Below, piece after piece: positions 1 through 64,000 of a stretch of DNA of 64,000 nucleotides. The stretch comes from Cinnamomum chago (taxonomy: Eukaryota; Streptophyta; Magnoliopsida; Laurales; Lauraceae): contig CP142456.1 of the NCBI GenBank assembly GCA_038049695.1, forward strand, positions 68,909,922-68,973,921. The letters are read 5' to 3'. The notes beneath the pieces are model-generated. The model ran no database searches, was not told the origin of the DNA, and was given only the letters and a program-made list of their open reading frames with translations. The position numbers and the translations under genes are program-made. Numbering within the stretch: position 1 is the first letter of the stretch; every line of letters starts with the position of its first letter.

Positions 1-690
1 TTTGACATGTATTGGGTTATGTCTGATTTTGAATTTTGTTTTGAGATCTTGAGAACTGGGTTTATCTGGAAATTGGGTTCATGGGACTTATTCCATATCT
101 GATTTACTGAGAGGGTTTTGGGTTCTGTCTTGTGATAAATATTGGTTTTCAACTTGGGTTATATCAAAAATTGCATTTTGTTTTGATATTTTGAGACTTT
201 GTTTTGTTTTTTTTTTTTTTTTTTTTCTTTATCTGGAAATTGGGTTGGGACTTACTCTTTATGTGATTATTGGGATTGATTTTGGGTCCTGTTTTTTGGT
301 ATTTGTTGGTGTTTAACTTGGGTTACATCTGAAATTGCATTTTGTTTTGGTAATTTGAGAGGCTATTTTTTTTTTTTTTTTTTTTATCCCTGTAAAGTGG
401 GTTGTTAGGAATGTCATTCTTGAGGTGGGTTTTGGGTCATGTTTTGTGATATGCATTAGTTTTAAACTTGGGTTCCATCTGAACTGCCACTTTGTTTTGA
501 TAGTTGGAGATTTGGGTTTTGGAAATAGGGTTGATGGGAGGGAGTTCTTCACTCTCAGGTTCTTGAGGTGGGTTTTAGGTCCTGTCTTGCTATATGCATT
601 ATTTTCCAACTTGGGTTGTATCTGGAATTGCATTTTGTTTTGATATTTGGATTTTTGGGATTATCTAGAAATTTCAGTTTTTATTTGATA
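1..690. repeat. Degenerate tandem repeat, about 4.5 units of 143-164 bp
   Basis: A T/G-rich unit recurs with its 'ttttgggtc' landmark near positions 117, 281, 431 and 574, followed each time by 'acttgggtt..atctg..attgcattttgttttga'-like sequence. Poly-T tracts at about 206-226 and 366-385 interrupt it. It sits in the intron upstream of the first visible RVE exon. Short open frames on both strands here are by-products of the repeat. Confidence 0.75.
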
Positions 691-1199
691 TCATGAGGGT
701 AATGGGTACAGGCTTCTAATGAAACTTCAATTTTATTTGATGTTTACTGGCATATATGAAGTGTAGATTTAAGAATTGCTTTTCGATCAAATGAATCATG
801 AGGTCCTTTTTTTCTTCTCCCTTTAATCCTCAACAAATGATCAACAAATGATATATGAATAGATGAAACAAAGTGGCCGTATATTAGAATAAGTGGTTCG
901 GTACAACACCCTGTTTCTAGTCAAGGAGAAATTCAAAGGTTCAAGTCTTTTGCTGCTTGCCCAACCCCAAGTGCTATACTGCTACTGTTTCCGCTTCACA
1001 AATCATGGTCATTAGAATAAGAGGTTCTTTGCACATGGTGCATTTTGAGTGCACAATGTGCTCAAGGTGTGGCGTGATTTGAGACTAAAGCCTTGTGCGT
1101 TTGATCTTCAAAATTTGAGTTCTGGTGAAATCCTTTGAAATGAAGATAAAAGAAAAGGAAAAGGAAAATCAAACAATGAATCACTAGTTGACTAAGGGG

Positions 1200-1430
1200 T
1201 CTCTCTCTCTCTCTATATATATATATATAACTCTCTCTCTCTCTATATATATATATAATATATATAACTCTCTCTCTCTATATATATATATAAATATATA
1301 TATATATACTCTCTATATATATATATAATATATATAACTCTCTCTCTCTCTCTATATATATATAAATATATAAATATATATATATACTCTCTATATATAT
1401 ATATAATATATATAACACTCTCTCTCTCTC

Positions 1431-1461
<31 letters not shown>

Positions 1462-1477
1462 ATAGAGAGAGAGAGAA
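1200..1477. repeat. Compound (CT)n/(TA)n microsatellite cluster
   Basis: At least six alternating blocks of CT dinucleotides and TA dinucleotides run for about 275 bp and finish with TA followed by GA, so the end of the cluster is a partial inverted repeat of its start. Confidence 0.95.
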
Positions 1478-1856
1478 TAGTGCTACATCGCGACCTGGCG
1501 TTTTCTAACGAAAAAAATGCCCCTTTGCATTTGACTAATTGTGATACGCTATTGCGAACATGTTCTTCTTTCCTAATTTTTAGGAACAGAAGTTAAAACA
1601 TTTAAATGCTCAGTCTCTCTCTCGGCGATTTTTATTCTTCCTCTCTCTCTCTCTCTCCATCGATTGGACTCAACTTTCTACACATCCTATTTTATTGCTT
1701 GATATCCTATTTCCTCTCCTACACACTCCTAAAAAGGTTTGTAAGTAAAAGCCGGTGGAATGGTTTCAATGTGCTTGCACGGTGGCTTGTTTTTGTTGGA
1801 TGTAAGAAGGGGGCAAAAAGCACCATTCCTAGAGTGGCATTTTCTAGAATTAGAAT

Positions 1857-1893
<37 letters not shown>
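1857..1893. repeat. (TA)n(GA)n microsatellite
   Basis: About ten TA units pass directly into about eight GA units. Confidence 0.9.
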
Positions 1894-2100
1894 GCTCGCT
1901 TGTTATCCTAAGCTGAAACAGTATTGGTCCCACAAATCAAAGTCGACTATCTCTGTTTTTGACATGATGGAACTGGAAAATCCAGTTCTAATTGAATTTA
2001 TGTTGATTATGGAGATGATGATTTGAGGTAGTTTACGATGGAGATGATTTTGCAAACGATTTTAGCTTAGGAGAGCCGAGCTACCGCCCCCCCGCCTCCC

Positions 2101-2101
2101 T

Positions 2102-2134
<33 letters not shown>
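2101..2134. repeat. (CT)n(AT)n microsatellite
   Basis: A CT run passes into an AT run 60 bp before the RVE exon acceptor at 2195-2196. Confidence 0.9.
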
Positions 2135-2196
2135 CATACGTTTCCCGCGGATGATGGCATATAATCATGACACAATTTGCATTGTTTTGGTTTCAG

Positions 2197-5100
2197 CTTT
2201 GATCGTGACTGGAAGAAAATTGAGGCATTTGTGGGCTCAAAGACTGTTATTCAGGTAAATTTAAATGCATCAATTAGTTATATCTTCTATCAAATTATTA
2301 TCCCAACTAATATGCTAGAGGCATGCCCGGAAATTGAAATATTCTTTTTTCTACTATAGGCTGCACCTTTGGTAGACAATTCTTACAAACCGAAACCCAG
2401 AACTTGTGATAGTGTTTGGTAAAATTGACTTAGATTTTGGGTCTAGCACTAGATCCTTTCTTCTTTTATGTAACACTTATCATATGAGAGTCATTACTGG
2501 GGCCCAAAACTTCTACAGCGCGATAGGGTGTGGGGTAAAACTGATTCAGATTTTGCATCTGGACTTGACCCTTTTTCCATTTAATGTAGCACTAATAATA
2601 TTCCCTCAGTAGCTTAGAACTCCACTATTGGTATTTTCTGTTTTTGTGCTGTTAGGTTTCTGTCTTTTTTTAACATTTATTTATAGAATAAAAAGGTGAT
2701 GTCTGCAGATTCGCAGCCATGCCCAGAAGTATTTTTTGAAGGTCCAAAAGAACGGCACAAGTGAACATGTGCCACCACCTAGGCCAAAGAGGAAAGCAGC
2801 TCATCCGTATCCTCAAAAGGCATCTAAAAATGGTGAGAATAGTTCTGCTCTGTTATGTTCATTTTCCATTTTTTTTTTTGAATTATTCAGTTTCTCATTT
2901 ATTTTTAAATTTGTCTGCTTCACTACCATCGCAAGCAACCGCACGATTTCAATCTTCATCATGTCTTGTTGAACCAGGGTGTGGAGTCATGATGGATTCA
3001 TCTTCATTGCTTAGGAGCTCTACCCCAAATGCAGCCATGTCTTCATGGGCCCAAAATTCTACTCTACCAGTTAATGCATCACTTAATGCATCACATGTGA
3101 TGAAAGGTTCTTTTCTCGATCAACTTATGCTTTTGCTCTTGATGTTCTGAAATAATGGTTATTTTTATTAGAGTTTTCTAAGCCTACTTGCAATATACTT
3201 CCACACTTGCATGCCTGAACAGTGTCACCTGTTGCAATGATGAATGTGGATAAGTGGGCAATCAAGTGAGTAAACCTATCTCACAAAATAAGCAACACGC
3301 AGCAGAAGAGAGACAAGATTTACTAGGTTCATCACTAAGGGCTAAATTTGTGGGTTAAGAGGAAGAAAAGTCTTCCACTAGATAAAAGGTGGAAAAAATA
3401 TAATACAAAGGTCAAAGGTCTTTGATAATATTCAATGCATAAAACTGCACAAGAGACAGTCCTCAAAACAAGATTCTTTTTTCTTTTTGTCGTAAACCCA
3501 TTCACTATTTGGTAATTTCACTTTACTAGTGAAGTGAGGTGAAACCGTGAAGGGTCATTTCAAGAGACAATAAAAGAAAAGGGGTCAAATCAAAACATAC
3601 CATATTTCAAAAAAACACCTCTACTTTTTACCAAAAAAGTCAAAAAGTAACTTTTTCATGCTACTAAATGAAAAAAAGCTATCTTCTTTTTTCAAAAAAG
3701 TAAAAAAAAAAAGCTACATTCTCAGTTTACTAAATGACAAAAGGCCATCACCTTTTGATTTGACCCCTGTTCTTTTTTTGTTTCTTAATTTGACCATTCA
3801 CCTCACTTCACTTTATTAGTGAAGTTACCAAATAGGCCCGGGGGGCTTGTTTGTGTAATGTTGTGGAAGAGGAAACACTCCGGAAATGCTTTTTTGAAAG
3901 GGGGAGGTTGGATTTGTGTTTCTCATCTCGCGCAGAAAAGATCTTACAAAAATAGGGATTTTCAGTGGAGAGCGTGTTTGCACCGAATGACCAATGTGGA
4001 ATATAAAGAGGTCTTACCTTGCCGTTTCTGCAGGAAAAAGGCCTGCACAAGCATGCCCTAAGTTTAGAAAGTAGAAAACCGAAAGAGCTTTGATGCCCAT
4101 AAGTTTCCCTTTTTTAATTATGTTGGAAAAATCATCTTTGAACCCCCCACCCAATTAGAATATTGCTAAAAGCTAACACAAGCTCTCTAAGGAGTAAGGA
4201 CTCTTTACCAAAATCTATCATTGAGCAACAACCTTTTATTTTCATCACCAACTTTTGCTGCGCAAGATCCAAGTTACAAGTCTAGATTTGCACTGCTCAG
4301 TTCATTAAGTAGGCCTCATGAGCAGATGGAAAGTGGACCATCAGGCCTTGCTTCTTAACTGTTCCATGTTGTGTTTAGCTGTGACCCACTAAATGAGTGG
4401 AACGGCCTGATTTTTGGGCAAGGAAACAAGAAGGTGAACCCGCTGTCAATGGCTTGGTATTACAAGTGAACATGTTGATATTTCTTCCATGCAGTAGTTA
4501 GTAGGCTTAGCAAAACTCTGGTTTTAAGCAAACAAATTCAATGGGCCTTATTTTACTTTTCCAGATGCTATAGATCCTGTGGGACCTATGATAGTAAAAA
4601 ATTACTGTTGCAGTGGTACTGAAACCAATCCTGGGACATGGCCAACTTGTGAAACAACTGATCAAGGAACTTGTGGTCCTCCTCCTCAAGGTAAGTAGCT
4701 CTTTCAGTGATGTAAGTTCCAGCATCAATGAGCAAGTGTACTAATATTCTAGCAAAAAAAAAAAAAAAAAAGTGTACTAATATATACTATTTCAAAGTTT
4801 GATTTCATATTTGTTGTCAAAAAATAACATGAAAGTATATTTAATCGAATAATGCTGCGATAGTTGTATATGCTTAGTGTACCCATATCATACTCAATTT
4901 GGGACTAATTATTGAATTGACACTTCTTTGTTATGGTCTAGCTGTATCTTAATTTTATATATTATATGGCATTTCTTGTTCTCATGTCAGAATAATTGGT
5001 GGATACCCGAATCTCTTTTTTCAGATCTACAGGGTCATGTGCACATTCCTCATATCCATATCAACCAGGGTTTTGTAGATGAGAAATCTTGTCTGGATTG

Positions 5101-8100
5101 TGTTAGGTAGCAAGGACTTTATTTTGTAACCTTCATTTGTGTGCAAGTCAGAGTCTAAATGCATTAGGCATGGTTAATACTAGCTCCTCATAGTACAATG
5201 CATCAAGAGCATGTGTATGGAGGGAGCTGTTTTGTTGAGGGAAAGAGGGGGCAATCTCATGCCTCTAACCCCTTCATCCATGACCCACAAGTCCTGGGGT
5301 CTGATGACTATCGGGGGGAGGGAGGGTCCTCTGGTTTGGATGGATCATAAGGTGGGTCCGCTTGAAGTTCTCAGCATAAGGATGTACAGGAATATTTCCC
5401 ATGTATGCATGTATCTCAAGGAGGAGAAAAAGAGAACGGGGCATCCCAATAATGAACTATTTCACAATTCCCCTTATTAGGGACGATCTAGTGCCTTGAT
5501 CCTTAAATTACAGCCATAGTTCAAAACATGATTCCCAACTTGTAAAGGCCACAGCCGCAACCGTTATGCAGCAGCTGATATAGTCAACCAAATCATGTTA
5601 TCGCTTTGTTCACTTGTTAATTTTGAAATAATTTTATAAAACCTCAAAGATGAAAGTACAAAAATCTCCAATTTTAAGGCCTTTTAGGTGTTTTAGATGT
5701 GCATAAAACATAAAAATTTATATAGTTAGCTGCTTTGTATTCTATATATTTGTGCTTCAGTCCTTTATATTTGCATAAAGGCATCATTCACCATCAAAAC
5801 TAGTACATGACGGTTGAAATTATTACATAATGGCTGTTATATTAAACCTTGATTAGACCAAAATTATTGTGTGATCAAGCATCAGAATCCTGGGCAATGA
5901 AGCACTAGTGATAAGTAAATCTATTTCCAAATTTTCTGAAAGATTTCTGTGTTTTAGTCTGTCAAACTCAATGTACCATCACAATAATGGTGCGCAGTAT
6001 GCATGCCATCAGATCCAGCTTTGTCATTAAGTGGGGAAAACAATTTGATGTTAATTGTTGCACCAGTTGAGAGAAATGGCATTGATAGAATGTGAGCCTT
6101 GCTATGTGCGTGAACGGTCAGGTGGGTCAAGTCCTGACCAACAGAATGAATAGGGTCTGTAATTCTGTGCCCATATTCTTGGAGCAGTGCCAAGTGCTTT
6201 CTCATCTTCCAAGTAGGTAATGCATACAGTGCCTAGGCCTATTTGGATGGGACCAAGATATTAATTTATGATGTTTATCATTTCAGGGACAGTTTATCAC
6301 GATGTTTACATATGCATTCTTATTTGTGTATTTATATTTACTTATGCATGTACATGCATAGATTCTTGCAAATACACCATGTATATCTTTTAATGTTCGT
6401 TTTAGTTCATTTCTATTTATCCTGTCCCATAGTGCTTGTTATAATCCATTTGGCACATTATTTTTCCCCTTTTTTTTTTTTTTTTTTGAGCAGTTGTGCC
6501 AGACTTTGCTCAAGTATACAGCTTCATTGGCAGTGTCTTTGATCCTAATACAAGTGGTCATTTAAAGAAACTGAAGGAGATGGATCCTATTAATGTTGAA
6601 GTGGTATCTTTCTTATTCAACCTAAATCAGTTTCTCTCCTTAGATGTCTAAAGGCAACTTTTTTTTTTTTCTGAATGATGCTTTTCATTAACGAAAAGTC
6701 CACTTGGACAAACTCATGAGGACCGAACTTGGCCCGGTCCCCATGAGAACCACAGGAGTGACTGGGATCCTGTGGTTCTCATGGGGACCGGGCCAAGTTC
6801 GGTCCCCATGAGTTTGTCCACCTAGCAGGGCTGTTTCATTAAAGAATGTTGGTAGTGATATGATTAGTAGAATTTTGTACATAGTAACTCAGAGCAGATC
6901 TTTTAACAACTCATTCTCTGTTCACTGCATTCATTTAGAGCCAGGAAGCAGAGTTTTATGTTCTCAGTTCCATGTAGTCTACCAAATTTTTTGTACTTTT
7001 TTAGTGGTTATTCGTCTCCTCTATTTCTTTTGCATTCTTCATTAGTTTATTAATTCAAGTGTTTTGGTTTCCATATCCTCAAGCACTACGTTATCAAAAA
7101 TATCCTCAAGCACTACTTCAGAGCAATTCACTCCTTAGTCCTTACTGTCCCTAAACTAGTTTCTAGTGGAAAGATACTAGAATGTTCACTCACGATTTTT
7201 AATGTTTTCTGCTACCTACTCCCCTACTGAATAGAAGTGTTACCATTGAAAACATTCTTGATTCTTCTAGCTGTGTCAAAGGTAACTTTATATAGTTATA
7301 AATATAATCTATAAGGGATCACTTGTACAGTTCAGTATCTTGCATTTCATAAATTGGAAGTTTTGATGGGACTTCCATTCACTTTTGAATCAAAAGGTGA
7401 TATTTATGAACTGATTTAAAAATTTCTATGTAAAATCTATGTTTAGCATTTATTGTTTATTTGTAAGTTACCTTACAAAAAGATAAGATGAAAATAGATA
7501 CCCCCATATTAACCTATGCTTTAGGTTGCCAAGTAAATACCCTTATCCATATGCTACCTACCATTCCCATGATGGCACCCATACACTTGCCTGGATAACA
7601 TTTAAAAATTCAATTTCCAGACTTCTACATTTCAAATTCTTACCCATCTTTATCTCCTGTTTTGTTTACACAAGGTAGTATGCAGATACCTGCAACTCAA
7701 TAATATTGAGATGGTTCTGTGATGATTAATGAACAACGTTAGAATTGGGTTGTGGCAACATTATGATGCCTGCATGATTTCTCTTATGCAACCTTCTAGA
7801 CTCCTGATTGGCTTGTGGATGTTTTGCACTCCTTTGGATTTTTACCGTGTTGAGAATTTCTACAATTGGAGAAACTTCTAGGAGATTGAGAACTACTTCT
7901 GAAACCCAAGTATTTAAAGAAAAACAAACTTGGATTTCACATCGACCTGATAATGCTAAGTTCGGTTATTAATTAGGGTTTTTTCTTTAATGCTGTATCA
8001 TTCATTTTCAAGAATGAAAATTATTTTCCTAATTTCCATGCAACATGTAACAAATGCTAATAACTGAAATGGATGAAAGTGATATTAAATCTATATTTGA

Positions 8101-10062
8101 ACTAATATTTGACTTTCTTTAGCCCATTGTTAATTGGGCGCCTCTTGAGCTGAATGATGGCTACTGTTGTTTTAAGTGAATCTTCTTTATGATGGAGATT
8201 ATGGTAATATTTTGACCACGCATGCATGCAGCATGTCTACAGCAACACTGTAATTTGTAGCACGTCTGTTGTATAAATTGGAGGCCAATTTGGATCCGCA
8301 CAAGTTAGTGCAAGTAATTCGTATTTTGTGTTACTGTGTAAGCATAAAGTTCTTGCATTTGGAATAACCTGAGTTGCATGCAAGTTGAGAGTAAAGTTTT
8401 CTGCCATGCAGCAACCGCTTACAGGTAACAAGAGTTAGAAGTAATTAGAGATACTGGTGACTGAGTACATTTACTGATTCCCAGTACTGAAATTGGGCAT
8501 AGTGCTTGATTGCTTCACCCTACGTTACGCATTAAGAATTAAAGTTGTATGCATGGTTTTTACACACGCACAGGCGTGCGCACGCACATACACATTATAT
8601 GTATGTATGTATGTGTAAGCGATATCCTAGATGTGTTTTGCCAACGGGGTTTAGTGCTTGGCTTGTTTATTGTTCTAGCATCCATCTAAGATGTGTTAAA
8701 ACAAATTTCTGCTTTCTATGATGGAAAATGCTTGTGACTTAACAAGTAATGGATTTTCTTTGCTGCCTTTCCAGGTGTTGCTGTTGATGAAAAACCTTTC
8801 CGTCAATTTGTCTAGCCCAGATTTTGAGGGTCATGTGAGTGCTTTTTCCCCTGATACCGTCAGTCTTTACATAACATCATTTATTTCAGAGAACAGTGTT
8901 GCCACAAAGCGAATTTGGGCCATTAAGCGAAGCAGGATTCAATTGTTAGAAGTTGTAGTTGTGTTCTTTGATGACCATTTTATTTATGCCACTGTTCTAG
9001 TTATCAGTGTTAAAATTTGTTGAGAGGATGCACAAAAATGCAGTAGCTGGTGAAAGCAAGTAGACTAAAATAGGGGAAAAAAAATTAATTGTACTATATA
9101 TGCCTGCCATGCAGGATATTAAAGCTGGCTTCTGGAAATGCAAGCATGTAGATGAGTATACAAATACATGGTATGGCACTATTGTCACAATGCTCTCTAG
9201 ATTAAGCAAATAAATGTGCGCATTGTACTTGTGGGCTACACCCAATAGTTCATTAACAAGCTGATGCATGACCACTGGAATTTTTCATCTTGTTTAATCA
9301 CATAGAATTTCATTTAACTAAAACAAGTGAGAAGTGCAATTGGCATATAAGGACTCCGAGGTGTAAAGCAGACCCTTTCCTCATTTTGCATCTCAACCAG
9401 AGCAAAGAGCGAGAGCAAGAAACTGGAGCAATGTGCTATTGGCATATAGGGACTCTTTTTAGTTAAGATTAAAATATCTATAGATGGTTTAGGTGGCTGA
9501 GATTATGTTTAGGGCATATTTTGTTGAAAGAATGTACGTAAGTAATGAAAAGCTGACACAAACCTTAGCTTTTGGCTGTATTTATTTGTGTTCTAAGAAA
9601 ATCTCTAAGAGTGGGAAAAGTGGGTGTACTTATCCATTTGGGCTGTATGATCCCTAGTTTTGAAATTCGGAGTCGTATCACAAATCGTTTATATCCATGA
9701 ATCGAATTGAATCGCGAATCATAGTACTATTTAATTTTCTAATAAAAGTGGAAAATAATTAAAAATTAAAAGGAAAATGAAAAAGAAAGAAGTAGTTATT
9801 CATAACCATCAATTTTCCCATTGATAGCGGTATAAATACAATGACAAATAAGTCTATCATATAGTTATATCAAGAACATCATGACACATTAATATATAAT
9901 AAATGATGTGTAAATAGTTAAATAAGTTTAAGGTATCAATAAATGATTATTTTTTATTATCTTTAAATCAAAATATAAAAGTTAAAAAAATCCAAACCAT
10001 CGATCTTACAAAGTAGGATCTCTCTTAAAATTAAGAAAGTATTCATCAATAAAAAAAACCAG

Positions 10063-10098
<36 letters not shown>

Positions 10099-11952
10099 AA
10101 AAACAAAGAAGAAGACATAGTCAAGTTCTACACATACAATCGAACGCTTTACTACTTTCTAAAACCTCCTCTAAGGCGCAAAAATTCGTAAGAGGATTTA
10201 TTAACTACTAAATAACCTTTTAAAAGTAAAAACACTAAAAGAAAGAAAGAATAAAGAAAGAAAAAGGTAAAAGATAACAAATATTAACTTATTGGTTGTA
10301 GTTATTCTCACTCAACCGAATCGCTTGAAGCATAAGATTCGATGAAACAAGTCTCAAATCGTAAGATTCACAGATGAATCCTAAGATTTACCTATAAATG
10401 GGATTCATTGTATAGATATGAATCATTTTCTTTAGGATTCGGGATACAAATCGGAATATAAATCGTAGGATTTTGATAACTACTATGAACAACCTTGATT
10501 CAAGGGGTGGTTCTACATGTTTTTGTCTTATTGTGTCCATTTTATTGTTTTTCATTGTCGGTGTGGTTTTTCCCCTGCTACATTGGGCTACTGGTATAGG
10601 CATGATTTTCAAAATCGGAATCGTATTGTAAATCGTTCGTACCAATGAATCGAATCAAATCACAAATTGTAGGATATTTTACTTTTCTAATAAAACTAAA
10701 AAATAATTAAAAATTAAAAGCAAAAAAGTAATTATTCATAACCATCCATTCTTCCCTTTAAAACATGATAAATATAATAACAAGTAGGTCTATTTTACAA
10801 TCATATTTAGGAAGTTTCGTTAACTACTAAAATAACATTTTAAAAATAAAAGCGCTAAAAGAAATAAAAAAAGAGGCAAAAGATTATTAATATTAATTTA
10901 TTAGTTTTAGCTATTCTGGCTTAACCAAATCGCTTGAATCGTAAGATTCGATGAAACGAGTATCAAATCGTAGGATTCACACTTGAATCCTAAGATTCAT
11001 TTGCAAATGAGATTCGTTGCATAGATACGAATCGTTTTCTTAAGATTCGGGATATGAATCGTAGGATTTTGATAACTATGGGTATATGTGTGATTCTATA
11101 AGCTGAGGACCCAGGGATCGATCCCCGGGCATGTGCGTGAAACCAATGTGCCAACACCACTCAACCATGAGTGTGTTGGTGGTTGCTGATGGATTTGGTA
11201 GGGGTTTAGGCCCATAGAAATGCATGCTTTTTACTTGTTCTTCGTGTTGTGTCAAACAGGAGAATAACAATTTTAATTCTCCTGTGGTCTTTGTAGCTTT
11301 TGTTCTTTTCTTTGTACTTCTCTCAACTTCCACAGGTTTCTTAAAAAAGTTGACCTGTATTAATAAAATATGTCCCCCATATGTAGGGGTGTAAAAAAAA
11401 ACCGGAAAACCGTCTAATTGAACCGAACCGCGGTTAATAACCGTATTTCACGGTTCGGTTACGGTTACGGTTAATGAAATAAAAAAACCACACGGTTCGG
11501 TTCGGTTATGATTTTCCGTAATAATTCACGGTTATTAACCGAACCGAACCGTATCATACGGTTCGGTTAATCGTATGCGGTTAACTGTATCGTTTACAAA
11601 TTAAAGAAAAAATAAAGGAGTTGAATGAAATATTTCTTACCTTATTTAATTGCTCCTTATGTGTTATTTTACCTTCAATCATTCACATTTATCCCCTTAT
11701 GTGAGGAAGGCATTCCACAGTTATTAACCGTAACCGAACCGTTTAATACGGTTAACCGCGGTTACGGTTTTTCACGGTTTTTGTGAATAAGGTTACGGTT
11801 ACGGTTTTTAAAGACAGAAAACCGCGGTTACGGTTCGGTTAACGGTTTTCCCAAATTAACCGGTTAACCGAACTGTTACACCCCTACCCATATGTATAGC
11901 GAATATATTTTTGGAAGGCTTTCAAGGGTTGACTTTATGAGGATTGCTGGAT

Positions 11953-11985
<33 letters not shown>

Positions 11986-12003
11986 CCAACTCCCGATACT
12001 CAA

Positions 12004-12076
<73 letters not shown>

Positions 12077-12262
12077 CCAACTCCCAATACTCAATTCATA
12101 TAAACTCTTGCTTCATGTGTAGAGTCGAGTGACTTAACTCTTTTACTGTGATTTGTACAGAGAAGGGTACTTTCATCGTACGATGTCTCCAAGGAAGCTA
12201 AACCAAACAATGCGAGCAACACAATCCAAGCCTCTGACTCACACAAGGCTCCATCCAGGTAA
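2197..12262 (+). CDS. REVEILLE-type MYB transcription factor (RVE6/RVE8-like), 3' part
   Basis: Nuclear single-repeat MYB factor of the LHY/CCA1-like family; relatives bind the evening element in the circadian system. Seven coding exons are visible: 2197-2254, 2709-2832, 2891-3106, 4565-4690, 6494-6603, 8775-8834 and 12161-12262 (TAA at 12260-12262). All junctions are GT-AG and phases agree, giving 264 residues plus stop. The first exon completes a codon begun upstream of the window. Exon 1 encodes the MYB stretch [19 protein letters not shown]; exon 2 has the SHAQKYF signature followed by the [17 protein letters not shown] stretch typical of the RVE8 clade. Exons 5-6 encode the conserved C-terminal block with [15 protein letters not shown] and [11 protein letters not shown], also typical of that clade. 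Introns 3, 5 and 6 contain MITEs. The RVE6 versus RVE8 assignment is open without the N-terminus. In the final exon an alternative donor overlaps the stop (AG|GTAA), so a further 3' exon cannot be excluded. Confidence 0.9.
3503..3838. mobile_element. MITE with about 90-bp terminal inverted repeats
   Basis: The left end (CTATTTGGTAATTTCACTTT, then a GTGAAGTGAGGTGAA block and GGGGTCAAATCAAAA) is matched in reverse complement by the right end (...TTTTGATTTGACCCC, TTCACCTCACTTCAC, GTTACCAAATAG). The interior is A-rich. It lies in RVE intron 3107-4564. I could not fix a target duplication. Confidence 0.75.
6692..6833. mobile_element. Short palindromic MITE with 9-bp TSD (TTTCATTAA)
   Basis: Arms 6706-6757 and 6768-6819 pair over 52 bp with one mismatch around a 10-nt loop. 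The whole unit is flanked by the direct repeat TTTCATTAA at 6683-6691 and 6834-6842. A 9-bp duplication suggests a Mutator-like non-autonomous element. It lies in RVE intron 6604-8774. Confidence 0.85.
9650..10495 (+). repeat. Dispersed repeat family R1, copy 1
   Basis: An AT-rich unit starts near 'gttttgaaattcggagtcgt' and ends near 'cgtaggattttgataact', with internal 'cgaatcgcttgaa' and 'aagattcgatgaaac' blocks. The ends are imperfect inverted repeats. Three further copies lie in this window. No coding capacity is visible. Confidence 0.7.
10597..11088 (+). repeat. Dispersed repeat family R1, copy 2 (shorter)
   Basis: It repeats the start, the poly-A-rich middle and the 'gaatcgtaggattttgataacta' end of copy 1 in the same orientation, with an internal deletion. 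It lies 100 bp downstream of copy 1 in the same RVE intron. Confidence 0.7.
11089..11175 (-). mobile_element. tRNA-derived SINE head fragment
   Basis: On the - strand there is an A-box-like TGGTTGAGTGGT and a B-box-like GGGATCGATCCC at tRNA-like spacing. A related sequence occurs on the + strand at about 51343-51430. Confidence 0.5.
11384..11886. mobile_element. hAT-type MITE, 8-bp TSD CCCATATG
   Basis: Ends are TAGGGGTGTAA and TTACACCCCTA, flanked by exact 8-bp repeats CCCATATG at 11376-11383 and 11887-11894. The interior is built from many permuted CGGTTCGGTT / ACGGTTACGGTT motifs on both strands. It lies in the last RVE intron. Confidence 0.92.
11954..12074. repeat. (GA)n, (AT)n, (GA)n microsatellite inside a 70-bp duplication
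   Basis: A GA run and the phrase 'gtcccaactcccgatactcaattcatat' occur twice, with a long AT run between them. An open frame of Arg-Glu and Ile-Tyr repeats results and is not a gene. Confidence 0.85.
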
Positions 12263-12864
12263 AAGAAGCTAGCGAAACTTTGTATTAATTTAGCATGGCA
12301 TGCTATAAATATGATTTTAGTAAGAGTTCTGACTGCAAGAATAACTTTCAGTCTGAAGCTGGGAGATCATCAAGCACCTGTACCAGCGGCCATTTAACTT
12401 CGGAAGGTATAGTTTTGGCTATTGCATTTTGGAATTGCAAGGTGGAATGTATAGCACCACACTTGTTTGAGAAATCAACATGCAGCCATTCTGTTGTGTT
12501 GTGAATCCACATAAAGAGGGATAAAAGAAAAAATTCAACAGCGGGAGGTGGATGTGAGTTCTTTGATCTGTACAGGACTGCATGTTTAGGTTTGAGGTTG
12601 AGTTTTGACCGTAAAGTTGTAAGATATTATGTAGAATATTTATGTTAGATATATATTTTATAGCTTAGAATCCGGCTACCTGTGGTAACCATGATACTTG
12701 AGAGTTGTTCGGATGTGTAGAAATCTGGCTACAATGCTACTTTAAACTGTAGTGTAGACGGTCATCTCCACCTTTTCTCCTCATCCATCCAGACCCTTTG
12801 TTGTACTCGGCCATTTGTTTGCATGGGAATTGAGTACATAAAAACTCAGGGTTAAAAGGGGTCT

Positions 12865-13375
12865 AACAAAGGATTATTCAAGAGTTGAAGTGTGAAAGAT
12901 ATAAGGTAGTGATGTAGATGAGACTTGAAATTGAATTACTAGGGTGATGGCTAGGTGTTTATTTCCTATCTCGATTCATTTTCTAAAGGGGGATTATTTG
13001 ATGGTTGCTTTGGATATTCACCTTTATTTCTTTCTGTTTTTACCACTTTTAGCTATGAAAGTCTTGAGAATTCCTAGGAATTCAATTACATTAAATAAAG
13101 GTCCGAAGGTCCTGATTGTTTGCATAAATACATAGGAATTGGACATTTAGGAATTCATGGTGGAATTAGCTCCACCAAACGATTATTGAAGAGGGGTGAA
13201 TGATAAATGGTGGAGATGTAGATAAGACCTCAAATCTTCCTGTCCTTGATTCGATTCTCACTCAAGGGGAAGTTATGTGATGGTCATTTTTGGATATTAA
13301 CATTTTTTTCATTTTTATTAAAAGAATATGATCCTATGTATTTAATTACATGAAACACACAAGCCCTAATGTTTT
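12865..13375. repeat. Dispersed repeat family R2, two adjacent diverged copies
   Basis: Each copy has 'gattatt..aag', 'gtagatgaga/gtagataaga', a 'gattcgattc' type block, 'ttatttgatggttg'-like sequence, 'tggatattcac' and ends in 'aattcaattaca/tatttaattaca'. A third copy is at about 14215-14570. Confidence 0.5.
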
Positions 13376-14214
13376 CCCTGTTCTAGCCTCTGTTGCTTAG
13401 CTATTGCAGTCCACTGAGTGGAGAAGACTCGGCACAAAACTAGCCAAGTTACATGGCTTGGTAAGTCACCGAGTCAGGTGAGTTAAATGAGTCTGGTGGA
13501 GTCTGACTGACAGGGTACTTGACCGGCGTTGCGAGAGCAGGTGACCTTTACAAGATGAGCACTTGGAACAAATTGGGCTTACGTTTGGATGCATAGAACT
13601 ATCTTGACTTACACTTGATTTCTATGATGCACAAATATTTTAAAATGGGCAACGTATTTGATATTTCACTTTTTAAGTGTGAAATCTGTGTCCGCAGCGT
13701 GTCTTTATCGTATCAATGCTGTGTCAGGGCATCATAGCTTGATTCTACTGTCCGAATCTAATTACCAGTAACAGTATAAAAAAAACAGCTGATTCACGGG
13801 CAACATTTAAAGGTGGATTTGAGTAGTTTGCTGGTTGCCGAACATTTTGGAGATATTTGCAATCTTCTTGGGGTTCCCTTGAAAATCCCAGATCCCATCA
13901 ATTCCTTTAAAAGAATAGGAGTGTAAAGTCTTCACCCCAAATTTAGCCTTTGAAATGTCCAAGAAGGGTGCATGGGGAAGACTGTATAATAGCCACGAAG
14001 GCAATTGGTGGTGTGAGGAAACTCTTGTTTTTTTGAATTTCTCTGACTATGATTAACATAACTCAGATGTCTTGGTTTAAACTCAATAGTTCAAAGGTAG
14101 GTGAACTTACATAACCCCTGAAGGGAACTTAGTAATTTTGTTTCAATTCAGATTTTCAGTAGTGTTAGTCCTGGATTTAATTTCCCCCAGACAGATGCAG
14201 ACATAGGGATCAAA

Positions 14215-14570
14215 ATCTTCTGGGCTCTTTTGTTTCCATGGAATTAAATTCCATAGGATTCATGGGAAAATTGGTTCCAACAAAGGATTATATAAGGTGG
14301 AGGTATAGATTGGACGCCCACTTTCTTATGATTTGATTTACGAGGATGATGACTGGGGATTCATTTTCCCATCTCTCAAATATTTTCTATTGATTATTTG
14401 ATGGCTATTTATGAATTTCCTTTTATTTTTCTTTATATTAGTTTTGGTTCACAGGTGACTCCCAACTCACACTAAAATGGATCTTCACCTTTGTTTCCTA
14501 AATTTTAGCCATCATAATTTCTATGAATTCAATTCCATGCAGATAATCAGGACCAACCATGACCCTTAAA
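14215..14570. repeat. Dispersed repeat family R2, third copy
   Basis: It begins 'tttgtttccatggaattaaa' and ends 'gaattcaattccatgcag', giving imperfect inverted termini, with the same internal 'ggattat..ggtggagg..tagat' and 'gattatttgatggctat' blocks. It is probably a MITE. Confidence 0.5.
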
Positions 14571-15340
14571 CCTCCTACACATTGCCTAACCAAACACTAA
14601 ATTGAATTAAGCTACCACCTCAAATCCAAAATCACTAGCCTGACCTTTGTCTCCATAAGCAAGCAGTCTTGCTGGGGAAAATAGGTGTTGAGATGAAACT
14701 AGAAGATGATGCTACCAATCCCCGATGCCCCAACAATGCAAGAGAACAATTTCCCCAAACAAAAACAACTGGGATCTAGCATTCTACAGAAAGCTTGAAT
14801 CTTCCATGTGAACTTGAAATTGATTCCACAAGATACTTTTAATCACTGCCAACGAACTTAAAGCCGCCAATTAAGCAACTTGTGCATCGTCTCTTAAAAC
14901 AAACCAGATAACGGTATTATGGTGATCTTCCTCTAGATCTACCATGATTGGGCTGATATTTAACAAAAATCAATCGTTGAACAGTCCATAGCTGCTGATC
15001 ACCCTCATCAAATGTCAACCATTGGCTGGATTTCTCAACTGTTCTAATTGCAAATAATAACAATCAGAAATCCATTGATCAGCTGGTAGGATCATCCAAC
15101 TACTTTAGGAACACCACAGTAGGAACATAACTACTGTGGATGTTCTCTCTTTAGTTTGGTTTTACTTGAATGAAGAATGATCTCGAGCAAACCCAAATTC
15201 TCAATCAGCTGCCACACAAGGAAAAGAAAGGAAAATTCATATTATACACCATCATCACAAAAATCCCATTGAACAAAACAATCCTGCCCCTATCAGCCAT
15301 GTCGAGCTTGAGGTTTATATTGAATAAAAGATTTTCATCA

Positions 15341-18300
15341 TCATCTATGCCTGAATGCCATGTCAAACTCAGAACCATAGATCCCAGGTCCATGTCCAGG
15401 AGCAACAGGTGGTGTTTGCTTTTGATTACCTCTCAATTCCATCTCAATCAATCGTTCCAGCACCTCCGGGCGATGGCCGGCACCAATAGCAGATCCTGTT
15501 AACGACACAAGTCAAGATGAACCTTTAATAAGACAATAAATGAAATCCTAGTGAGGCAAGGCAGTGTTTCCAGGCTCAAGCACATTTCATGAGAGGGTGA
15601 GGTAGTTTTTGTTGGTCTTGCAATCATTAAAAACCCTGCCAACTTCAGCTAAAAACTTGGAGAAGAATTCAACTTTCAGAAGGGAAAAACCACAAAAACA
15701 TGAAGCTTCTCCAAGATTTGATGGGCTTATGAGCTATGATGCCTCAAGATACAGCATGGATAACGCACATATATAGGTTTTACACACAAAAAAAAAAAAA
15801 AAGGTTTAGTATCACAATATTTTGCCTATTTTGAAGTATGTAGGCATCATAGCTTATGAGGTTTCGGTAGATTTTGTTGGGTTCACACTGCATGAACGTC
15901 ATGACAACTTCAGTTAGAAATTGGGGGAGGAAGGTATTTGCACTTAGTTTACTAGTAACCTGAATACCATGCACAGCATGATTACTAGTAAACCAAGATA
16001 TTTGAACTCTGCTAGTGGATCCAAATGGGCCAAAAAGAAATAAGAGCACAAATAGAATATCAACTAAAATGACAGGCTTATATACCTGGCAATCCCAGTC
16101 CATTGCCGCCGTAATTACCATGCTGATGATTAAAAGGAAAACCTTGGATAAGGTTCATCTCTGGTATGTAGCCAGGCATGTTGTTGAAGGGATGAGGCAA
16201 CGGCACACCTCTTGGCAGTCCATGCAGCAGATGAGGTGGTGGGAAATTTTCAGGCATGGGAATGGGCATGTGCTGCATTGCAGAATGCACTGGATCAAAC
16301 CTAGGCCCACCTGGACCATTGAAAGGGTGAGGGATGATATTAGGAGGAAAAGTATGCTGTGGATCTTGATGAATGCGTTCTGGGGCAAGAGGATGTTGAT
16401 CAAGTGGGTTGAAGGGAGGCCTTGCATTATTCATCTGATGAGGAAACTGTGGAGGAGGCCGCCCATGTAAATGCTGATACGGACCCATAGACTCCAATGG
16501 CTCATAAGGACCATGGAGAACTGGTGGACCTTGTAAACCAGGCACCATGGGTCTTTCATTTTTTAAAAGGGTATTCAGAGCCGCCAGCTTATCTACAATC
16601 TCAGCCAGTGGCTCTGAGGATACTCTAGCAGCACTGCCAACAGGCATGAATTGGGATGTTTCACGATGCAACGGATTACCAACAGCAATCAAACTCTCTT
16701 CTTCAGGCAGCCGAACATCTGGCACTCTATCAGCTCTGCCTTCAAAACCACCATCAGGTTCAAGCTTCAAGCCCTTCAGTCGAGGATCATTGAAACTTAA
16801 CCAATGCCCTTCAATCTTATCGGATTGTGGTACTTCTATAAGGTTTGGCTTGTTGGATACTTGTTCACCAACAGTAGAATGAAAGAAACCATCATCTGCA
16901 ATTGAAAATGGCCCATGATGTTCAGGAACATCAGTTCTCGCAACCCCACTTGTAGAACGTCTATGGACAGAGACTGGAGCTTCCACTGACTGAAGCTCCT
17001 TCATGAAGGCAGTGCCAAAAAGTGTTTCAAGAGTCAGTGTATTTTCACTGCCATGGACATTTTCAGCAGTACTAATCATGCTATCAGGAACAAGAAGCTT
17101 GTCAGAGGAGACCGCATCAAGATTGGGGGTAGACGTTGTCAGCACTTTCGAGCTTGTTCCCTTTTGTAACAATGAAAGAAGATGTTGGGATGCATGATCA
17201 TCCACAGCAGCCTTCTGTGTTTCAACTTTTGAATCCAAGAAATTCCACACTCCATGCACAGAGTGCTGCATGTTAGAACCACTGACCTCAGCCTCGGCCA
17301 AGATGGACTGCTCAAGGTCCTCGCACGTAAGCACTCCTGAACCTGTATCTGGTTTGTCACGGTGATAGAATGGCTCAAGAACACCAACTGTGGTAGAAGT
17401 TGCAGCAGCGGGGGTTATAAGGTTCTGGGAAACTTCAGTATTTTCGAAAGGGAAGATTCTCGAGATGTTGTTGATGCCTTTCTCATTAGAAACTGTAGAC
17501 ACTTGGGGTACATTATCATGGCTGGCAATTAATGAAAGTAAGTCTCTGGCTTTTGAAGATGATGCATCATGTACTGGTTTCATTTCTACAGTCAATGAGA
17601 AAACAAAAACATTTAGTCTCACAACTCTTTAGAATTCTGTTGGAAAAATGAGGTTGATAGGAAAGCATTGCAATATTTGGATGTGCGCTTGGAATTGATA
17701 AGCTCACCTTCTTCAAGAAACCAATGTGCAAACTTTGAAGCTTGCGAAGGTTGGGTGCTCCACGTGTCCCCATCAGATTTAACATCATTCTGCTACAGAG
17801 CAACAAAACGACCAAATGGTGTCATAGCTACTTGCAACTCATAACAGAAATACTCATTTGTCTAAACAAGGAATATTAAGAATGCGCTGCAAAAATATCG
17901 GAGTCCTAGTTTAACATCTAACAAAGAATTGATGAGGAGATATAAAATGATGAGCCTGAATAATCACCATTTTCATCCATGTTAGCACTCTGTACTAGTG
18001 GGCCCACCTTGAGTATTTTTATTTTGATAGGTAAACAGGGATTGCATGTGCAACCTTGTGGTTTCTACAGTGAAGACTTTCCAACTGTGTCATGAAGTCA
18101 ACCTGCTCAACCTTTTCATGATTCAAACAGTTATCTGGCCAACCCATGGTCGATGTATGATGCTGAAAGGAATTTTCTCAACCTGCAACTCTAGAAAGAA
18201 ATTGGTCATACAAATGAACTGTCGGAAACAATTTATATCCAATGGTCCATATCCAACTTCAAATAATCCACCTTGAATGGTTGGAGTTGTTCAATGGATG

Positions 18301-21300
18301 CCAGCGCCCTGCTACTGTTGAGTGGCCTGGGTGGCTTGATCACTAAAAGATACACCCCACCTGGTCGGAATGCTTGACCCAAATATGGTTACACTTCTTC
18401 AGAATGTAACAAATAAAATGCCCACAATTCTGGGCAAGGATTTTATACTATCACAGAAAATTCAAGAGAACTGCCTAGTTCATGAAACTTGACAAGATTT
18501 CAAGCAAAAAGTTTTTGCCACTTCATATGCTGATTTTGAAACCCACCTTTTAAGAGGATCCTAGTTTGGTTACACTAACTTACAACAAAAGCCCTACAAG
18601 ACTAATACTGGTTAACATGGAAAAAAGAACATATATCATATATATGATTGCTTTGCTAGAAATCCAAGACATTTAAAATGACTGCATGCAGGTCAAGTAA
18701 TTGTCATGGTCAGAATCAATCGCTAGCTTACCATATTGGAATTACCTACATGTCAACTGAACCAAACCAATTCAAAAGCAATTATAGATAAGACATAAAT
18801 ATTCATCATTTGAAAGGATTGTCGGTACCTCAATAAAATTGGGCACGCCAACACCATTTACAGCCAAAGCATTGTTGAACAGCTTTTCCAATATTGATGT
18901 AGATTGATCCTGACCGACTGTACCAACCTCAAACCTGGTCACCTTCTCAGAATCAGAATTTGCAACTGCACTGTCCACCCAACCTTCTCTCGCTTCCAAG
19001 AGGCTGGAAGATTTATAAGATGAAGTCTCAACGCTAAAAGAACAGTTAGATGCTACAGCACCTCCTGATAAGACCAAATCGTTTTCATTTGCATCCATCA
19101 AAGGAACACCAGCACTCCTGTTCTCGCATTGCTGCTCATGAGAGAGCATGCATGCAGCTGATTGCTTCTGACTAAGATGATCGTCACCTGAGCCATTTGA
19201 TTTACTGTAGGCACCATCCTCATATCCAGTATTCCCAACCTGCAGAACCAAGTAATCAAAATTAAGGGAAAAAAATGTAAATGATGAATGGACAAGTCAT
19301 CAGATTGATACTATGGATATCCTGAACCATACTTTCTCATTGCCAGATAAATCTACACCAACTGATATCACTAGGAATGAGTTACAGGAAGAACAGAAAA
19401 CCCAGATCAAAAAGTTCAGGGGCTGATCTAATTCTGATTCATTCATTTGATTAATTTATTTTCAAGGAGGCCCCCACAATAATTAATTGTAATGGTGGGC
19501 CCACATGCAAAAAAATAAAAAAACCAGAAACGATTAGGTGGGCGACTCATGCTGGGTGCAGATTGGTCTGATGTTGGGCCTAAAAATGCATACCCCATAC
19601 TTCAACTCAATCCAACCCGTTGGCACCTTTAATTAGGACAGCTACACTAAGAGTCTAAAGCATTTTGTACATCTACAGCCAATAAAATCCTTACTCTAGA
19701 TCAACAGAGGAGATAAAAATCTCACTTTTGAATAGTCACATTATGTAGTGCTCCGGGAAGACCTAATTGACTATGTTTTTGTCCATTGTGAAGTACCATT
19801 CTTAATATGGTTTTCCTTCTTTTTATCTTTCTAATATATTTCGGAAATTCCCCCTACCTTCCAACAATTGAGGCCGGAGGTATCATAAATGATAAGAGGG
19901 TGACCAACAATAAAAAAAGGTTGAAGTTGAGGAGCTGCTCCAAGCGCTGAAGCATTAAGACTCACTTTTTCTAATTTTGGTAATATCAGGTGACTTTAAA
20001 ATTCTCTTCCATGGTTGAATCTTGGATATATGGTATTACATCTATACTGAAATCTGGGCAATGACCTACAATATGAATATATGGATCCACCATGTGACTA
20101 GAGAAGCAAATGAAGTGGCAGCCGGATTAGCTAATCAACCCAGTTGTGACAACTGACAAGTGAGCTCTATATGGTGGGGTTCTTTGACAAGTAGTAGTAG
20201 TAATAGTAGTCATTGTTGTTAAAATCTTAAGATTTGCATCTAGAATCCTACGATTAGTATCAAATCCTAAGGAAAAGCATTTGTATCTATACAATGAATC
20301 CTGCTGACCAATGAATCTTAAGATTCAAGTGTGGCTTTAACAATTTCATAATTCTTTTATCGAATCTTACAGTTCAAATGAGGTTCTAATGACTTGATAC
20401 TTCTTATATCAAATCATTCAAGCGACTCCTCTTGGGAATAGACACAGCTAAATGGCTAAAATTAATAATTTTACTCTTCTTATTGGTGTTTCTATTTTTA
20501 AGATGATATCTACTAATTAATGAAACATTAAGATCCCATGGGAAATTTAATTGTACATATTCCATGTGACGAGAATTTAATTGTACGTATGGGGTTTCGT
20601 CCAGTGTTGTGAAATTTGTTTTGGACTGCGTTTCGGTATGGACTCCAAACTGAATAATTTCGGTGAAATGTTTCGGAAAAATATAATATACATAATAAAT
20701 ATTAAAAATAGTGAAATTTGGTAGGGCTCTTTTTCCAATTAGGGTGAAATCTAATTAAGACCCTATTATTAAAGTTCTTTTAGGGCCCACATAAGGTTGG
20801 TTTCTTTTAAATGGATAGAGTTTAATATAAGAGCCCCCAGGTTGAGCCCACGAACCTGACCCATCTCTGTTTGTCTTATTAAAAGGGTGAAAAGGGTTTC
20901 ATTTCACCCCTTTTATTTGGACCGAACGAATGAATGAAATGAAATGAAAATCGAGCTGGGAGAGGGAGAAAGAGGAAGATGAAAGAAGAAGAGGATGGGG
21001 TGGGGTTGGGGTGGGGGGTGGGGGGGTGGGGGTGGGAAGAATGGGGAAGCAGCAGCATAGTGGTGTCGGCGATTTATAGCAGCAGCAGCATCAACTGGTA
21101 GAAGTATCGACGCCGACCGATAGCAGCAGTGGAGTCGACCTGTAGTAGATAGCAGCAGCGATAACGATTGGTAGACGCACAGGTTCCTCCAGTCCAGGTA
21201 CGTCATTCTTCTTCCTCCTCTTCTGTTTTTCTTTTCTTTTTCTGGTCCCTGTTTGAGTATTCTTTCTTTTCCCACTGCGACCTTCTTCTTTTTCTTTTTC

Positions 21301-24300
21301 TACTCTTCATCCTCTACTTTCAATAAAAAATAAAAAAAAAGCACAAGGCGATTAGGGTTTTTTCCTTTTAAAAATCTCTGAGGGGGACAAAAGGGATTTA
21401 GGGTTCTGTTTTTTTATTTTTTATTTTTTCTAAAATAAAATGGCCAAACAGAGCATATTTGCAACTGTTCGGCCGAAATCTAAGACTTAGGACTGAAATG
21501 GCCAAATAGGTCCTAATTTTGGGCCAAAATTTTCTGGGGGTTGTTCATTCGGAATACTGTCAGAAATTATTCAGGAATTTCGTCCGTAACGAAACGAACT
21601 TCGTAACACTGGTTTCGTCCCACATTATTTAATATTTTCTTCAATTTTTTCATAACCACTTCTTTAACTTCAAGAGTATCGTTGATGATTTGGATTTTAT
21701 TTTTTGAATTAAGAAAAAAAAAAACCCTACAACTTGTTTATTCTTTCCAATAACATTGAAAACTTAAAACATAGTTAACTATTTACACATACATCATTTA
21801 TGATAAATTAATATATGCTAATAACATACTTCATATGATTGCATCATACACTTATTTGTTACTATATTGACAGTTTGACACTGCTATGGATGGATTATGA
21901 ATAACTGGTTTTTTCATTATTTTTCATTCTTCTACAAGAGAAGTAAAATATTCCACTACTTGCAATACGATTCACAATACCATTCAATTCAACCCCTTGT
22001 ACAATTTGTGATAAAGTTTTGATTTTCATAACAATGGTTGTAATAGTTGGAGCAGCAGCAAAACAGTAAGAGGAATATTGATCCAAAGCACAATATGTTT
22101 CATTTTTCTTTACCATATCCACATCCCAAGTATGATAAAAAATATCAACCGATATTTTAAACATTGTGTGATAATAGAAAATATGAATATGTTTCAACAG
22201 AGAAGTGAGTTTTCTCCATCATAGAACTTTGGTAGGTCTAACCGGTACCTACCTCTGGTGCTGGGGTGGGGACCAAAGATTTTGTACCAAGATTCTTCTC
22301 CAAAGCGGCACTTGCAAAACCTGGGGGTACAAGTGGTCTTGATGCAGGAGCTTGTGCAGGAAAAGAACACTTGACCGAATCACCCTGAGAAATCGATGCC
22401 ACATGGTCCTCCAGTCTCTCATCAATTTTGTTCTGAAGACTCTCATCTTCAGAATTCTTCAACAGTGCCATAATATCAATGTCCAGCTGCCCCTTATGCT
22501 TGTCTGGATGCTTTTGCTTCTCTTTCAGTGCATTGTGTTGTTCTTTTCTCATCAACTCAAATGATTCTGAGAAGAAAGAAAAAAAGAAGAGAAAAAATAA
22601 AGAAGTTTGTGTCAAGTCTGCAGACCTCAACCAAATGATATATCTCTAACTAAACAGGCCGAGAAACAAATAGGAGATTGGCACAAATTAGGCGCAAATT
22701 AGTTCGATGCCATTCATAATTATAGTAAACACCAGAATACACGCAGTTCCAGTATCAGAACCCCAGAACAATAGGTGCATAAGATACTGATCACCAGTAT
22801 ATAGGCGGTATGGGCTGAAAGTGTTAGATATATGAACATAACATGAGCCATTATGACCAGCATAGAGGTTAGTGGTCACTCAGTGGCACTGAAGGATGGA
22901 GTCAAAATCAACCCATACAAACAAGAATTACAACAAAAAAGAAAAGAAAGATTGACTTATATATTGGTCGATATTTTCCAATATAGCATTTTTAAGGCTC
23001 CCAACATGGACCACTATGGCAGCTGAAACAGTTTTAATCAACATGAAACAATTACCTCTTCTCTTTCTTTCCTCCTCCGCTCTATCCTCACTTGAGCATT
23101 CAGCAGAACCAAATGTTTCATCATTACGTGAGTCAGTGTCTTGCCGTCCCTAGGTAGAAAATAACGGTTTTCAGCTGATTTACCAAAAGCAAAAATTTGG
23201 GAAGTTATTCTTTCTTTTTATCTTCTGTTCTTTTCCCATTTGTTGTTCATGAGGTTTGAAACAGATGAAAAGACATTGAAACTTAGTCGATAATAATCAT
23301 ATTTTTTTATTTTTTTTAATAGTGATAACAATCGAAAAATGATTAACTGATGATCAAAGGTCAGGACCCAAGAAAAAAAGATGGAATCAAATAGCTGCAA
23401 TGTACATGAAAGAATATATATATATATAGGGAGATACTCCTATGAGAGATAAGTGAGGGGGTCCTCACATTTAAGTTGTTGGCATTTGATATGGATGTGA
23501 GGGCCCCCATCCAATCTCTAATATAAGGTGAGAGATATCTCTCATAGGACTCTCCTATGAGAGATATCTCTCACCTTATATGAGAAATTTAAGTTGTCTG
23601 CATTGGATATGGATGTGAGGGCCCCACCCTATCTCTCATAGTAAGGTGACAGATGTTGTCGGTAGAAGCTCCTATGAGAGCATCTCTCACCTTACTATGA
23701 GAGATAAGGTCGGGACTCTCACATCCATATCCAATGCCAACAACTTAAATGTGAGGGCCCCCACCCTATCTCTCATAGTAAGGTCAGAGCATCTCCATAT
23801 TTATATATATATATATCCCCCACAACCTCACGGTTGCAGTAGTGAGCACCTTCCACTGTGCCACGGGCTCTTGTCAAATTGATTTTCTTCTCTTTGTTTG
23901 AAAAATAGAGAAATTTGATCCTAGAAGTTAAATTAAAAAAAAAAACCTTATAAAAACGTGGAGGTTGATATGGCTCATTGCTTCTATTGAGCTGGTAATC
24001 TCCATTACCGCGACCCCTTGGTGCTGATGCACTTCCTGTATATCCAGATGGCCTTGGAAAAGCCCCACTTCCCAGAAGCCCATCATGTTCTGGATGTTGC
24101 AAAGTACGCCGAGATTGATTACCAGAACGTCTTCCAGAATCTGTAGAGTGAAATCAAATTATCAGAATCCAATCCAGTTCCTACATTTGTAAATAGTCAC
24201 ATACAAGATATAGAATGGTAAAATTCAGAACTGAGGACTCCTCTGTAAGCAATATAATACTGATTTTTAGGCTTGACAACCATCCGACATGGACTGATAT

Positions 24301-27234
24301 CACTAGGACATGGGGGGCGTAAGGTTTTTTACTGTACTAGACCATATGTTTTAACTCTTTCTCACATGACCTATAGGAATTGTACATAAATACCAAATGA
24401 ATAGATGTGAGGAATTCAATTCAGAAGACTACATGACAGTCCACAAACATATACTTTATTAATGTACTTAGAGAACTAATGAAGTACACAATCATTAGCA
24501 TCTCATTGGTCATAAAATAAAATAGCCAATATAATATTTCTAATGACAAAAAGATATTACCAAATAAGCATGAGTAAGATCTTAACGGCATTACTTTATG
24601 TATGCAAAGGACAGAAGGTCAACAACTGCCAAAACAGTAAGACAGTTTGCTTCCCTGCTGAGGAGAGTAATAGAGGCATAGAGCAACACTTTCAATAAGC
24701 TTACTGCAAACTTACAGCTTACATGATTGATATACAGATTTGCAAACACTTATAGTTATATGGAACATATTCAGAAATTAAACAGCCTGCATGAACAAAT
24801 AAACAATATATCACCATGAGATATAAAGAGTAATCCTAAGATATATGTCTCTAGACAGTAGCATATGATCACTACAACTATCTGCAAAAAAGAAAAAGCT
24901 CTAAATGAAATAACATATGAACTAAATGCATTCAGGGGAAAAAATTTCTATGTCACTTGATTAACAAGACCAAGCAAACCAAAAAAATTTCAAGTATTTT
25001 GTAATTACTTTATTTAAACTGCTTCTGAGCCTTAGAAATAATTTCTTCATTCAAAGAGCCCAAAATAATGTGTACAGTGCACAATAGGGTCAAGTCAAGC
25101 TTACAAGAAGATGGTTTAAAACTCGTCTGATACATTGAAAACTTCTTTGTGCTCATTTATATAATTGAAGTAACTTATGGTGCATGTTTAAAGGTATTTG
25201 TGCCGCCATAACAAGAAATTTCATTATGTAAGTCAGCAACACTTAAGGAAAATAAATCATATACCACAGGTCATTTGGCTTGAAAGTTATTTCTATTATG
25301 TACACTGTAACTCTTGCTGCTCATGGTGGCTGCTGAATCAAATAGCCCAACGATGGATTTCGGATTCCATGGACCAAGCGATCAATCATCTTAACCATAA
25401 TTCAGAAGAGAGTAAGTTATCAAGTAGAATCCATGCCTGAAAAATAAAACTATAGGACATGTACTTTCAGTCTTCCATGGAATCACATGGGTATACTGCT
25501 CAACCATTAACTGAGAACAAAGTAGCAGAGTAGTTTAAAATATGCTCGTATGTTTCTTAGTAAGCCCAGAGAACTGGTCCACTCTGTTTGGATGCACAAG
25601 AAAATAATATTTTTTAGAATATAATCTTTCGTTTTTTAAAGAAGAAAATCTTGTGCGTTTGGTAACTCAAGAAAAATTTGAAGAAAAGATTCTTTTCTTT
25701 CAAAAAGCTCAATATTCTCTCATACAGCTCTACCATGTAGAAAACTTTCTACAAGATAAGAATATTTCAAAATAACGATTACAAAGTGGTAGAGTAAAGT
25801 AATGACTTTAGTTCAACAAATCCATCATATTGTGTATATTTATATATATGGTAAAGTAAAGTAAAAGTAAATCTCACAGGACGGTAAATGTGGGGTAAAG
25901 TAAAGGTCGGATAAAATATATGGTGAAGTAAAGTGGGAGGGAATGGTAAATTAAAGTAGTTTTTTTTTTTTACTTTACTTTATCACATTTTATCGTAGTT
26001 TTATATGATAAATAAAAAGTGACTTGTTTACAGGTGTGGTAAAGTAAAATAAAGATTGATGTCATATCATGGTAAAATGCAAGGTAAAATAAGGTCAAAT
26101 GAAGTATGTGGTAAAGCAAAGTGAGAGACAAAATTATAAAGTAGTTGTTTTTTCATTGACTTTACTTTACTATACTTTACCATGATTTTATTTGATAAAA
26201 AAAGTAACTTATGGTTAAAATATGAAAGTTAAACTTTACTTTACCACATTACTTTTTTATCCAAACGTGGTAAATTACATATATATTTAAATATTTAATA
26301 AAAAAATATTCTGATAATATAATTTATTTTAATCGTAACACCTTTCAAACATCTCAATTTAAAATCTGTAATATTCTTCAAAAATTACCAAACAGTAAAA
26401 AAAATTATACTATTATAATATTATGTTATTGTATTCTATACTATTTTATTCTTGCAATATTTAAATCTGTAAATATTTTATTATGTAGACATCCAAACGG
26501 GCCTAAAAGATAACAAAATCCATCTCAGAAAAAGAAAATAATAATAATATGAGCAAACAACGAACCTTGCATAACAGAATCACGATCAGATGATGAGTCT
26601 CCGTCCCTATCATTTGATCCAGAAGAACGGGTGTCCCACCTTCCATGGCTCCCTCGAGAGTAGTTGCTTGAGCTATCCACTCTATTCAGAGGGTTTGAAG
26701 CAAACCTTTGTAAAGATAAACCTCCAGGAACTCGTTGCCGCTCAGGAATGCCAAGGGAAGCATCCTCAAAATCACTGTTCCAAAACACCATCAGAGTCGG
26801 TACAAAGCATTCCAAAATTAAATAAGAGATTAGGGGCGAAAACCAAAACAATGACCATTTCCAAAAAAAAAAAAAAAATTTCCTTAAAAACATTAGAGCT
26901 AAAAGAATTCTATCCTCACAATAATGCTTGAAATGGGAGCACATTCTATAGCTAAAAAAAAAGGTACCTCAGAATTGATGCATCAAACCCATCAGGCAAC
27001 CTCTTGCAGATATCTAACCCCGCGAAACGCAAAAGAAACTCTCTCGAATACGAAATCTTAGACCGTCTATACCACAATAGTAGAAAGAGAATAATTATTA
27101 TAGAAAAGGCAAAGCTCTTAAAAAAACCAAAACATGACTAGGAAAATCAAATTAAAATGGTCATACTTTTGAGATTCATCTTTGCTCTTTTCCATTGCTG
27201 CAGGTGCGCATTGATCTTCACTTTCCAAGCTCAT
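15341..27234 (-). CDS. CBE1: eIF4E-binding protein, plant CBE1/4E-T-like, ten coding exons
   Basis: Cap-complex protein: Arabidopsis CBE1 (At4g01290) binds eIF4E/eIFiso4E and is linked to mRNA control; animal 4E-T is a possible counterpart. Exons in coding order: 27234-27167, 27066-26968, 26774-26566, 24140-23947, 23149-23056, 22566-22253, 19239-18829, 17792-17708, 17585-16086, 15495-15341. All are GT-AG, and the total of 3129 nt gives 1042 residues. The start MSLESEDQ is the first ATG in frame. The 4E-binding motif YSREFLL is at residues 29-35 (genome 27030-27050), followed by LDICKRLPDGFDASIL. Residues 56-190 are Arg/Ser/Gly-rich; 222-250 is charged; about 860-990 is Pro/His/Met-rich and disordered-looking. 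The C-terminus (HRPEVLERLIEMELRGN) is conserved in the family as I recall it. A TAG-CAG tandem acceptor at exon 8 could add or drop one Gln. Introns carry many transposons. Confidence 0.9.
20212..21875 (-). repeat. Dispersed repeat family R1, copy 3, split by a younger insertion
   Basis: In reverse orientation relative to copies 1 and 2: 'aatcctacgatt..tatcaaatcc', 'caatgaatcttaagattc' on the left, and the 'ttaactatttacaca..catcatttat' part on the right. The 1-kb element at about 20602-21611 separates the halves. It lies in the CBE1 intron 19240-22252. Confidence 0.65.
20602..21611. mobile_element. 1.0-kb nested DNA element with a GC-richer interior
   Basis: Ends are inverted: CAGTGTTGTGAAATTTGTTT on the left, with ACGAACTTCGTAACACTG on the right. 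Directly flanking is GTTTCGTC (20594-20601 and 21612-21619); the identity can be stretched to the 10-mer GGTTTCGTCC. This fits a hAT (8 bp) or Mutator-like (9-10 bp) element. The interior has a G-rich tract (about 20997-21037), a CAG-rich stretch and a 'CAG|GTACGT' donor-like site near 21197, resembling a captured 5' exon, but no recognisable protein. Confidence 0.75.
23430..23808. mobile_element. Cluster of palindromic MITE units (family M1)
   Basis: Motifs CTATGAGAGAT..CTCTCACCTTA, 'ggatatggatgtgagggccc' and its complement recur at least three times in alternating orientation, starting and ending beside (TA)n. A single unit of the family is at about 37532-37665. It lies in the CBE1 intron 23150-23946. 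Confidence 0.8.
25585..26507. mobile_element. AT-rich MITE-like element with nested 'ggtaaagtaaag' unit
   Basis: The outer ends are CTGTTTGGATG on the left and CATCCAAACGGG on the right, inverted. Inside, 25845-26275 is rich in 'ggtaaagtaaagt' and its complement 'actttactttacc', looking like an inner palindromic element ending 'ccaaacgtggtaaa'. It is in the CBE1 intron 24141-26565. Confidence 0.55.
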
Positions 27235-28300
27235 TGTCAAACACCCCAAAATCCGTATCAACACAACAAGCTATCAAAATGCACAACAAATATTCAGGAC
27301 CGAACACAACACCCCCATCAAGCAGATAAAACCCAATTTATATCAGCTCTCCATGTTGACCACCATCAACCCATCCATAAAAAAAAAATTTGAAAAATCC
27401 TCACTCAATGGCCTATCTCTAGAGGAAGTATCGGAACTAAAACTCTTCACTCTTCAGTTATACCTCTCCTCATGGATTTCACCAGGTACAATCACCTCTA
27501 CACCAAACACCTCCACGCAATAACTTCCACTACACAGAGAAAGAAAAACCCCGAATTCTACAAACTAATATCAACCCGTTGCATTTCTATCCAAATTTCT
27601 TCTACACCAAACACCTCCACGCAATAACTTCTACTACAAAGAGAAAGAAAAATCCCGAATTCTACAAACTAATATCAACCCGTTGCATTTCTATCCAAAT
27701 CATCGAAAATTGGCACCAAGAAAGCCAAAGACAAGATCTTTCCCCACAGAATCATCTGAAATCCCAAGAGACAAAAAACCCAGTAATTATTTTGTGCTAA
27801 AAGATCAAACCATCACAAGATAGATCATACCTACACTAAAAAAAAAAAACCATGCAAATTGAGCTATGGGTAACTTCCAAATGGCATTGGGAAGGGCTGA
27901 ACACCAGTAGTTTTGGATCTTTGGCATTCATAACCTAGAAATTAGGGCAAAAGATTCGAAGAACAAATGAAGGATTGGGAAATAACGCCTACCTGAATTG
28001 GACCCGGGACTAGAAAGGATCATCATATGATGTTGAGGATTAGAAATTAGGGTTTTATTCCATTTCCCCCTTTCAATCGATCACCCAAAATTACATGAGA
28101 AGAGGAAGAACCCAAAAAAAAAAAAAAACCTAACATTTGAAGTCTACGCTGATTTGATTTTTGGCAAATGCGAGAGAGGAACAAAAACGGAAAGATTACA
28201 ATTCAAAAACTCTGATCGAATATGCCAAGAGAGAGAGAGAGAGAAAATGGTCTGGTGAATTGCTTACGTTCCTCTAATGGGGGTAACATTGCTAATTATA
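27235..28300 (-). promoter_or_regulatory. 5' leader and probable promoter of the CBE1-like gene
   Basis: A good donor (CAG|GTAGGCG, intron beginning at 27992 on the - strand) suggests a leader intron running to an acceptor near the ATG. A (GA)n tract at about 28229-28244 reads CT on the - strand, as often seen near plant start sites. The transcription start itself is not visible. Confidence 0.45.
27498..27705. repeat. Tandem duplication, 2 x 104 bp
   Basis: The block starting 'ctacaccaaacacctccacg' and ending 'gcatttctatccaaat' is present twice with only a few mismatches. It lies upstream of the CBE1-like start codon, within its untranslated leader or a leader intron. Confidence 0.9.
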
Positions 28301-29770
28301 GTCCGCGCAGGACTATGGCTCTCTGAGAAATGATTTCAGTGGTCCGTCACTGACCCTGATTCATCTACTTACACGTGGCTTGCTAGATGCAATCTTTACC
28401 GTTAAAATTTGGGTCCCTTTGATTGAACTGGCCCACCCCATAAGAAAATTAATTAATGTGAATTTTGGCCCATTTGGTGATTGGGGTAGCTTCGGTCGCA
28501 TACCCAAGATTTTAATTCGAGGGGTGCATACCTTAATAGGTAGTTTGGTTTAAGGGCAAATCGAGGATTTTTATGTGGATTTTGAAGACCTACTTACAAT
28601 TTTTTGTGAATTTTTTAAAGCACACGCTTTTCCACCCACATGATTGTATTTGGTCCTCCCCTTGGTATCTTCATTTTGGTTTTCTTTTGAGCTGGAGATT
28701 TCATAGTGAGGTTCAGGGTCCTTTGGATGAAGGGAATAGATCACAAACATGTAATCCACCAGTTTTCATAAGTTGGCAACTAGTTTGTTAACCATTCAAA
28801 AAATAAATAAATAGTTTGTTAAGTTTTAGGCTAGATTACACTCTCTTAAAGTCGTCGTTGAGGATAGATTTAGGTACCAACTAACCTTATTTATTTATTA
28901 AATTATGGGGCTCACCACTACACTATAAAGGCAAGGGGGGCATCTTAGGTGGGATTGTTTGCAGGTATTTAGGATTAGAATTATATGTGTTGAGAGCTGC
29001 AAATAATGTTGGGATTCTTTATTTGATTAGTGGAATTTCCGAAAATTTAACATCATGAAATATTACTCTCGGCATTTTAAATTGTGCGAGTTTGGATGCC
29101 AATATTAGAAGGAAAGTAAAGCCACAAGTGTGAGTGTTTTACTTTAATTTTGTTTGGATGCAAAAAGAAGAGTAGAGTGCAATAAAGTAATCATTCCTTT
29201 CTATTTCGTTTTTATGAGAAATAACTCTTTTGTCATTTAATGTATTTTACTCTTTAGATATTTTTATTTTCTTTACTCTTGATTTAATTTTTTATTTTCC
29301 TTTACTCCTTCCACGCAGTATCGGAGAATCTATAATTTCGGAAAACCACCACGCACAGCCCACCTTAGTATAAATTATAGGCGAACCATTCAAACCCAAT
29401 GATTATAAGTTATAACAATCGATTTAAAGGCCCCAAGTTCATTTGCCATTTTCAAGAAACACATGATGAAGTACCCACTGTAATTAGAAATAAGATTTTA
29501 AGTAGCTACCATATCATAAGGGTATCATAAGATTTTAGGGACCTCTTTATTTTCTAATTTTATTATTATTATTACTACTACTACTAAAATTATTAAAGTC
29601 CGGATAAAGGAGGAGGACTGCTTAGCACATTGAGCATAATAATTTTCAAAACCTAAATATGAATTCACACGTGATGGTGATGGTGATTATTATTTGCTTA
29701 AAGTGGCACTTACTCAATTGCTAGGATTTCATAAAAAACGAGCATGAAGAAATGGGGCAAAAATAGGTGT
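28301..29770. other. AT-rich intergenic sequence, no gene seen
   Basis: Only short open frames without recognisable content. 'tttggatgc' boundaries near 29091 and 29153 and an A/T-rich block recall the MITE at 25585-26507, but the limits are unclear. Confidence 0.5.
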
Positions 29771-30841
29771 TAAGGTGTTACACCCCGACCCAAACTAATC
29801 ACGATTGAGACTAATTAATTGGAATTAATGATAATTAAGCTTGAATAATTGTATTAATGAAGGTTAATGATCGAAGAGAGAGAAATTTATCTTAAATGAT
29901 GCATTAGGCATAATAGAATGGACTAAGATGAAATTGAATTGGTTAAAGTGAGTTTAGACTCAAACAAGGTAGGCTAAGGACTTTTCTGTAAATACGGGTT
30001 TTCACGTATTTCGTCAAATACGAAAATCCTTGATACCAGCGTGTATATCTCGAATAGTACGTTAACTTTCATAATAGACGTGATTCCATTTGACCTCAAA
30101 TTGACCAAATGAGGCTTCATTTGACCCAAAATATAATAAGACTTAATAAAGAGGGGTTTTGGTGTAGGAAGGCCTATATTAGAATGAAATGAGTCATTCT
30201 CTCATTTCACTCAAGCAAACCCTAGAGTCTTCTTCATCCTCTCCCTTCTTTTTCATTTTCTCCATCAAAAGTGAGATTAAGAGAGATCCAAGAGGTTAAT
30301 GAGGAGTATATAGCTTCATCTCCATCTTCTTCCCCAAGTCATTTACCCCATTGACGAAGAGTAAAGCTTGAAAGAGAACTCAAGATCTCTTTATTTGGAA
30401 CCACAAGTGAGTAGTTACTCTCCTTTTAGGATTTTCCAAGTTCTATTGGTTATTTGAGTTGATTTCTAGAACAAATGACTCATAGGAGTTCATTTACATG
30501 TTTTCATGAAGTTAGGGTTTCATTTGGGGGTTTTCATCTCAAAGCCAAGCTAAGGAAAGGGGACTTTTGCTACTAAGCTTCATAGGAGGCAAGTATAAAC
30601 ACTTGCTTGTGATTAGTGTTAGACATTGTGAGAGTTTTTAAGTTTTCCATGGATTGGAGTTTATGTATTTTCCATTAAGTTTTGGAAATTTATTATGGAT
30701 TGATTGAAATGATCAGTGATGATGTATAGAAAGGGAACATGAAGTTCTATTCTCTTGTGTGATGGGAGTGATTTGAATGTGTAAAAGAGAAGAAAGGAAA
30801 GGGAGAAAAATCAAGTTTTTCCCAGGCCTGCAACTCGTCCA

Positions 30842-30957
30842 GGTCCGATCGATCAGACATGCAGTCCGATCGATTGGACTGTCATTAACTGGGAGGTTTT
30901 TCGGACTGATCGATCGGACATACAGACCGATCGATCAGACAGTCAGTAACTGGGAAA
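30842..30957. repeat. Two diverged about 56-bp direct repeats rich in GATCGATC
   Basis: Units 30842-30896 and 30902-30957 each hold two GATCGATC-like palindromes and end 'gtaactggga / attaactggga'. They lie inside solo LTR 1. Confidence 0.8.
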
Positions 30958-31554
30958 TTGATACTTTTTTTTTTTTTGAAACGATTACGCTTTCTATGGG
31001 TCTTAGTGGTCTATAAATTAGTGTTAAGACTAATTATGCCCTAATCTAAGATTATCAGATTAAGGAAATTAAAATAAAAGAATGGTAACGAATTAAGTAT
31101 TAATTCCTCAAATGTGTATCAAAACCTGCATAGGTGTTAACTAAGGTTATTTGAATGTACAAATTACTATCAAAGTGATGTTCATCAAGAATAACACGTA
31201 CATTAAATAACATGCGTTTCACCCATTGTTTGGTTTAGAAATTTTGATTGTAAACTTGAATAGAATTAATAGATGTGGTGCGATTTCCAAATCTGGCACT
31301 ACGTAGTAATTCCTTAAGCTTGTTACTGAGCTGAACCGAACGATACGATAAATGAATGAATTGATGAATGAACAGTTACCAAAGGTAACAATGAAATGAA
31401 TAATCATGCTGCAGCAGATGGATTTGAGGGCGTTCCGGAGCTCTGTGATGATGCTAGTTGTCCATGGCCCGGACACTAGTAAATCCCACATATTCCGATC
31501 ATATCTATGGATATTGATTGATGCCTTCCATTTGGAAGATGAATCCTTCATTTG

Positions 31555-31668
31555 AGGGAATATGGTAAATGAAAGGAAAATGAATGGAATGAAACGAAAT
31601 GGTAAATGAAACGAAACGAGATGAAACGAAATGAAATGGAATGGAATGAAACGAAATGAAATGAAAGC
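31555..31668. repeat. Degenerate GAAAT/GAAAC pentanucleotide array
   Basis: About twenty interleaved 'gaaat', 'gaaac' and 'ggaat' units within solo LTR 1. Confidence 0.85.
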
Positions 31669-32331
31669 TACGATAGTGAATGTCTATTGATAAACTCTTA
31701 TGTTATCTATTGTCATTGTATGAATTATCTAGATTTGTCTAGAATGGTAATTGTTACCAAATGGATTTAATGAATTCAGTATATGTACTAACATGTGCTA
31801 TTACAAGAATTGTTTATACATTGTTGAACCGTCGTGTTCATTAGTGTTATTGATAACATCACAGGCCCGTTTGCCATTGCCGATGCAGCAGCGCCCCCGG
31901 CGCCAGCGAAGGAGACTGCTCCGGTTCCTCCAGGAGGTCTGATTGAGTGGAACGGCCGGAATACCGTTTGATATGGGTATTCGAGCGCGAAAAAGAATTA
32001 TAACTTTTTGAGAAACGTTGAAAAGTATTTTTTTTAACTATTTTGAGATGTAACTAATTATTACTGTATGGTGTTTGGGTATACACCGATTGACAAGAAA
32101 ATGATGGGAATGATACATGTATAAGGACATTATTCTTTTGTATACATGTAAATTGAGATTTGATATTGTCAAATATATTAGTTTCCGCAATATTGTGTAT
32201 TTAACAGGTTATTGAAGATGTAATCCCTTGTGGATTCCGTTTTAACTTTGGTTAATTCGGAGTTCACGGGAGTAAGTATGGATTCACGGCCCGTGGTTAC
32301 CGTAATTTCGGGCCCGGGTCGTGACATAAGG

Positions 32332-32994
32332 TTGGGAGATTACTTAGGATCTACCTTGGTAATTGTGCGTAGCGTTCACTATCAAAGGTGATCTAGTTGT
32401 GAATGAAAAGAAATTCCCGGCAATTCATGATAAAATGGGTTCGAGCAAAGAACTAGAAAAGGAGAAGGATATATGATGAAGATGCCGACGAGATGCGGTT
32501 TTATTTTTAGATATACTTTCTTCCATCTCCTGTGAATTCATTTTCCATTGAATGGAGATTATTCGATACTATTTATAATGTATACGTACCTTTTTGGATT
32601 CCTAGAAACCCAAATCAAAGACAGCCTGAAAGACAAACATGACTTCTCTGGATTATAAGAAAGAAAGAAGGTAAAAAACCATCTTAACCGACATTTGATA
32701 ATGTATGACCGTCCAATCGTACAAGATGATGAGGCTCCTCCACCTCTCGGGCTATTTTAACCAGAGTCCATTGACTATTGTAGACTTTTTAGTTAAATAT
32801 CTGATTTCCAGATGGTCGGCAATTTGGATTTGGGAATGCAAAATATTTTGCAGAAACTTATGGTTTTCTTTTCAGATGAATTCAGGAACCTGCTGGTGAT
32901 TCATCTGCGCCAAGCGTGAACATGATACATGCTATGAGTTTGGCATAAAACTCACTCTAACTATAATGACCGTAATAGCTGAAACTTCATGAAT
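32332..32994. other. Intergenic sequence, nothing recognised
   Basis: AT-rich, with only short open frames and no family resemblance seen. Confidence 0.5.
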
Positions 32995-33445
32995 CTAGAG
33001 GAATAACTCAGTTGGTTTAGGACCACAATTTACTCCTGAAAATTGAGGGTTCAAAATTGTGCTACCACACTTGAGTGGTGCCACAGGGAATGCACCTGGC
33101 TCCTCCTGATCAGTAAGGATTAGTCCAGCCAAAAGAGCTTGAACACGTGGGCCATAGGAAATTTACCCGACTCCTCTTGATCAGTAGGGATTAGTCCGGC
33201 CAAAAGAGCTTGAACACCCACCGTTGTTAAAAAAAAAACTGGCTCCCTCCTGATCAGTAGGGATTAGTCCGGCCAAAAGGACTTGAACACCCACCTTTGT
33301 TTTAAAAAAAAAAAAAATTACCCGGCTATCTCCTGATCAGTAGGGATTAGTCTGGCCAAAAGGGCTTGAACACCCACTGTTGTTCAAGAAAAAATTACCC
33401 GGCTCCTCCTGGTCAGTAGGGATTAGTCCAGCCAAAAGGCATGTA
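32995..33445 (+). repeat. SINE-like head followed by tandem body repeats (5 units, about 70 bp)
   Basis: An A-box-like TAACTCAGTTGG near 33005 and a B-box-like GGGTTCAAAATTG near 33047 precede five copies of a unit with 'cctgatcagtagggattagt' and 'ggccaaaag', several separated by short A runs. It looks like a tRNA-derived element whose body expanded in tandem. Confidence 0.6.
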
Positions 33446-34255
33446 GACGGTCTCACTCCAGTGCTCCAACCTGGAGTCAATGGTAGTGTAACTTTTTTTT
33501 AAAAAATTACAAATTGAGAAGAGATCAGGCCAGATTTATATGAAACGTGTAGGTCCCGACCAAATAAATTTATCTCCTCAGTTGGCCCATACCACACTCA
33601 ACCAAAATCCATTCAGGGAGAAACCTATCAAAGATGATGTGTATCAGTATATAAAATTCTTTGATAGAAAGAGTTGACTTTAACAACCCCCCAAGGACAC
33701 TATCCAAGTGTGCTACAGACTCTTGTTGGCAATGTGTATCAATAATCAGCTGGCACTAACTCAACCCATGTTAAATTTTTAATGCTAACAAACAACAACT
33801 AATACTGTTGGAGAAACATTTCTTAGATGACAAAATATCACATATTCAATAAAACATTGCATACCATGATATAATTGCAACAATATTTTCCAAGAAACCA
33901 TAGGCACTTCCTTTTTCAGCAAGGAGGAGGGGTTATGATGTGAAAGGTTCTAAATTTTTAGTGAGAGCATGCTAAAAAGACATGTAAGAGGGCTCACAAG
34001 ATGCCTGCGCCATGTATTATAGTTGACGAGGATGAATCCAAATCCTAAAGTAGATGCATGTGGCAATAGCAGATTAAAATATGTCAATTAAGGACCCATA
34101 CCTATCTGATAGAGCAAGTTGTTTTCACAATATCCAATTAGGCAAAACATGCCCTTAATGCAGACTTGGGAGCAAGCCCATGGATTCTAGTGGAATTTTA
34201 AAATTAAAACAAACCATATACTTCTTTTATGTTAAGCTCATAACAGCAACAATAA
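33446..34255. other. Intergenic sequence, nothing recognised
   Basis: No gene or bounded repeat is identified in this stretch. Confidence 0.5.
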
Positions 34256-34257
34256 AA

Positions 34258-34446
34258 AAAAAGTCATTACCCAGTGCAGGTCCTACCAAAGCAGGGTCCA
34301 AAGAGGGTCCGGACTCTAGATTCGAGACAGACCTAATCTTTGACAATTTTACACAGTGGCTGCTCGCAGGTCTTGAACCTGCATTATAACGCATGGCACC
34401 CGGGACTTTCACCATTGCCCAAAGCAACGGCCCTCTCATAACAGCA
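34258..34446 (-). mobile_element. tRNA-derived SINE (Au-like), - strand
   Basis: On the - strand: an A-box-like GGGCAATGGTGAAAG, a B-box-like GGTTCAAGACCTGC, and an end reading 'gcactgggtaatgac' followed by T residues (the A run at 34255-34263). Related copies are at 36519-36685 and 36793-36925. The short frames over it are not genes. Confidence 0.75.
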
Positions 34447-35330
34447 ACAGTAATTTTAGCAAATTCCAACCATGGTCTGCAGCAGCCATATGTATGAAAG
34501 CCTGGATATCCATCAGCAATGGGCTCCAGTTACAATTCAACAGGATTGTTTCATCATTGATTCAAAAGAGGCCTTGGAGGAGGATAACATGTCAACTCCA
34601 AAAAGACTATTATCACTTAATAGTGCATGCTCAAGTTGCAAAAAAAGCAGTTGCAGGATATATTTGCACGCAGGTTGAAGCCTTTGCAAGAAGCTGGACT
34701 TCCAACAAAACCCTCAAGTTTTCCTCTGAAAATCTCCAAAATAGAGTTTCCTATTCCACACGTAAACCTCAAGTTTACATGTTCACAAAGAAATCAAAAT
34801 AAAAATACATCTGAAAGGATCTAGACAATAATCATTAAAGAAACTAGTTATCATAGTAAAGAGCAACTCAAAGTTTGTTAATCTTACTTATGAACAAAGA
34901 GAAATTAATTAGAAACTTCATTTGCTTATTCTCATGCACATGATATTGGCTTAGGTGACTCGGGTGCGGGGTCCATTTGATCTTCTATAAGTGAATATTC
35001 ATTCAGAGAAGAAAAATGTGAGGGCATGCAGGTGAAGTTTGTGAGTTAATTTGCAGCTTCCATAAGATCGGATTCTTCCAACAATGGAAAAGCACCAATT
35101 ACAACACTGTGATGGTTAGGAACCATAGTCAATACTGCTCCTTAATGAGTGATTCCTTTCCTCCCTGAATTGGATTTTGGCTAGAGTAACTGCTTTGCAG
35201 CATGCGCACACGGAGAAAAAAATCCAAATATCTTTGACCATAAATTTGAACATCCTGCCTACATGACTCTCACCTTTCACAATTAGCAATTCAAAGGAGT
35301 AGCTTTCGAAGTGCCTTGAGCCTTCAAACC
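34447..35330. other. Intergenic sequence, no gene supported
   Basis: Several overlapping short frames (34472-34824) show no family motif and are treated as chance. Confidence 0.45.
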
Positions 35331-35614
35331 TTCCCTTGCAATCACAATATTTGCTCTATTGGAATCTTCCACTCAGGACGAACCGGAGAAAACAAAAAAT
35401 AATTCCAATGTATGATTTTTACAGTGACTCTAAAGCTAAATGGTCCCAGATTTACCTTATGAGCAACTCTTTTATGAAGTTTCTCAGAAACTAGGGATGA
35501 AGGTTGCCATCTCAAAACCCCGTTTACAGGGGACAAACTGTCCACTGATCACAGCCTCCAAATCTCTTGAAATGCACTGAACAGGATGGGTACTCCTTGA
35601 AAATACCTATGCTT

Positions 35615-36110
35615 TTAGACCCTAGTGAAAAATCCCAGAATTGATTTCCACCACCAATAATAGTACCGGCATACCGGGATGCATTTTTCCCATGAAACAT
35701 TTTTCAGCTTATCTCTATTCAAATTTCCCATGAAATCATTTATGGCAGCATTGTCTAAATCACTTGGTCCCTTTGAGAAAAAGGACTGTCTAACAACCTT
35801 CCATAGGAATGGGGAATCCAAAAGAACAAGAAGTACAAAAACATAAAGTAATTATGACACTTGAGAAGGGGGGAATCCCCATATACACTAACGACTGACA
35901 TTGACTAAACAAATAGTCCACATGTTCCTCCATCGACTGACACACGAAGCATCTACATATAAAGATGTAATTATGGCACTCAAGAAAGGGCAACAATTTT
36001 TTAGTAGAAGGCATCCAACATTTTTTCCATGACTCTAGGGGGCACAAAGGAATTCTAAATAGCTTTATCTGGGAAATGGCAACGGTCAAAGCTTCTGTTC
36101 AACAATTACT
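35615..36110 (-). pseudogene. LINE (L1-type) reverse transcriptase C-terminal remnant
   Basis: The frame around 35790-36089 on the - strand contains a zf-RVT-like pattern CFVCQSMEEHVDYLFSQC (C-x2-C ... H-x3-... C) preceded by 'RIPLCPLESW', the typical end of plant L1 reverse transcriptases. Several frame changes and stops follow toward 35615. No intact catalytic core is in the window, so this is a truncated relic. Confidence 0.6.
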
Positions 36111-36518
36111 GAGAAGGCACTCAGATTTTGAAGTAACCTTAGAAGAAAAGGAATCACTCCCCCAAATGCACATCTGCTGTGCATATTATGTGGTATAGAA
36201 AAACAAATCCAGCAACCAAATATTTTGATTTTGGGTGTATAATAGACGGAACAAGGTTTTCCCATTTTTAAAGGTGCTCTGGTACTTTCAGATTTGCTGA
36301 CAATGATTTGTCATTCATGGGAATCTGAGCTGTTTCAAAGAAGGGGTAAAGAAACTACACACTGTTTCACAGTCCTCATGGAAGAAAATGAATAACAACG
36401 TCTTCAATCACAAAGAGAGTTTCGAATAGGAAGCGTATGAGCTAATTAAAGAAGAGTAGCATTGGGAAGGAATGAAGCAACCAAGGCAATTAATTGTCAT
36501 ATTATTTGTCCAAGGAAG

Positions 36519-36685
36519 GGTTGTTGCTTTGGTGCAATGGTAAAAGTCTTGGGTGCCATGTGTGAGAACGCAAATTTGAGACCTGTGAGCAACTACTTTG
36601 TGAAAAAAATCTAAAGGTTATGTCCATCTCTAATATGGACCCTCCCAAGACCTTGCTTCGGTGGGACCCACATTGGGTAATAACC
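36519..36685 (+). mobile_element. tRNA-derived SINE (Au-like), + strand
   Basis: It has an A-box-like TTGGTGCAATGGTAAAAG, a degenerate B box ('atttgagacctg'), and an end 'cttcggtgggacccacattgggtaat'. It is the same family as the copies at 34258-34446 and 36793-36925. Confidence 0.75.
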
Positions 36686-36789
36686 TTTTAGTATTTGTCC
36701 AACTTCCTGTTCATGTTATAATCGAGAAAAATTAATTCAAACATACATACGTATACATACATACATATGTGTGTGTGTCTATATATAAA

Positions 36790-36925
36790 GAAAAAGGTCA
36801 TCACCCAGTGCGGTCTCACCAAAGCAAGGTCTGGGGAGGGTCAAGACCGGAGACATACCTAACCTTTGGCAATTTTGCACAAAGTGGCCACCTGAGACCC
36901 ATTGCACCAAAGCAATGGCCCTTGT
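36790..36925 (-). mobile_element. tRNA-derived SINE (Au-like), - strand, internally deleted
   Basis: On the - strand it begins 'gggccattgctttggtgcaatggg' and ends 'gcactgggtgatgacc' plus a T run. Part between the A and B boxes is missing. It faces the + strand copy 105 bp to its left. Confidence 0.75.
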
Positions 36926-37288
36926 GTGTGCATGTCTATAATGTGTGTGTGTGTGGGTGGGTTGGGGGGGCGGGGGGGTAAGCTCAAGTATGTCCCACCT
37001 GGGGACGAGGGGATTTCAAGGACTCCTTGGGACCCTCCTCTTTGCAAAAAATCAGCATCAACCGTGGTTTCTATCATCTCCATTTGGAAACCAAAAGTTT
37101 AATGGTTAACATTCAGATCGGTACACTGTCAATCCAACGGTCTAGTAAATTCGGATATGACCGAAAGTTGGTGGACATGTGCAATTCAGGGGGGTCATGT
37201 GTTTGGTCCATTTGAATGGACCAAGGGTGGGCCCTACAAGCATGAGCATACGGAAGTTTATCCTAAGCTTTAACTTAGGAGAGTCTTG

Positions 37289-37289
<1 letters not shown>

Positions 37290-37330
<41 letters not shown>
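37290..37330. repeat. (AT)n microsatellite
   Basis: About 20 AT units; an M2 MITE starts immediately after it. Confidence 0.95.
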
Positions 37331-37333
<3 letters not shown>

Positions 37334-37520
37334 GAAGATTCAAGTGCATCCATCCCTCACCATAGCGTGAGGGACACTTTCCTTTTTGCACATGAAGACA
37401 AGGAAGTGTACCTCACCCTATGTACTTGAAAAGTAACTTTTGTACTTGAAAATTTCCAATTATGGAAGCATCCCTCACCCTATGGTGAGGGATAGATGCA
37501 CTTGAACTTGAAACTTCCCA
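37331..37520. mobile_element. MITE family M2, copy 1
   Basis: About 50-bp inverted ends centred on CCCTCACCATAGCGTGAGGG (left) and CCCTCACCCTATGGTGAGGG (right), each next to 'caagtgcat'. Both sides abut TA repeats. A second copy is in the polygalacturonase gene at about 49156-49335. Confidence 0.8.
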
Positions 37521-37531
37521 TATATATATAT

Positions 37532-37667
37532 ATGAGATGCTCTTTCTCTCACCTTAATATGAGAGATAAGGTGGGGCCCCCACATCCATATCCAACGCCA
37601 CCAATTTAAATGTGAGGGCCACAACCTTATCTTTCATAATAAGGTGAGAGATGCTCTCATAGGATCA
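37532..37667. mobile_element. MITE family M1, single unit
   Basis: Ends GAGATGCTC and GAGATGCTCTC bracket 'ctctcaccttaatatgaga' and 'aataaggtgagag', matching the cluster at 23430-23808. It sits between a TA run and a TC run. Confidence 0.8.
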
Positions 37668-37716
<49 letters not shown>

Positions 37717-37717
37717 T
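37668..37717. repeat. (TC)n(TA)n microsatellite
   Basis: About 17 TC units with one TT interruption, then about 8 TA units. Confidence 0.95.
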
Positions 37718-38099
37718 GGAAATTCTAAAAAACACCCCACTTTAAAAATGCCCCCTTTTCCACCCCTTTTATTTTTGGTCATTGGGCCCATGTTGAGTCA
37801 ATCTACTACCTTTCCCATGAATAGTCACAAGTCCAAGTTTGACACTCATCCAACTTTTCATCTCCATTGGATTGAAACCATGATAAAATGATGCCTCTAA
37901 ACCATTAAATTTTAGGGTCATGGAGCAAAATGTTAGAATGATCTTATGGACTCAAGAATCTGCATATAGGTAGGCCTCATATGGATCTTTCCATCCAATG
38001 GACTTCCATAATCATCATGCATTCCAGTGGACGCAACTAGGAGGGACGTTTTCTCCTAAAAAACGCCCGAGCACTACACAGCGCTCCCCTATATATAGA

Positions 38100-38525
38100 A
38101 CCCTTTTAGTCACATGCTTTTCCTTATTTATTTCAAAACCTCCACAAAATTGCAAAATTTCTTAAGAGGTTTTTGTTGTTGTTGTTGTTGTTGTTGTTAA
38201 TGTTGTTGCAGCTACTGTTGTTAATGGTCTTTAAGAGGTTTTGTTAACCATTAAACAACCTTAACTAAATAAGTATGCTAACAGGGAGGAAAAAAAAAAA
38301 AACCAGAAAGAAAAAGAAGTGAAAGATTATTACTATTGACCTCTCGGTTATGGCTACTCCCGCTTAACCGAATTGCTTAAATTATAAGATTCAATGGAAC
38401 AGGTATCGAATAGTAAGATTCACATCTTAATCCTAAAATTTACCTAAAAATTGAGACTCATCATATAGGTATGAATATTTTTCCTTAATATTCCATATGA
38501 ATAGTAGGATTCCAACAGCAATGCT
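38100..38525 (+). repeat. Dispersed repeat family R1, copy 4, with a (GTT)n run
   Basis: It shares 'cttaagaggtttt..ttaacca', 'cttaaccgaattgctt', 'ataagattcaatggaac' and 'gtaggattccaa' with the other R1 copies. A GTT trinucleotide run is at about 38169-38200, with part of the flanking sequence duplicated after it. Confidence 0.65.
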
Positions 38526-39480
38526 CAATTCAAAATTCCTTAATCTAGTAATGAATGATAACTACTACCTTCTGGTGAAGCACACTTTGGGAATATAATT
38601 CATAGTTGAGTTATTAATACATAGAAATTCCGAATGAAATAATGGAAAGTAACAGCACCGCAAGAAAATGAAGTTCAGAGACTCATTTCATCAGACGCGA
38701 GTGTTTGTTATGAGAAACTCAATTGAAATATTTCTCATTGATGCAATTCGCAGCAAAACAAGGGAGGAAATTGGAGAGAAGAATAAAGCACAGCAACAAT
38801 TCTCATAGTTTAATGCTGGAGATTTATCTCTCTTTACTTTTGGCACATGCCTTTCAATTGTTCATAATGTCACATCCCTTGATTCAACAGGTAAAAGCCA
38901 TGTAGTTTAGCTTTGGGCTATTCACCTTTTTATATGTTATTAGAATCCTCTCACCGATTCTTAAAAGGTGACTTTATCCAGTAATCTACTTACGGAAAAA
39001 TTCCTCCAAACCCAATGGTCAGGACTGTCTCAATGGGTTTGCTTATGGGGTTTGGATCATCACTAAGCCATGGCCAGCTGTGTAATCTCATCTGCCTTCT
39101 TATTAGCATCACCCTACAGATCGATATCAAGTACAATCTTAGAAATTGTGCGCCAAAAGGAAGACCTCTAAGCCATAGATCTCACTAACATCATGGAAGA
39201 TGAGTTCCATCACACACTTAAAAGATTGTCAACCTCAATAGATGACAAAGCTACCTAGCTGGCTAGCCCCATACCCTTGAACCCTCCCCTCTTGGCACAA
39301 CATAGCTCCATACCCTTGACCCTTCCCCTCTCAATCTTTCGAGAGTGTTACTTTCTTCCGAAGTGCTTCCAGTTCCAGAGATGCAAACCATAAACACCAT
39401 AAGAGCCCAACAATAAAACATTTTACTTTGAACAACCATGCTCACTAGGTACAGATTCTATAGGCTAATGATTGATTTTA
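38526..39480. other. Intergenic sequence, no gene seen
   Basis: Short open frames only. A small duplication of 'ccatacccttgaaccctcccctc' occurs at about 39270-39330. Confidence 0.5.
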
Positions 39481-39486
39481 ACTATA

Positions 39487-39900
39487 AGGGGTTGTTTGTC
39501 TTTTACATATGGATATGAAAATGAGATTTACATATGTAAATTTGCTTCGAAAGCACCATTTTCACATGTGGGAACATTGAATGGTTCAAATAAAATAAAT
39601 AAAATCTTCATGTATCTCAAAATCTATGAATGTTAAAGACAAGAAACTAAACATCTTGGGTATAAGAGTCAATAAAAAATGTGAACGGTTTGTACTAAAA
39701 CCTAGGGCCACATGAATCACAAAAAATAAAAAGTGGTGAAGGGATTTCATACCATGGCCTATCCCAGGTGTCTGTACTCTGTACTGACGTCTTCTTAACT
39801 AAAGAGGCGTATAATTGTCTTGCACCTTTTTAGGTGTGAAAATCAAATGACCACAAGCAAACGCGCATGTGCAAATGACAGCAAACAAATGACCCCTAGG
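39487..39900. mobile_element. MITE-like element, family M3, copy 1
   Basis: The left end AAGGGGTTGTTTGT and right end ACAAATGACCCCT are inverted; the interior near both ends has 'acatatg' and 'gtgtgaaaa' motifs shared with the element at 41632-42508. Confidence 0.6.
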
Positions 39901-40337
39901 TAAGCAAATGAGTTCAGCTAAAAGAGCTCTTGTTTTGAATTGCATTTGCACTGCAGAGAAGATGAAAAGACAAATTCACACCTCTCTTGTATGAATATAC
40001 ATGTCATAAATTAACTAAAACCGTGACCAACATACCCAAATACAAACTAGTTGATTTTCAGAGCAAGTCTCATGCATCGAACTTCAGCACAAAGCACCAC
40101 TTACAAAACTAGATTGTGATAACAGAGGAAATAACAGAATCATTGGAATGCAAAAAAATTAGGTAACCATACATACCTACTCACTGTACACATCCTTCTC
40201 TCCTGCTGCTTGAACAAAATCACTGATCCTAGAATTTGAAGCCTCAACGCTACCCCCACCTCAGAATCATCTAAAATCTGCATAATTATCGCGATTCGAC
40301 ACCACCCCACAAAAGGAAACCCATCACAGTCACTCCA

Positions 40338-41327
40338 TTATCCACCAAAGAAGGAGAAAAATCCCTTCTTGGGTTCCTCCTCGACCATTACTGCTTTCAT
40401 ACTGTCCTGTTCCACCAGCCTCCAAGCAGCCTGCTCAAATGCAAGCCCCGCGAGCGTGGGCGGCTTGTTTAGAACAAGTGGGTACCCTCTATTTGTGCTC
40501 CTAATCACCTCTGAATCCTCAGGAATCACACCCAACAATGCCAACCCCAGCATCTCCTGCACATCGAGGACCGACATCATGTCTTCTCCTCTGATCAAAT
40601 CGGTCCGAACCCGGTTCACGATCATCTTGATGTCCTTGATTCCATCGCATTCGAGGAGTCCGGTGACCCGGTCGGCGTCCCGGAGGGCGGTGATGTCGGG
40701 GGTGGTTACAAGGACCGCCTCATTGGCGGGGGTGATGGCGGTGATGAATCCGGCGTCGATGCCTGCCGGGCAGTCAATGAGGACGAAGTCCGGCGGACGT
40801 CGGCCGTCGGAGCGGGACTTGAGGGCGTCGACGAGCCAGATCAGAGCCTTTCCGCCGAATCCGAGGGGGAGCTTCGACCGGGGCTTGGAGATGCAGAGGA
40901 GCTCGAAGTTCGACCACCGCTTGTCGCGGACGAGGGCCTGGTCGAGGCGGCAGTCTCCGGCGAGGACCTCGACGGCGGTGTAGTTGACCCGGTTCTCTAG
41001 GCCGAGGAGGAGGTCGAGGTTGCGGAGGCCGACGTCGGCGTCGATGGCGACGACGGAGAAGCCGAGGCGGGCGAGGGAGAGGCCGACGTTGGCGGTGGTG
41101 GTGGTCTTTCCGACGCCTCCCTTGCCGGAGGTGATGACGACGACGCGGGGTGTGGGGCCTGAGAGCTGGGGTTTCCGGTTCCACTGGAGGACGGAAACGA
41201 TGTGGGTTTTTGGGTTTTTGGGTTGATGGGTTTTGGGTTTTAGGGTTTTAGAGAAGATGGAAGGAGGATTAAGGGAGGGATATGAAGAGGAATGTGGTTT
41301 CAAGGAAAGCAGTTGCAGAGAAGACAT
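40338..41327 (-). CDS. MIND1: Plastid division-site regulator MinD
   Basis: Membrane-bound ParA/MinD-family ATPase that helps place the FtsZ ring at the middle of the chloroplast; in the family it works with MinE and ARC3. Single exon, 329 residues, close to the Arabidopsis protein as I recall it. Residues 1-55 are Ser/Pro/Lys-rich with few acids, as in a plastid transit peptide. The deviant Walker A motif KGGVGKTT is at 69-76 (signature Lys69, P-loop Lys74). AIDADVGLRNLD at 94-105 is the A'/switch I region and FVLIDCPAGID the Walker B region. The end KKGFFSFFGG is the short amphipathic membrane-targeting helix. The central coding part is strongly GC-rich, which opens long frames on the opposite strand. 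No intron is needed; the start is the first ATG. Telobox-like AAACCCTAAA repeats fall inside the transit-peptide codons. Confidence 0.97.
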   Translation of the reverse strand: MSSLQLLSLKPHSSSYPSLNPPSIFSKTLKPKTHQPKNPKTHIVSVLQWNRKPQLSGPTPRVVVITSGKGGVGKTTTTANVGLSLARLGFSVVAIDADVGLRNLDLLLGLENRVNYTAVEVLAGDCRLDQALVRDKRWSNFELLCISKPRSKLPLGFGGKALIWLVDALKSRSDGRRPPDFVLIDCPAGIDAGFITAITPANEAVLVTTPDITALRDADRVTGLLECDGIKDIKMIVNRVRTDLIRGEDMMSVLDVQEMLGLALLGVIPEDSEVIRSTNRGYPLVLNKPPTLAGLAFEQAAWRLVEQDSMKAVMVEEEPKKGFFSFFGG

Positions 41328-41500
41328 TGCTACTACAACAAGAAGAAGAAGAAAGAGGGGAATTACTTTGAGAGATATAGAGAGAGAGAGAGAGGGTGAA
41401 AAGATTTTCCTTGGAAAAGGGATTTCAGAGTGGAGGAAATGCAGCAGCAGTGGTCAGACAAACAGATGAGGGAGAGAACTCAAGAGGAGTGGGGGTGGGG
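41328..41500 (-). promoter_or_regulatory. Probable 5' leader/promoter of MinD
   Basis: A (GA)n tract at about 41377-41394, read as CT on the MinD strand, and AGAAGAAGA-type sequence precede the start. No TATA box is clearly placed. Confidence 0.4.
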
Positions 41501-41631
41501 CACACTTATTTTATAGCCGTCGATCTTGATCCGACGGTGGAGAACTCAAGAGAAATCAAGATCTAATTTGATTTTGGGTTCAAATCCAGTTCGTCGATCA
41601 GTTTATTTTGTGACACAAATTTTTAAAACTA

Positions 41632-42508
41632 AGGGGTCGTTTGTTTCCTGTGAAAGTGATTCACATGTGTAAATGACCCACATATGAGTCATTTGCATAT
41701 GTAAATGACTCACATGTGGATCAGATTCCACTGTTTGTTACTAGCATAACATTTCACAAGTGAATCTATGAATAAGTTGTAGATTGTTTGATGATATCTC
41801 AACATCCAAGCAACATCAATGGTTGAAAATTGGACATATGACCGTGTTTCAGTTTCTGAAGAATATGAACGGTCCTGATTTTACAGGTGGGGCCCAGAAC
41901 ATTAAAAAAATCATAAAAGGCGGACTTGGTATGTTAGTAACAATAGGTTGTATATTATTTGATGATATCTCAACTTCCATGCATCATCAACGGTTGAAAA
42001 TTGAACACATGGCCGTGGTTGAGCTTCTGAAAAATATGAACGGTCCTGATTTTACAGGTGGGTCCCAGAAAAATAAAAAAATCATAAAAGGCGGACTGCT
42101 ATATGTTAGTAATAGTAGATTAATCGAACGGCTATGATTATGTTGATCATATCTCAACCTCCATGCATCATCAACAGTTGAAAATTAGACACATGGCCGT
42201 GTTTGAGCTTCTTAAGAGAATGAACGGTCCGGATGTTAGAAGTGGGGCCCAAAAAAATATAAAATAAAAAAAGGCGGACTGCTCAGTGAGGCACTGTAGC
42301 AGTCTGCCTAGTAACAGTAATGTGTGAAAGTGTTTCACACCTTTTGAGGTGTGAAAATGCAATGCATAAAAAGGGCCATCTTTCACACCATTTACACAAC
42401 TATTTTACACATGTGAATCAAAATCACACCAAACAAACATGATTTTTGTGTATCCATTACCCATGTGATTCAATTACATATGTAAATGGAAAAAACAAAC
42501 GTCCCTTA
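41632..42508. mobile_element. M3-type element with triplicated 165-bp core
   Basis: Inverted ends AAGGGGTCGTTTGTTT and AAACAAACGTCCCTT. Subterminal 'cacatgtg..aaatgac' motifs recur. The core is three direct copies of a unit with 'gatgatatctcaac', 'tgaacggtcctgattttaca' and 'ataaaaggcggact' at about 41785-41948, 41949-42120 and 42128-42290. It sits about 300 bp upstream of the MinD start codon. Confidence 0.75.
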
Positions 42509-43360
42509 AATGATCTAAGTAGATTTGGATTGTGTCATGCAACTTGTGTAAGAAAGTGAAGTCTTATGGGGTGGACCAGCCCTTTGGTGAGGGACGTAGA
42601 CACTGGGGATTGGGGATTGGGGTAAGGAAAGGACAGCTGCTTTTGGTGAGGGAGGAAGGTGACTTCATCCGATGGAAAAAAAGGTTTTTAATCATTTCTA
42701 TATTATTTGATTCATATAGGATATTTATTTATTTTTATAGATTTTTTAATTTTCTATTGCCATCGGCAAAAAAAAAAAAAAAAAAAAAGATTTTAATTCT
42801 GCCATGTTTTTTGTTGCATACTTGCATTACATTGCCAGTCCCAAGTCTGGGAAAAAGGAAAAGGGTTGAAAGTCCGGTTCACACCAATGTTTGATGACAG
42901 TAAAAATAATTAGAAAATGTTTTGCTTTTATCTAGAATCGGGCTAAGCCTAGGCCTCTCCCTATCCCAGCCCGGGCCCGTATGGGACAGAATTTGCTTTA
43001 AGCCCGTTCAATTTAGGACGAGGATTAGACAACACTAAAATATGGTAGAACTAAAAAAAAAAAAAAAAAACAGAGGTGATTTCCTCTTCTCAAAGTTTAT
43101 GGCTAAATTATTGAGGAATCATATGTTTGCAATGATAAAAATGTTTCAATGTTGGGTCCTTGAGGATTATATGAAAGAAAAAACACTGCACACAATTTCT
43201 TTATTTATTTATTTATTTATTTTTTCTTAAATTTAAGTTCAAACGCAAAGTTGCCAATCATTTTGTCAATTGTTGATATTAATGTGATAATCTCACAAGA
43301 GTTATAATCTCAAACTTAATTGCCACAAATAATTGTAAACATTTTGCCATGTTTTTTTTT
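42509..43360. other. Intergenic sequence, no gene seen
   Basis: Poly-A tracts at about 42769-42788 and 43055-43070 and a 'TTTA' run at 43200-43222. A 'cccgggcccg' patch near 42968 recalls family-name-type hAT repeats but has no bounds. Confidence 0.5.
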
Positions 43361-43789
43361 TTTAGATAATTAGCGAAAGGTCCCTAGAATTGAATCTATC
43401 CAGTCTCCAGTCCAAACAAATTCTTTTTAAGGGCTCTGGTCCAAGCAGCTAGATTGTTTGCAATCAGAAGTCACTGGATACAATTTACATGACTAATTTG
43501 CCCTCTTTCAACTGTTGAGGCATCTAATTTTGAATTTTAAATTTTCAAATCTTCCATTCTCCCCCTCATTACAAGGGGGGGCACGATTATTGATTGAAGA
43601 AGATCATTGATTTGTGGCAAAGAACGCAGAGGATTACTTGGCTCCTTGCCCCCTTGGCTCCTTGCCGAGGAAGACAACATGAACAGAGAACCCGGACACG
43701 GATTCGCCCAGTGCTGCTCTTGCTGCTAGCCTGCTACGCCGGACTTTGGTCCAGATGACGCGGAGAACGCAAACGATTGTTTCGATTAC

Positions 43790-44127
43790 TGGTCGGAAAG
43801 GTTGGAGACGATTTGGGTCTTGGCACTAATGATGGGGCGGTAGTCCTGGACAACAAGGAGGCTGTAGAGGGTGGTGGAGGCGTTCTGGGCGGAGGCGTCG
43901 TTGAAGGGTTGGTGGAGGATGTGGGAGAGGGCGCCGAGGAGGCCTGGCGTCGCCATAAGGGGCTCGAGATGGAGATGTTGAGGAGGGTGGCGATGGCGTT
44001 CTCTTAGGCTGCCCGAGAGGAGTAGAGGAGGTGGAGGAGAAGGTGGATGGCGCTGGCCTCGGAGATGTAGGCGCGGGAGTCCGGATCGTGCTTAGAGAGG
44101 AGCCGGAGCTCGCAGAGGGCGGAGTCC
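43790..44127 (-). pseudogene. Captured fragment of a plant U-box/ARM-repeat E3 ligase gene
   Basis: On the - strand the frame reads ALCELRLLSKHDPDSRAYI, then ENAIATLLNISIS, then after a frame change LLGALSHILHQPF and YSLLVVQDYRPII. This order matches the ARM region of PUB38/39-type U-box ligases as known from the family. It is broken by an in-frame TAA (44004-44006, between the first two blocks) and a frameshift near 43957-43966. No U-box domain is present. It is much more GC-rich than its surroundings. Confidence 0.7.
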
Positions 44128-44370
44128 AAATCTCGCAGAGTCCGGATCTCACAGAGGCGGAGTCTGGATCTGCTTAGAATCTGAGTTCAACCTTAGTACC
44201 AGAGAGCGAGTCGTGCGTCTCTTCACGTCGCCGGAGCCCTGAGTTGAATGGCCTTTGCGCCATCGTCGTTGCAGGAACGCTTGCGGTTCTTGTTCCGGAA
44301 CAGGAGAACGAGAGGAGGAAGAAGATGACCCAGAGGGACGGTTCCAGTCCGGGTGAGGTCGGGTCAAGTT

Positions 44371-44925
44371 TGACCTGGTTTCAAAGCCCATAAGCAAATC
44401 TATCTGAGTTTTTGAGAAATTTATCTGTGTTTTTGGCAAATATATATGAGTTCCCAACAAATTTAACTGAGTTTTTGGAAAATTTATCTAAGTTTTTAAC
44501 AAATTTATCTGAGTTTCTAACAAATTTATCTTCATTTTGAAAATTTTAACTGAGTTTTTGAATAAGTCTTTCTGTGTGTTAGGCAAATTTATCTAAGTTT
44601 TTGGAAAATCTATCTGAGTTTTTTCGAAAATTTATTTGCGTTTTTTCAAATCTATTTGCATTTTTTAATTTTATTTAGTCTTTCGAAATTTATTTACGTC
44701 TTTTCAAATTTATTTATATTTTTTTAATTTTATTTGGATCTTTTGAAATTTATATGCCTCTTTGAAAATTTATTTACATTTTCTGGAATTTATTTGGATC
44801 TTTTGATTTTTATTTGCGTCTTTCTAAACTATCTATGTTCTTTTGAAATTTATTTGCGTTTTTTAAATTCATTTCATTTTTCGAAATTAATTTGCATTCT
44901 TTTGAAATTTATTTGAAAAACTCAT
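44371..44925. repeat. Degenerate 19-21-bp satellite-like array in element A
   Basis: Many units of 'aatttatctgagtttttg' type grade into 'ttttgaaatttatttgcgtc' type units. The same two-phase array occurs in element B. Confidence 0.85.
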
Positions 44926-45131
44926 TAGTGTAATTTTATTAATCGTGACTAATTTAATGGTAGTTGACCATTATTAATGGCTTATCCTAGTAATCGTGGG
45001 ATATGATTTGAAGAAAGGGTAAATTAGATATTTTAGGTTTTTAAATTTGGAAAAAGGACCTATTATACTATAATAAAAGATTGTGGACCTAAGGTAATAA
45101 AGTGAAATGTTCAGGGACTTGTCGCCGAATC

Positions 45132-45767
45132 CCCTTTTTTTTTTTGGGGGTTAAGTTTGTCAGTTTCTTATTTACTTCTTTTGGAAAGTCTGGTATGTTT
45201 CTTCCAATTCTGTGCCCCAAACACAAGTTTTTCATAGAATTTGGCTTTTGTTTATACACCCAAATGGTGTTGCCATCATTACTTGTGAACCTAATTTTCC
45301 TTGTGCACCTAATTTTCCTTGTGCTTGAAGATTCGTTGCTTGTGCATCCAAACATTTATAGGGAGGTGATCGTGGTGTTTAACATATCATCTCCATATAT
45401 ATTGTCTCCATTGTTTTTTGTGCTTAAATCCTCAAGGGGCATGAAAAGCTTTCACTCATCAAATTGGAGAGCTTGATCCGTATTAACTCAAATCTAAGCT
45501 TTTTAGCCTGTCTCTTGTATGCTGCTGCTTTCTCATAAGGGGTGCAATGTATGAAGAGTCTTAAGGATAGTCAGTTAACATATCTTCCTAGATTCAGAAG
45601 AAGCAATTAGAGCCAAGGAAACAACATCTCTTTCATCATAACATATTAAAGACATGAAATAAAAGTTATCCACAGAGAAGAGAAGCAAGAAACTGGAAAC
45701 AAACACATGATCTTTGCTCGTAGTTTCCATCCAAAGAAAAAGGCCTTATTACTAAATCAAAATATTC
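45132..45767. other. Intergenic sequence downstream of the polygalacturonase gene
   Basis: A 124-codon open frame on the + strand (45102-45476) is low in complexity and has no recognised motif; the right end is probably the 3' untranslated region of the next gene. Confidence 0.45.
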
Positions 45768-48700
45768 TTATACATTTGAGCCATTGAATGTGCACTCCTT
45801 CAATTGCACATCTTCAATAGGCAATCTGTCTGTTGGATATGAACATGGGCTTGCATGTTGGCCTTGATCAACCAATGAAGGACATGGCTGGGGAGTCACT
45901 GAGGTCGACGATCCAGTAACTTCGGTGCAGTTCCATGGCAGCTTCTTAGATGCAAACATTTCCATGGTGACATTGGAGATACATATACCCGTAAATGCGC
46001 CCTTCTCTATTCCCTCCAACTTCCCTGCAATGGTAACATTCTTGGCAACCATATCGCGGTAATTGATATTATTAACAACGGGAATCGCATTCGGATCGAA
46101 ATTATTATCAGCATGTTGTCCATAGTTTCCTGTCATCCAAAAGACATATTTCATGTTGTGCATGGTGAACCCCTTTGCGAATATGTCCTTCACGAATCCT
46201 CCTCTTCCTATGGCTGTTTTGATTCTCACAGCGGACTCGGTGTTAATGGCTGTGATGTCTTCAGCTCGGACATCTTGGATCCCGCCAGACATTTCACTGC
46301 CTAAAGCGATGGTGGCGCTGTAAGGTGAAACACAAGTGAACCTTCTGATGATTACATGCTTGGTAGGCATTCCAAACTTGATACCGTATTCATCCCAACC
46401 GCTCTTTAAGGCGATGCAATCATCGCCGGACACTATGTAAGAATCTTCAATTCGGACATTGGTGCAAGAATCTAAAAGATAGAAAAGAAGTGAATAAATT
46501 GAGAATTCAACCATCGTAATTGAACAGTGTTCAATTTAGTTCTTGTTAGTCCAAAAACACATATAATATGAGGAGTGTTTAAATAAGCTTAACCATGTGT
46601 TGTGGTCAAGTAAGGTTGAAGTAAATTTATACAAGTGGGGTCTACCTTCCATATAATACAAACAATCGAAAGGCGAAGCCCAACTTATTACTTATAGCAT
46701 GCTTGAGCTCTTTTTGAAAGACAACAATATTGACCATCAAATGGAAGAAGAATGCGATTAATATGCTAATTACTGATGACTTTCAAGTTTGTTACGCACG
46801 ATAGAGCCACATTTTAGTTATTCAAATTGTCCACTCGATGCTCAATTTCCTCTTACATTACAAGAAATTTAAGTCTAATCTGAGTTATATTCACAAAATA
46901 TTTGACTAACACAAACTTAGCCATATTTCTTGTATCTGTCTAATCTGATGTTTCAATCTTACTCTATTAACCTTAAATGTGGGATATGTAGCGACAGTAA
47001 GGAGGATTTAACTACAAAGATTTTCTTACCCAACAGTAGTATAAATTATCATACATGTATTTAAATTGGAGTGTTATGTTTTTTTTTCATGACAGAGTCT
47101 TGTTTCTTTGGAATTGCCTATATCCAATTGTATACATGTATGATGCTCCACAATTATGTAACAACATCCATTATGTAATATTCTCAAAATAGCAGCGGCA
47201 GACAAACCTGGATTGATTCCATCAGTGTTTGGGGATGTGACTGGAGCTAAGATTGTAATGCCCTTCACAATAACATTACTGCATTTAGCAAAAACCGATT
47301 AGGATACATAACCAATTTAGTAGTCATAGAAACTGAGATCATTAGTACAACGCAGAGAACATTCTGTTGACATTTGATATGGTTATTATGCTTTAGCAGA
47401 AGTAATAAGGGGGTCTAGAAGTAGAAAGTCTGGTAAAAGATCACAACATACAATATGAGTAGTGCTACTACAGTTTTTTCAAAAAAGATTAGGAAATGAT
47501 AGTTACTTTTGGAGCCTACAATGTCATATGATATATCAACATTCAAATCTACAAATGTATACAAATTGAATATGGTTCTAATAAAATGTTGGATAGTATG
47601 CAGATTGAAATATCGATTAAAGAAATGCTATTAAGATGGTGATCTTTTACAATCAGTGATTTCTTTGTTTTTAGCTGCAACTTCCTTGCATGTTGCATTT
47701 AGTCAATAAGAAGTCTAAGAGTAAAAATTAGAAGGAAAAGAAAGCAAAAAAATGCACAATAAGAAGTACTAATACAAATTAACTTCGAAAAGGCAGAAAG
47801 AACCTGCTATAAGTAGGATGTACATTCCATGAGGGAGAGTTCACCAATGTTATATTGGATATCAGGAGCATATCAGAGTACAAGATTTCAATGAGGTACC
47901 CACGTGAGTGTTTTAGCTCCTTGTTGTGGAATTTATCCCACCACAAAGCGCCTTGGCCATCAATGGTGCCATTGTCCCCTGAAATCCAATGTAGGGCATA
48001 AATGCAACAGTTGACCATGAAAAGTCATAATCTTCAATCCTCATAATAGTTTTTGAAGTAAGTTAAAGCTTAAAAAGAATAATAAATGGATTTATATATT
48101 TGAAAAATGCAATACCTGTTATCACCACATCAGTGAGGTTTGATCCCATAATCAATGAACTATACCTCAAACCAGCATTATCTCTTCCTCTCCCATATGA
48201 AGGCAAGGGATCAATGAGGGGCCATTCATTCATGTCCTACAATAAGAGTATAACTTAATGATACCCGCGATAATTAGGAAATGAAAATGTGAAATTGAGA
48301 ACTTCATTAATGAAAGTTTGGAATGAGAGATTTCCTTCAATGACTTATCAAGCTCAAAATCCAAGGTGGGAATGTACCACCATCCAAAGCCTATGTTTGT
48401 ATGAAGGGAAAACATTTCTACTAGAGAAATTACTTTGGAAATATATGTATGGATGTGTATTATGTGCATACTATATGCAAACATACTAAATATGAATACA
48501 ACATACTACTCTAAAATGCCTCTAATCATTAAGATTTACTCATATGTTAGTCTTGCTATTGAGCAAAATCTTGTGTGGTTATTAACTGTATTATTCAATA
48601 CCACGATGCCACATTTGGGGAGAAAAGGAAACTTTTGGAATATTGCAAATTAAGGCGACAGCCCATTTGATTGCGAGAATCTTTTATAAGAAATTTCATA

Positions 48701-50115
48701 CTATTTAAAGTTATAATCACTTGAAATTACGAAACAATGTTGGATTTAAATGAACAAACCCTCATTTTATAAGTGAGCACCAGTGATGGATTCATTGATC
48801 TCTGTCCACAGGATTTATCAAATTACTGGCATGAGAGGATCACATTAAGAGCTTCTAATAAAAAGGAACCTCACTTGTCACTTTCACAGACTCTTTTTTT
48901 TTTTTTTCCGGATAAGTACACTCTACAATCAACAAATCATCATATTAGGCAATCAAAATTCATTTCCACAAACATTTGATGCCTTAAAGATATAGCAATA
49001 TCACCATGATATTTAGTTAGAATGATTTTTTTTATCATAGATATATTTCAAAATATCGCAAGAAGATCACAATATAAAAGTACTGTCTCAATAATCATCA
49101 TTGTTTCTTATTAACATTTCCTCACATTGCAAGATTGATAAAGTCATACTTCTATATAGAGGATCCCTCACAGTAGGGTGAGAGACACTTACATAATTGG
49201 AAATATTCAAGTGTAAAAGAGGAAAAGCCATATATGGTCATATGCAGAAAAAAAATGTTTATGTGCAAAGAGGGAAAGCCATGTAAGTGTCCCTCACCCT
49301 ATGGTGAAAGATGGATGCACATGAATGCCCCCCTATATAAAAGTATCATAATTTGGTTCCACAAGTTTTTTCAAATAGTTGCCCATCCAACTAAGTGGAC
49401 CTCATTGTTTGGTTGACACCAACCCTTTCCTCACGGTCAGCTTCAAGGAATTTCATTGTGAAACAATTGAATGAGAAACATAACATGCTATAGGAGGCAA
49501 CATTAAAGATTTGCATAGAAATGGACAATCATATAAGAGGCCATTAAAGGAGACAACTTATTAGTTAATGTTAATTCATTCATGCGGGTCACTAATTAGA
49601 TAACAAGTCATTTGAATAAAAGACAGACAAAATATCCCTCCAAAGCGATAGATTTTAAACAATTTTATGAGACAATAATTTCTCCGTGTAGGTATTTGTG
49701 ACAATGAATTGAGTTACTCCCCCAAAAGAATCAATACCCCAAGTGTATGAAACAAAAAATATCTCATTCAAAATGCTCTAAAATCAAAGACATGAAGAAA
49801 GAAACACACCTGAGAGCCCAAAATAACAGCATCCTTATGGAGGAAGATGGTGAGGGAACTGGTTAGATTAAAGCTGCCAGTGACCCATCTACCTGGGGGA
49901 ACATAGAGCAGTCCTCCACCCATGTGTTGGTACTGGCTCAAATTGGAGATTGCTGTTGCAAATGCCTTGGTGTTGGATGTTACACCATCTCCAATACCTC
50001 CAAAATCTGTCAATGATACGCTGTGGGCTCTGCAGTTGGTTGACTGATAATTGAAAGATCCTGAAGCAGGGTAGAATCGACATTCCCCACTTCTTAAGAT
50101 CAGAAATCCCAACAT
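45768..50115 (-). CDS. GH28 polygalacturonase-like cell-wall enzyme, five exons
   Basis: Secreted pectin-acting enzyme of glycoside hydrolase family 28. Exons in coding order: 50115-49810, 48236-48116, 47978-47804, 47278-47208, 46471-45768; all GT-AG, 1377 nt, 458 residues. The mature part starts with the conserved SVSLTDFGGIGDG. Catalytic motifs: SPNTDGINP at 216-224 (Asp220), SGDDCIA at about 239-245 (Asp241, Asp242), and RIKTA further on. The third Asp-bearing pair is intact, but the usual G-H-G motif is replaced by SATIALGSEMSGG, as in a large plant clade related to Arabidopsis At3g16850/At4g23500. LWWDKF and NITLVNSPSWNVHP are further family hallmarks. Oddity: the first in-frame ATG leaves a very short hydrophobic leader (MLGFLIL); the frame stays open upstream to a TGA near 50199 without another ATG, so the signal-peptide exon may be misjudged. 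Substrate cannot be set from sequence. Intron 1 holds an M2 MITE. Confidence 0.92.
49156..49335. mobile_element. MITE family M2, copy 2
   Basis: CCCTCACAGTAGGGTGAGAG on the left and CCCTCACCCTATGGTGAAAG on the right, with 'gatgcacatgaatg' before the right TA end; the left end is partly deleted. It lies in intron 1 of the polygalacturonase gene. Confidence 0.75.
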
Positions 50116-50330
50116 AAGCAGACAAAGTCTTTGAAGAGGCTGTGAATTGAGGGAGAGAGAAAGAGTATGAGCAACAGTAGGGGACAGGTGGAAGTTTCAA
50201 AAGATAACTGACAAGAGGATGAAAGGATGTGTGTGTTTTTTTCTCTCTCTAAGAAAGAGGGGTTTTTCAAGGAAAGGGGCTCTTTTTTTTTTTTTTTTTT
50301 TCCTTTTTTCTAAAGAGGATATTGGACTGG
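50116..50330 (-). promoter_or_regulatory. Upstream region of the polygalacturonase gene
   Basis: CT-rich on the gene strand (GA-rich at 50150-50165 on +) with a long T run at 50284-50302 on +. No clear TATA box was placed. Confidence 0.35.
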
Positions 50331-50755
50331 GCCGGGTTGATGAATGTCGAACCCTGGTCCGACTTCTAGTCTGTAAGCTTCAGCCCGGCCCAAGCCTGCA
50401 TAGAGCCAGAACTGGCTGGCCCAAGCTCATCTCATCCGGAAACGATAAAGCCCAAGCCCAGCATGAGTCAGAGTTATAGAATAATAATAAGAAAAACATT
50501 ATCACCTTTTTGAGAGGTCATGTGTTTGATTCCCCCATTACCATTCCCTTATAATTATTTTTGTATTTGAATCGGGCCGGGCTTCAGCTCTCTACCACTA
50601 AGCCCACCTCGGTTTATCTATCAAATGGGCCAAATAAAAAAGCTCGAGCCCGACTTATCTACTAGAACGTAGGCTCCAAGCTCGTACCAAAATTGGTTGG
50701 GCCCAGGCCGGGTTCGTGCAGGCCCTGCAGGCCCGATCCATGAACACACCTAATC
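50330..50755. repeat. GGCCCGGGC-rich dispersed repeat, probable hAT-type MITE remnant
   Basis: Permuted 'gcccgagcc', 'gggccgggc', 'agcccaagccc' motifs on both strands, ending 'ccatgaacacaccta', the complement of a TAGGTGTGTTCATGG type terminus. The left terminus is not recognised. Confidence 0.5.
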
Positions 50756-52703
50756 CTCTTGTACATGAATGGCCCTCCAGCACATACACCAGGTAAATAT
50801 GGGGGTTATCTAACATAGGGCGTGCGGAGCAGACCCACACCTTATACAAACGAATCAATTACATCGAGGTGGAAGGAAATGACTCGTGATTTTTTTATTT
50901 TTTTTGGAATGGTATAATCAAGTTTTTTTAAGTGTAACAAAGTCAAGGAGATTTTGGAGGAATTTTTAAGATCAGGTTGTTTTTCTAAACTAACGCAATC
51001 TCATGGGTCTTTTAGAACAATCTCTACCAAAATCAGATAAAACATCTCCAACATCCTTATTAGAAGAAGAATTTAGGAAAAAGGAGATGTTTATGTATAG
51101 AGAAGGTAACAAACATGCATGAACCTTTTCTTTTTTCCATTAGATAAGATAGGAATGGCCCATTTCTATAAAGAATAAATTCCAACGCAAAGAACTTGGA
51201 GAACAAATTTTCAAAAGTCGGCTATTTTCAAAGATAGAAATAAGTTCAGATAGGAAAAACTAAACCCCAAGAGTTAAAATTTCAAAATTTAGGAAGCTCA
51301 GAAGACACACTTTGGCAAGCAAATAAAAAAATTGAATCGTTTGCCAACACACTCATGATTGAATGGTGTTGGCACCTGGTATCACATACATGCTTAGGAA
51401 TCGATACCGAGCTTCAAATTTGAAGTATCACTCCTCGCCAATTGGCCACTCTAGCTAAAATAAAATAAAAATAAAAAAACCGATCTTTTCTAATCGAAAG
51501 AAACTACCTTCCAAAAAAGAAAAAAAAAGAAAAGGTAAAATCTCCTTTTTTTTCTTCTTAATTTTGTTGAACAAGAAGAGACACAGAGGAGCAATGTATC
51601 AAAAGACACAACCAAGATACTACATCCAAATATCAGTTTCTTTCCTCCATGAAAAGCATCAAGACACATCACTAAACGCATAGAACTCTCCCCCTTCTAC
51701 CAAAGGAGGAGAGAGATGAAAGTATACGATGAACAACAGCGAAAGAAAAAACCCATATACCAATTTTCAGTAATCATTTTATTTCTAAGTTGGGCTACTA
51801 GTCAAAAGTGATACTTTAAACTTGAAAACCCATTGATTGATCTTTAGACATGTGTGTGATATTACAATGATAACAACCCTCAACCATGAGGGTATTGGCA
51901 TAAAAAATCAGTCATAAAAACGAAAACAAAGAAAAATAACCAGCTTTCCATCCATTCAAAAGCTCATTTCTTTTTCTCACTATAAAGACTAAACAAAACA
52001 TATATGCAGCATTACTTGAGACTTTCTCTCTGATGTCTGCAACTCCATTGTTGGGATTTTTTGCAGAAGCTCTGCTCCCATTGGTACTTATAATAAAACT
52101 TTAGAAGAAGAGATAAGGGAACATTTATAGATATAGGAGGTATCCATATGCGTTATAGTAATAATCTCTTCATTGTTGGTTTTATCTAAAAATGGTCGAA
52201 ATCTTTTAGGAGGGATTTTTTTTTCCAATTCAGCTGGTTTATGAATTTATGTGGGATTCATCCTTGTGTTTACTCACCTATTTTTAGTTTTGGAAGGTAG
52301 AAACAAGGGCTTTGTAAAAGAGTAACGTATCTCCTAAATCTCGAGAGTTAAATTGCTCCTTCTTCCATGTTCAAAATATCCACGGCGCGCCCATGTATTT
52401 AAATTCTAGGGGTTGCAATGGATCTGATCAGGTTGAGCACTGTGGGAAGAATGCATAGGCTAAATATAATGATGAATCATTTATTTAAGGATTGAAAATG
52501 TCAACCCGAGCCTAACTTAGACCCGATGTTAAAATGATTATAAGTTCAAATTGAATTGCAAATTATAGTGCAATTGGTTGGGTGGAGGTTGGATAGCAAA
52601 ACTCTGAGCAGGACCAATCTATTTATTAGTTGGGTTAGAAATGTGGAACCTAACACAAGTAGGAGAATGGTCTCCCGCACCCCAGGAGATTTTAGATTTT
52701 AAA
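50756..52703. other. Intergenic sequence with a SINE fragment, no gene seen
   Basis: AT-rich sequence with only short open frames. A tRNA-like SINE head lies at about 51343-51430. Confidence 0.5.
51343..51430 (+). mobile_element. tRNA-derived SINE head fragment
   Basis: 'ccaacacactcatgattgaa' followed by TGGTGTTGGCAC and a degraded B-box region 'ggaatcgataccgag' match, in opposite orientation, the fragment at 11089-11175. Confidence 0.5.
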
Positions 52704-53097
52704 AAAAATTAGCGAAAGGTCCCTCATAGAGATCTTGTAAGGCCTCCAGTCCATCAACTTTTCCTCTAAGGCCTGCAGTCCATGCAGCTGGACATATTTC
52801 AGCGAGAGGTCCCTAGATACGCTACCTCATAAATCTTCATGACTGATTAGCTCTTTCAACTAATTAGGCATAAAATTTTAAATTTTAAATTTTAAAATAT
52901 TCCATTCTCCATCTTCTTCTTCTTCAATCCGGTTTTGTGCTGCCCTCGCTATTAGGCTGGAGAACGAGACGCATACATCGCTGCCAGTCCTAACGCTGGA
53001 TAGTGTGACACTATCCATTGGTGCCTCTTGGCTACTTTAACATAGCTGAAATCGTTCCAGCCCTTTGGTCTTTCCCTAGCGACACTTGCCATCCTAA

Positions 53098-53475
53098 TTG
53101 ATGAATCGATTCGACCTGAAGGGGGAGTTGGCCATTTGTCCAAGAGGTGCTCATCCCTATTCAGGTAGATCAGTTGGTGAGGTAGCGAGACAATTCTATG
53201 AATTAACAGAAATTCTCCTCCTCAAGGAAAATCTTATGTGGAGGCGGATTAGGTTTTGTTACAGAACCCAATTGAAGAAGACGAGCAGTGAAGAGATTGG
53301 GTTACGCCTGGAATTTACAAAGGATTCCGAAGCGGTCGCAATCGTAGAATATGAGCCCTGCTGCATCAATATTCAGACCAGAGGATTCCGGACCCAGGTT
53401 CGTCCATTGATCAAAGAAGTTGCAGAGAACGGGGCTGATGAGTTTTTCGTCGCAGTCGGTTTCCAGAGAGTATAG
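53098..53475 (+). other. Unidentified open segment inside element B
   Basis: 125 codons open from ATG at 53098 with normal amino-acid variety, including GLRLEFTKDSEAVAIVEYE and ADEFFVAVGF. I do not recognise a family. By position it corresponds to the U-box fragment in element A, so it may be another captured gene piece, or an element-derived sequence. Confidence 0.35.
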
Positions 53476-53764
53476 TAGTCTCTAGGATCGGTTTGGATCT
53501 TGCAGTCGCAAGAGGATTGGACCTGTCCGTTGGATTTATTCTCTAATTTCTCTCAACCACAGAGAGAGGTTTGAAGTGGAACCGGAGAACAAAAAGATAG
53601 CGAGGTAAAGATCCGGACTCTGCGCTGATCGAAGTGGAGAAAAAGAAGATGAGCTTTGTTTGTGGACGTAGGTATGAAATCATCGAACACGTAAATCCGT
53701 GTTCTTTTTGTGTGGCTTTGATTTGTTTGCTTGTTGATTGCATGCTTTCGCACACACAATCACA

Positions 53765-54660
53765 ACAAATTGGTATCTCTATCAAATTTATCTAAGTTTC
53801 TAATTTTTTGTCAAATGTATTTGATTTCTTCGCAAATTTATCTGAGTTCTATAACAAATCTCTCTAAGTTCTATATAAATCTATCTGGGTTTTTCATTTT
53901 TTGTCAAATTTATCTGATTTCTAAACAAATTTCTCTTAGTTCTGAACAAATCTATCTGAGTTTTTGGCTAGTTTATCAAAGTTTCTGAACAAATTTATCT
54001 GAGTTCTAAACAAATCTCACTGAGTTTTTGGAAAATTTTTCTGAAATTTGGAAAATTGGTTTATCTTAGTTTTGGCAATTGTATTTGTGTTTTTTAAATT
54101 TATTTACGTTTTTTAATTTTATTTACGTCTTTTGAAATTTATTTGCGTCTTTTGAAATTTATTTACATTTTTTTAAATTTATTTGGATCTTTTGAAATTT
54201 ATTTTCATCTTTTAAAATTTATTTAAATATTTTTTAAATTTAATTGAATCTTTTGACATTTATTTGCGTCTTTTTAAATTGATTTTCATCTTTTGAAATT
54301 TATTTATATTTTTTAATTTTTATTTGGATCTTTTGAAATTTATTTGCGTCTTTTTAAATTTCTTTGCATTATTTTGAAATGATTGCTTTTTTGAAATTTA
54401 TTTCGAATTTATTTGTATTTTTCAAATTTATTTGTGTTTTTTAATTTTATTTACGTATTTTGAAATTTATTTTCGTCTATTGGAGTTTATTTACAGTTTT
54501 TGAAATTTATTTGAATCTTTTGAAATTTATTTGCGTCTTTTTAAATTTATTGTTTTTTTTAATTTATTGTGTTTGTTGAAATTATTGCGTTTTTTGAATT
54601 TTATTTGCGTTATTTTTAAATTTATTTATCTTTTTTTAGAATTTATTTGAAAAATCTCGT
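53765..54660. repeat. Degenerate 19-21-bp satellite-like array in element B
   Basis: Starts with 'aaatttatctgagttctaa' type units and shifts near 54070 to 'ttttgaaatttatttgcgtc' type units, the same order as in element A but longer. Confidence 0.85.
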
Positions 54661-54868
54661 TAATGAGATTCCATTGAACGTGGCCAATTAAATGGTAGTT
54701 GACTATTATTAATGAAATATCCCACCAATTATGGGATCTTATTTAAAGAAAGGGTAAATTAGACATGTCAGGTATGAGAATCTATTAGAGGACCTTTGGC
54801 TGCATGACTTGTTTTTGTGGACCGTTTGCAACAAAGTCATACTTTGAGGGACCTCCGACCAAACGCCC

Positions 54869-55278
54869 CTATATTTTATATGTGAGCTTCAATGATTGAA
54901 AAGATTAGTACTATATTGTGCACCATTATATTTACCAAGTGTAAATAACTAATGTAAGAAAATTGTATTCCGTTTCAAATTGTATTCCATTTCTTCTTCA
55001 ACAAACATGTAATTACCACTGGCCTCTAAATTTGAATTTTTTGCAAAATTGCAAGATGAGGGTATCCCAAATCTGCTACTTGGAGATGGACGTGTGGGTA
55101 ACTCCCTTCTAATCTAACACAATAAAAGAAATTATTAGATTTCCATTTATGATTTATTAAGTAAATGGCCTCCACAATATGTTCATATTTATTAAGTAAA
55201 TTATTAGATTTCCATTTATGATTTATTAAGTAATAGTTTCCTTTTGGGATATCTCTATTCCAAAAGATGCTTTTAGGT
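54869..55278. other. AT-rich sequence, nothing recognised
   Basis: A 30-40 bp block 'aaattattagatttccatttatgatttattaagtaa' is present twice (about 55129-55161 and 55199-55232). Confidence 0.6.

Positions 55279-55312
<34 letters not shown>
55279..55312. repeat. 34-base poly-G homopolymer
   Basis: Thirty-four consecutive G on the + strand. Such long G runs are rare in plant DNA and hard to sequence, so its true length is uncertain. Confidence 0.9.
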
Positions 55313-55313
<1 letters not shown>

Positions 55314-55340
55314 AGGTAAGGTATTTTAGATCTTAGATCT

Positions 55341-55730
55341 TTTGCATTGCCTCATATCAAATTTTTGATTGGGAATGGGCGGATCACAAGCTTTTGGACT
55401 GACCCATGGCTCATTGGGGGCTGATTAAAGGACCAGTTAATGGACCGATATGGTGACAAAGCAATTTATGATCTAGGCATGGGCGCTGATATCAGGGTTA
55501 GTAGCTTTCTTCAAAATAATGGTTGGAACCTCCCTCGGCAATCTTCGAATGCCTTAATGGATATTTTTCAGGAAATTCCCAGCAAGATTGTTCCTTGGCA
55601 AATGTTTGATGATGAAATTGTTTGGACACTAGAAAAGCAGGGTCATTTCTCTTTGAAATCTTCCTACAAGTTACTCTGCAATATCTCTAACCAGCAACTT
55701 CAATGGACTTCAGCAATCTGATTTAAAGGG
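55341..55730 (+). pseudogene. LINE (L1-type) reverse transcriptase C-terminal remnant, left half
   Basis: The frame reads FLIGNGRITSFWTDPWLIGG, then a TGA stop, then continues as DRYGDKAIYDLGMG ... GWNLPR ... WTLEKQGHFSLKSSYKLL. This is the region after the catalytic core of plant L1-type reverse transcriptases. A second stop (TGA for Trp, 55719-55721) precedes the point where solo LTR 2 is inserted. Confidence 0.8.
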
Positions 55731-58496
55731 TGTAAGATCCCGTTCCCACTCATAATATTTTATTATATTTTAATTAAAATATTACTATTATTTTAATTAA
55801 ATGTATTTTAATTATTTAAGTGGTTAAGATTAAGTGGGGCAAATGCTAGATGAGATGCGTGGTTTGGTGAATTGGGTTAATGAGTAGGTGACTTGACCCG
55901 TAGTTTGACCCAATGACTCAAGCCCAAAGAATAGCCTCTTTTAATCTAATCCCTGTTTTATATAACCGCACGAGACTTATCCCTTCCTACTTATCTCTAC
56001 AACTCCTCCCATTTCCCGTTTGTCTTCTTCATCTTTCAACTTCCCAACAACTTTAGAATCTCAAGATCTGAAGACACAATCATTCTTAGTTCAACTTTCT
56101 TATCTTAGGTAACCATCTCCTCAAACCATTAGTAGTAGATCTTACTTTTAGGTTACATCCTTAATCTTTCCAATGTTAGGTTTTGGGTTGGAATACAATG
56201 GATTTGTTCATCTAAGCATTTCTTTCCCATTTTCTTTGTCAGATCGGTGATAGGATTATTTTCGAGTGCCGTGGGAATTTCGGTTTGGATATTGGTTAGG
56301 ATCTGTGCATTTTTCTTTAACCTTGGTAAAAGGCAAGTACCTAACCATAATATATAAATTTAATACTTGTGTTCTTCCTTGATCTGTGTGTTGATTCATT
56401 TAGAAAACCCTTTTGATGCCCTTTTTCACATGAGTATGTTATTTTGATTTGATGAGATTGGAGATTTGGGGAATGATTCAATTGATTTCTTCAAATTATG
56501 TTTTGATGTTGCGGTAATTCCGATTTCTATGTTGACCACCGCCCACCCCAATTTGAATTTCAAAACCTTGATTCAACTTCTATGATTCTTTAGATATGTG
56601 TATTAAGGTGGACAGATTACCATTGGAAATCGATGGAGGGCCAGATCCTGCAACAGGTTCCCAAACTCGAAACCGTGAGAAACTGTACCCGTGTTTTGGA
56701 TTGTGGGCCCCAGGTGGGCCATCTGATCAGAGATCTTGTCCGTGGATCTATTTTTGGACCTTTGGGCGAATCTATAGATGGTGCACCCGTGCGAGGTGGG
56801 CCTTGGTTGGCCTACCATCCAGCAGTTTGATCAGGTTAAGGCGTGAGTACTATTAATTATTTTATTTATATTTAATCAATTGTGGGACCCAAGAGTGATT
56901 GGATCGTAAATCAGGTCTGGGCATCCGTCCGTATATGGCTGGGCGATGTTGTTTGTGAGGGTGATTGGGTGTAGAGTAGGTTGGTTGTTATTATATCACC
57001 TTGTCCCCATGTGTTTCTAAAATTAGAAAATGGCCTTGTTTGTTTTGTAAATCCAAATTAAATCCTTTGACTATTTGAATGTGGAAAATGTTTTGAATGG
57101 GGTCCTCAAGTTTTCTAAAAATTGTAAACTAAGGTTATTTGTCATTACTTGCAAATTAATATTAAATGATATCTTTAGTTTTTAATGTGTTAAAATTATA
57201 TTTTTGTACTTTATTATTAGATCTTAATTTGGACCAAGTAAATACCGTCCGGGCACACAGTATATTACTAACATAGGGTTTAGTACTTCGTATGACCTCG
57301 GGGAAATCCTAGTGGATTCGAGTTCAACCCATCTCTATTGGAAAACCCTTAACCGGGTCTATGCACCATTGATGGAGAAGGGATGCATTGATCTTATATT
57401 TATTATAGATTCCTGTGGTTGTTGGGTACGAGACCTTATATGTGACCTTAGGATCGATTCGTACCTATGTGTTAATCTTCACATGCATATATATGTTGGT
57501 TTAAGATATGTACTCCTTTAGAAGCATACCCTATTGTATGTTATGGACTATAAAGTGGCTTGACAATTTTATATGACGATTTGGTTATAATATGGAATGT
57601 GGAATGGCTAGCACTTTACTTTGACTTAGGACTCTTGTGTCGGAGCTTTATTATTCAGGTCTAGTATGCTTATATGTTTATGTTTATGTTGGTCATTTAT
57701 GGACGACTACAGATCGATATATGGATAGTTGATCACCGATGTGACCGGATCACTTATAATCCGCTATGAATGTGAACAGTTTATCCTGTATTTTTTTACT
57801 TGATCGGTTTATGACCACCGACGTTATGGACGGGCTTTCCCGATTTATTTAGGGCTGACCACTCAAAACGAGGACACTTGTCTTCGTGTGAATCATATTG
57901 TTTCTTTTGATTTGTTTGGATTATGTTATACGTTCTTTCTTGTCATTGTCATTGTCATTACTTCTATATGATCACACTTGTCTATATTCTTCTCGTTGTT
58001 GTATTAAATTTCGAATTATGATTTTGTTCTTGCTATTTACTTTGTAATATTTGGTGCATAGGTACCGAGCCTTACTTTACCGAGGAGATGGAGGAGGGTC
58101 AAACGTTTCAAACGTTTGAGCCAACTAACGAACCCGAGTGGGATGCCGGAGATGACTTTGGAGCCGTCTGAGCCTGCACAAGAGAGAACATCATCTTAGA
58201 ATTTCTTTCGATGAACTTTCTTTAATGATAAACTTTTCCTTAGTAATTGTTTGATTTATCCTGCAACTTTAATTATTATTCTTTCATCTGATGATTATGT
58301 TGGGTTACATTTATGAACTTTGAATACCAATTGAATGAAGCTTCCGTTGCATTTAATGAAATTTATTTGGACTCACGACATGTTGAAATTTTTTGTGGGT
58401 CCACTTTTGGAAGTTTGTGTTGTATTAAACACAAGAAATTTGAATTTGATTTAATTTTTCATGTTTTTCCAAATTCTTATTTTGGGGGACGTGACA
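55731..58496. mobile_element. Solo LTR 2 (2766 bp), TSD AAGGG, nested in a LINE
   Basis: It begins TGTAAGATCCCGTTCCC and ends GGGGGACGTGACA, with perfect 5-bp repeats AAGGG at 55726-55730 and 58497-58501. No internal retrotransposon genes are present. The ends resemble those of solo LTR 1. The short open frames inside (for example 56596-56856) are not genes. Confidence 0.92.
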
Positions 58497-58501
58497 AAGG
58501 G

Positions 58502-58594
58502 TGTATTAAAAAACACTTTGTTTGTGCTTGGATGATTTTACTAGGAAGACTAGAAACAAAGGAATTCCTTCTTAAAAAAAAATGTGGACTGTGA
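58502..58594 (+). pseudogene. LINE remnant, right half
   Basis: Continues in frame from 55730 if the LTR and one AAGGG are removed: GCIKKHFVCAWMILLGRLE then TKEFLLKKKCGL, the start of the zf-RVT domain. The LINE similarity stops at about 58594. Confidence 0.8.
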
Positions 58595-61500
58595 CTTGAT
58601 CCAACTCCAAGTGCAAAGCTTCGATTATAGTAATAACTGGTGAGGTCAGGTCGATCCACAGGGAGTTTTAGAAATAAGGCTTTCCAACTTTGTCACATGC
58701 CCTAAATAAAATCTAATTTTAGCCTAAAATCTATAAAAATACATTCATCATTCCTACTTTAAATCAAAATGAATTACTTTTCAGATTCCTAAATCTAAAA
58801 ACCTAATCTAAAATTAATAACAAATTGCTATAAAAGAACACACAAATTAGAACATCAAATTAGAAACAATCCAAAAATAAAACTAAGAAGCTAAATTAGA
58901 AAAAAAAAAAAAAACCTAAGTTAGAAACCAAATCAATCAAAACATGCTCAACAAAGATTAGTAACAAATCAAATCACTCAAAAAGAAAACAACTCACATT
59001 CTAAAATTAGCATGAAAACCTTACTAAATTAGTTTCCTAAATTAGAAACTAGGTTAGGCAATTAGGGTTAATATATTTCCTAAGTTAGTGAACTGAGTTA
59101 ATCAACACCCTAAAGTTAAGGACTTTCCAAATAAATAAAGATTTTCAAATCATAAAAAATTTAGACAGCATTAAGTCAATTATACCTTATGTTAGGATTT
59201 CCAAATCTTAAGAAACTTCCTAAGTTCTTCAATTAACAAAAATTAGAAAGATCTTTTATTTATGGAAATTATCTAAATAATCTAAAACACAAAATGAGAA
59301 ACTAATCCTAAAGTTAGAAAGTTAGTAATGCAATGTATGCCATGAGATGTTAGAAAAATCTAAGTCTAGAAAACTAGTATGCAGGACTATTTTTATACAT
59401 GATTTTTCCTAGTCTAATGCAACCTAAAATTGATTTTAATGGCTGGGTTTTGAACTACAATGATGCATGAATCAAATAAAAAAAAAGGAAGTAGAAAACG
59501 ATTTAAAGCGAATGAGATATGAGTGTATGAACATGACCTAAAAAAAAAACTGTGCATAAAATTCTGCGCATAAGTGGGTTCGACCAGCCATGTTTGAGCC
59601 ACTGGATCACTATCTTTCCAAAATTATTTTTGCTTGAAATTATGGGGTTTGAAAGTACACTGATCAAACTTTAATTTCCCTAAGTTTCATCGAAATATAA
59701 TGTGTTTTGATCAGATTTCTAATCGCAAACTTTTCACACAAAATCTGTCATGAAATTCTTGCAACATTGTGCTGAATTGTGCACTTTATATTGGGATCCG
59801 AATTTTCAAAAATTATTTGGCCTCGATTATTGACTCAAATCTTTGATTTTTCTTGCTTATTCAATTTCAAACTCCGATTCCAGCAACTTAAACATATCTA
59901 AACTCCACCAATATGAATATGCATGCAATGCTAATTAGTTTCAACCATAAACTATACATAAAAATTCACATAAACATATAAGAAGCATAAGAAGAAAAGA
60001 AAACAACAAATGCTTGAATTTAAATGTGTAGTGTAAAAAAAAAAATGTGTGGATTACATAAAATTAAATGTGTGGATTTTTCAAACAAAAGTAAATGTGT
60101 GGTAATTGCAATAAAAATAAAGGTGTGATAAGTGTGCTCTTTTTTTATTATTATTCTCAAATTGGGTTCATAATGTCTTATTTCAAGCCCTTAGGATCTT
60201 CGGTTGTCAATCCAAGAACAACAACAAGGAAAACACAATTCAAGCATTAATCACATAAGAAAAAGAATAATTAAAAAAATTGCACTTTTACTAATATGCA
60301 ATGTTTTTATATAAAAGATGGAGAAATAAAATTCCAAAAAAAACTAACTACATACTAGGATGAAAGGAACCTCTCTAGTTGAACCTTCAAGTTGGGACAA
60401 GCCTTCTTGAAGAGAGATGAGCTATGGTAGAGAAAGGAGATGGGTGGAATGGTGGAGGAATTACACTAGTGAGGGGTTTTTTTCCTTCATCAAAGGGAGT
60501 GGACGTCCAAGGCTTCTTTAAATAGGGTATGAGCTGCCCTATTCTTTCTCCCTAGTGCCTACTTTGCTGCAAGAATCTCCTTCACTTAGTAAGTCTTCTC
60601 CTTTTTTTCCTCCATTCTATCTTCATGCACTTGTCATATTTCCTTCTTTAGCAAATCTTCCTTTGACTTGACATTTATGAGAGATACATGAGGTGGCAAA
60701 CTCTAAGTTGGAATCAAGAGAAAATTGAATGCCCAATATGTGTAGATTCTTTCCACTTTTGTGTACACATGTGCATGTGTGGGACCCTTTTTTTTTTCCA
60801 TTTCCTATAAGCAAAAAAAAAAAAAAAAGAATTTTATATGAAAAGATAAATTTACCCTTAATTCACGAATGCATGACTGCGGGGTCATCTCTCATGAAAA
60901 GATGAATGAAAATACATTTGAAAAATAAAATTATGAAAATGGCAGGTTTCATGATTTGATGCAAAAATGCTGGGTTTTGATCAAATAATGCATGAATGCA
61001 CTACAATGGATAAAAATGCATAAAATCATGATATGATACTAAATGAGGCTTTAAACTTACCAAAAACAGCCATGAAAATGTGCATTTTTAAGGACTTATC
61101 ACACCCCCCAACCAGCGCTTTGCTAGTCTCTAGCAAAAACTACGAATAAAATGAGGAATCCACAATGACATAATCTATCTTAAAACTAATGAAATGCAAT
61201 GAAAATTGAAATGAATGCATTGCCACTGTAGCTGGCACTCTCGACTGCTTTTAGAGTATGCAGTAAGCCCTTAAACCCTTAGGTTCCCCCTAGTGGACGA
61301 GTTGTGCTTTGTGAGGGTTTGCAGTGAATTTACCCACAAGATTCTATTTTTTTTATTTTTAATTAAAAAGAATACTAGTAGAAACCTAACAAAAACAAAT
61401 GAACTTTTTCAAAAGAAGATTTACAAATACTGGATATTCTCGATCATCAATATTCTCAAAGAAAAGGCAAATTTTTAACTTGGTTCGCAAATCTCATCTT

Positions 61501-62463
61501 TTGGTCCGAAATTCTCGAAATAATGCTAAATTGATCGTGCATGGTGAAATAGTGCGTATACGTGAAAACACATAAGTTTCAAATGATCCGCCAAGATTCC
61601 TGTGAAAACAAGTTTCAATCCAAAATTCTGGGCCACCTAACCTTAGCAAAACTAAAAAATAAAAAAATATCCCTCTTAAGGCACCCATGACGGCTTTCGC
61701 ACAACTATTTTTTCAAAGGCCGTAACAAATTTGTTTTTTTTTCTTTGTTCTCTTTTTTTTTTTTTTTTTTGGTCCCCAATAGTAGGCAACCCTTTTCATT
61801 TGCCCGAATAAATTCACTAGCTTTGTGGCCGACAAAACTAGATGAACCAAGAAACTATAATACTAAGGGTCGGTTTTCCATCATATTTTCAATCCAATCG
61901 TCAAAGAAAAACGGAAACCATAGCTTGGCATTCAAAAACTTTGAAAACATATACAAACTGTGTAAAAGTGAGGGATCAAAATTCAACACATTTCCAAAAA
62001 TCCTTTTCATAAACAAAACAGTAAACCATTGTTCTCTCCTTTTTGCCCAAAGCACCAAAAACCCCCAAAGTTCAAGGTATATCTTTGTTTCATAAAAATC
62101 CTCTCAAAACTTCCTTTTTTCCAAGAATAAACAAAATAACAGATTTTTTTTTCAAAACCTAAAAATTAATAACAAAAATGTGTAAAACTTTTGTCTAAAG
62201 ATGGAAAAGTGTGCTTGCTCCCACCCCTTAACCGATTACTAACATCGTCCTCCATGTGTGAAGGAATGATATGCAATGAACATATGAAACATGAGGAATA
62301 TAAAAAGTAATGGAGGGTAAAGTATAGAAAGCACCTGGGGTATGTTCGAGCTGTTCCCTGTCCAAAGTTAGACAAAACAACAAAAATAACAGGATAAAAC
62401 CTAAACTACTGAGTATACATAATAATATACACAACAATGGGCCACTGTCAGATCCAGGGCCGC
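58595..62463. other. AT-rich sequence, possibly 3' noncoding/LTR region of the adjoining gypsy remnant
   Basis: No gene is seen. Phrases such as 'ggtcgatccacagggag' (58650) and 'aaccagcgctttgctagtct' (61109) are of a kind often seen in noncoding parts of large plant retroelements. I could not find LTR boundaries, a polypurine tract or a repeated terminal sequence within the window. Confidence 0.4.
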
Positions 62464-64000
62464 CTAATCGTGGTAGACAGGATCATTAAGAGAAATTCCT
62501 TCCTCATCAGCTGGTGCAATTTCCAAGAATGGCTTCAATCTTTGACCATTGACTTTGAACGTCTGGCCATCCGTGGGATCATAAATTGTAATAGCACCAT
62601 ATGGAAACACTTCTTTTACAATGAATGGTCCAGTCCAACGGGAGCTAAGTTTGCGAGGAAATAAATGAAAACTAGAATTATAAAGGAGGACCCTCTGCTT
62701 AGGGTGAAAGGATTTTCGCAGAATGTCTTTATCATGAAAGTTATTGGTCCTCTCTTTATAAATTCTTGAGTTTACATAGGCTTCCCTGCGCAACTCATCC
62801 AATTCATTTAATTGCAGTTTCCTCTTGTTCCCAGCTTTATCCATATCAAAGTTAAACTTCTTAATGGCCCTATAAGCTTTGTGTTCCAGTTCCACCGGGA
62901 GGTGGCATGCTTTCCCATTGATGAGCCGGTAGGGAGACATTCCGATTGGAGTCTTAAAAGTAGTCCGGTAAGCCCATAGGATCATTCAATCTCATTGTCC
63001 AATCTCTCCGATTAGGGCTTACTGTAGTCTCCAATATTCTTTTAATTTCTTGATTCAACACTTCCACTTGCCCACTGGTATGTGGGTGATAAGGGGTAGA
63101 CACTTTATGGGCGATCCCATACTGTTTCATCAAGGCTTCAAATGCCCGATTGCAAAAGTGCAAACCCCCATCAATGATGATGGCTCGTGGAGTACCAAAA
63201 CGAGAAAATATATATTTTTTTAAAAATTTCTGGACTGCTTTAGAATCATTCTCCCGGTAGGGAATAACCTCTATCCACTTGGACACATAGTCCATAGCCA
63301 CTAAGATATATATATATATATATATATAACCAAAACTCGGAGGAAATAGACCCATGAAATCAATGCCCCATACATCAAAAAGATCAACTAGCAGAATGGG
63401 ATTTAGTGGCATCACGTTTCTTTTGGAAATTGTGCCTAACTTCTGGCAGCGATCACAGGCTTTGCAAAAATTGTAAACATCCTTATACAATGTGGGCCAA
63501 TAGAAACCACTTTGAAGAATCTTATGAATTGTCTTTTTACTTGAAAAGTGGCCCCCACATGCCTGTGTATAAGAAAAGGAGATGACACTGTGTATCTTAT
63601 TATCCGGCACGCATCTCCTAATTATTTGGTATGGGCAGTATTTAAACAGATATGGATCATCCCAGAAAGAATATCGAACCTGAGAAATGAAAGAATTCCT
63701 ATCTTGCTTCGTCCAATGCACATGAGTGTTGCCCATAGCAAGATAGTTTGCGATATCAACGTACCAAGGGGATTGATGTACTGCAAAAAGATGTTCATCC
63801 GGGAAACTGTCCCGGATTGGTGTTGGTTCAATGGTGTCGGAAAGGACTAGCCTAGATAGATGATCAGCCACGACATTCTCTACTCTCTTCTTATCCTTAA
63901 TTTCTAAGTTAAATTCTTAGAGTAGGAGGATCCATCTAATAAGTCTGGGCTTTGCATCATTATTTGATAGAAGGTACTTTAGTGCAGAGTGATCAGTGAA
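62464..64000 (-). pseudogene. Ty3/gypsy retrotransposon RNase H end and integrase, decayed
   Basis: Reading the - strand from 64000: the end of the RNase H region (FTDHSALKYLLSNNDAKPRL), a linker with VADHLSRL, then integrase. The integrase zinc-binding part has CGGHF and CKACDRCQK; the DDE core shows WGIDFMG, IIIDGGLHF and SGQVEV (Asp, Asp, Glu present). The C-terminal part ends [12 protein letters not shown] without a chromodomain, suggesting the Athila/Tat side of Ty3/gypsy. Breaks: TAA stop at 63917-63919, frameshift at about 62954-62985, a TA microsatellite in the core at 63305-63328, and loss of the first zinc-binding His (Tyr-like SYTQ instead). Upstream protease and reverse transcriptase lie outside the window. 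Confidence 0.88.
63305..63328. repeat. (TA)n microsatellite inside integrase codons
   Basis: Twelve TA units add an Ile-Tyr run ([15 protein letters not shown]) where relatives have a short FGYxYILVA segment; the frame is preserved. Confidence 0.85.

Follow-up and report, generated by a model that had tools for sequence, protein, structure and literature searches.

The closest described systems are the Pack-MULEs of rice, maize, tomato and Arabidopsis, nonautonomous elements that generate a 9-bp (8-11) target duplication, a mark of MULE insertion, and carry fragments of host genes, with the parent gene elsewhere, in GC-richer interiors. Their capture of host DNA is described as GC-biased (PMC4858842), the mechanism of gene-piece acquisition was yet to be understood according to a 2012 paper (PMC3310237), and a 2026 review leaves room for an undiscovered capture mechanism (PMC13317346). 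VANDAL (non-TIR) MULEs of Arabidopsis are described as having noncoding tandem repeats while their terminal inverted repeats are poor (PMC5735166, PMC13317346), and tomato MULEs with multiple tandem TIRs (PM-ZIBP) are Pack-MULEs with repeated terminal material, in which whole long TIRs are duplicated, mostly at both ends (PMC3310237). Pack-CACTA elements and Helitrons also capture gene fragments and reuse them in chimeric form. Helitrons make no target duplication and have a 3' CTRR end with a hairpin, and Pack-CACTA elements have CACTA ends and a 3-bp target duplication.

The window, a stretch of 64,000 nucleotides from Cinnamomum chago, contains two elements, A and B, for which the reading as nonautonomous Mutator-like elements (Pack-MULEs) of one large family is largely right. 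In full, we propose Pack-MULEs of two subfamilies, with a fixed shell, stepwise-built interiors and a T-rich array serving as a shell platform (probability about 0.93). This kind of element, the gene-capturing MULE, is known; its T-rich array and layered record of capture are unusual. Unlike in other Pack-MULEs, long terminal inverted repeats give way to short, degenerate ends, the interiors are layered in nested fashion, and every copy checked has a one-sided array of 21/20-bp units, a minisatellite that also differs from the duplicated TIRs of PM-ZIBP. In contrast to VANDAL elements, the copies carry host gene fragments. Gene-capturing MULEs with such arrays were absent from the titles and abstract openings searched, a search with most subscription journals outside it. 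The features of element A are the following:

43363/4-45134, + strand: element A (ends read from sequence)
43354..43362, unstranded: left target duplication of A, poly-T, with a T-run on both flanks of A
43363..43574, + strand: left terminal and subterminal shell of A, with the family left end GAGATAATTAGCGAAAGGTCCCT
43575..43727, + strand: second layer, common to A, L022, L030, L038, L031-L035 and L040
43804..44229, - strand: cargo of A, ARM-repeat (ARM_PUB) gene fragment (5' part), antisense to the element
44230..44392, + strand: right inner shell, from ARM remnant to array (copy comparison)
44395..44915, + strand: T-rich array, 21-bp then 20-bp units
44916..45134, + strand: right tail, ending ...CGCCGAATCCCC (copy comparison)
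45135..45143, unstranded: right target duplication of A, poly-T

Those of element B are:

~52702-54869, + strand: element B (ends read from sequence)
52693..52701, unstranded: left target duplication of B, TAGATTTTA (read by eye)
52702..52908, + strand: left terminal and subterminal shell of B (genome matches)
52940..53790, + strand: cargo region of B, no Pfam family (genome matches)
53043..53253, + strand: cargo piece of ~210 bp matching contig C13
53776..54649, + strand: T-rich array, 21-bp then 20-bp units
54650..54869, + strand: right tail, 80% identical to the tail of A over 134 bp
54870..54878, unstranded: right target duplication of B, TATATTTTA (read by eye)

The preliminary description had placed the elements at 43368-45131 and 52704-54868, correct to within ~5 bp, and its account of a common left end, array and tail in the same order and orientation was borne out by alignment (71% identity across 209 bp of left segment, 67-76% in pairwise alignments of the array, and 80% across 134 bp of tail). 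The 'ccagtcc' words that it mentioned are directly visible in both elements, and each array does pass from a 21-bp into a 20-bp phase. With as many as 3 mismatches allowed, the window contains two occurrences of the left end AAATTAGCGAAAGGTCCCT, against a mean of 0.02 over 100 shuffles. As had also been stated, the interiors differ: that of B has no match among the 31 other copies compared, A included. A Pfam scan of interior frames from A (5) and B (5) yielded no family above cut-off. Element A has T in place of the first G of the family left end.

A genome search with the 23-bp left end, which the same description had called for, retrieved 473 exact matches (control, 0); boundaries are sharp, interiors differ within one shell, and the scored places are spread over all 12 chromosomes. 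The copies compared were chosen as the best matches to the left end of A, so the sample leans to A-like elements. Queried with the left shell of A, the match stopped at base ~211-219 in 29 of 40 scored genome places, and copies have the shell in common up to about ...CTCATTAC. The A-type tail was present in 19 of 20 fetched regions and partial in L041. Judged by sequence, B is a separate subfamily, because its left end retrieves at least 39 other places at 84-91% identity, whereas the left ends of A and B are 71% identical. Matches to the left end of B start at query base 6-9 (52705-52708) in 38 of the 39 places listed, and its tail is 89% identical to that of another B-type copy.

Scored by a fixed rule tolerating shifts of 1-2 bases, the 9-bp target duplication was complete (9/9) in 18 of 21 two-ended copies, with 8 positions in two copies and 7 in B, in which 8/9 agree by eye. 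The mean score was 8.8, compared with 5.5 for ends taken from different copies, 13 of 420 such mismatched pairs reaching 9. Duplications of A, L031, L037 and L044 are of low complexity, and that of A carries little weight because it is poly-T; L034, L035 and L040, all on C5, have one common flank and were counted as one insertion. The terminal inverted repeats are short and imperfect: the core GCGAnAGGTCCCT recurs inverted at the other end with 11/13 identities in A and 12/13 in L045, and whole-end inverted alignments exceeded all shuffles in one of five copies tested. We rejected a Helitron, since target duplications are present and the right end is CGAATCCCCC, and a Pack-CACTA element, whose end sequences and target-duplication length do not fit.

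No transposase gene was found within the ends of the family, and the MULE transposase domain was absent from all frames scanned, five each from A and B plus 10 from nine other copies. MULE genes are abundant in the genome. Among the 150 domain matches scored, of 3015 first-look candidates, a single one was no more than 25 kb away from any of the 80 left ends scored. The left end concerned is B-type, at a distance of 10.7 kb, and the match is probably there by chance, because array and tail close that copy after ~1.7 kb and the match lies outside it.

The reading of the cargo of A as an ARM-gene fragment was confirmed. It matches a gene containing PF25598 (L062:1593-2492, - strand) at 351 of 389 ungapped positions; this parent has an intact reading frame on C11, a different chromosome from that of A, and in the 5 kb read around it no element and no other match to A were found. 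Host-gene fragments are not confined to A: a Pfam scan of 10 interior frames from other copies identified fragments of ZIP, polyubiquitin, DUF7138 and DUF2828 genes in four of them. Thus the Pack-type reading, the first part of the preliminary interpretation, largely stood, given sharp termini with 9-bp duplications, left ends numbering in the hundreds, interiors that differ and an ARM parent elsewhere. In B, the cargo region is matched wholly or mostly by 12 other genome places at 84-88%, and a piece of it matches the 707-kb contig C13, probably the mitochondrial genome, in 197 of 230 alignment columns, gaps counted; Rfam and plasmid searches with this piece returned nothing informative.

The T-rich array, with its 21-bp and then 20-bp phase, was present in all 18 copies checked (17 A-type plus B). 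Because of this constancy we assign it to the shell rather than to the cargo, where it would most likely act as a structural or protein-binding platform, and it offers a testable cis element. It might instead be a passive minisatellite born of replication slippage and without a role, which we regard as possible but somewhat the less probable view: tandem arrays expand easily and the self-match at the repeat period, only ~50-70%, resembles that of decaying repeats, although the same two-phase order is kept on the same side in 18/18 copies, despite 20-29% divergence between A and B in other parts of the shell.

Interiors are layered, with outer parts in common and a private centre. When 31 copies were each divided into tenths between left end and array, the proportion of the other copies having similar sequence was, from the left, 0.99, 0.89, 0.29, 0.14, 0.11, 0.11, 0.12, 0.16, 0.31 and 0.39; in B, L023, L027, L041, L043b and L048 there is no renewed rise near the array. 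The left-shell match reaches 347-365 in the ten second-layer copies and 200-216 in the other 22. The ARM remnant is kept in 18 of 32 copies, which also keep the right inner shell of A whole or mostly (some others keep small parts); one edge is fixed at gene base 985-989 and the opposite edge steps through bases 591, 824, 849, 901, 922, 925 and 935. This looks like a single ARM-gene capture followed by stepwise shortening. The layered pattern does not amount to 18 independent events, because common descent links the 32 copies, all selected via the left end of A. The fixed edge is not universal, since in another element, L061, the ARM piece extends to gene base 1205. A single fixed left capture point seemed true across classes and was rejected, as further left junctions occur at ~288 and 365 within classes; capture thus seems to take place in the middle and not from one side.

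The layering fits serial capture during gap repair, and from this layered sharing we infer stepwise building. The short inverted ends would be cut by a transposase acting in trans, and insertion at an AT-rich site would produce the 9-bp duplication. The fixed shell (left segment of ~210 bp, right-side T-rich array and right tail) encloses changing, GC-richer copied host DNA. After excision, the gap would be refilled from both ends using the sister template; when copying is interrupted, DNA from elsewhere would fill the middle, so that with each new capture the outer layers stay and the core is replaced. Some steps could be deletions instead of replacements. With hundreds of left ends and one ARM capture shortened stepwise from a fixed edge, the order of capture in this family may be readable from sequence alone.

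Alternatively, the layers could reflect recombination or gene conversion between resident elements, yielding hybrids. Hybrid formation has been described for Pack-type elements in the 2026 review (PMC13317346), and interior pieces are shared at shifted positions between classes, such as 367-461 of L032 with 577-671 of L026. Shell and cargo also vary separately in B-type copies among the matches listed, which speaks for our main reading as well: none of 15 other B-cargo places is close to any of the 39 other best left ends of B type, the smallest distance being 138 kb, and these left ends therefore carry other interiors. However, host-gene pieces are central with shared layers on both sides, whereas a simple crossover would leave one breakpoint and no private core enclosed by shared sequence, and in all 18 copies having the ARM remnant only one of its edges recedes while the other stays in place. 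We thus consider hybrids an unlikely substitute for repeated capture in gap repair.

By analogy with VANDAL elements, in which VANC targets are often tandem repeats in noncoding parts (PMC5735166), the array of these likewise array-bearing MULEs might be recognised by an anti-silencing factor that is specific to the family and acts in trans. This seems improbable, as DUF1985 (VANC domain) had 0 matches in the genome, in a search run without a positive control. The array unit is unlike the VANC21 motif YAGTATTAY given in that source. More speculative still is that the array, each unit of which spans about two helical turns, has been selected as a platform that binds a factor specific to the family and keeping the element transposase-accessible or demethylated, that such openness also favours interrupted gap repair, and that the nested interiors record successive captures, including probable mitochondrial DNA. 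That A and B are the shared ends of a segmental duplication and not mobile elements we reject as having next to no likelihood, for although L034, L035 and L040 have flanks in common, the other copies read have sharp ends, differing flanks and 9-bp duplications, and there are 473 exact left ends, with scored places on all 12 chromosomes.

The second part of the preliminary interpretation, in which A and B could cause the polygalacturonase gene between them to be duplicated or deleted, was not supported. With poly-T and TAGATTTTA target duplications, respectively, they look like separate insertions, and because their ends are only 71-80% alike, recombination between them is unlikely; on this inference we rejected it as a hazard to the gene, and the sequence examined bears no sign of it. 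That such a gene is bracketed by A and B was nonetheless correct:

45768..50196, - strand: GH28 polygalacturonase gene of several exons, between A and B
45768-46535 and 47779-48024, - strand: GH28 exons (Pfam)
49768-50196, - strand: polygalacturonase first exon region (gene reading)

Its Pfam matches are to PF00295, with E=6.9e-16 and E=1e-4 (the weaker at 22.0 bits, just below the Pfam cut-off of 22.9), and to PF12708, with E=3.2e-6.

A and B belong to a Pack-MULE family of the ordinary kind, distinctive for its constant two-phase array and its layered record of capture. The host genome spans 1.06 Gb in 14 contigs (C1–C14), 12 of them chromosome-sized, and the locus comprises:

Window 43363/4-45134: element A
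Window about 52702-54869: element B
Between A and B, minus strand: GH28 polygalacturonase gene

Whole-genome comparison of the left 241 bp of A, with 40 places scored of 1754 first-look candidates, gave matches starting at query base 1-5 in 39 places (base 13 in one) and ending at base 211-219 in 29, indicating that the family is sharply bounded on its left and conserved over ~210 bp from there. The exact 23-bp left end, GAGATAATTAGCGAAAGGTCCCT, occurs 254 times in forward and 219 times in reverse orientation genome-wide (reversed control, 0). Among 20 fetched genome regions of 7.5 kb, named by L-numbers, the tail was present in 19, being broken off early in L041 and lacking in L049; second left ends lie inside L032 (partial, 76%) and L043.

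In 21 two-ended copies (A, B and 19 genome copies, with L041 and L049 dropped), the 9-mers flanking both ends agreed at a mean of 8.8/9, and fully in 18, under a rule tolerating shifts of 1-2 bases. Pairing ends across different copies (n=420) yielded a mean of 5.5/9 and 13 full matches. The duplications of A, L031, L037 and L044 are of low complexity, and that of B, TAGATTTTA/TATATTTTA, agrees at 8/9 by eye and 7/9 by script. With G...C ends and a duplication of 9 bp, the family is consistent with Mutator-like elements. Its inverted repeat is short, with a 13-bp core matching at 11/13 in A and 12/13 in L045, and longer end-to-end similarity exceeded all 200 shuffles in one of five copies tested. 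L034, L035 and L040 (C5:15.85-16.02 Mb) have identical target duplications and flanks at a spacing of about 80-90 kb; they count as one insertion, probably copied along C5 by tandem segmental duplication.

The Pack-type capture of gene fragments proposed in the preliminary description is largely borne out, since copies differ in their interiors (ZIP, ubiquitin, DUF7138, DUF2828, ARM) and the ARM parent lies elsewhere, on C11. Pfam searches of 10 interior frames from nine other copies recognized families in four (ZIP, E=3e-33; ubiquitin repeats, 1e-72; DUF7138, 9e-8; DUF2828, 9e-25) and nothing in six; the interior frames of A and B themselves gave nothing above the cut-off. Ubiquitin repeats adjoin an ARM remnant in copies L024 (confirmed by Pfam), L039 and L047 (both by eye), making these chimeras of two gene fragments, both from the ubiquitin field.

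Searching the genome with window 43640-44400 produced 44 matches at 40 scored places (of 327 candidates), mostly family copies; one of these places, C11:50734590-50734988, matched solely the inner part of the query. This locus contains an intact 299-aa open frame with an ARM_PUB domain (PF25598, E=7e-19), and no further part of A matched within the 5 kb read around it. Positions 43804-44229 of A carry, in antisense, the first part of this gene (351/389 ungapped positions identical); of the U-box/ARM fragment formerly ascribed to A, the ARM portion thus stands, and a U-box is absent from the 299-aa parent frame. L061, another element 1.4 Mb away with a left end ~80% like that of A, holds a longer piece of the gene, starting at gene base 591, as in A, and extending to 1205. 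This piece is interrupted, with a 5-base overlap, by ~1.7 kb (L061:1103-2845, reverse complement), probably a nested transposon.

We painted 32 copies (A, B and 30 from 29 other best matches to the A left end, one region holding two), a sample that leans to A-like copies, with the shells of A and the ARM gene. An ARM remnant was kept in 18 and none in the other 14. Its right edge fell at gene base 985-989 in 18/18, and its left edge at 591 (four copies), 824 (three), 849 (one), 901 (three), 922 (one), 925 (one) or 935 (five); short extra stretches split it in several copies. ZIP, polyubiquitin and similar cargo has the left shell on one side and the remnant on the other. Left junctions lie at ~213 where classes are compared with each other, and at ~288 and ~365 inside some of the classes. 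The proportion of the other copies that have similar sequence went from 0.99 at the left end through 0.11 in the middle to 0.39 at the array (mean of 31 copies, leaving out the composite L031). No rise towards the array was seen in B, L023, L027, L041, L043b or L048, and little or none in the DUF7138 group. The simplest reading of these layered interiors is a single old ARM capture and later, core-replacing captures, as would result from gap repair that proceeds from both ends and takes in foreign DNA as filler; its chief rival is recombination between elements.

Most of the length of the B cargo recurs at 12 other places at 84-88%, with three more partial matches and 23 further places having only ~140 bp in common (40 scored of 217 candidates). 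Among the matches listed, the 39 other top-scoring left ends of B type have none of these 15 places (12 long, three partial) near them, and therefore carry other interiors. Window 53043-53253 matches C13:66597-66826 (region L063) at 197/230 columns (86%). Contig C14 (152,753 bp), with a 353-aa frame that we take to be psbA, two psbA 3' UTR families and a tRNA, is a plastid genome; the host is accordingly a plant, and C13 (707,525 bp) is then probably its mitochondrial genome. Because an interior piece of B matches this contig, organelle DNA may have entered the family, directly or via a nuclear copy.

MULE domains (150 scored of 3015 candidates) and DBD_Tnp_Mut (150 of 1395) are abundant in the genome. 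The 29 MULE-domain hits on C1 and C2 came no closer than 59 kb to any of 100 exact left ends listed (of 473), and one of the 150 scored hits lay <25 kb from any of 80 scored left ends, at an element only ~1.7 kb long. A DBD_Tnp_Mut hit at C5:15924984 is ~14 kb, compared by eye, from the left end of L034, a complete 1.8-kb copy. Many chromosomes hold sets of MULE transposase hits that score identically and have open frames of 714 or 754 aa, which suggests recently active MULE families.

The T-rich array had a period of 21 bp or multiples in its first half and 20 bp or near multiples in its second in each of 18 copies (B and 17 of A type, comprising all 22 whole copies except L031, L035, L040 and L041), with best self-matches of 0.51-0.70 versus 0.38-0.42 for one shuffle of each copy. 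One additional B-type copy has the 20-bp part and the tail. As judged from sequence, the repeat unit contains A/T tracts and is close to two helical turns long, so the array may be bent DNA. PMC5735166 describes Arabidopsis VANDAL elements whose tandem repeats are recognized by an anti-silencing protein that binds them. These are the best functional precedent for the array, but a search for DUF1985 in the host genome, run without a positive control, gave no match.

It had also been suggested that A and B could promote duplication or deletion of the enclosed polygalacturonase gene. Their identity is 71% in the left segment and 80% in the tail, and we infer that they are poor substrates for unequal recombination, being too different and too short. 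A run of 34 G at window 55279-55312 is possibly an assembly or sequencing artefact.
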